Of a stretch of 40,915 nucleotides of DNA, positions 1 through 40,915 are shown one piece after another (within the stretch, counting starts at the first letter, position 1; every line of letters begins with the position of its first letter). Source of the stretch: a virus. Position numbers and translations under genes: made by a program. Location: positions 1 to 40,915 of the IMG/VR virus record IMGVR_UViG_3300025286_000038. One strand, written 5' to 3'. The notes under the pieces are model-generated. The model did no database searches. It was not told the origin of the DNA and saw only the letters and a list, made by a program, of their open reading frames with translations.

Positions 1-179
1 TGGAAGGTCCGTCTGGAGATGCGTCTTAGTACTAAGTAGTAGCAGCTAGTACCAAGGAAGCATACCCCCCACTAAGAAATACCACTCGGGGGCAAATTGG
101 CGGATGTAGGTCCACGCAGTACTGCTGAAGCGCACGTCGTACGTCGGAATACTACGTGGGTCGAGATAATCCTATTTCG
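1..179. repeat. Left copy of terminal direct repeat
   Basis: The first 179 bases recur at the right end of the window with five substitutions (copy-1 positions 127, 132, 136, 141, 147); all other positions match. It contains two perfect palindromes, CTTAGTACTAAG (25-36) and GCAGTACTGC (116-125), and inverted arms CCACGCAGTA (112-121) and TACTACGTGG (150-159) that enclose all five differences. It also carries the box AAGAAATACCA (74-84) found again in the inverted repeat near 3 kb. No gene is apparent. It could be a genuine terminal repeat or the overlap of a circular or permuted assembly. Confidence 0.9.
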
Positions 180-230
180 TGGTAGATACACCAAAGATTT
201 ACTATTTCGTCCCAACAAAGCCTACTTCGT
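171..230. repeat. Three short TTCGT direct repeats on helical spacing
   Basis: CCTATTTCGT (171-180), ACTATTTCGT (201-210) and CCTACTTCGT (221-230) are three near-identical 10-mers whose starts are 30 and 20 bp apart, so they lie on the same face of the helix. They sit at the inner edge of the left terminal repeat and upstream of the early promoter. This looks like a protein-binding array, either an operator or an origin/packaging element. The binding protein is unknown. Confidence 0.55.
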
Positions 231-358
231 TTTGGATCAACTTTTTTCAAATTTATACATGGTATAAGTTCAGATAATAATGGCGTAAGTCTTTGTTTAT
301 AAACGACTTAGGTGCTGAAACTACTTACTACCATATGGTTTCGGGAAAAAAAGGTTGT

Positions 359-416
359 AACTCCAATAAAAACACAGACTTAAAAATTTGGTGGGTCGGT
401 CGGAAGTTCGTATATT
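359..416 (+). promoter_or_regulatory. Early promoter P1 with conserved upstream block
   Basis: A -10 box TATATT (411-416) follows a weak -35 TTGGTG (388-393) at 17 bp. The upstream block, starting AACTCCAATAAAAACA at 359 and including GACTTAAA, is nearly repeated at 3236 in front of the stronger promoter P2. The -35 match is poor (3 of 6), so P1 may be weaker or need an activator. It would drive the small genes at 661-2660. Confidence 0.55.
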
Positions 417-438
417 ATATCAAGTCAAGGAAATGCAC

Positions 439-472
439 AACCGGAAACCGGATTAACCGGAAACCGGAAACC
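439..472. repeat. Tandem CCGG-containing iterons
   Basis: The 14-mer AACCGGAAACCGGA occurs at 439-452 and 455-468, 16 bp apart, followed by a further AACC. Four CCGG cores fall in 27 bp (441, 448, 457, 464). The array lies just downstream of promoter P1 in non-coding sequence. Such iterons commonly bind a regulator or replication initiator; which protein binds here cannot be told. Confidence 0.6.
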
Positions 473-660
473 ACAAAACGGATTGGGGGAAAATCTGGAA
501 AAATCCGCAACCAAACAAATATAAGGTAGGTGAGTGTCCCCGGCTCGGGGCAACATGACACCTACGGGCGGGAGACCGTCCGGTCCATCGCAAGACGGGA
601 AAAGTATACAAATAGGAACGGCCAGATCTTGGGCCTCCGGTTTGGGAAAGGACTATCGAA
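473..660 (+). other. Leader region before the first gene
   Basis: No convincing gene is seen. The region would be transcribed from P1. It can form a short strong hairpin, CCCCG-GCT-CGGGG (538-550), followed by a GC-rich stretch, GGGCGGGAGACCGTCC (near 566-582), with partial self-complementarity. It looks like an untranslated leader. Open frames starting at 293 and 530 cross the promoter, the iterons or this leader and have no family resemblance. Confidence 0.4.
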
Positions 661-927
661 ATGGGTCTTAACCAAACTACAATCAGGACATCTCGTAATA
701 ACTTCTTGGGAGAGATGGATGGCTATCCTTACTTAAGGGAGTGTTCGTATAACCCTTGTCATCTCGGGATAGAAATCTGTGACCCAGAAGGGAACGTACT
801 AGGCCTCATCGAACGAATAAATATGGGTGATGAGGATGGCACTCAGGATGCATGGGTAGTATATCTAAATGATGGATCATACGCAGACAAGGAGTGGATA
901 TATCCAGGGAGTACAAACGAACTATAA
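661..927 (+). CDS. Small hypothetical protein (88 aa)
   Basis: Unrecognised, acidic, soluble-looking protein. It has alternating hydrophobic residues in the middle (HLGIEICDPEGNVLGLIE, then WVVYLNDGS), which suggests a small beta-rich fold. The first 15-20 residues are uncertain: the ATG at 661 has only a weak purine stretch upstream, and an in-frame ATG at 718 is an alternative start. It ends 19 bp before the next gene and is probably the first gene of the P1 operon. Confidence 0.5.
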   Translation: MGLNQTTIRTSRNNFLGEMDGYPYLRECSYNPCHLGIEICDPEGNVLGLIERINMGDEDGTQDAWVVYLNDGSYADKEWIYPGSTNEL

Positions 928-946
928 CTAAAATCGGAGGTCCAAG

Positions 947-1231
947 ATGACGACAATCAAGATCAAGGTGAGTGTGGACAAGGCCAAGGGGATTCCCTCG
1001 TTCTATCGCAAGGTGGATTCGATCGAGGATGCACAGAAATCCCTCGGTGACGAGGAAACTCTCAAAGCCATCAACGGATACCTGAAATCCCAGGATACGG
1101 TTAATAATGGTCGGAAGTACGTCAAGGCCATCAACGCCGAGGTACAGAGACGTATCGCAACAGGCGAGTTTGTCTGGAACTCAGATACGGAAAATCTGAG
1201 TGTGGTTCACGATCACAATGAAGAGCTCTAA
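947..1231 (+). CDS. Small hypothetical protein (94 aa)
   Basis: Unrecognised protein preceded by a good ribosome binding site (CGGAGG, 8 bp before ATG). It starts with a short beta-like segment (TIKIKVSVDKAKG) and continues as charged helices with the element YVKAINAEVQRRIATGEFVW. There are no membrane segments, cysteine clusters or enzyme motifs. It is second in the early run of small genes. Confidence 0.7.
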   Translation: MTTIKIKVSVDKAKGIPSFYRKVDSIEDAQKSLGDEETLKAINGYLKSQDTVNNGRKYVKAINAEVQRRIATGEFVWNSDTENLSVVHDHNEEL

Positions 1232-1301
1232 GTAAAACGAGGCCCGAGATCTGGTCAAGCGGTGGACAGGACAACTCCAATCTAAAAGGGAGGTGAAACC
1301 T

Positions 1302-1541
1302 TTGGACAAGATTAATCGAATACACCTTAAGGTGGGTACTAAGGTGCTGTCGATTATCCAAGGGGAAGGAACCTACAGTGATGAGGATACCTGTGAGGTA
1401 GCTTATATCACAGAAAGAGGAGAGGTTTCAGAACCCCAAGGTTATATCACAGCAGCCGAGTTGATAGAGGTCATACAAGATCTGTATGACGGGAACTCGA
1501 TGTGGTGGGAGAAGGATAGGTGGGGTCCCAGTAGTAGGTGA
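1302..1541 (+). CDS. Small hypothetical protein (79 aa), TTG start
   Basis: The start is placed at TTG 1302 because an extended ribosome binding site (GGGAGGTGAAACC) lies directly before it; the in-frame GTG at 1293 overlaps that site. The protein (MDKINRIHLKVGTKVLSIIQ...) looks like a compact beta-barrel-like domain with VGTKVLSI and EVAYITERGEV, reminiscent of small phage SH3-like proteins, but no family can be named. Part of the P1 operon. Confidence 0.65.
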   Translation: MDKINRIHLKVGTKVLSIIQGEGTYSDEDTCEVAYITERGEVSEPQGYITAAELIEVIQDLYDGNSMWWEKDRWGPSSR

Positions 1542-1571
1542 AAAAATCCAAGATGGAAGGGAGGTGATACC

Positions 1572-1754
1572 TTGGAAGGCTTGGACAAGGTCGTCAAGGC
1601 CTACGGAACCAAAAGGACAGATATCTGGGCTCTTGAGCACATCATCCAGAATTTTGTGAAAGAGGCTCATTGCTTAGATGATTGGAAGAACTCTGTAGGA
1701 AAGCTGAAAGAGATGTGTGACATCTTACTGAGAGGTGTAGACAAGGAGTATTAG
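1572..1754 (+). CDS. Small hypothetical protein (60 aa), TTG start
   Basis: Mostly helical, charged protein with no recognisable domain. The TTG start at 1572 is set by the ribosome binding site GGGAGGTGATACC immediately upstream. The next gene starts directly after its stop codon, and the AAGGAG serving that gene lies inside the last codons of this one, so the two are probably translationally coupled. Confidence 0.65.
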   Translation: MEGLDKVVKAYGTKRTDIWALEHIIQNFVKEAHCLDDWKNSVGKLKEMCDILLRGVDKEY

Positions 1755-1892
1755 GTGAAAAGATCCAAGCAAGAACTAAGGAACACCGTAGGATGGCTTC
1801 ACGCAGAAATCATAAAACCCAGGAACAAGGTGGAACTCCTTGCATGGAGGATTAGAAGATGGTGGAGACAGAGACGAGCCCAAGCCTACTAA
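1755..1892 (+). CDS. Very small basic protein (45 aa)
   Basis: GTG start at 1755, one base after the previous stop, with AAGGAG at 1743-1748 at correct spacing. The product begins MKRSKQELRNTVGWLHAEI and ends in a strongly basic, Trp/Arg-rich helix (WRIRRWWRQRRAQAY). It overlaps the next gene by 34 bp in another frame. The basic amphipathic tail could bind nucleic acid or a host protein; this is only inference from composition. Confidence 0.5.
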   Translation: MKRSKQELRNTVGWLHAEIIKPRNKVELLAWRIRRWWRQRRAQAY

Positions 1893-2083
1893 AGGCTGAA
1901 GTCAAGCTCGCCTTGATGCAAAGGATGGCTTACCTACAGATGGTGCGGAGGAGTAAGCGAGAGGACGGTGATAAATCCAAGATCGTCTTCAAGCAAGGTT
2001 TGCACTATTCAAGAGGTGAGCTGGCCGATAGGATCAAGGCGTGCAAGCATGCGTTGAGAGTTGTGGATGAGACCTGGTTTTAG
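1859..2083 (+). CDS. Small basic hypothetical protein (74 aa)
   Basis: ATG at 1859 with TGGAGGAT upstream. The protein is predicted all-helical, rich in Lys/Arg, and contains LALMQRMAYLQMVRRSKRE and ADRIKACKHALRVV. No domain is recognised. It overlaps the preceding 45-aa gene and ends 13 bp before the next start. Confidence 0.6.
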   Translation: MVETETSPSLLKAEVKLALMQRMAYLQMVRRSKREDGDKSKIVFKQGLHYSRGELADRIKACKHALRVVDETWF

Positions 2084-2096
2084 AAAGGAGGTGAGC

Positions 2097-2396
2097 TTGA
2101 AAAGAACCTACGTAGTAAGGGTAGTTGTTCAAAGCACAGATAAAGAGATGTTCCCCGGTCATTCAGATGACCCTAACAAAAATCTCTTTCTGTTCGTAGA
2201 ACAGCTACGCTATGCAGGGCTGGTGCACAGGCACAATATAGATACAAGGCTTGTGTTTGACATCTTGCCACCAGCTAAAGTAGAGTCCAAGGTCTGGGCC
2301 AAGCAGGTTGCTGAAAGGATGCAGACCTTTGGCTATAACGCAGAAGTCGCACCTAAATGGGAGGATGCCATGGAAGGAGTGGTCTATTCTGAATGA
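2097..2396 (+). CDS. Small hypothetical protein (99 aa), TTG start
   Basis: The TTG at 2097 is chosen because AAAGGAGGTGAGC precedes it; the frame stays open upstream to 2061. The product (MKRTYVVRVVVQSTDKEMFPG...) has a ferredoxin-like beta-alpha-beta feel: an N-terminal strand, DPNKNLFLFVEQLRYAG helix, RLVFDILPP strand, VWAKQVAERMQTFGYNAEV helix and strand. No catalytic motif is seen. Function unknown. Confidence 0.7.
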   Translation: MKRTYVVRVVVQSTDKEMFPGHSDDPNKNLFLFVEQLRYAGLVHRHNIDTRLVFDILPPAKVESKVWAKQVAERMQTFGYNAEVAPKWEDAMEGVVYSE

Positions 2397-2435
2397 GCAA
2401 GACCTTAAATTTAGAACGAAAGGAGGTGATACCTC

Positions 2436-2660
2436 ATGGCAAAGTGGCACCTGTGGATCGAGAGAGCAAAGGATGAATCTCGTCCCGAGGACATGTATTC
2501 ACTCGAGGAAAGCATAGTCTTAGATGATCAGACTTGCTCAGCCCTCATGTCAGTCCTCTGCGACAGGCACAAGCTCGAACAATATGGTGATCGTGCAGAG
2601 CAATCTCGTGATCGAAACAAGGTCAGGGTGTGGATTCAAAGGATGGAGGATGAGACATAG
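2436..2660 (+). CDS. Small hypothetical protein (74 aa)
   Basis: ATG preceded by AAAGGAGGTGATACCTC, one of the longest anti-16S-complementary sites in the window. The product (MAKWHLWIERAKDESRPEDM...) is charged and helical, with LMSVLCDRHKLEQYGDRAEQ. Unrecognised. It is the last gene of the first operon; a strong terminator begins 9 bp after its stop codon. Confidence 0.65.
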   Translation: MAKWHLWIERAKDESRPEDMYSLEESIVLDDQTCSALMSVLCDRHKLEQYGDRAEQSRDRNKVRVWIQRMEDET

Positions 2661-2668
2661 GAGAGGTC

Positions 2669-2707
2669 AGAGGTGGGAGGGAGAGATCCCTCCCGCCTCT
2701 CTTTTTC
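2669..2707 (+). terminator. Intrinsic terminator of the first early operon
   Basis: A 13-bp stem, GAGGTGGGAGGGA (2670-2682) with TCCCTCCCGCCTC (2687-2699) and one G-U pair, closes a GAGA tetraloop and is followed by CTTTTTCC. This is a textbook rho-independent terminator on the + strand. Confidence 0.9.
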
Positions 2708-2762
2708 CGTGATCAGATTTAAAGGCATAAGGATAACCAGGAAAGTTAGAAATAAGGTGTTC

Positions 2763-2785
2763 TAAACTTTCAAACTGAAATTTTA
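2763..2785. promoter_or_regulatory. Dispersed 23-bp dyad, site 1
   Basis: Half-sites TAAACTTTCA and TGAAATTTTA with spacer AAC. First of nine copies of the same dyad in the window. It lies between the terminator at 2669-2707 and the large inverted repeat, in non-coding DNA. Confidence 0.8.
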
Positions 2786-2831
2786 CCTGTATACGGCTAA
2801 AGTATTGTAAGACACCTACTTATATACACCG

Positions 2832-3138
2832 CTGGTCATCAGATACGCATAAGTGGTTCTAAAATCGGCATTTAGCCGTATTTACTACGCTGTGGGATAC
2901 TAGATGATACACCAAGAAAGACTAAGTAATACCAAGTCCAGGAGACCTCAGATCTCAGACCATAGACTTATAAAAATATATATAATATATATAGATATAT
3001 ATATATGTTGCTAAGGTTCTTTTCTTGGTATTACTTGGTATGACCTGGTATTTCTTGATCCGTCTAGGAGTATCCCAAGCCGTAGTAAATACGCCTATGT
3101 GTGGATTTTAGAATAGTTTAACCGTATCTGGCGACCAG
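2832..3138. repeat. 307-bp interrupted inverted repeat with AT-only core, candidate origin
   Basis: Two arms of just over 100 bp (2832-2936 and 3024-3138) are imperfect inverted copies. Matching blocks are CTGGTCATCAGATACG (2832-2847; 14 of 16 in 3123-3138), TTCTAAAATC (2857-2866/3104-3113), CGTATTTACTACG (2877-2889/3081-3093), GGGATACT (2894-2901/3069-3076) and AAGTAATACCAAG (2924-2936/3024-3036). The 87-bp centre contains an A/T run from 2968 to 3006 interrupted by a single G. An AT-rich unwinding element flanked by repeated boxes in the main non-coding gap of the early block is typical of a replication origin. This role is inferred. Confidence 0.75.
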
Positions 3139-3235
3139 AAGTGAAAATAACCTGTTGAGAGTCAACAACTTAGGCGTATTCACAGATGAACTTCGTAGTA
3201 CATGGTACTAACTAATACAAATGAAAAAAGTGCGT

Positions 3236-3294
3236 AACTTCAATAAAAACAACGACTTAAAGCCCTTGACATTTCCGGGGGAAATTCGTATATT
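3236..3294 (+). promoter_or_regulatory. Promoter P2, consensus sigma70
   Basis: TTGACA (3266-3271), 17-bp spacer, TATATT (3289-3294). The upstream block AACTTCAATAAAAACA plus GACTTAAA and the sequence around the -10 closely repeat those of promoter P1 at 359-416. It drives the gene run starting at 3390, with a leader of about 90 bases. Confidence 0.85.
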
Positions 3295-3389
3295 ATACAT
3301 GGTAGCAGGGTTCCACCCTTGACCGACAGGGTCACGCAACGAGGCCTCTGACCCAAGATGGTCAACACGAAGCGAGAGGAGGTATCAAG

Positions 3390-3743
3390 ATGGCAAAGCA
3401 AAACGGTAGTAAGGTATGCGAGATGTTGAAAGATCTCGGTCACGAGCTTTTCCAGCATGGTAATCCTGACTATGCGGCTTGGTTCTGTACTGAAGCAATC
3501 AAGCGGGGGCTCGAACCCAAGATCGAACCTCAAGGAGAGCTGGTAGAGGGAGAGGCCAAAAACTTCTGCACACAAGTGGAAGTGTTTTGTCCTTGGGGAG
3601 ACAGGGAAGAAGTACCGAAGGGTTTCCTGTCTTTTCTTCGGTATATCATATCCTCCACAGATGGTGAAGTGAAGTTCAAGGTCTACTCCCGTGGTGGAAG
3701 CGATGAGGTAGATGAAGGACTTGTTGTGGAGATAGAAACATGA
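3390..3743 (+). CDS. Hypothetical protein (117 aa)
   Basis: First gene after promoter P2, with ribosome binding site GAGGAGG and ATG at 3390. The N-terminal half is helical (VCEMLKDLGHELFQHGNPDYAAWF); the C-terminal half has beta-like segments (EVKFKVYSRGG). Not recognised. The next gene starts inside its stop codon (ATGA overlap), so the two are coupled. Confidence 0.75.
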   Translation: MAKQNGSKVCEMLKDLGHELFQHGNPDYAAWFCTEAIKRGLEPKIEPQGELVEGEAKNFCTQVEVFCPWGDREEVPKGFLSFLRYIISSTDGEVKFKVYSRGGSDEVDEGLVVEIET

Positions 3744-4129
3744 GAGACTATATCCACATAGGCCCCGTGCCCATTGACGAGAGCTGTGCTCAAGTGGGCC
3801 GAGCTAACTACCGAGCACAAGCTCGTATTGAATGTCGGGTGTTTAAGGAACAGCTTGAGCGTAAATTCCCAGATGGAGAATTTGTGGTCAAATCTTTTCC
3901 TCATGAATTCGGGACATACTTCGAGGTGGTTGCTTACTTCGAGGATGAGGAGAGAATAGATTTTAATTTCGGAACATACGAGGTAGATAGAGATGCCGAA
4001 GCTTTAAGGGCTAGGGAAGCTGCTTTCGAGGCCGAAGCCAACACGCCCACGAATTGGGACAAGGAGGCCAAGGCCAAGTTGGCAGACCTTAGTGATGACT
4101 ATCCCTTCGCGTTTAAAGTTTCAGAATGA
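3740..4129 (+). CDS. Hypothetical acidic protein (129 aa)
   Basis: ATGA overlap with the preceding gene at 3740. Acidic protein with an N-terminal CAQVGRANYRAQARIECRVF segment, two central strands (EFVVKSFPHEF, YFEVVAYFEDE) and an acidic helix rich in Ala/Glu. No family recognised. Its last codons and stop lie within dispersed dyad site 2, so the dyad constrains the C-terminus (FKVSE). Confidence 0.75.
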   Translation: MRDYIHIGPVPIDESCAQVGRANYRAQARIECRVFKEQLERKFPDGEFVVKSFPHEFGTYFEVVAYFEDEERIDFNFGTYEVDRDAEALRAREAAFEAEANTPTNWDKEAKAKLADLSDDYPFAFKVSE

Positions 4130-4136
4130 AAGTTTA
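4114..4136. promoter_or_regulatory. Dispersed 23-bp dyad, site 2
   Basis: Half-sites TAAAGTTTCA and TGAAAGTTTA with spacer GAA. It overlaps the stop codon of the upstream gene and directly precedes the folded leader at 4139-4230. Confidence 0.8.
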
Positions 4137-4138
4137 TG

Positions 4139-4230
4139 GGGAGGAAGAGGTATGTTTAAAAAAGGAATCTTTCCCCGACAAAAGGTTCCTTCGCACCTTG
4201 CTGACCAGCTGGTGTTCTCCTCTTCCTCCC
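4139..4230 (+). ncRNA. Predicted three-way-junction RNA in a 5' leader
   Basis: Three nested pairings are visible. P1 is a perfect 12-bp stem, GGGAGGAAGAGG (4139-4150) with CCTCTTCCTCCC (4219-4230). P2 is an 11-bp stem with one G-U, AAGGAATCTTT (4162-4172) with AAAGGTTCCTT (4181-4191), loop of 8. P3 is CACC (4194-4197) with GGTG (4211-4214) plus an inner GCT/AGC closing GACC. Junction strands are 11, 2 and 4 nt. It ends 5 bases before the AAAGGAG of the next gene, so it could control that gene or act as a processed RNA. The alternative is coincidence within an open frame that continues upstream of 4248. Confidence 0.5.
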
Positions 4231-4247
4231 TAAAAGGAGACAAGCAC

Positions 4248-4547
4248 ATGGGTAAACCAAAGGTTACCATCTTCCCAGAGGGAAAGAAGAAGTTGAAAGA
4301 GATCAAAGAGGCCGATCGTCTTCGAGAATTCTATGGAAAACGAACAGTCCTCCCTCTTGATGTTAAATACATTCTTACCATGTATTCAAACGACTACGGT
4401 GAGAGGACAGACTATCTGAAGTCTTATGAGGAAGGGCTCGATCGTATCATGAGCATCTGCAAGAGTTACCGTAAGGGTTCCTTTATCACGATTTCCCTTA
4501 CGCCCTTGCCCAAGAGCAACTATGAGTATATCAAGAAGTATGTCTGA
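4248..4547 (+). CDS. Basic hypothetical protein (99 aa)
   Basis: The start is placed at ATG 4248 because AAAGGAG lies 8 bases upstream; the frame is open back to 4092 but that stretch carries a strongly paired RNA element and a dyad. The product (MGKPKVTIFPEGKKKLKEI...) is basic and helical, with LPLDVKYILTMYSNDYGERT and a repeat of Tyr/Lys near the end. No domain recognised. Confidence 0.7.
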   Translation: MGKPKVTIFPEGKKKLKEIKEADRLREFYGKRTVLPLDVKYILTMYSNDYGERTDYLKSYEEGLDRIMSICKSYRKGSFITISLTPLPKSNYEYIKKYV

Positions 4548-4558
4548 GGGAGGGTAAG

Positions 4559-5140
4559 ATGGCAAGATGGATAGTAGACGTCAGACTTGAGGTAGAAGCA
4601 ATAAACCATGAAACTGCAAGGCAGATGGCTGAGTTGGTTCTCGAAGGGAGCAAGTTTCATACATACGAGACGCATAAGATAGAGTATTACCAACATCCCT
4701 TTAACCCGGTAAGAGACATCGAGCTTCTCGGCAAGAAAATCTTTGTCAAGCCCAAGAGAACAAAGTTTCTGCGAAACGCCCCATATTCCTACAAACCTAT
4801 GAAGGCCGAATTTATTCAAAACAGAGACAACTTCGATGCTCTCCGCAGTGCTGATTGGGTGAGAGAACTTTGGAAGATCGAGGGAAAGGACTACTACATA
4901 CTAGTATTCATTGACCAAGATCTTCTACAGGAAGACACCACAAAAGATCGAGTCAGAGCTGTAGCCGAGATGATCATAGCCTCGGGGGTCTTGCCCTTTA
5001 AACAGAGTGCTGGTGCAATCATCAAGGTCTGGAAGAACATGGCCGAGGAACAAAACAAGAGCATTCTCGAAATCGCTGAGGGAATGTTTGCGGGAATGAA
5101 CGAGGCGAAGGAAACCCAAACTACAGGAGGTGCAAGATGA
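4559..5140 (+). CDS. Hypothetical protein (193 aa)
   Basis: ATG with GAGGGAGGG upstream. The N-terminus (MARWIVDVRLEVEAINHETA) resembles small phage proteins with a ferredoxin-like fold that starts with a strand and a helix containing ETARQMAELVLEG. The C-terminal third is helical (VRAVAEMIIASGVLPF, ILEIAEGMFAGMNEA). No catalytic motif seen. The next gene begins within its stop codon (ATGA). Confidence 0.75.
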   Translation: MARWIVDVRLEVEAINHETARQMAELVLEGSKFHTYETHKIEYYQHPFNPVRDIELLGKKIFVKPKRTKFLRNAPYSYKPMKAEFIQNRDNFDALRSADWVRELWKIEGKDYYILVFIDQDLLQEDTTKDRVRAVAEMIIASGVLPFKQSAGAIIKVWKNMAEEQNKSILEIAEGMFAGMNEAKETQTTGGAR

Positions 5141-5403
5141 AACTCGATAAGGAACTCGACGAGAAGAGATGGAAGGACACTGTCTACGATGCAGAGCTTG
5201 CACTGGACAAACTACAGGAGATCCAAGACGACTATCGAGATTGGCTTGGCGAGCTGGAAGAGGCAGAGGAGGGCGATCAAAAAATGCTGGATAATCTCAC
5301 GGAGCTCACAGAAATCGACCTTGATAGTGCTTTGTCAGTCATCTACGATGCCTTGGATGCTACCAAGTTCTTCAAGACCTTTCCAGTGAGGAAGTCCACT
5401 TGA
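5137..5403 (+). CDS. Acidic coiled-coil protein (88 aa)
   Basis: Coupled to the preceding gene by an ATGA overlap and preceded by AGGAGG. Strongly acidic and predicted helical throughout, with heptad-like spacing in LDKLQEIQDDYRDWLGELEE and in LTELTEIDLDSALSVIYDAL. A small acidic helical protein of this type in an early region often binds a host protein or mimics DNA charge; there is no direct evidence here. Confidence 0.7.
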   Translation: MKLDKELDEKRWKDTVYDAELALDKLQEIQDDYRDWLGELEEAEEGDQKMLDNLTELTEIDLDSALSVIYDALDATKFFKTFPVRKST

Positions 5404-5600
5404 TAATCAAAGACCTCTTTCACCTCCTTTGGAACAGGCCAGGCGGAGATAACAGAATTGCCAGGAAGAAAGTAGTTATAGGCAAAGTAAATCGTGACAA
5501 GGAGGTGGATCTGATGAAAGGATCTCCACTGGTTGACGATCTGCGCTGGTTCTACGCTTGGACATCAAGAAGACCTACAGGAAGGAGAAAGGAAAGATGA
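5400..5600 (+). CDS. Small basic hypothetical protein (66 aa), start uncertain
   Basis: TTG at 5400 overlaps the previous stop (TTGA), with GAGGAAG upstream. An in-frame ATG at 5514 has an AAGGAGGTGG site before it and would give only 28 residues (MKGSPLVDDLRWFYAW...). The sequence is basic, with a C-terminal RRPTGRRKER tail. Unrecognised, and either start is possible. Confidence 0.45.
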   Translation: MIIKDLFHLLWNRPGGDNRIARKKVVIGKVNRDKEVDLMKGSPLVDDLRWFYAWTSRRPTGRRKER

Positions 5601-5607
5601 ACAACGC

Positions 5608-5812
5608 TAGCAAGTAGTATTAAGTAGTCCCATACGTATTTCTGTCGCCTTCATCCATTTTTCTCTTGACATTCAAGAAAAAATGTGGTATATTTGGAGT
5701 AGAAAACGAAACGAACATGGCCAAAACAAGACTATTGAAGCTCTAACCTCCCACATCCCTTCAACCCTTTTCATCTGAGTGTAAGACAAAGAACGAAGGA
5801 GGTGATAATCTA
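5608..5812 (+). promoter_or_regulatory. Promoter P3 region
   Basis: TTGACA (5666-5671), 17-bp spacer, TATATT (5689-5694): identical boxes and spacing to P2. The upstream AT-rich stretch AAGTAGTATTAAGTAGT (5613-5629) resembles the AGTACTAAGTAGTAG of the terminal repeat (28-42). The leader runs about 115 bases to the gene at 5813 with no other clear structure. Confidence 0.85.
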
Positions 5813-6058
5813 ATGGCTACCACAAAGTCTCATATCAGCAAAGAGGGTATTTCTGTTGAGGTTCCACAGTACGACTCTCTCGCGGAGGCAGTTGACGCTG
5901 ATGGGGAGGACACTGTCCTCAAAGGCTACAACCAGCATCGGTTCGACCGAGACAGTGTGAATGGAGTAAGGAAGCAGAAGACTCGGATCACACAGGCCCT
6001 GCTCAAGAATCCGGACCTTATGGCGCAGATTCAAGCGTCTATGGACGGAGATGAGTAA
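5813..6058 (+). CDS. Hypothetical protein (81 aa)
   Basis: ATG preceded by GAAGGAGGTGATAATC. The product begins MATTKSHISKEGISVEVPQY and includes EAVDADGEDTVLKGYNQHRF and a C-terminal helix TRITQALLKNPDLMAQIQAS. It is the only gene directly behind promoter P3 before a 250-bp gap, so it may be highly transcribed. No function can be assigned. Confidence 0.8.
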   Translation: MATTKSHISKEGISVEVPQYDSLAEAVDADGEDTVLKGYNQHRFDRDSVNGVRKQKTRITQALLKNPDLMAQIQASMDGDE

Positions 6059-6098
6059 GGCAGGGAGGGGGATGTGGGACAAACTTTTGATGAGGTTT

Positions 6099-6121
6099 CA
6101 AAGTTTCATTCTGAAAATTTA
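6099..6121. promoter_or_regulatory. Dispersed 23-bp dyad, site 3
   Basis: Half-sites CAAAGTTTCA and TGAAAATTTA with spacer TTC; the most diverged copy (outer base C instead of T). Lies in the gap between genes, 41 bp after the stop of the 81-aa gene. Confidence 0.75.
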
Positions 6122-6186
6122 AAATTGGTTTGAGGCACATCCAATCTGAGGGCAGAGCAAGACTGACTCTCTCTATAAAAAGCCTC

Positions 6187-12851: not shown

Positions 12852-15275
12852 GTGCCAGAGTTTTCTCCTCAAGACAAACGCTTCGTGCCTGTCTCTGGGC
12901 CCGAAGATGCTGATATCGTTATCCTCGGCGAGGCTCCAGGCAAGGAAGAAGCTATTAAAAAAGTCCCTTTTATCGGGGCTTCAGGTAGGCTGCTCTTTCA
13001 AGACATCCTCGCACAAGGAGGAATCAAAAGGGAGCAATGTCTCATAGGCAATGTTTCTCCTGTAATGCCTACAGGTGGACATTGGAGTTCCTTGAAAAAG
13101 ATGGGTGTGAACCTGCCCAATCTCTTTGCCGAGTGCAAGGCCTGGGTCCATGCCCATCCCCGCAAGCTGATCATCTGCTGCGGAGGAGAGGCCTTAACAT
13201 GCATGACTGGCAAAAAGGGCATAATGAATTACCGAGGTTCCTACCTCGAAGATTCCTTTGGCCAGACAGTTCTTCCTATGGTTCATCCTGCAGCCACACT
13301 CCGAGATTGGAAGTTCCTTTATCCATCAAGACACGATGCTAAAAGGGCCAAGTTCTTCTATGACCATCCAGACTTCGATACAGAACCCAGGTATCTGGTC
13401 ACCAAAAACCAGCGAATCATTAAGAGTCTTAAGACTAGAAAGGTTGTCGAAGAGGCTCACTCCGCTGACTATTTTATTGCAGAGCTGCGGAAACTCCAAG
13501 AAGCCACAATACTCTCTTACGACATAGAAACCTTTGCCGAGACTATTACCGTCTTTGGAGTTGCCAGCTCGCCCACCTATGCACTATCAATCCCTTTTAC
13601 CGGAGAGTTTTCTACCTATGATGAGGCTCGGCTTATCGAAGAAATCCGATCCCTCATGGCGAGTCCGATTCCTAAGGTTGCCCAAAATGGAGTCTATGAT
13701 AATACTTATCTTGCCCAAAATTGGGGCATCGAAGTCAAGGGCTTCGTTTGGGATACCATGCTTCTCCATCATAACTGCTACGCAGAACTTCCTCATGCAC
13801 TAGCTTTCATTGCATCCATATACACCTACGAACCTTTTTACAAAATGATGGCCAAGGAAGCTGATAGTGCTTCCTACGACAATGCACTCTGGGAATACAA
13901 TGCCCTTGACGTAGCTGTCACCCTCGAAGCTCTCAAGGGCCTACAAAGGGATGTCCGATCCTTGGGCGTAGAGAAGTTCTATTGGGACCATTACCTTCCT
14001 CTCACCTATGCCCTAGGTCGAATTCAATCTCATGGAATTCCCTTTGACCACAAGGAACGAGATAGAATTCTTACCGAAACCGAGACCCACCTAGAGCAAA
14101 AACGCAAGAGACTTTCTGATCTTGTGGGAGAAGAACTCAACGTCAATTCTCCTAAACAACTTAAAGACTACCTCTACTCTACTCTAGGCCTTACCCCTCA
14201 ATACAACCCTATGACTCAAGGGATCACTACTAATGAAGATGCCCTTCTTAAACTCCGTAAGAAAAATCCTCCCCATCAAGAGTTCTTCGACTTGGTCCTC
14301 GAGATACGAGGACTTGCTAAAACAAAATCCACCTACCTCCGACCACGATCTGGCTTGGAAGACCCAGACGGGCGAGTGCGAACATCTTACAATATTGCCG
14401 GATCAGCAAGGAAAGCTGCTGCTACTGGTGGCACAGAAACGGGAAGACTTAGTAGCTCAACAAACTGTTATGGGAGAGGAGGTAATCTGCAGAATGTCCC
14501 CAAGTGGCTCAGGAGTATGTATTGCTCTTCCCCTGCTTGGACCTTCTGGCAAGCGGATCTTAGTTCTGCCGAATCATATATTGTGGCATGGGATTCAGGC
14601 GAGGACAGTATGCTTCAAATACTGCAACGTCACGATCTCTATAAACCAGGGGCAGGACAAAAGATATTCTATCACGAATTCATTGGACATATCATCACCG
14701 GTTTGGATCTTAAAGATGTCAAAGGGGACTTTCGCGATCTGGCCAAAACTGTAGGGCATGGCTGGAACTACGGAATGGGCACAAGAAAGATGGTAGAAAC
14801 CGTGAACCTTCGCTTGCCCTCATTTCCCTTTGATCACAAGACTGCTGTGGAGTGTTACAATGCCTTGGATACAACGCTCAGTTCTATTACCAAGTGGCGC
14901 GAGACTATTCGTGAGAAGATCCGGACAAACCGAAGCCTGCGAAATTGCTTTGGTCGCCAACGGATATTCCTCGGACGATTCGATGAGGCAACTTTCCGAG
15001 AAGGTTTTGCGTTCATACCTCAATCAGAGGTTGGTGATTGGCTTAATAAGTGTCTTATTGAAACAGAAAGGAATTTTGACGGAAGAGTGGATGTGGAAAT
15101 CTTGGGTCAAGTCCATGACTCTATATTCGGCCAATGCAGAAATGGATCTTTGGATGAGGTCCAGCAAACTATCACCCAAATTTTACAGAGGCCTCTTCCA
15201 CGCCATATAGGCGGTGTGCAACTGAGGATACCATGTGAGTTCAAGAGTGGAGTTAATTGGAGGGAGGCGAGTTGA
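12852..15275 (+). CDS. Uracil-DNA glycosylase-DNA polymerase I fusion
   Basis: 807-aa replicative polymerase with three parts. Residues 1-180 match family 4-type uracil-DNA glycosylase: GEAPG (26-30), PFIGASGRLL (39-48) and HPAATLR (145-151). The usual N-terminal Cys pair of the Fe-S form is absent. Residues 215-360 are the 3'-5' exonuclease with DIE (224-226), NGVYD (279-283) and YNALD (349-353), all intact. The family A polymerase has TGRLSSS near 530, motif A DLSSAES (from D569), motif B R628 to NYG (639-641) and motif C VHDS (D756). Motif C has Ser in place of the usual Glu. GTG start, coupled to the preceding gene. No 5'-3' exonuclease domain. It carries out phage DNA synthesis; the glycosylase part may sense uracil. 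Confidence 0.92.
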   Translation: MPEFSPQDKRFVPVSGPEDADIVILGEAPGKEEAIKKVPFIGASGRLLFQDILAQGGIKREQCLIGNVSPVMPTGGHWSSLKKMGVNLPNLFAECKAWVHAHPRKLIICCGGEALTCMTGKKGIMNYRGSYLEDSFGQTVLPMVHPAATLRDWKFLYPSRHDAKRAKFFYDHPDFDTEPRYLVTKNQRIIKSLKTRKVVEEAHSADYFIAELRKLQEATILSYDIETFAETITVFGVASSPTYALSIPFTGEFSTYDEARLIEEIRSLMASPIPKVAQNGVYDNTYLAQNWGIEVKGFVWDTMLLHHNCYAELPHALAFIASIYTYEPFYKMMAKEADSASYDNALWEYNALDVAVTLEALKGLQRDVRSLGVEKFYWDHYLPLTYALGRIQSHGIPFDHKERDRILTETETHLEQKRKRLSDLVGEELNVNSPKQLKDYLYSTLGLTPQYNPMTQGITTNEDALLKLRKKNPPHQEFFDLVLEIRGLAKTKSTYLRPRSGLEDPDGRVRTSYNIAGSARKAAATGGTETGRLSSSTNCYGRGGNLQNVPKWLRSMYCSSPAWTFWQADLSSAESYIVAWDSGEDSMLQILQRHDLYKPGAGQKIFYHEFIGHIITGLDLKDVKGDFRDLAKTVGHGWNYGMGTRKMVETVNLRLPSFPFDHKTAVECYNALDTTLSSITKWRETIREKIRTNRSLRNCFGRQRIFLGRFDEATFREGFAFIPQSEVGDWLNKCLIETERNFDGRVDVEILGQVHDSIFGQCRNGSLDEVQQTITQILQRPLPRHIGGVQLRIPCEFKSGVNWREAS

Positions 15276-15481
15276 ACAATCGGAGACCTGAGGATGAGGA
15301 TGCTGGGCCAATCATGATTGACACAAAGGCCTTTGTACAAAGACTAAAGTATTCAGGAGAGAGATGGATAGTTCTAGTAGATGATGGAGCTATGCCCATT
15401 ATTGGTAGGGGCTGGACATTTGCACAAGCCCTTGACTACATCATTGAAGAATTTCTAGAAGAAGAAGATTACGAAGAATGA
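15272..15481 (+). CDS. Small acidic protein (69 aa), TTG start
   Basis: TTG 15272 overlaps the polymerase stop (TTGA) and has GGAGGG upstream. The product includes a strand-turn-strand (ERWIVLVDDGAMPIIGRG) and a C-terminal acidic tail EEFLEEEDYEE. ATGA overlap with the next gene. It is locked between the polymerase and DUF3987 genes, so it may be a replisome accessory. No family recognised. Confidence 0.7.
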   Translation: MNNRRPEDEDAGPIMIDTKAFVQRLKYSGERWIVLVDDGAMPIIGRGWTFAQALDYIIEEFLEEEDYEE

Positions 15482-16662
15482 GTAACTCTATTCCTGACGA
15501 CTTCATCAGACGTTACTTACTCTACACAGCAGCTCACGAATCCCCTCGCTGCTATCATCAATGGATAGCTATAGGGATTATTGGCGCTAGCTTAGGTAGA
15601 CGAGTAGTTCTTGATATGGGGCACTATCGTGTCTTCCCTAATAATTTTATAATCCTGACCTCAGGCTCTGCCGAGTGTCGGAAGGGAGGCGCGATGGATA
15701 TGGGTATAGACATCCTGAGAGAACACACAGAGACACATCTCTTCGAGGGCAAGATTACTTTAGAAAAGATGTATCAAGAGATGAGTAAAAAGATTGCTCC
15801 GCAACAGGGGGTTGTTGCGGAGACACCATCAATTCCTCTCGTAATCTACGCAGATGAACTTGCAGTGTTTCTCCACAGAAACGCCCAACAAGCAGGCTTG
15901 CCTTCGGTCCTCTGCACACTTTATACCAACCCCCCTAAGCACGATTACAGAACTAAAACCGCTGGATCTTCCTACCTCATCAAACCTTCTATCAACATCC
16001 TTTCGACTACCCAACCTGCCTGGATGCAGAGAAACCTTTCACAAGAGACTTTTGAAGAAGGGCTTGTAGGGAGGCTCTTGCCCATTTATGCTGATAAGCC
16101 AAGAAGTAGAGTTACCATGCATAACATTACTGCAAAGGAAAAGGGACTACAAAAACTCTTAGCTGCTCAGCTTAATGGGATAAGTAAGATCGAGGGAAAC
16201 TTTAGGCTTACAGGAAATGCATTGAAGGTCTACGATGAATGGTACCAAACAAGGAAGGCTCCTAAGGATGGTGAGGTCGAGAAGATCTGCGGATTTTGGG
16301 GAAGGGAACATGCCCATGTTTTAAAGACCGCTATGATCTTTGCGCTGAGTACTGGGAATCAGCTTCAGATCTCGGATGGAAACCTATCTGCCGCCATCGA
16401 GGCAGTAAGGGAAGTAAGGGAAACCCTTCCCTATGCCCTAAAGGGTGGTGGTGCAGAACAAGATGTGCAACACATCAGTCTTGTTCTTAATGAGCTTAAG
16501 AATCACGGAGGGCCTATGTCCTACGAACAGCTTGGTCAGAAGTTATGGAGGCACATGGGAAGCACAAAGATGGAAGAGGCTATAGATAGCCTAATCAAGT
16601 ATGGGAAGATAGTTCCACATAGACCAGAGGGATCACAAAGGCTTTATTTTATAGTAGTCTAA
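15478..16662 (+). CDS. DUF3987-type ATPase, probable replication helicase-like protein
   Basis: 394-aa protein resembling the DUF3987 group, often linked to phage or plasmid primase-helicases. A degenerate Walker A, SGSAECRKGG (62-71), has Lys but is followed by Gly instead of Ser/Thr. Walker B is intact: LVIYADELAVFL with D126-E127. The signature FWGREHAHVLKTAMIFAL lies near 280. A C-terminal winged-helix-like region (NHGGPMSYEQLGQKLWRH) follows. No primase domain is seen here or elsewhere in the window. It probably acts at the replication fork with the polymerase. ATP use is unsure given the odd Walker A. Last gene of the early block. Confidence 0.75.
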   Translation: MSNSIPDDFIRRYLLYTAAHESPRCYHQWIAIGIIGASLGRRVVLDMGHYRVFPNNFIILTSGSAECRKGGAMDMGIDILREHTETHLFEGKITLEKMYQEMSKKIAPQQGVVAETPSIPLVIYADELAVFLHRNAQQAGLPSVLCTLYTNPPKHDYRTKTAGSSYLIKPSINILSTTQPAWMQRNLSQETFEEGLVGRLLPIYADKPRSRVTMHNITAKEKGLQKLLAAQLNGISKIEGNFRLTGNALKVYDEWYQTRKAPKDGEVEKICGFWGREHAHVLKTAMIFALSTGNQLQISDGNLSAAIEAVREVRETLPYALKGGGAEQDVQHISLVLNELKNHGGPMSYEQLGQKLWRHMGSTKMEEAIDSLIKYGKIVPHRPEGSQRLYFIVV

Positions 16663-16682
16663 AATTTCAAACTGAAAGTTTA
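16660..16682. promoter_or_regulatory. Dispersed 23-bp dyad, site 5, at the convergent junction
   Basis: Half-sites TAAAATTTCA and TGAAAGTTTA with spacer AAC. The first three bases are the TAA stop of the + strand gene and the last three are the complement of the TAA stop of the - strand gene, so the dyad fills the 17-bp gap between the two convergent blocks exactly. No intrinsic terminator is visible in either direction here. Confidence 0.85.
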
Positions 16683-19600
16683 TTCGGCTCTTGGTAATCT
16701 AGGAGAAACGAACTCAGCCTTCAGATTAGTCAACCTCTCCACCATAGTCTCATCTTGTAGTCTAAGCCTAGGATCAAACAGTGCATCATATGCCCTATCG
16801 CCAAAGAGAAGCTCAGGAATAATCTTGCGTGACCTACCAATTTCTGCAGACTCCCCAATCAGAGTTTCGTAGACCTTCTCAGGAATCCTCTCGAGCCTAG
16901 GACCTACATGTTCGTCAAAATCACTCAGTAATTTTCCAATTTCTTCCCTAAGCTTGTCTGCCTTAATTATGTCTTCAGGCGACCCACGATCATCTAAGAT
17001 AGCAGCCTCGTCACGTTTCTCTCTCGCCTCTGCTGCGATGTCTGCCCTGTCTCGAGCTATCCGCCTTATTATATTAATCCCACTCTGAAGATTAGTAGTA
17101 AGATAAGTCGTTTCTAATTGCCTTCGGCTAGGCTGGGTAGCCCTTCTAATGATTGGACCAAATACAGGAATATGCTCCGCAAGAGGCCCAGTTTCCCAAT
17201 TCGCAAACAGATTAACTAAATCCATTGGGAGCTTAGAGGCCTTATCTGCTGACGGTCCTCCAAGAAAGAATCCAAGGCCTGCCTGCCCTCCATAAACCGC
17301 AGATTGGGCGATCGACATGAAGAGCCCTATTGCACCTACTGAGATAATATTCTCAAGTTGCCTTCTCATGATGAACTTATAAGAGTCTTTCTCCCAAGCA
17401 GTAGCAAGTGCTTCAAAAAGATCTTTGTCACTGTTGATAGGTTGATTCCCAACGATTCTACGGAACCAATTAGGGAACATCCTTTTATCAAAGGTAGCAA
17501 ACTCATCCCTACCTCGAAGTAAAGGATTTACACCCTTTGCTATATCCTTTGTACTTTCTTTCAACTCTCCATAAATAGAACTTACAATGAGAAACTTGGC
17601 CATAGGAGCAAACCTTTTGTAATCTTTTATAGGATGCTTTAGTCCTATAGCAGCTTCCTTTACAACATCATTATAAAGAGACCTACCAGCATTATACATA
17701 AAGGTCTTGAACTGAAACACAGTCTTACCTAACGGACTAGATACGAAAAGCGGATTATCTAAAACATCTGCCATAAACTGTGTAGCCCTCGAGGACTGAA
17801 ACCCCATCATCTTAGCTAGATTGGTATTCCACACATGGTCTATACCCATATCGGTAAGACTTCTTCCGAACTTATAGTCATCATTGGCCCTACGCATCTT
17901 CCCTACAATGTCCTTCCCTTCAGGAGTCAAGCCATTAGCTGAGGCAAAACGCTTAAGGTGCCTATCCCTAAAGCCTAGTCTATGCAAATCATCCATGAGC
18001 CTTTTGCTTTTTATTGCATCCCTCCCTGCATTCTCCCCAAGTTCCACAAGCATATCTGTAACATACCTTCGACCTGCATTGGCTGTGATCTGTCTATTCC
18101 ATTTCTCAATCCTAGCAAATCCTGTCCCTCGTAGAAACTTAGAGCCCCAATTTCCGCTAATATCTACATCGGCCATCTTCATCATGTCTTGCCATATAGC
18201 TCCGGATCTCATTGCAAAGTCTTGACTTTGACCTCTTGTAGCCTGTCGAAAGCTGTTTGACATCTCGGCCATAGTGTTCCATACCCCAAAACGCCACATG
18301 GTGAAGGCTGGTTGCGAAACATTGTCGATCATGGCAAGACCCAACTCCGTAATGATATTAAGCGTCCTCAAGAAGTTGGAGAGCCCAGCCGCCCCAGGAT
18401 CAAAATTGCGTATCCCTAGGATCGTATTCAGGGCGTTTGTAGCCATGTGTGCATTTCCACCCCTCTTCTCAATTCGGGCCACAAGTTCCCATGCAGTTTC
18501 CCCAAGGTCCTTCGTAACTTCCTCCGCTACCTCTCGAAGGGCACCAGGATATGTTGCAGTTTCAGTAAAGGCCTCATTAAGGACATCTTGAGAAACTATC
18601 TCTCCTCTATTTCTCATTATCTTGCCCATGCGATCTCGGAGATGCCGAATTAAGGGCAAGAAAGTCTCTGGATTGACCTTACCCTGAAGCAACTCAGACC
18701 CCAGATTTACTTTAAGGTTCTTGGCCCTCGCAATATTCTGAAAGTGGAATTGGAAATAGTTTTCTAAGCCGTTTAAAGCCTTCTTACTATTCCACCCTCC
18801 TACTCCTGTCTCAGGTAAGAAATCCTCTAGTTCTTTAATATCAAGATCATCTATTTGAAGACCCCTATAGCCCTCCTTCACTCGACCTATATGAGTTTCT
18901 ATAGCATTTACCGTAGCCCTTACAGTTGGATGAAGTTTGGCTATAACATCTGCACTAAGCTCTCCCTTAACTGCTTGAAGTGCTTTACGTAGGTGACTTC
19001 CTGTTACAAATCGTTGTCTCTTTGCTCCCTTTCTTACAAGAGCTTTGCCTCCAGCCTCTCCAGCTTTTACATGCATCCTCTGCCTTTTTAACCCTTCGGT
19101 GAAATGGGTCTGGTATTTGCGTAGCGTTGGGAAAATATCCGCCAATGCAGTTCCCGCATCAATAACCCATGCCAGCCTGAAATCAAGCATTCTACCAGCT
19201 AACTCTACTCCTTCTGGACCCATGCGCTCCAAGGCTCCTGTCGTAGAAAACAGTATATTGTCTCTAGCATAAGCCCATCCTTTTGAGGCATCACTCATCT
19301 CGGTGAGCTGTTTAATCTTTTCTGTATTCGCCGGACTGACAACGGGCCTTATAAGCCTAGGAACCACGGTTGGATGTATGCCTACATTATCTACGGACTT
19401 AACCGCTTCACTGATTCTAAGCACTCGCTCGAACTTATAACGAGGCTTAGAACCAGTTACTGCCTCTGGAGCTTTTTCTAGTGCCCTTCTTACCGCTCCA
19501 ATCTTTTCTGTCAGCTGGTCTCCAGTTAAACCTACAGCTTCCTTAATCTTAACCATATCTAGGCCCTTCTGTCCAGGCTTATTCGTCAACCTCCTGACCA

Positions 19601-20639
19601 TGTTAAGATACTGAAGCCTCTCCAGCAAGGCTTTTTTAGGTCCTAGCTCTGGCTTGCTAGCATACCGCAAAGCAAGCTCTGTTTCACTTGCAACAAGGTC
19701 AGCTGTGACTTCAGGTACTTGCCTCGCTGTGGCTCCTATCTCTTTAGGTACAAGGTCGTACTTTAGCTCAGGCATATACCGTCTTGCAGGTCCAAGTACT
19801 GGTTGAGTTCCAATATCGAGCTTCTTAATCTCTCCTACTTCCTCTAAGACTTCGGGGACATCAGGTAGGCGTGGGTCCTTAACCTTAGTTGCTGTTTTCG
19901 TCCTCTTCAATAAACCTGGAATGAACGGAGCAATAATATTTAAAGCTATTCTCTCCCCATAATCTCCGGCTACTCCAGTGACCTCAAAGTCTCTTTCTAA
20001 TCCACTAGCCTTAATTGCTTCTCTAACGGTATCTATTCCAATAGCTGTTGCACTTTCAGCTATGGCTCTTGGATCCTTCATGGCCATCACAGCTTTCTTT
20101 CCAAACTTGCTCGTAACACCCTTACCAATATTCTTTACTATTTGTCTCACTACTACTCTCTTTAGTACAGGTCCTAGCAGACCTCCCCCGGCAAGAAAAA
20201 TCGGCAGTTCCCCTGCAGCAAAGCCGACGAAACTTCCTACGGTTCCCGCTGTTCCAGCAGCCTCTAGTTGCTCTGCTGTGGGTTCCTTCGTCCATCCCAT
20301 AGCTGTAGGAACACCCACCGTCAAAACATCTGCCGCTGTCCTAACTGCCCTCTCACCGAACCTTTGTGCCGCAGGTAGTTGCCTTATCTCCTCTGGAGTC
20401 ATATCAGCAATATTTATACCATGAATATCACCACCATAGTCCACCGTAGCAAAAGGATCTTGCTTCGCTTCTGAAGGTCTCGGTTCACTGATCCTAGACT
20501 GTGAGTCTCTTATTGCTTGAAGTACAGCCTCGTCATCCTCCTCCTTCGAGAGATTAGCAGTTTCAGGTAGTCTGCGTTTCTTAGCTTGATAGGTTGGGTC
20601 TTTCGAATCTGGTCCATCCGGTAATCTAACGACTGGCAT
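16680..20639 (-). CDS. Large internal virion/ejection-type protein (1319 aa)
   Basis: Longest gene, last in the late operon, with AGGAGGAAAATA before its ATG. It is mostly helical, with hydrophobic glycine-rich stretches near residues 125-165 (VGFAAGELPIFLAGGGLLGP) and near 1110-1150 (IISVGAIGLFMSIAQSAVYG). Length and place at the end of the structural block recall T7 gp16 (about the same size), but I see no lytic transglycosylase motif. The region FQFKTFMYNAGRSLYNDVVK resembles large polyvalent phage proteins. Probably packaged in the capsid and injected to form a channel. The role is inferred. Confidence 0.7.
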   Translation of the reverse strand: MPVVRLPDGPDSKDPTYQAKKRRLPETANLSKEEDDEAVLQAIRDSQSRISEPRPSEAKQDPFATVDYGGDIHGINIADMTPEEIRQLPAAQRFGERAVRTAADVLTVGVPTAMGWTKEPTAEQLEAAGTAGTVGSFVGFAAGELPIFLAGGGLLGPVLKRVVVRQIVKNIGKGVTSKFGKKAVMAMKDPRAIAESATAIGIDTVREAIKASGLERDFEVTGVAGDYGERIALNIIAPFIPGLLKRTKTATKVKDPRLPDVPEVLEEVGEIKKLDIGTQPVLGPARRYMPELKYDLVPKEIGATARQVPEVTADLVASETELALRYASKPELGPKKALLERLQYLNMVRRLTNKPGQKGLDMVKIKEAVGLTGDQLTEKIGAVRRALEKAPEAVTGSKPRYKFERVLRISEAVKSVDNVGIHPTVVPRLIRPVVSPANTEKIKQLTEMSDASKGWAYARDNILFSTTGALERMGPEGVELAGRMLDFRLAWVIDAGTALADIFPTLRKYQTHFTEGLKRQRMHVKAGEAGGKALVRKGAKRQRFVTGSHLRKALQAVKGELSADVIAKLHPTVRATVNAIETHIGRVKEGYRGLQIDDLDIKELEDFLPETGVGGWNSKKALNGLENYFQFHFQNIARAKNLKVNLGSELLQGKVNPETFLPLIRHLRDRMGKIMRNRGEIVSQDVLNEAFTETATYPGALREVAEEVTKDLGETAWELVARIEKRGGNAHMATNALNTILGIRNFDPGAAGLSNFLRTLNIITELGLAMIDNVSQPAFTMWRFGVWNTMAEMSNSFRQATRGQSQDFAMRSGAIWQDMMKMADVDISGNWGSKFLRGTGFARIEKWNRQITANAGRRYVTDMLVELGENAGRDAIKSKRLMDDLHRLGFRDRHLKRFASANGLTPEGKDIVGKMRRANDDYKFGRSLTDMGIDHVWNTNLAKMMGFQSSRATQFMADVLDNPLFVSSPLGKTVFQFKTFMYNAGRSLYNDVVKEAAIGLKHPIKDYKRFAPMAKFLIVSSIYGELKESTKDIAKGVNPLLRGRDEFATFDKRMFPNWFRRIVGNQPINSDKDLFEALATAWEKDSYKFIMRRQLENIISVGAIGLFMSIAQSAVYGGQAGLGFFLGGPSADKASKLPMDLVNLFANWETGPLAEHIPVFGPIIRRATQPSRRQLETTYLTTNLQSGINIIRRIARDRADIAAEAREKRDEAAILDDRGSPEDIIKADKLREEIGKLLSDFDEHVGPRLERIPEKVYETLIGESAEIGRSRKIIPELLFGDRAYDALFDPRLRLQDETMVERLTNLKAEFVSPRLPRAE

Positions 20640-20655
20640 TATTTTCCTCCTATAT

Positions 20656-21975
20656 CTATCTTACCATCTTCACAACATCTCTCCTGTTATCCCAATCACT
20701 CATCTCTTCCGGTGTCCACTCACGAGGGAGGCGGGATGGATGCGCAGCTTTATTTCGCTGTCGTATAACCCAAACATTTAGCCGTGCTGCCCTCGAGTTC
20801 AGCCCCCCTGGTATAGTCCCCTTCATATATTCAAACAGATCCTGAGTCATAGGTGTATTTCTAGGAACTCCAGGAGATATCTCCCCCTCTTGTATATTAT
20901 TTCCGAACTGATCCCAGAACTCATGGACAGTATCCACCGAGTGCACCATATTGAAATACTCTTCACCGATTTCTAGTTCTGCCAGATGAGCTTCAGGACT
21001 ATCTGGGTCTGACAAAGCGCGTTCGAAAGTTTCCGATTGCGTTTGCCCTAATGGGACAATGTCAGGCTGTGGAGTTTGTGGTATTTCTGGCTCAACCCCT
21101 CGCTGTTCCCGCTGATCATATACAGGCCCACCTCCCGGTACTACTTCTCCTGGTCTTTCTGACTCACCCCGAGTTTCATGACGAATAGGTGGTAAATCAC
21201 CTACTCTCGGTACTAATCCTCGCTGTTGCCCTGGAGTTTCTCGGACCCCAGATGGCGCTGGCGCCCCTTGTACCCCACCACGAGATAAATACCGTTTATT
21301 CTGCCACCCAGGCACTGCTGTACTATCTGGAGGGAGGTCTTCAAATTCTTCACGCGTTTGTCCTCCCATTCCTCCCATTCCTCCCATTCCTCCTGCATAT
21401 CCACGAATTGTGGGATCAAGTCTTGCAGCAGCCTCTCTACCTCTTGCGGAATATTGTGATTGAGGGGAAAGTGCTAAGCGCGTCGCCGCACCGGCCCGTG
21501 CCTCAAACACAGCCTGTCCCATTCCTAATTGGCCTCTAAGCCTCGCTATCTCCATTGCCCGCTGATGTGCCAGTTCGGAAGATTCTCCGGATTCTGCAGC
21601 CTTCATCTTCGCCAGAGCCAACATCCCTGCAGTTCTTTCTGTCTCTTTATTATGCCTCATCACCTCATCAAACGCATCACTATCAAGGTAATACTGTTGC
21701 CACTCAAGCCAGTTCCTATGCTGAAGCTCAAGCCTCTCTAATTGAAGCCTTTTATTTCCTTGATCCTTCTGCCATGCAGCATTTTTCGCATTGAGATCAG
21801 TCTGATATTTTTCATCTAGTGCCTTTATTCGCTCAGTCCTAGCAGCAAACCACTGGACAGATCTATCAGCTATTTGTCTTTTCTCCTCATCACCCATCTT
21901 CTTGAAAACCATAGCTGTGTCTAAGCCACTCTGCATTGCTCCTGCAATCCCTCTCATCCAATCCTTTCCTGCCAC
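20656..21975 (-). CDS. Internal virion-type coiled-coil protein (439 aa)
   Basis: The N-terminal half is long helix, rich in Lys/Glu/Gln (DEEKRQIADRSVQWFAARTE; LQLERLELQHRNWLEWQQYY). The middle carries a Gly/Met repeat GGMGGMGGMGGQ and a Pro-rich disordered section; the C-terminus is helical (EWTPEEMSDWDNRRDVVKMV). It fits the internal-core protein group of short-tailed phages by position just before the 1319-aa gene. No enzyme motif. AAGGAGGTCC precedes the ATG. Confidence 0.65.
   Translation of the reverse strand: MAGKDWMRGIAGAMQSGLDTAMVFKKMGDEEKRQIADRSVQWFAARTERIKALDEKYQTDLNAKNAAWQKDQGNKRLQLERLELQHRNWLEWQQYYLDSDAFDEVMRHNKETERTAGMLALAKMKAAESGESSELAHQRAMEIARLRGQLGMGQAVFEARAGAATRLALSPQSQYSARGREAAARLDPTIRGYAGGMGGMGGMGGQTREEFEDLPPDSTAVPGWQNKRYLSRGGVQGAPAPSGVRETPGQQRGLVPRVGDLPPIRHETRGESERPGEVVPGGGPVYDQREQRGVEPEIPQTPQPDIVPLGQTQSETFERALSDPDSPEAHLAELEIGEEYFNMVHSVDTVHEFWDQFGNNIQEGEISPGVPRNTPMTQDLFEYMKGTIPGGLNSRAARLNVWVIRQRNKAAHPSRLPREWTPEEMSDWDNRRDVVKMVR
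21359..21393. repeat. 9-bp microrepeat in an internal protein gene
   Basis: CCTCCCATT is repeated in tandem three times plus part of a fourth, encoding the GGM-GGM-GGM run of the 439-aa protein. A tandem repeat of this kind can change length by slippage. Confidence 0.8.
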
Positions 21976-22452
21976 TTAGGACCTCCTTTCAGAGATCTGG
22001 TCAGGCCTTAACTGACCGCGCTGCCAACCCATTGCTGCCTGTCTTTTAGGACTCAAAAGATTTCTGAGGTCCCGCTTAATTTTGCCCTTTTCTCCAGATC
22101 CTTTAACATCAGCTAGAAGCGTGAGAATCCTCTTTCTCAGCTCTCGCTCGCGTTGAAAAGGGCGACCAGAAGGTCCTGGTCCTACTCTACCTCTCCTAGA
22201 GAATCGATGGCCTCCAAACCTCGCAGCCTTTTTGTCAATTAATCTATCTGCTGCACTAACTGGGGGCTTTCCTGCATAGGCTGCTAATCCTCCAGCTACA
22301 GCTGATGCAGCAGTTGCTATTGCCATCCAAGGGACAGGCATATTTGATGCTCCTCCTGATGGAAGTACATTCTTGGCCTTCTCTCCTACTGAAGTTACCT
22401 TTTTGATATAGGCGAGATCAGCTGGTCGAATCTTTATGTCCGTAGATGCCAT
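21976..22452 (-). CDS. Small internal virion protein with membrane segment (158 aa)
   Basis: A hydrophobic Ala/Gly-rich segment (PWMAIATAASAVAGGLAAYA) near residues 41-60 is followed by a very basic region (FGGHRFSRRGRVGPGPSGRP, then KGKIKRDLRNLL). Its stop is directly before the next start, so the run of four late genes is tightly packed. Size and composition resemble the T7 gp14-like channel component, but homology is not evident by eye. Confidence 0.6.
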   Translation of the reverse strand: MASTDIKIRPADLAYIKKVTSVGEKAKNVLPSGGASNMPVPWMAIATAASAVAGGLAAYAGKPPVSAADRLIDKKAARFGGHRFSRRGRVGPGPSGRPFQRERELRKRILTLLADVKGSGEKGKIKRDLRNLLSPKRQAAMGWQRGQLRPDQISERRS

Positions 22453-22453
22453 A

Positions 22454-24100
22454 TTAAGTTGCTACCGTAAAGGCTAAGACAGCATCGACATCATCTATCT
22501 TACCATCGTGATTAAGATCAAAGTCGTCCATCCATATCTGCTGCATCCCAGGATCTTGTTGAGCAAAACCTGCCATGATTTGAGAGTAAACTGTATTAAT
22601 ATCATCTCCCAAGTGTTTATACTGATCTCCTGCCTGAATAAGACCTACTACATCCTTGGCATGTCTAATGTCCGAAGCAGTTAAACCAAACTCTTGAGAG
22701 ACATTGGCTAGATTTGTTTCATAGCCCATTATGTAATCAAGGACCGCATCTAGTTCGTTTCCCCCAATAGACTCACCCGCGGTGCTTTCAAGCAAAGTAA
22801 TCATATTGGCCATACGACCTACATCAATATTCGCTAGCTGGATCTCGCTGTTAGCAGCTAAGGACATAACAGTAAGATCACGAGCTTGATTTCTATCTAA
22901 GCCTCTCTCTTCAATCTCAGCCTCAAGTCCAATGATGAATTGGTCCCACTGATTTCCTTCCCTAATATCAAACTGCTTTTGACTCTCTAAGAACACCTTA
23001 TGCTGCAGGGTAGGTACCCCTCCTTGCTCTACCAAAGCTGCCATTTCCATGAAGTCATTGAAGTTTATTTCACCATCATTATTTAGATCATACAGAGGAT
23101 CCCAATTAGGATCACCCTCCCTGGTATGCCCGTCTCCAAAGGCCGTAGTAAACTTATCAAACTCTTCAGGACCATATGCGTCCCAAATACCAGTAAGCTC
23201 AGCCTCAGTAACCTTGTGCTGAAACCTCATGTCTATTTCTTTTAAGTCTACTAGTCTTGCCTGTAGATCTACCTCTGCAGACGTAAGTGATTGAGTTCCC
23301 TGTGTAACTTCCGCTCCAGTATCTGGATCTATTGGACGAGGACCAATGACTCCTGGCAATTCAAATTGGCGTCTAACTAGAGCAGCAAAAGCAGGATCCT
23401 CACCTGACTTTCTTATGATAAACCTCGCGACCCCGCCTTCAGCATCAATTTCTGCGGATGTAGTTCCAAATCTTGCAGCAAGGGCCTCTACTGCATCTGG
23501 CCCCATCTCCGTCATCATTTCTTCAACCGTTATGGCCTCAGGAAAACTGAAGGGCACATTGAATCTAGGAAGCTCGATCTCACCAGTTTGCACTTCCCTC
23601 TTATACTGCAGATCCTTTGCTTGAGTCTTCCTTTCCTCTGTTCCAGCTTCTTGAATACCCCTTCTCTGTTCTTCACCAGTCGCCCAAATCTCGAGCCTTT
23701 TACTAATTCTATCTGCTGCAGCTTGCCTGCTTTCATATTCAAACTTTCCCAGCTTCGCGGTCATATCTTGACGAGCCCGCATGGCTGCTCCTATCTCCTC
23801 CTTACTCGTCAGCCCTGTCCGTAACCTCCCTTCGCTTCTGGCTGTATCAGAGATGCCCTGCAATCTTCTTCCATAGTCTGCATCTACCTCCCCGGCTATC
23901 TCTCCTCGTACCTTCGCTAGGGCTTCAGGAGTTTCGAAGAGTAAAGGAATCCTAATATCCTTCACCGAGTCGAGTTTACTGTCGCCCACGGACGATAGGT
24001 ATTGTTCTCTTTTAAAAACATCATCTAAGATAGGATCAATTCCCTGCCCAGTGAAAGCACCATAATCTGGATCAGCTTTGGGGCTACCTTCTTCAGCCAT
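22454..24100 (-). CDS. Virion protein with two dockerin-like EF-hand loops (548 aa)
   Basis: A long helical, Glu/Arg-rich N-terminal half (RQDMTAKLGKFEYESRQAAA) suggests an internal or tail-associated protein. Two calcium-binding loops of EF-hand/dockerin type are clear: DLNNDGEINFND in the middle and DLNHDGKIDDVD a few residues from the C-terminus. Each has the D-x-N-x-D-G-x-I-x-x-x-D pattern. Such pairs usually bind Ca2+ and stabilise or dock proteins. It is probably part of the virion by position. The host-binding role is open. Confidence 0.65.
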   Translation of the reverse strand: MAEEGSPKADPDYGAFTGQGIDPILDDVFKREQYLSSVGDSKLDSVKDIRIPLLFETPEALAKVRGEIAGEVDADYGRRLQGISDTARSEGRLRTGLTSKEEIGAAMRARQDMTAKLGKFEYESRQAAADRISKRLEIWATGEEQRRGIQEAGTEERKTQAKDLQYKREVQTGEIELPRFNVPFSFPEAITVEEMMTEMGPDAVEALAARFGTTSAEIDAEGGVARFIIRKSGEDPAFAALVRRQFELPGVIGPRPIDPDTGAEVTQGTQSLTSAEVDLQARLVDLKEIDMRFQHKVTEAELTGIWDAYGPEEFDKFTTAFGDGHTREGDPNWDPLYDLNNDGEINFNDFMEMAALVEQGGVPTLQHKVFLESQKQFDIREGNQWDQFIIGLEAEIEERGLDRNQARDLTVMSLAANSEIQLANIDVGRMANMITLLESTAGESIGGNELDAVLDYIMGYETNLANVSQEFGLTASDIRHAKDVVGLIQAGDQYKHLGDDINTVYSQIMAGFAQQDPGMQQIWMDDFDLNHDGKIDDVDAVLAFTVAT

Positions 24101-24102
24101 TC

Positions 24103-24399
24103 TTAGGTCCCCTCATCTGTAGTAACAACCAGGGTTGTATTGGTATCATCAATAGTAGCATGCAGTGGAGCAACATAGGCAATTTCTAAACCTGAAATTG
24201 CAAAGGTTGACGCTGTCGCTACTCGAATTGTAGGGAAGATAACAGTTCCACCACTTCCACCTTCTCTTAAAACTACTGTTCCTGCATCCGTTACCGCGTC
24301 TGCAAAGATTCCAGTGAGGATACCACTTTTAAGATTCGTGCTTCCTCTCTGGATATTCCCTGTAGCAGTAATTGTATCTGATACCTTACCAATGGGCAT
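24103..24399 (-). CDS. Small beta-rich virion protein (98 aa)
   Basis: Thr/Val/Gly-rich, with many short strands (MPIGKVSDTITATGNIQRGS; VIFPTIRVATASTFAISGLE), as in small head-decoration or tail proteins. Its ribosome binding site AAAGGAGG directly abuts dispersed dyad site 6 upstream. No named family. Confidence 0.65.
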   Translation of the reverse strand: MPIGKVSDTITATGNIQRGSTNLKSGILTGIFADAVTDAGTVVLREGGSGGTVIFPTIRVATASTFAISGLEIAYVAPLHATIDDTNTTLVVTTDEGT

Positions 24400-24412
24400 G
24401 TTTAGCCTCCTT

Positions 24413-24435
24413 TAAACTTTCATTATGAAACTTTA
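24413..24435. promoter_or_regulatory. Dispersed 23-bp dyad, site 6
   Basis: Half-sites TAAACTTTCA and TGAAACTTTA with spacer TTA. On the - strand it ends directly at the AAAGGAGG of the 98-aa gene, 13 bp from its start codon. Confidence 0.8.
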
Positions 24436-24448
24436 CGGAAGCATCTAA

Positions 24449-24559
24449 TCACTTCTTCTTTTTTCTTGTCGTTGCCTTAGACTTGGACTTCTTACTACTA
24501 CCTTGTGGCTTAGACTTCTTAGAGTTTCCCTTTGTCTTGTACCCTACTCTATATGGCAT
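24449..24559 (-). CDS. Lys-rich basic peptide (36 aa)
   Basis: ATG at 24559 on the - strand, with GAGG about 10 bases upstream. The product MPYRVGYKTKGNSKKSKPQG is followed by SSKKSKSKATTRKKKK: almost half Lys/Arg, no hydrophobic core. It resembles a nucleic-acid-condensing tail rather than an enzyme. It fills the gap between the outer-membrane protein gene and dyad site 6. A real gene seems likely from start, stop and composition, but support is limited. Confidence 0.5.
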   Translation of the reverse strand: MPYRVGYKTKGNSKKSKPQGSSKKSKSKATTRKKKK

Positions 24560-24576
24560 TACACTCTAGCCTCGTA

Positions 24577-25161
24577 TTAAAATTTTACCCCGATTGTAAG
24601 GGCTTGCCTGATGACACCTCTAATATGTGACATACGACCACTAAGATATAAGACACGAAAATACTTTTTCATCTCACTCGTATAATCCCATCTATCCTCC
24701 CCGTCCTTATCACTAACATAATCTAAACGCATATCTAAACTCATGTGATCCTTGTTTAGTTCAAACTCACTGCCAACATTAAAGAATGTTGTTCTGCTAC
24801 CAGTATCGGACCACTCACTCGACGAACCAGAATGTACTTGCCATCCTTTCCAAGTAAGGCCAATGGTCCAGCCGACCACTCTATGATCATCATAGACAAA
24901 ACCTCTTCCCTCCGTAATTAAACCCCAGTAATTCTGTTCAGAGTCAATACCATACTTATAACGTGCATCTTTCCCTGACGATCTAGAATATTGTCCTATA
25001 ACTTCCAGACCAGATCGGATTTGAATATTACCATTAGCCGAGTACTGCTCCGAAGCTCCTACCTTTACATAACTGCCATCTAATGAAACCCTAGCCATAG
25101 CAGAATCATGACAACAGATAAGGAAAGTAAGAATATACAGGTACCAATAACTTTTGGCCAT
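24577..25161 (-). CDS. Phage-encoded outer-membrane beta-barrel protein (194 aa)
   Basis: The N-terminus MAKSYWYLYILTFLICCHDS and AMA-R fit a signal peptide cleaved after Ala23 (A-x-A). The mature part has many amphipathic strands (YVKVGASEQYSANGNIQIRS; VVGWTIGLTWKGWQV; SLDMRLDYVSDKDGED). The last residues, RQALTIGVKF, end in Phe with hydrophobic residues at -3, -5 and -7: the signature read by the BAM machine. It should insert in the host outer membrane, implying a Gram-negative host. Likely roles, inferred, are superinfection exclusion or envelope change, as for the lambda Lom type. It lies next to the holin-type genes. Confidence 0.7.
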   Translation of the reverse strand: MAKSYWYLYILTFLICCHDSAMARVSLDGSYVKVGASEQYSANGNIQIRSGLEVIGQYSRSSGKDARYKYGIDSEQNYWGLITEGRGFVYDDHRVVGWTIGLTWKGWQVHSGSSSEWSDTGSRTTFFNVGSEFELNKDHMSLDMRLDYVSDKDGEDRWDYTSEMKKYFRVLYLSGRMSHIRGVIRQALTIGVKF

Positions 25162-25172
25162 TGCATTTTAAC

Positions 25173-25652
25173 TCATTTCAGAAGTTTCCACACCGCTCCA
25201 AATATAATACCCATAGAGCAAACTGTGAAGATTATTAACTGCTCCAAGAAACTAAAGTTGATGTCAGCAAGAAATGATAACACAGTCCAAACATCCATCA
25301 CTATCCCACTATTTTTAACCTGCTCGTATACATCAAGAGAAGCTAAAACACTAACCGCTCCTCCTCCAGTACTTATTCCTGTTACTAGTCCAGACCTTGC
25401 TAATACAGTATTTGTAGCCTTTGGTGGATCAGATCTCCTACGTGATTTAGTCTTCGCTATAACGCGTTTTGTATATGAGTTCTGTTGCTTCTGTATCTTG
25501 TCAGCACCCTCTCGACGCATTCTAATAGCATCACGAATTCTATCCTTTGCATCTTTTGATGGTAGTGGGCTATTAAGCCATATATTCAACTGCTGCTCAG
25601 AATACGACGTAAGAGGCTGTGACCTTGGGGGTGGCCACGGAATAATATTCAT
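25173..25652 (-). CDS. Membrane protein, lysis-associated candidate (159 aa)
   Basis: The start at 25652 follows GAGGGGAGGG; the frame is open further upstream to 25730 but overlaps the holin gene. Residues 1-95 are basic and Pro-rich (MNIIPWPPPRSQPLTSYSEQ), followed by a Gly-rich segment LVTGISTGGGAVSVLASLDV and a C-terminal hydrophobic span LEQLIIFTVCSMGIIFGAVW ending KLLK. It sits between the holin and the outer-membrane gene. It may be a second holin, a spanin-like or an anti-holin protein; none can be shown. Confidence 0.6.
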   Translation of the reverse strand: MNIIPWPPPRSQPLTSYSEQQLNIWLNSPLPSKDAKDRIRDAIRMRREGADKIQKQQNSYTKRVIAKTKSRRRSDPPKATNTVLARSGLVTGISTGGGAVSVLASLDVYEQVKNSGIVMDVWTVLSFLADINFSFLEQLIIFTVCSMGIIFGAVWKLLK

Positions 25653-25677
25653 AATTTCCCTCCCCTCGTCTGATCCC

Positions 25678-26082
25678 TTATTTCTCTCTTTGAACTCCTT
25701 TGAATTTTTCGAATGTTCGCAAACCGCCAAGCCCTAACATTGCTGTGACAAGCCCAAACAACGGTCCTGTATCAAGAACAGGAAACTCTATATCTGGATA
25801 CCAGATTATTATAAACCAGCCCAACAACGGCTGAGCAATGAAGTTCCATGCTATTCCTGCACCACAGGTCCACCCAATAAAAGGTCTCCATCCAGCTACG
25901 AATAGACTTTTATGTACTGCTTCGGCTTCATTAACCTTTATCTGGGCTATGTTAGCTGAACTAATAGCCTTCAGCAAGTCCCTCTCCATGTCCAGCTTTC
26001 TTCTCTGCTTCTCAGATGGATTGGGAATGAAGTCAAGAGCCTTATCTAAAACAGGCCCTAATAGCATATTAAGCAAAGCCAC
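25678..26082 (-). CDS. Holin of the 3TM (GTA-type) family (134 aa)
   Basis: The pattern matches the GTA_holin_3TM group: an N-terminal segment MALLNMLLGPVLDKALDFIP, a charged helix (KLDMERDLLKAISSANIAQI), then SLFVAGWRPFIGWTCGAGIA with two hydrophobic spans (WNFIAQPLLGWFIIIW; GPLFGLVTAMLGLGGLRT) and a charged C-terminus. The GWRPFIGW element is diagnostic. Holins of this type form pores in the inner membrane to time lysis. Its start overlaps the stop of the preceding 115-aa membrane gene. Confidence 0.85.
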   Translation of the reverse strand: MALLNMLLGPVLDKALDFIPNPSEKQRRKLDMERDLLKAISSANIAQIKVNEAEAVHKSLFVAGWRPFIGWTCGAGIAWNFIAQPLLGWFIIIWYPDIEFPVLDTGPLFGLVTAMLGLGGLRTFEKFKGVQREK

Positions 26083-26429
26083 TAGCTACCTCCATTAAGC
26101 TTCTTCTCGAAAAGGGCATTTTTCCGCTTCGTAGCATCTCGGACGACCTTGGCAAATCCTCCTGCACCACCAGCAATAACTCCACCGGATACTATATTGT
26201 CTAGATAATTCCCTATAGAAAACACAGGATCTGAACCAAGAATAATCTGTAAGAATTGTACATCAAAGAGGAAGGCAATAACAACGCAACCCCCAAGCAT
26301 TACGTCATCCCAATAGCCTTCCGACTGAACTACAGCCTTGATATTATCCATTGCCAACTTTACAACTCCTGAGAACATGGCAATCTGAAACACCATCATA
26401 GCCATCTCAGCTGCTTGATCTTCCATCAT
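26082..26429 (-). CDS. Small membrane protein, second holin-type candidate (115 aa)
   Basis: Two to three hydrophobic segments: MAMMVFQIAMFSGVVKLAMD, VMLGGCVVIAFLFDVQFLQI and IVSGGVIAGGAGGFAKVV, then a basic tail (DATKRKNALFEKKLNGGS). AAAGGAGG precedes ATG 26429, which overlaps the stop of the 59-aa gene. It fits a holin or anti-holin working with the GTA-type holin next to it. Family unnamed. Confidence 0.65.
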   Translation of the reverse strand: MMEDQAAEMAMMVFQIAMFSGVVKLAMDNIKAVVQSEGYWDDVMLGGCVVIAFLFDVQFLQIILGSDPVFSIGNYLDNIVSGGVIAGGAGGFAKVVRDATKRKNALFEKKLNGGS

Positions 26430-26605
26430 TTAACCTCCTTTGGGATCTTCGTTGCTTCGTTGCCCTCCTGCCCGTTATCGTGCAAAGCCAGCAGCATCTC
26501 CTTCGCACCGCGCAGTGTGCAGATTTGCGGATCTCGTTCTGCGAGGTAGGTTACTCTCTGCTGTATCTTCTCGTCCAGCTCTTCGACTGTGGGTAACTTG
26601 CTCAT
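26426..26605 (-). CDS. Small soluble protein in the lysis block (59 aa)
   Basis: The - strand ATG lies at 26605 and the stop overlaps the start of the following gene (ATGA). The product MSKLPTVEELDEKIQQRVTY is followed by LAERDPQICTLRGAKEMLLA and a charged end. Helical, acidic at first. No family. The coupling in both directions supports expression. Confidence 0.55.
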   Translation of the reverse strand: MSKLPTVEELDEKIQQRVTYLAERDPQICTLRGAKEMLLALHDNGQEGNEATKIPKEVK

Positions 26606-26826
26606 GCCGCCTCCCCCGCAGCTATTCGTGCTGCTCGATTCTTATACCCTTGCCCCTTCGCAGATTTATCTGACCTATAGATTGGGTCCCACCTTGCAAT
26701 CTTTTCCCTCAACGCCTTTTCCGCATCTATTTTTGATGATGCATTAGCGTGATCCCACCACGCTTGAGGGTTCGCAACTGGATGAGCCAAAATCTCTATT
26801 TCTTGCGATGATAATTGCCTTGGCAT
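26602..26826 (-). CDS. Small hypothetical protein (74 aa)
   Basis: The start at 26826 (MPRQLSSQEIEILAHPVANP) lies just after the fibre gene stop with AGAGGT upstream; the frame is open for 8 more codons but that part overlaps the fibre gene. The ending YRSDKSAKGQGYKNRAARIA is basic. It lies between fibre and holin genes. Unknown function. Confidence 0.6.
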   Translation of the reverse strand: MPRQLSSQEIEILAHPVANPQAWWDHANASSKIDAEKALREKIARWDPIYRSDKSAKGQGYKNRAARIAAGEAA

Positions 26827-26834
26827 AAGAACCT

Positions 26835-28316
26835 CTATGTTAAAAGACACGCCGAGAAAAAAGACGCAGTAGTAAGATCAACAACCTTAGCACCGTTATG
26901 TACAGAGATCGAAATGTGGACTGTGTCTGCCGCGTCCATATCTGCTATTACCGATGCTGGCATAGTAAAATCCGTCCCGCCACCTGCACATGCATACGGG
27001 TTTGCATATCCGACATTAAACGTCCTATTCGAGGCCACAATATTTAAAGATACTACAGTTGTGGAAGAGGTCAGCCCCGCTATGCCGAGGGAAACATTTA
27101 TCTGATACCTACCCGTCACTGGGGCAGTAAAGGTAGAAGTTGTATAGTCTGATCCCTGATCAAAAACCTCTGTGGCGAATACTACAGTGTAAGCCGTTCC
27201 ATCACCTGTCACGTTGGATAGGGTTCCAGAGGGGTGTGCAAGAAATGCAGGATTTGTGGGCTTAGTAACAGCACCAGAAGAATCAATCCGCATCCGCTCC
27301 GTAGGTGCCACCGCGCCATCGGCTGTCGTGGAGAAGACCAACCTTCCCGGCATGTCATTATCGCCGGGGGCTTTGTCTATCGCCGCTCCAATACTTGCCG
27401 ATACCGAGTTGAAGTCACTAGCATCATCACCGAGGAACTTGATCTCCCCGAGAATGTCACCATTCTCAACAAGCGCATGAGTTCCTATAGTGCCGCTTCG
27501 AGATTTGCCCATATAGTTAATCGGGCCATATGCCGAGTCTGCCCACCTAAACGCTCCGAAGGCGGGATTCCCGGTGTTATGAATCTGTATATGCGGCTCT
27601 GAACTTGTTATGCCATCCAGCGCAGTGTGACCGACAACCAACGAGCCTTGCAGGACCGCGAGGTCTTCCGACTGATCCCAAAGTAGATATTTTCCAGAGG
27701 TGTCGCCGAACAGCTTGACATCGTGGCCCGTTCCGTCCACGCCAACGTCCAGACCCCCACCCGCAAGTGTGAGTTTGTTTGAAGCGTGCGTGACGGTGAC
27801 ATCTCCAGAATTGAAATTTACAACAGCCCCCAGGTCAAGGAACAGGTCAGAGAAATTCAGGGCTGAAGTCCCAAGACTTATGTCATCCGTGGTTGTAGGA
27901 TTGATCGACCCATCCGTGATCTGTAGCTGTGACACTGGAGTACCCGATGCGGCTACATAAAAATCTAATCTTCCATCCTCTGCCCCAGCATCGTCATCTA
28001 CTACCATAGCCGCGATAGTAGCATACACCGACTGCGCATCAATAGCATCTGGCATTATAAAGTTGATGCCAATACCAGAGGTGTTATCCGATAGATTACT
28101 ACCATCTAATGGGTCCCACTCTAATTGTAGCATAGTCTTAACAGCTCCAGCAGCATCACTAGTAGTCTTTACATTCCAACCATCGGTAATCTCGGTTAGG
28201 AAGCTTAAGGCATCCTCAATGCTCGACTTAACCGTAGTCCACCGAGTATTAAAATCTGTAGGAGAGTTTCTGTCTCCATCAGAATGGGCTGTACCTACAT
28301 CTATAGTTATAGCCAT
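26835..28316 (-). CDS. Tail fibre/receptor-binding protein with C1q-like end (493 aa)
   Basis: Glycine-, Asp- and Thr-rich repeats of short strands typical of trimeric fibres (DDISLGTSALNFSDLFLDLG; NKLTLAGGGLDVGVDGTG), then a C-terminal domain starting PAFLAHPSGTLSNVTGDGTA and running through TAPVTGRYQINVSLGIAGL that resembles a C1q/TNF-like jelly roll. Such domains trimerise and bind host receptors. The gene is visibly richer in G+C than its neighbours, which suggests recent acquisition or domain exchange. It follows the nozzle protein in order, as expected. Confidence 0.75.
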   Translation of the reverse strand: MAITIDVGTAHSDGDRNSPTDFNTRWTTVKSSIEDALSFLTEITDGWNVKTTSDAAGAVKTMLQLEWDPLDGSNLSDNTSGIGINFIMPDAIDAQSVYATIAAMVVDDDAGAEDGRLDFYVAASGTPVSQLQITDGSINPTTTDDISLGTSALNFSDLFLDLGAVVNFNSGDVTVTHASNKLTLAGGGLDVGVDGTGHDVKLFGDTSGKYLLWDQSEDLAVLQGSLVVGHTALDGITSSEPHIQIHNTGNPAFGAFRWADSAYGPINYMGKSRSGTIGTHALVENGDILGEIKFLGDDASDFNSVSASIGAAIDKAPGDNDMPGRLVFSTTADGAVAPTERMRIDSSGAVTKPTNPAFLAHPSGTLSNVTGDGTAYTVVFATEVFDQGSDYTTSTFTAPVTGRYQINVSLGIAGLTSSTTVVSLNIVASNRTFNVGYANPYACAGGGTDFTMPASVIADMDAADTVHISISVHNGAKVVDLTTASFFSACLLT

Positions 28317-28323
28317 CTAGACC

Positions 28324-29973
28324 TCATGTATAAGAACTGCGTTGTAAAGTCTGGATCTCATAAGAGACACCAGAAAACGAATACTCCTCTCCATCAACTG
28401 AGCCTCCTACATTAGTGAAAATGGGTAGGATAGATTTACATTGCACACCTACGCGGAGCTTAGCTGTCGCACGAGGTTTCTCAGTCAAGATAGTAGATCC
28501 AATAGTCGAGGTCACAGTAGTATCGACTAGATGCAAATAGGGAACATTTCCCCTAAGAGTAATGGTCTTAGCAGACGAGGGCCTTCTTTGGGCTTGATTA
28601 ACAATATACTCAAACTGAGCTGTACTATTCTTTCTCATATGCATAGATGGGTATACTGCGTAGACTCGAGCCCTATTCCCTGGGCCCCCGAAGTCTTCCT
28701 CTCGAGGTCTGAGTTCGTAAGAAACTGAACTGCCTCCTGTTCCATCACTTGCTCTATCATCAAGATGATCGGTATAGTATTCTCGAACAAAGCCATCAGA
28801 TCCTCCGACGTAGAGTTTCTTTTTTCCATCAGAACCTCGTATGACTCCAATCGAGTTAAAGTCTAAGCCCTCATGGTATCCTGCCCATACAAAGCGATGA
28901 TCAATACCTCGGTCGGGCTTAGCAATCGAAGGATTAGAAAGAGCGGTTGATAGAACCAGCATCTTATCTGGATTAGATGCCAAGGTAGTTTGTACCGTGA
29001 AATATATCTGCTCTTTAGGAGCAAAGAAGACTGCTTCAATATTATCCCATTCACCGTCTTTGATGTCATCAAAGGTATTAGCCATGTTGAAGGAGATAAG
29101 CTCTGTTTCCATCTGGTCTTTCAATGCAGCTCTTAATCGCCCAATATGTATCCCATCCGCATTGGCGAAGTAGAGATACCCTCCATGAGACACCATACTC
29201 CAGTGGGAGGTGATACCGATCTTTTGTGTAGCATGAACTGGAACATACGGATCTTCTGAGTGCCCGCCTCTTCCAGTTATGATATAGATGCTGTCCTCAG
29301 TCCCTACAGCAATATAGTCTGAAAAGTCATGAATACCAGTAAAGCGTTCTACACCTCTGAAGGTAAGATAATCGAGGGTTCCCCAAGTTTGTTCTGCATG
29401 AGCAGGGTTACCAGGAGAATAAAAGATTCGGTTCTGATCACAGGTTCCACCTCCGGCCCAGAGTCTCTCATGTTGGGCATGGATGTATCTAGGAATCTTA
29501 GCCCCTGCTGCTCCACCTTGGAAGCTTGAAAGAACGCTTGTAATTCCTGTCCCATCATAAAAGTCAAAGTTTGTTCCATCACAGTAATAAATCACATCTA
29601 ATCCTGCGTCATCTCTAAACACTGCAACACTCGGCTTCACCCCTGCTAGCCCTGTTTTAAGGGTAGAATATGTCTTAGCAGAGGTATCATAGTTGTAAAG
29701 CTTAGTTCCAGCAAAGACCAAAAACTTACGAGTAATGGTACCCGAAGAGACAGTCCTATACTCAACAACCATGTGAACGACCTCAGACGCGGCTGTTGCA
29801 GATGCAGAAGTCTTTTGGCTTCCTCCTCGAGACTCAAAGACTTGAGATTTTGAAAGATCGTAATTAACCGCCTTCGAGACTTGAGATTTACCCACACTTC
29901 CTGCAAACTCAGAGTCATTGACTCCATGCTCTATACTCTGGCGATGTATCCACTTGTGAGGAATCTTAGCCAT
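28324..29973 (-). CDS. Tail nozzle/stabilisation beta-propeller protein (549 aa)
   Basis: Repeated beta-sheet blades with aromatic ends (RKFLVFAGTKLYNYDTSAKT; YIAVGTEDSIYIITGRGG; GGYLYFANADGIHIGRL), as in T7 gp12-like or P22 gp10-like tail proteins. Length 549 is in range, though shorter than T7 gp12 (about 790). The sequence DFYDGTGI and FRDDAGLDVIYY show blade turns. It is the tail end piece after the adaptor. The family call is by pattern and order. Confidence 0.7.
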   Translation of the reverse strand: MAKIPHKWIHRQSIEHGVNDSEFAGSVGKSQVSKAVNYDLSKSQVFESRGGSQKTSASATAASEVVHMVVEYRTVSSGTITRKFLVFAGTKLYNYDTSAKTYSTLKTGLAGVKPSVAVFRDDAGLDVIYYCDGTNFDFYDGTGITSVLSSFQGGAAGAKIPRYIHAQHERLWAGGGTCDQNRIFYSPGNPAHAEQTWGTLDYLTFRGVERFTGIHDFSDYIAVGTEDSIYIITGRGGHSEDPYVPVHATQKIGITSHWSMVSHGGYLYFANADGIHIGRLRAALKDQMETELISFNMANTFDDIKDGEWDNIEAVFFAPKEQIYFTVQTTLASNPDKMLVLSTALSNPSIAKPDRGIDHRFVWAGYHEGLDFNSIGVIRGSDGKKKLYVGGSDGFVREYYTDHLDDRASDGTGGSSVSYELRPREEDFGGPGNRARVYAVYPSMHMRKNSTAQFEYIVNQAQRRPSSAKTITLRGNVPYLHLVDTTVTSTIGSTILTEKPRATAKLRVGVQCKSILPIFTNVGGSVDGEEYSFSGVSYEIQTLQRSSYT

Positions 29974-30245
29974 TATTCTCTTTCAATGTAGCGTAGGTCC
30001 TCTGTAGAAGAAGCTACAATACCGTAGACAGCTCCTTGGTAGCACTTACGCCCAATGGTAGTTTCGTCTTTGTACTCTCCAGTTTGAGCTAAAGTATAAC
30101 CATTAGCAGTTGTCACGCTACTATTTTCTCCGTGGTATATAGCCGCAGATGTTCCATCATGGTAAAGCTGAAACATGGTACGCTTAGGATTGGCTACAAG
30201 GATCACGGTAGCACTAGTACCTACTGCAATGTTTCCATAAGCCAT
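29973..30245 (-). CDS. Small beta-rich virion protein (90 aa)
   Basis: Short protein rich in Thr, Gly and Ala, with TSATVILVANPKRTMFQLYH and GAVYGIVASSTEDLRYIERE. It resembles small tail or decoration modules. It starts immediately after the adaptor gene stops and its own stop touches the next start. Function unknown. Confidence 0.65.
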   Translation of the reverse strand: MAYGNIAVGTSATVILVANPKRTMFQLYHDGTSAAIYHGENSSVTTANGYTLAQTGEYKDETTIGRKCYQGAVYGIVASSTEDLRYIERE

Positions 30246-31145
30246 TTATTGAGTCCACTCTTGGGTCATGTCTACATACTCCGTTCCCTGAGTCAAAGCG
30301 GGATCACTGTAGTATGCGAGCATTTCTCGTTTAGCCTCGTTTTCAAGGGACTGAGCTTCACCAGTGTCCTCATCTTGTGAGGCCCTGAGAAGCTTTACTG
30401 TATGCCAAATTAAGGTTCCTTGATGGTTTGGATGTATACGAGGAAGAATGCTATAGTTATCATTAAGACTAGGTGCTGTTTCCTGCGTAAAGGCAAGAGT
30501 CATAGTACGCGTGCTTTGAGCATAATCAGTTACGGTATTCAGCTCACGGGTAGAATGAAAGATAATGGGCATTTCATTATAAGAATCATCTTGAGAGATA
30601 AGCTCTCCTAGATGCTCAGTATCTGTACTTGGAGCTAGAGCCTGTACTACAAGGGCTTTGGTGCTCGTTGTGTAGCTCGTAACTTCTCCGTAATGCAACT
30701 GAGGTGTTGCCAATGCAACCCAAACACGATCTGTTCCTGATGCAACGGTTGGTAGTGATCCAAGCTGGTTATTCTGGATATAGTATCTGTTGTACGAGCT
30801 GTCAACAAGGTTCGTGTCAAGAATACTCGATCCCAAGTATTTAAATCTATCTTTAAACCCCATCCACATGGGATGGATCTCACTCCGAGGAGAACTGCTT
30901 GTCCGCTCGATCGAAACAATTCGAGGGAGGTAGGGCAAGATTCGTTGCAGCTCACTACCATCATGCGTAATGTCCTTATTGGTCATAAAGATCTGTTTGG
31001 CCTGAGTAGTAAGCACAGTGTCGTAATAGCCTATTGCCCTATTAAAGGTCACAAGCAGCTGGTCTGACGTAAACGTATCTCCGTCAGGATCGTCGAGATA
31101 AGTCCTAATCTCAGTCAAGATTTCTGGTAGAGTCCTAGCTGGCAT
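30246..31145 (-). CDS. Head-tail adaptor protein (299 aa)
   Basis: The helical N-terminus (LPEILTEIRTYLDDPDGDTF, then SDQLLVTFNRAIGYYDTVLT) and beta middle match phage adaptors of the gp11-like/DUF-type ring that joins portal and tail. The C-terminal region has helical HTVKLLRASQDEDTGEAQSL. Place between capsid block and nozzle agrees. Exact family is not certain. Confidence 0.65.
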   Translation of the reverse strand: MPARTLPEILTEIRTYLDDPDGDTFTSDQLLVTFNRAIGYYDTVLTTQAKQIFMTNKDITHDGSELQRILPYLPRIVSIERTSSSPRSEIHPMWMGFKDRFKYLGSSILDTNLVDSSYNRYYIQNNQLGSLPTVASGTDRVWVALATPQLHYGEVTSYTTSTKALVVQALAPSTDTEHLGELISQDDSYNEMPIIFHSTRELNTVTDYAQSTRTMTLAFTQETAPSLNDNYSILPRIHPNHQGTLIWHTVKLLRASQDEDTGEAQSLENEAKREMLAYYSDPALTQGTEYVDMTQEWTQ

Positions 31146-31757
31146 TTAAACCGCCTTAGTAATATGCCGACTTACAGGAGCCTGCCCTGCTTCGTATCCC
31201 CCACTAGGAAGCTTACTTATCCCAGGGCTCCATCTGCAGTCAGGAGTATTATCAGCGAGGCGAGCAAAAAGTCTTCTATAATAATTTCCCCAATCAAGAA
31301 CAGCTTGCTCATACTCTGCATCTTTCCTTCTCTTCGCCTCTTTATTCTCGTCCATTAGGTCGTGAAAGAACTGCACGGGATCTTGAGACCAAATCATTAT
31401 CTGCTCAAGTCGAGCAACTGTCCTATGGTCTATTGGAACATACTCTCCAAAGACATCACCTTCTGGAAAGAGTAGAAGCAAAACGTGCTCAGGTGTATCT
31501 GTAAGTGAGTCAGTCCGATGGAGCTTAACATGCCACCTGTGTTCCCCTGACACCTGAAGTTCCCAATAGAGCACAAATCTGGGGTTACATTTGTGGATAG
31601 CTTGTAGAAAACGCTTTTCTACATTGGGATGATCAGTGTCAAGGCTCTCAGAGGCATATATTCTTTCCTCAGCCCTTCCCTGCTTATGATCCATCTTGGT
31701 AAGGATCACCCTCGCATCAGGCGAGATAGAGTTCCTTATTTGGGTTAAGCGTCCCAT
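31146..31757 (-). CDS. Hypothetical virion-region protein (203 aa)
   Basis: Soluble protein with RFVLYWELQVSGEHRWHVKL strands and EHVLLLLFPEGDVFGEYVPI, then a helical Lys-rich section (DENKEAKRRKDAEYEQAVLD). The start at 31757 has AAGGAG at long spacing and overlaps the previous gene by 41 bp. The position between capsid and adaptor genes suggests a minor virion or assembly role. Not recognised. Confidence 0.65.
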   Translation of the reverse strand: MGRLTQIRNSISPDARVILTKMDHKQGRAEERIYASESLDTDHPNVEKRFLQAIHKCNPRFVLYWELQVSGEHRWHVKLHRTDSLTDTPEHVLLLLFPEGDVFGEYVPIDHRTVARLEQIMIWSQDPVQFFHDLMDENKEAKRRKDAEYEQAVLDWGNYYRRLFARLADNTPDCRWSPGISKLPSGGYEAGQAPVSRHITKAV

Positions 31758-31965
31758 ATATAAGCCACACTCCTTGTTGATTCTCTTCGCTTACCAAGCT
31801 GTGCTTGACAAAATCAGAGATTGGGCGTTGGTAGAACATCCACGAGACCGCGGACTGACTACTGGTCTCGAAAGAGCCATACATGCCAGCTTTGTCAAGA
31901 GCAGTCTCCTCATCAACTGCAATAAGCTTAGAGACCTTAATCGCATGTAAGACTCTCTGCTCCAT
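31717..31965 (-). CDS. Small hypothetical virion-region protein (82 aa)
   Basis: It starts directly at the stop of the preceding gene (31966). The product (MEQRVLHAIKVSKLIAVDEE...) has helix then aromatic beta-like AVSWMFYQRPISDFVKHSLV. The C-terminal 13 codons overlap the next gene. No family; moderate support from the packing pattern. Confidence 0.55.
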   Translation of the reverse strand: MEQRVLHAIKVSKLIAVDEETALDKAGMYGSFETSSQSAVSWMFYQRPISDFVKHSLVSEENQQGVWLIYGTLNPNKELYLA

Positions 31966-32256
31966 TTAACTAGCTGCCGTGTCTTGAAGATCAAACAATT
32001 CGGTGCCACTAACATCCATCAGTCCAATCACATAGGGCGCACTAGTCGTAATAGCCTGGACGTTAATCGTAGTCGCTGTGATTCCGGACAGAAAGGGCCT
32101 TTTACTTCCATCATCTAAAATAAAGATCTCCTTGCCTACAATCACCACAGGAATAACCTTCTCATGCCCAATAGGATTCACTGGCAAGGTAGCTTTCGCT
32201 GTAGATCCGGAGTCGTCTGTCACACCAGAAATCCATTCATCTACCCGAAGAATCAT
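31966..32256 (-). CDS. Small beta-rich protein (96 aa), possible decoration or head protein
   Basis: Strands such as MILRVDEWISGVTDDSGSTA, VIPVVIVGKEIFILDDGSKR and TTINVQAITTSAPYVIGLMD fit a small sandwich fold. It is first after the capsid gene and follows dyad site 7 and AAAAAGGGGAGAG before its ATG. It could decorate the head; no proof. Confidence 0.65.
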   Translation of the reverse strand: MILRVDEWISGVTDDSGSTAKATLPVNPIGHEKVIPVVIVGKEIFILDDGSKRPFLSGITATTINVQAITTSAPYVIGLMDVSGTELFDLQDTAAS

Positions 32257-32272
32257 TCTACTCTCCCCTTTT

Positions 32273-32295
32273 TAAAGTTTCATTATGAAATTTTA
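32273..32295. promoter_or_regulatory. Dispersed 23-bp dyad, site 7
   Basis: Half-sites TAAAGTTTCA and TGAAATTTTA with spacer TTA. On the - strand it directly precedes AAAAAGGGGAGAG, the ribosome binding site of the 96-aa gene. Confidence 0.8.
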
Positions 32296-32301
32296 GAACT
32301 A

Positions 32302-32361
32302 CTGGAGGGGAAGATCGCAAGAAACTACGAGGGATCGTCGTGTTTCCCATCTCCCCTCCAG
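32302..32361 (-). other. Long extended hairpin between capsid and next gene
   Basis: CTGGAGGGGAAGAT (32302-32315) and ATCTCCCCTCCAG (32349-32361) form a 13-bp stem with one bulged A. Within it GAAAC(T)ACGA pairs with TCGTGTTTC, closing a 7-base loop. The result is a rod-like hairpin of about 60 nt, adjacent to dyad site 7 and downstream of the capsid gene. There is no U-tract on the - strand, so it is more likely an mRNA-stabilising or processing element than a full terminator. Confidence 0.6.
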
Positions 32362-32370
32362 CAGCCCATT

Positions 32371-32408
32371 GGCACACGGAGGAGGATCAGTCCGACCGAG
32401 AGTGTGCC
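32371..32408 (-). other. Hairpin abutting the capsid stop codon
   Basis: GGCACAC (32371-32377) and GTGTGCC (32402-32408) pair across 24 bases. The right arm touches the capsid stop codon at 32409. It probably protects the capsid mRNA 3' end or lowers read-through. Confidence 0.5.
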
Positions 32409-33653
32409 TTAACTCAGTTCGGTAATATCCTCCAGCACTCCGTTCTTCCCGCGATTGCTCACGCCAAGCTCGGAATACCAGTAGTAGGTGGCCTGGAATA
32501 CATCCGTGTCACCTACCTGCTTCAAGACTCCTGTTCCTCTGTCCAACCACTGAGGCCTTGCCATTTCGTAAAGTCGCAGGGTCTCAGGAGTGACGTAGAA
32601 CATCCTGTTCGGAGGACACATCACATCGGCAATTACTGGAGCCTGACCATTGAAATCGAGGCCAGACCAACCACCGTCCAGAGACATCTTGTTGGTGGTA
32701 ATGTTCTCCCTTTTCGCCATCATAGCGTAGGTGAGTGCCGTGCGTTGGTTGCAGAGAATGAACTTCGGCTGTCCACCGCCACTGAAGGTTACATCGTCCC
32801 ACAGAAGCTGCATGCGAAGCAAAGTCAATGCTTCGTTCGTCCCTGCTGTCGATCCTGTTCGGTGCTGTGCCTGCCACCGCGTCTCCGTGGATCCATTAAT
32901 ATTCTGCAGGGTCGTAACAAAGTCTGTGGTATCGATAATACCCAACAAGCCCATCATCTCCTTAGTGGTCCCTGTCCCATCATCAGATGAGTTCTCTCTA
33001 AAGATAAAGTCATTATTAGAGACTCCAGGGTCCGCATTAACGGTAATGATGTCGGTAGACTTGTTTACTGCTGTAACTCTCGCTGTACCTCGATTCGTTC
33101 CCGAAGTCTTAGCAGAAGCGAAAGTCAGGTTCATATTGGGCGTTAGGAACAGAGTTCCATTATCATCATTGGCGATGCCATATGCAGCATCTACGCCCAA
33201 GGTCGTGTCTGGAGAGGCGTCGTCGATACGCGCAAGCGCACCGCTACTATCTCCAAACATCATTCTATTCGCATGACGCAAGAAGCTTGTGATCTTGCTC
33301 TTCATCTCCCGCTGCAGGGCAGGAGCGAAGGCCCCAGGATCTGAGGCTGAAGCGTCAATCACTGGACCGGTAATTCGAAAGCGTGCATAGTGATACTTCA
33401 TCCCAATCTGAAGCCGATTGTAATCTCCTGGCTCCGGAGTAGGAAGAGTTCCCTCTTCCGAAATTGAGTCCGTGCCTCCCAGCGTCTCCCATTCGACAGC
33501 AATGAAGGCATTTTTACCTTCTACATGCTCAGAGTCGCGCTTAAGAATAACCTCATCCATCAGCACGGTCTGCCTGTTGAATTGTTCCTCAAACAGGGGA
33601 AGGTAAAATTCCTTCAGAATGTTGTCAAACGCGGACATTGTGAGAGCAGCCAC
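32409..33653 (-). CDS. Major capsid protein (HK97-fold type, 414 aa)
   Basis: Length, position after scaffold and portal, and typical sequence fit a major capsid protein: N-terminal FDNILKEFYLPLFEEQFNRQ and TVLMDEVILKRD, the E-loop-like region KNAFIAVEWETLGGTDSISE, the A-domain KFILCNQRTALTYAMMAKRE and the C-terminal TDVFQATYYWYSELGVSNRG. GTG start at 33653 with AGGAGG 10 bases upstream; the ATG five codons later is a possible start. It forms the icosahedral shell with the scaffold. Confidence 0.88.
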   Translation of the reverse strand: MAALTMSAFDNILKEFYLPLFEEQFNRQTVLMDEVILKRDSEHVEGKNAFIAVEWETLGGTDSISEEGTLPTPEPGDYNRLQIGMKYHYARFRITGPVIDASASDPGAFAPALQREMKSKITSFLRHANRMMFGDSSGALARIDDASPDTTLGVDAAYGIANDDNGTLFLTPNMNLTFASAKTSGTNRGTARVTAVNKSTDIITVNADPGVSNNDFIFRENSSDDGTGTTKEMMGLLGIIDTTDFVTTLQNINGSTETRWQAQHRTGSTAGTNEALTLLRMQLLWDDVTFSGGGQPKFILCNQRTALTYAMMAKRENITTNKMSLDGGWSGLDFNGQAPVIADVMCPPNRMFYVTPETLRLYEMARPQWLDRGTGVLKQVGDTDVFQATYYWYSELGVSNRGKNGVLEDITELS

Positions 33654-33667
33654 GTTTCTTTTTCCTC

Positions 33668-34474
33668 CTATTCTGTGTAAAAACCTGGTTGGTCTTTCCG
33701 AGCTTCAATGAAAGCAGCAAGGTGTTTTTCAACCTCATCACTGTCATCGATGTTCGGCCGGGCAGGCGGTTTCTCAGACGGAGGAGAGTCACCTACACCA
33801 GCACCTTCTTTCGTACTCTCCCCTTGAGAAGTATCACCCACGTGTTCTCTTACGCTTCCACCCCGATTAGCAACTTCTCTGTGCTGAGCAATAACGATAT
33901 CCTGGACCTGTGCAGCCGTAGGAACCTTACCGTCTCGATAGATGTGATTCTGGATCTGTGCAGCAACGCCATTGAGGGTAGCAAGCTTATAATCACTCTT
34001 AATAAGCTCGTCTGCCCTATCGACAGCCAAGTCTATCTGTGAGTTCATGTGGGCAAGCCTATCCTCCTCAGCTCGTTTTTGATCCCGCGCCTCACGACCC
34101 TTTACCACATCTGTCAGCTCCTTCACTGATTGCGTAACCGCTTTCAGCTCAGGATCTTGATACTCTTCCTCAAGGTCCGCTACTCTAGACTCTGCAGGTT
34201 TAGGAACAGCTCTCTCAGCTGCAAACTGCGCCCTCTCCCTTGCCAAAGCCTCTTGGTCTCTACTTAGCGCCATCTTGCCCTTAGTATAATCAGCCTGCAT
34301 CATGTTTCCATTGATCAGGTCTTGAACATCTTCCTGACTATACTGTCTACCATCAACTTCGATGGCTGGCACAGCAGGATCTGGATTATCCTCCGGTGGT
34401 GGATCGCTGCCACCATGAATCGGCCATAGGGTCCCATCTCCTTGTTTCAACCACTTGTTGCTTAACCGTCCCAT
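33668..34474 (-). CDS. Capsid scaffolding protein (268 aa)
   Basis: Acidic/charged helical protein directly upstream of the capsid gene. The N-terminal Pro/Asp-rich part is followed by long helices (RDQEALARERAQFAAERAV; VADLEEEYQDPELKAVTQSV) and a disordered Gly/Ser/Pro section, then a C-terminal amphipathic helix EVEKHLAAFIEARKDQPGFY that could touch the capsid. Typical of phage scaffolds in size and composition. Confidence 0.8.
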   Translation of the reverse strand: MGRLSNKWLKQGDGTLWPIHGGSDPPPEDNPDPAVPAIEVDGRQYSQEDVQDLINGNMMQADYTKGKMALSRDQEALARERAQFAAERAVPKPAESRVADLEEEYQDPELKAVTQSVKELTDVVKGREARDQKRAEEDRLAHMNSQIDLAVDRADELIKSDYKLATLNGVAAQIQNHIYRDGKVPTAAQVQDIVIAQHREVANRGGSVREHVGDTSQGESTKEGAGVGDSPPSEKPPARPNIDDSDEVEKHLAAFIEARKDQPGFYTE

Positions 34475-34492
34475 CTTAGTTCCCTTTCTAGC

Positions 34493-36472
34493 TCATGCCC
34501 CAGCGACTTGGCCGGTAGGCTCAGGCTGCGCTTGCTCAGTGCCCCCTGTAGCTGTCGGTGGGAGTTGGCCAGTAGAACCGCCCTGAAAAAGTTGCAGATG
34601 GATAGTGCGGTGAATGATGAAGCGTTCGGTGATTCTCTTGTCCTTCGCCGCCTTAGTCTTCCACTGCATGGAATTCATTTCGTCCTCCAACTCAGAAAGA
34701 TGCAGAACATGGTTTTCCCAAGCCTGAGGCATAGGAATGTCGGCCTCAGGTTGGTAAAGAATGTCGTTTTCATCTCGCTGGAGGATTGTATGCTTGTCAG
34801 TTGCTTCTTCATACAAAATCCCAGGGATAGCGTGTCGCATCACCTCCATAACTTTGGGCGTATCTACTGCCCCGGTTTTAGGGTCCCTGAAAGCCCCTAC
34901 TCTGATGAATTCTAAGAGCATCTGTTGGATGCCCGCCTTAGACTTAGTAGCACCTTCTACAACGCTCAGATGTATATTCGTGTTGTTACGCAAATCTGAT
35001 CCCTTGAACGCCTTGACTTGAACACGTTTATTTCTACCCACAAATTGCAGGAAACGCTCTTCCTCAACAGCCACTGAGACGATCTGGAGAATCTTACGGA
35101 ACAAGAGAGAATCTTGTTCGTGAATATCTGCCTCAGGGATACTAAGCGGACGATCATCCTGCTCTTGTAACAGATTAATTCCAACACCACTCTTGACCCC
35201 TGGGGGAACCTTTCCCTTTGAAGGGCGATGTAGCATCTGCACATCCTCGAGTGCTTCGATCGTATCGTTTGCGTGTTTGAAGACATAAGCTGGTATAGTT
35301 GGAGGTTGAAGATAAGATGGTGGAAGATTGGGCGTATGTCTAATCAACTGCCCTGCGATGTCGTTAATAGTATCTACACCAGATCCTATAGGTACCAGAT
35401 ACTTCAATACTGCCATAGCGTTTTTGTTTTGAATAATCTGTGTAGACGTAATATTAATCTCACGTTGAAGAGGAATCTGATCTTCCACTGGAGCCTGGCC
35501 CCTAAACTGCTCAGGGGAGAGATACCAATCGTATTTAACAGCGGGGAATCCAGTGAGCTTAGCAAAGGCTGCTGGCCAAGGTTTTCTCTGTAAAACCTTC
35601 TTTCCTGCAGTGTAGACAACGAGTCCATCATGGACAGAATCTTGAGGAGGCATGTACCATTTAAACACAGTACTGCCAGGAACACGGTAGTCCTGTCGCA
35701 TAGCCTGTCCAGGACCTTGAGCCTGCTGAAGAGCTTCAAGAGTATCATCAAGAGGCTTTGAAAATTTCTCTGGTTCGACATCTCCACCCTCTGCAAAAGT
35801 AGCCGCGATCTTGTCCATCGTCATCCAGTTAGCTGTTCCAAGCCAAGACTTACTATCTAACTCTCCTGGTATTTCATCACAGAACCATTTAAAATGGGTA
35901 TAGATCTCAAGGGTAACATCCCCATCGGTTTCTATCTCCTGAAATGGTTCTCCGGTAGGATCAACAATTTGGCCTGTGCGAAGGAACCTTGGACCCACAG
36001 TCTCGTCCCAATCAAGAATAGCGAGACAGCCACCATGGTTAAGACAATTACGAACTGTCTGCCTACGACGTGATCTAAACTTAAGCAGTCGCCAATAGTG
36101 CTGGCCAGTATCCTCTCCAACAATGGCAGCATCTTTATCCTCCTGATTTGGAGAATTGGGCACGACATCAAATGTAGGAAAAAGTAAATCAAACTTAGCC
36201 TCGATGTCTAATGCCCAGGGCTTCATCAGATTCTTCGTAATCCGAACCTTTCCAGGTGGAGGCTTCGGCACAATAACCCGTCCCGAAGGGTCGTAAACAG
36301 CCCACTGTATCCCCCGCATAAACAGGGTATTTAGTCTCCATTGTCTTCGCAGATCCTTAGTCTGATCAAGCCAAACCTCATACCTTCTCTCAATCATCCC
36401 TACCAATTCTGAATCATCTAACTTGTCCCACCCATTCTTGGTCTTTTGAACCTCAGCAAAGGTAGTGGCCAT
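34493..36472 (-). CDS. Portal protein (659 aa)
   Basis: Large portal of short-tailed phage type. Typical parts are an N-terminal helix region (RRYEVWLDQTKDLRRQWRLN), MRGIQWAVYDPSGRVIVPKP, KVRITKNLMKPWALDIEAKF, then the stem-crown region around QIPLQREINITSTQIIQNKN, and the disordered Gln/Pro/Thr-rich C-terminus. It makes the dodecameric DNA gate and lies between terminase and scaffold, the standard order. Confidence 0.9.
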   Translation of the reverse strand: MATTFAEVQKTKNGWDKLDDSELVGMIERRYEVWLDQTKDLRRQWRLNTLFMRGIQWAVYDPSGRVIVPKPPPGKVRITKNLMKPWALDIEAKFDLLFPTFDVVPNSPNQEDKDAAIVGEDTGQHYWRLLKFRSRRRQTVRNCLNHGGCLAILDWDETVGPRFLRTGQIVDPTGEPFQEIETDGDVTLEIYTHFKWFCDEIPGELDSKSWLGTANWMTMDKIAATFAEGGDVEPEKFSKPLDDTLEALQQAQGPGQAMRQDYRVPGSTVFKWYMPPQDSVHDGLVVYTAGKKVLQRKPWPAAFAKLTGFPAVKYDWYLSPEQFRGQAPVEDQIPLQREINITSTQIIQNKNAMAVLKYLVPIGSGVDTINDIAGQLIRHTPNLPPSYLQPPTIPAYVFKHANDTIEALEDVQMLHRPSKGKVPPGVKSGVGINLLQEQDDRPLSIPEADIHEQDSLLFRKILQIVSVAVEEERFLQFVGRNKRVQVKAFKGSDLRNNTNIHLSVVEGATKSKAGIQQMLLEFIRVGAFRDPKTGAVDTPKVMEVMRHAIPGILYEEATDKHTILQRDENDILYQPEADIPMPQAWENHVLHLSELEDEMNSMQWKTKAAKDKRITERFIIHRTIHLQLFQGGSTGQLPPTATGGTEQAQPEPTGQVAGA

Positions 36473-36826
36473 CTATGTCTTATCCCTCTCGTCCTCAAAA
36501 ATCGTCTCTATCCCCAATTCTGCTAGAGTATTTGCATCTACCTGTCCTGTGGCTATCGCAGCATCGTGCAGCTCTGACGCACTAGTTGGCATATGACCGT
36601 TCTCCTCCACCTTCCTACTCACACCCTTCTTTGGTCTTTCCTCCCTACTAATTGTAAGTCCGGTAGCTATACTGGCAGCCCTCGAATTTATAATCGAGAT
36701 TATCATCGTCAGCATATGCTGTTGGTCCCTCCTCAGCCAAAACAATATGTAAACTAGGCTTGCGCCAAGACCAAGGAGCAATAGGCTCTGGACAGACAGG
36801 AGAATAACAAGCAGGGCTTCCGTCAT
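36473..36826 (-). CDS. Small membrane-anchored protein (117 aa)
   Basis: One long N-terminal membrane span (MTEALLVILLSVQSLLLLGL, then GASLVYILFWLRRD) followed by a soluble charged part ending VDANTLAELGIETIFEDERD. ATGA overlap with the end of the large terminase gene. A membrane anchor with an external or cytosolic tail between terminase and portal is unusual; it could be an inner-membrane spanin-like protein, but without a long coiled coil this is weak. Function unknown. Confidence 0.6.
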   Translation of the reverse strand: MTEALLVILLSVQSLLLLGLGASLVYILFWLRRDQQHMLTMIISIINSRAASIATGLTISREERPKKGVSRKVEENGHMPTSASELHDAAIATGQVDANTLAELGIETIFEDERDKT

Positions 36827-36908
36827 ACTCCCACCCCCATACCAATATCGGAGAGGTCGAGTAGATAGTCGTTAAGATCATTAGGATGAGAAGAGTCTTG
36901 AAAATCAT
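36648..36908 (-). CDS. Possible overlapping secreted protein (86 aa)
   Basis: A frame overlapping the end of large terminase and most of the membrane-anchored gene. It begins with a signal-like MIFKTLLILMILTTIYSTSP, followed by four Cys residues (two as CYSPVC) and many aromatic residues. The nearest AAAGGAG is about 20 bases upstream of the ATG, too far for a normal site, so expression is doubtful. Similar nested pairs occur for phage spanins, but the lipobox is missing. Listed as possible only. Confidence 0.25.
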   Translation of the reverse strand: MIFKTLLILMILTTIYSTSPILVWGWEYDGSPACYSPVCPEPIAPWSWRKPSLHIVLAEEGPTAYADDDNLDYKFEGCQYSYRTYN

Positions 36909-38346
36909 AGATTATTTGCTCTTCTCTACTCCTTTCATTTTCAGTATTAATCTTGTTGAGTAAGAAATCACCGACATAGATAGTGTGGATTCCGTATTTC
37001 GTAGCATCCATCTCGTGATCATCTTGCCCATCTTTGGGTTTACCAGTCTTTTCGTCATAAACCCAGGCACCAGCAATTGATCTCCAGTTCTTACACCGAG
37101 GATTAACTCGCATGTAGGGCAAATTCTGCCTATCTTTCTGATTATTTCGTAGAAGCCAGTTAATCTTGTCAATCCCAGCGTCTATATCGTTACCTGCCGG
37201 GTAAAGGGGCATAGAAAACCTCTGTCTCGAAGCCTCTTGCCCATAAGATTGCATAACATTCAGCGTTGCATTATCCTCAGTCTTCCTATACATCGAAGGA
37301 TCACAAGGCCAAAGGGTAATATTCTCGATTCCCTCTGCTCTTCTTCCTTCCCACTCAGCCATCTCGCGCTCATGCTGCACAAGCTTTGCCCTCACGCCCT
37401 TTATAAAGTCCTCTAATTGCATTTCCTTGCCATATAGCTCGTCATAGACGAGACAATTCCATGCATCATCTATGGCCAACCATACCGCGGCTTTAATTCC
37501 AGAGGCATTAGCGTGATCTATGCAACAATACTTTCTCCAGTACGAAGCAGGAACGATATTAACCTTATTAACACAGCTTGTTTCTTCCCAATCCTCTAAT
37601 ATAACCCCCTCCAACGCTTCCCAGGAACCGAGGCCATAGATGCGAAACTTCTTGGCCGAGAGAGTCTCTTCGAGGTTCTGGACATAATCGTCGGGCAAAG
37701 CAGGGTTGTCGTAAAGGGTAAGAGGAGGGTGGGTCCAAAAGCGAGGATCGAACTTTTCTTGCTTGAGGAAGTTAAGTCTATTCTGCTCCCATCGTTTATA
37801 TTGCCAACTAGCTCGTCCATTAGTATTTCCTACTCCAAAGACAGAACGATAATTAAGTGTCTTGGGGATGCCTTCATTATCAAAGCCGCGAAGGTTAGTA
37901 AGACGCACTCGACCTTGCAGCCTCTCGAAGCTCTCTGCTGTAACCTCTTCCATCTGGTCTATAGCGACCCATCCAAGGTTAGCTCCGATTTTAAATTCAT
38001 CGAAATGGGCAAGAATAATCTCTGTTCCACCATCAAGTTCTACTATCATCTCACTTCGGTTATATCTCTTAATCCACTTAGGAGGAAGTAAATCAAAGAA
38101 GTCCTTGAGCGTAGTATCGCGGAGGTCCTTTGCGACCTGACGCCCAAGGACTCCTCTATTACCCGAGAGAGCCCCAAAGAACTCGGTGTCTACAGAAAGT
38201 ATCAAGCATCGCATTACCAAAGCCCAAGTCTTAGCAGAGCCCCATGATCCCCATAGTGCAGGATAAGGAGCTGTGTTAAAGACAAAGTCCCTTTGGTGTG
38301 GGTATATGCTGGGCCACTTGATACCTTCAGCAATGGGCATAGACAC
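36823..38346 (-). CDS. terL: Terminase large subunit (507 aa)
   Basis: Packaging motor. Walker A GSWGSAKT at 33-40; Walker B GWVAID (125-130) with following Glu in QMEEV; C-motif-like region VFGVGNTNGRASW; nuclease acidic residues in CCIDHANAS near 270 and DDHEMDATKYG near 445. Size is normal. GTG start 38346 or ATG two codons on. It cuts and pumps DNA with the portal. Together with the putative small subunit at 39750 it forms the terminase. Confidence 0.92.
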   Translation of the reverse strand: MSMPIAEGIKWPSIYPHQRDFVFNTAPYPALWGSWGSAKTWALVMRCLILSVDTEFFGALSGNRGVLGRQVAKDLRDTTLKDFFDLLPPKWIKRYNRSEMIVELDGGTEIILAHFDEFKIGANLGWVAIDQMEEVTAESFERLQGRVRLTNLRGFDNEGIPKTLNYRSVFGVGNTNGRASWQYKRWEQNRLNFLKQEKFDPRFWTHPPLTLYDNPALPDDYVQNLEETLSAKKFRIYGLGSWEALEGVILEDWEETSCVNKVNIVPASYWRKYCCIDHANASGIKAAVWLAIDDAWNCLVYDELYGKEMQLEDFIKGVRAKLVQHEREMAEWEGRRAEGIENITLWPCDPSMYRKTEDNATLNVMQSYGQEASRQRFSMPLYPAGNDIDAGIDKINWLLRNNQKDRQNLPYMRVNPRCKNWRSIAGAWVYDEKTGKPKDGQDDHEMDATKYGIHTIYVGDFLLNKINTENERSREEQIIYDFQDSSHPNDLNDYLLDLSDIGMGVGV

Positions 38347-38371
38347 CTAGTTCCTTGGTACGTTATCTTCG

Positions 38372-39088
38372 TTAGGGCCGTCGGCCCAGGTTAATACCAG
38401 CTGATCCATTAGCTGATGCGATTGAGACACTACTAAGTCGCCTTGACCCTGCTCCGTAGGTCCGATTGGGCACATAAGCAAACTCTACGCCCAAGAAATG
38501 AACCTCGTCAGCCGAAGCATCTCCAGAGTCATCCAACTCGACACTAATCTGCATCATAGTGCCGTGATTGTATGTTCCGATGGCAGTCGAACTCAGCGTG
38601 TCCCAGTTAGTATGCTGGACGATAAGAGCAGTAGCTTCACTCATAGCATCTGCATCCATAGTGATTTGATCAGCGAGGCCAGTAATTGCCTCAAGGGCAG
38701 CCCCGTGACCTTTTTCTTCCAGCCCTACGATCCAATCAATACTGCCATCAGTCGCAGCAGAATTCGAAGTCCACCAGACCCTCATTCCTAGCGGATAGTT
38801 CCTATTCACATCCGGCCAGAAGGGTCGATAAGTTGCGATGAAATCTCCAGTAGCCATCGACACTGCATCGATTCCGATGGTCGTAAGCTCCACTTGCTGT
38901 CCCCCACCATTAGCAGACACACGCGTATTAGGTGTGCCCTCTGTGATCGTGGTGTGGAAATCTGTCGCAGGGATGAAGTGATGCTGCGGCTTCCAGTCAA
39001 TATCATGGTCGCGATAAGCTCCCATTACGACAAAGGCAATGACGAGCATAAGTGCTCCCACGCCTGCGTTTTGCTTCAGCCGATTCAT
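38372..39088 (-). CDS. Membrane-anchored or exported virion-type protein (238 aa)
   Basis: ATG 39088 is chosen because AAAGGAGG lies 9 bases upstream; the frame continues to 39118 but that stretch is in dyad site 8. The N-terminal span VGALMLVIAFVVMGAYRD could be a signal or anchor. The rest is beta-rich with Gly/Asp/Thr (QQVELTTIGIDAVSMATGDF; YNHGTMMQISVELDDSGDAS). It looks like a surface or fibre-like protein. Function unknown. Confidence 0.7.
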   Translation of the reverse strand: MNRLKQNAGVGALMLVIAFVVMGAYRDHDIDWKPQHHFIPATDFHTTITEGTPNTRVSANGGGQQVELTTIGIDAVSMATGDFIATYRPFWPDVNRNYPLGMRVWWTSNSAATDGSIDWIVGLEEKGHGAALEAITGLADQITMDADAMSEATALIVQHTNWDTLSSTAIGTYNHGTMMQISVELDDSGDASADEVHFLGVEFAYVPNRTYGAGSRRLSSVSIASANGSAGINLGRRP

Positions 39089-39107
39089 CTTACTAAAGCC
39101 TCCTTTG

Positions 39108-40915: not shown

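Follow-up and report, generated by a model that had tools for sequence, protein, structure and literature searches.

The stretch of DNA analyzed here, the window, spans positions 1 to 40,915 of IMG/VR virus record IMGVR_UViG_3300025286_000038. Early genes occupy the plus strand up to position 16662, and late genes are encoded on the minus strand from position 16680. The window encodes a Sak4-like annealing protein, a PD-(D/E)XK exonuclease, a ParB-domain methyltransferase, a PolA with a UDG domain, and a DUF3987 protein; many early proteins could not be assigned to a family. No open reading frame of at least 60 amino acids was found between positions 2713 and 3239; the initial annotation had described the region from 2832 to 3138 as gene-free and proposed it as a candidate origin of replication. 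The features discussed below are as follows:

2669-2700, plus strand: terminator-like hairpin upstream of the element, with a 14-pair stem, a 4-nt loop, and a T-rich tail
2779-2937, no strand: left arm of the inverted repeat, pairing with 3033-3193
2909-2936, minus strand: left inner repeats, ACCAAG units spaced by 10 bp
2968-3006, no strand: AT core, the most AT-rich 40-mer of the genome
3024-3060, plus strand: right inner repeats, TTGGTAT units spaced by 10 bp (direct repeat family D1)
3033-3193, no strand: right arm of the inverted repeat, partner of 2779-2937
3266-3294, plus strand: sigma-70-type promoter, TTGACA-17-TATATT, 11 of 12 consensus positions matched
12852-15275, plus strand: family A DNA polymerase (PolA) with an N-terminal UDG-superfamily domain (PF00476, 1.1e-42; PF03167, 4.4e-18; phrog_17, 1.3e-89)
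15478-16662, plus strand: DUF3987 protein, 394 amino acids (PF13148, 3.8e-13; phrog_14296, 5.3e-43)

Local alignment of the left flank with the reverse-complemented right flank matched the two arms at 76% of positions (121/159), with a score of 82. The runner-up among approximately 790 other inverted-repeat centers in the window scored 29, and the highest score among 500 dinucleotide shuffles was 30. When the region was compared with its own genome by BLAST, a minus-strand match covered positions 2820 to 3150 (E value, 5.9e-28; 69% identity). Arms and AT core together form an element of 415 bases, which is the sole large inverted repeat of the genome and coincides with its AT maximum. Its anatomy and its excess over chance were observed directly. 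The inverted repeat annotated initially at positions 2832 to 3138 is real and actually bigger, those coordinates delimiting its better-conserved inner part. The initial annotation gave arms of about 105 to 115 bp; the full arms reach up to 160 bp. The identical blocks of up to 13 bases were recovered, the longest being CGTATTTACTACG at 2877-2889 and 3081-3093. The core had been described as consisting of A and T only; the A/T run is there, with a single G breaking it at position 2994. Both flanking signals, terminator and promoter, were also found as described, and the promoter lies 73 bp downstream of the element.

Six copies of a 10-bp box, TTAGNCGTAT, with one mismatch at most, are located in the arms and are mirror-arranged in both position and orientation, with spacings of 52 and 29 bp on the left and 29 and 52 bp on the right:

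2791-2800, minus strand: box 1, TTAGCCGTAT, exact match to TTAGNCGTAT
2843-2852, minus strand: box 2, TTATGCGTAT, one mismatch, 52 bp from box 1
2872-2881, plus strand: box 3, TTAGCCGTAT, exact match, 29 bp from box 2
3089-3098, minus strand: box 4, ATAGGCGTAT, one mismatch, mirrors box 3
3118-3127, plus strand: box 5, TTAACCGTAT, one mismatch, mirrors box 2
3170-3179, plus strand: box 6, TTAGGCGTAT, exact match, mirrors box 1

Lying within 390 bp, these boxes represent half of the 12 copies of TTAGNCGTAT in the genome. Only three of them can be counted as independent, because the two arms copy each other. Two criteria for an origin, multiple initiator boxes and an adjoining AT-rich tract, are satisfied, with the tract being the AT maximum of the genome. 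That the core serves as a DNA-unwinding element is inferred; there are no data on unwinding itself. The inner TTGGTAT-type repeats, with their 10-bp spacing, sit closer to the core than the boxes. An apparent compensatory change within the arms (ATACGGCTAAA/TTTAGCCGTAT versus ATACGCCTATG/CTTAGGCGTAT) was rejected, since it arises from a single box recurring in both orientations. A 17-base iteron pattern matched 37 IMG/VR sequences, most of them without an inverted repeat at the matching site; one of the matched contigs, G003, is a PolA-DUF3987 relative whose own element lies at a position other than that of the match.

The closest relative with the same replication module, viral contig IMGVR_UViG_3300025286_000098 (here G001), was found with a PolA alignment and encodes a polymerase 69% identical to that of the window. 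Its best inverted repeat (5502-5555/5638-5691) is at the corresponding place and surrounds its own AT maximum. This repeat lies upstream of a stretch (5805-5841) that is 86% identical to window positions 3224 to 3260, just upstream of the promoter. No useful alignment was obtained between the arms of the two phages. Four of the nine G001 copies of TTAGNCGTAT fall inside the G001 element, where 0.07 would be expected (P = 9.4e-7), and their spacings of 29 bp and about 81 bp match those of the window. We counted this test as independent because the motif was derived from the repeats of the window; it should be noted that the box was nevertheless first noticed by comparing the window with G001. 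The box and the promoter region are thus observed to be shared although the arms cannot be aligned; it is the arms that turn over, whereas the symmetry, the box, the core, and the promoter region persist. The initial annotation held that free divergence of the blocks between relatives would refute an origin. The arms do diverge, yet they remain matched within each phage and the 10-bp box is shared with G001, so that divergence of the blocks is the wrong refuting test.

The comparison with relatives that had been suggested was extended to 50 genomes carrying the PolA module (35 IMG/VR contigs, 13 named phages, G001, and the window), 49 of which have a DUF3987 gene. Genomes were oriented by polA and then scanned. 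The best inverted repeat scored at least 40 in 29 genomes, and in 24 of these it was located 9 to 15.5 kb upstream of polA by circular distance, compared with an expectation by length of 15% (P = 8e-16). This interval was chosen after inspection of the data, and the relatives share ancestry and are not statistically independent. Example scores are 127 for G031, 102 for G016, 98 for G042, 76 for ctLwi270, 62 for ctMlz233, and 60 for vir526. Culturable relatives with an element include Microcystis phage Mel-JY34 (near 44.1 to 44.3 kb) and Vibrio phage VS-ABTNL-3 (40.67 to 40.79 kb). A 30-mer as AT-rich as the maximum of the respective genome was present in 24 of 31 elements, and an A/T run of at least 8 in 21 of 31 (0.12 expected). 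In 27 of the 50 genomes, the 40-mer with the highest AT content and the best repeat were separated by no more than 300 bp. Arms from different phages were mostly unrelated, with a median cross-score of 16 and a best pair, G009/G012, of 74. The coincidence of repeat and AT maximum, with differing sequences, is therefore an observed regularity at the corresponding place in dozens of relatives; these distantly related phages keep the same design despite arms that cannot be aligned.

No such large repeat was found in six control phages without a recognized DUF3987, whose best scores were 27 to 31, with one of 37 that had a short loop. The controls were five PolA phages (Muddy, HippoPololi, PMBT14, P744, and ctfzr933, the last also belonging to the 50-genome set) and ctEqG8, a relative by its portal protein. 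The element is not universal among carriers of the module: in several contigs and in the 119X/PaP2 group, repeats are weak or do not coincide with an AT maximum, and 119X/PaP2 phages possess just a modest repeat away from it. As regards membership in Fredfastierviridae, judged by gene-level kinship with Jamesmcgillvirus, PolA and the DUF3987 protein were only 24 to 25% identical to those of 119X; the layout is shared, but the relationship is distant. Scans for close relatives with Sak4 and with PolA alone found none, the DUF3987 alignment A2 was too variable for scanning, and a near-mode DNA comparison of named phages with the first 20 kb of the window gave no match. Aeromonas phage P5 (L021) carries at least four inverted repeats of approximately 105 to 150 bp with GC-rich loops, dispersed over its genome (4958-5106, 12123-12229, 17973-18096, and 37981-38090).

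The initial annotation stated that no replication initiator gene was evident. This is probably wrong, as the predicted fold of the DUF3987 protein marks it as the likely initiator. Its AlphaFold2 model (pLDDT 90.5, 39-sequence alignment) contains an AAA+ core, in which we read a beta hairpin (residues 154 to 168) preceding the sensor-1 strand, and a C-terminal winged helix, which we placed at residues 349 to 392 from the secondary structure; all of this is prediction only. MCM helicases were the top structural matches of the model with Foldseek and VIA-align (E value, 2.8e-9). VIA-align superimposed it on a human MCM chain over 338 residues, winged helix included (Z score, 20.9; root mean square deviation [rmsd], 8.3), and on the MCM of 6mii over 279 residues (Z score, 20.5; rmsd, 4.2). 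Pfam assigned DUF3987 only and no MCM family, and a PDB search with the sequence returned only weak, unrelated matches. The N-terminal tier of MCM proteins (OB fold, zinc) is absent: residue 4 aligns with about residue 324 of MCM, and the protein starts at the motor region. On the basis of the model, we predict it to be an AAA+ helicase of MCM-like build that ends in a winged helix and, with box binding inferred, regard it as a candidate self-loading initiator helicase. It is likely, with odds somewhat better than even, that this protein reads the boxes, for which there are no binding data. For the homologue in phage PaMx41, annotators recorded a resemblance to archaeal ORC2. In a 2018 survey of primase families, DUF3987 was predicted to be a helicase domain found in mobile elements (PMC5862659), and in PICMI satellites, which their discoverers define by DUF3987 plus DUF5906, the primase gene promotes satellite replication (PMC10803314).

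No primase of the DnaG or AEP type turned up in the scan of early proteins. Between the PolA and DUF3987 genes lies a 74-amino-acid open reading frame, missing from some relatives, for which an MP-like role is speculation. The polymerase alignment suggests that relatives share the N-terminal UDG-superfamily domain.

Taken together, the element is very likely an origin of replication (probability of about 0.85), although replication was not measured. The earlier proposal of a candidate origin remains the best reading of the only large inverted repeat, which coincides with the AT maximum, a coincidence that recurs in dozens of relatives. We have good confidence in the fuller statement that it is this phage's origin, belongs to an origin type common to phages with the PolA-DUF3987 module, and is recognized through its boxes by the DUF3987 helicase, a function that is inferred. 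According to the proposed mechanism, the C-terminal winged helix would bind boxes in both mirror-image arms, and each arm would load one helicase ring, with the rings facing each other. The AT core would melt between the opposed rings, which would then depart in opposite directions while the phage PolA copies the strands. The upstream terminator and downstream promoter may keep transcription out of the core at initiation. Pairing of protein and boxes as well as bidirectionality are inferences. A GC-skew plot, proposed earlier as a check, speaks against the origin reading in the window, where skew follows gene strand, changing sign at the gene-strand switches and not at the element. Mean skew over 30 genomes rises modestly across the element, from 0.00 to 0.09 (P = 0.011), a result confounded by gene direction.

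Among the alternatives, it is possible, if rather unlikely, that the element is an origin whose boxes are bound by another protein, such as the ParB-domain methyltransferase (10829-12292), an unannotated early protein, or a host factor, with the DUF3987 helicase merely recruited. A ParB-N domain is indeed encoded (PF02195, 1.9e-11), many early proteins lack a family, and helicase-box binding rests on inference only; however, a winged helix is predicted in the DUF3987 protein itself, the element is missing in all six control phages without a recognized DUF3987, and the ParB-domain gene is not annotated in every relative. A two-sided operator for early promoters is improbable. It would fit the good promoter 73 bp downstream and the TTGGTAYTAC-like repeats that occur also at the late/early junction, but it leaves unexplained both arms of up to 160 bp and the AT maximum in the core of most relatives, and the left-facing side has no convincing promoter.

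We regard a packaging (pac) or genome-end site as very improbable. Small terminase genes are often near pac, and the element is about 3.2 kb, across the contig junction, from such a gene (39750-40496, weak phrog_2538 match). However, across 13.1 kb of the late region, terminase genes included, contig G045 and the window share 98.9% identity, and the 25.6 kb of G045 contain neither a large repeat nor a box cluster; this terminase therefore does not require the element beside it, which speaks against a role in packaging. The contig end repeat (1-179/40737-40915) also lies away from the element. Least credible of all is a structured RNA. As RNA, positions 2779 to 3195 fold far better than shuffles (z score, −10.9), but any inverted repeat of such size does so, the other strand folds alike (z score, −9.9), no Rfam family was matched, and a terminator stands upstream with no convincing promoter reading in. 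Folded as single-stranded DNA, the individual arms did no better than shuffles (z scores of −0.4 and −1.3), and per-arm hairpins were rejected; with no RNA family matched, this favors protein sites in duplex DNA over hairpins. An N15-type telomere site was rejected, as the arms pair imperfectly, are 95 bp apart, and no protelomerase was matched in the families scanned. A T7-type transcription-primed origin was also rejected, with no RNA polymerase among the proteins scanned.

The origin reading has precedents. In archaeal Orc1/Cdc6-MCM origins, inverted origin boxes flank an AT-rich unwinding element and the motor is of the MCM type. The phage shares inverted boxes around an AT-rich element and an MCM-type motor, whereas Orc1/Cdc6 was not found in it and its protein lacks the MCM N-terminal tier. 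The SV40 origin combines a dyad of boxes with an AT tract and opposed helicase hexamers. A box dyad and AT tract link the phage element to SV40 large T and papilloma E1, with opposed hexamers only proposed for the phage; those proteins differ in being SF3 helicases of eukaryotic viruses with an N-terminal DNA-binding domain (PMC7581432). SaPI Rep is a self-loading helicase that binds its iteron origin via a C-terminal domain (PMC7581432, citing Ubeda 2007), so that a mobile-element helicase reads short origin repeats, apparently as two hexamers. The criterion of an AAA+ helicase with a C-terminal DNA-binding domain is satisfied by the AlphaFold2 model of the phage protein. In contrast to SaPIs, the repeats are mirror boxes around an AT core in a tailed phage. 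SaPI Reps carry DUF927 or Primase_Cterm/D5 domains instead of DUF3987, and the SaPI origin lies beside the helicase gene, whereas the phage helicase gene (15.5 to 16.7 kb) is about 12 kb from the element (2.8 to 3.2 kb).

SCCmec Cch2, which is possibly self-loading, recognizes origin repeats with its C-terminal domain, and the family A polymerase encoded along with it carries out priming jointly with a small protein (PMC7581432). The Cch2-CCPol-MP module resembles that of the phage in that an origin-binding 3'-5' helicase and a family A polymerase have adjoining genes, without a classical primase found (PMC7581432). The phage differs in that its PolA has UDG and 3'-5' exonuclease domains, there is no proven MP counterpart, and the helicase family is another one; moreover, Cch2 binds direct repeats, its inverted repeats being dispensable for binding (PMC7581432). 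The PLE RepA origin, from a satellite of phage ICP1, is also phage associated, with semi-palindromic iterons and a poly-A tract, but has a RepA_N initiator and repeated short semi-palindromes instead of a single large inverted repeat (PMC7145576). An iteron/dyad origin with a probable self-loading helicase is thus known in kind. New are the mirror-arranged boxes, the MCM-like phage motor, the distance from the helicase gene, and a plan kept without its sequence. None of the literature searched was found to describe this origin, with subscription journals mostly outside the search.

More tentatively, and with the odds somewhat against it, one may envisage a widespread class of phage origin in which a tier-less MCM-like helicase self-loads as opposed rings on mirror box arrays around the AT maximum, while both priming and copying fall to a family A polymerase, with no dedicated primase; this class would be for bacterial viruses what the MCM double-hexamer system is for archaea and eukaryotes. 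If our reading of the element is right, it provides a large and mostly uncultured group of phages with an origin and a likely initiator, and it offers minimal MCM-type systems (one 394-residue motor and one 400-bp origin) in which to study DNA melting by opposed rings. Such origins could be located by a simple computational rule, namely, that the largest inverted repeat is the AT maximum upstream of polA. As arms match within each phage and differ between phages, a swap test is possible.

Contig G045 is also 90 to 91% identical to the window over most of positions 440 to 2368, after which the sequence is replaced. This suggests, without showing it, that the element and the replication genes are exchanged together; the G045 contig lacks its polymerase region. 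The interval from 2369 to 3726 and most of the early region are replaced by other genes in L007/G045, which is early-module mosaicism, and the replacement genes include one for a 514-amino-acid AAA+ (clamp-loader-like) protein.

Palindromes like AAAGTTTCATTATGAAACTTTA (TTTCA-NNN-TGAAA) occur at nine places, mostly intergenic and including the convergent early/late junction (2766-2785, 4114-4136, 6102-6121, 10349-10371, 16660-16682, 24413-24435, 32273-32295, 39108-39127, and 40671-40690); they are possibly terminators or operators. At the divergent late/early junction, clusters of TACTTNGTAC/TACTACGTAGTAC-type repeats, common to relatives G001 to G003, may constitute a regulatory or packaging region (window, 1-100 and 40737-40840; G001, 3393-3660; L026, 4294-4700; L035, 6050-6440), and these repeats resemble the inner repeats of the origin. 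Fragment L005 spans the contig join with 1,533 bases at 99.7%, indicating that the genome is circular or terminally redundant. A 179-base repeat joins the contig ends (1-179 and 40737-40915); its two copies differ at five positions, clustered at 127-146, and these mismatches are probably contig-end errors.
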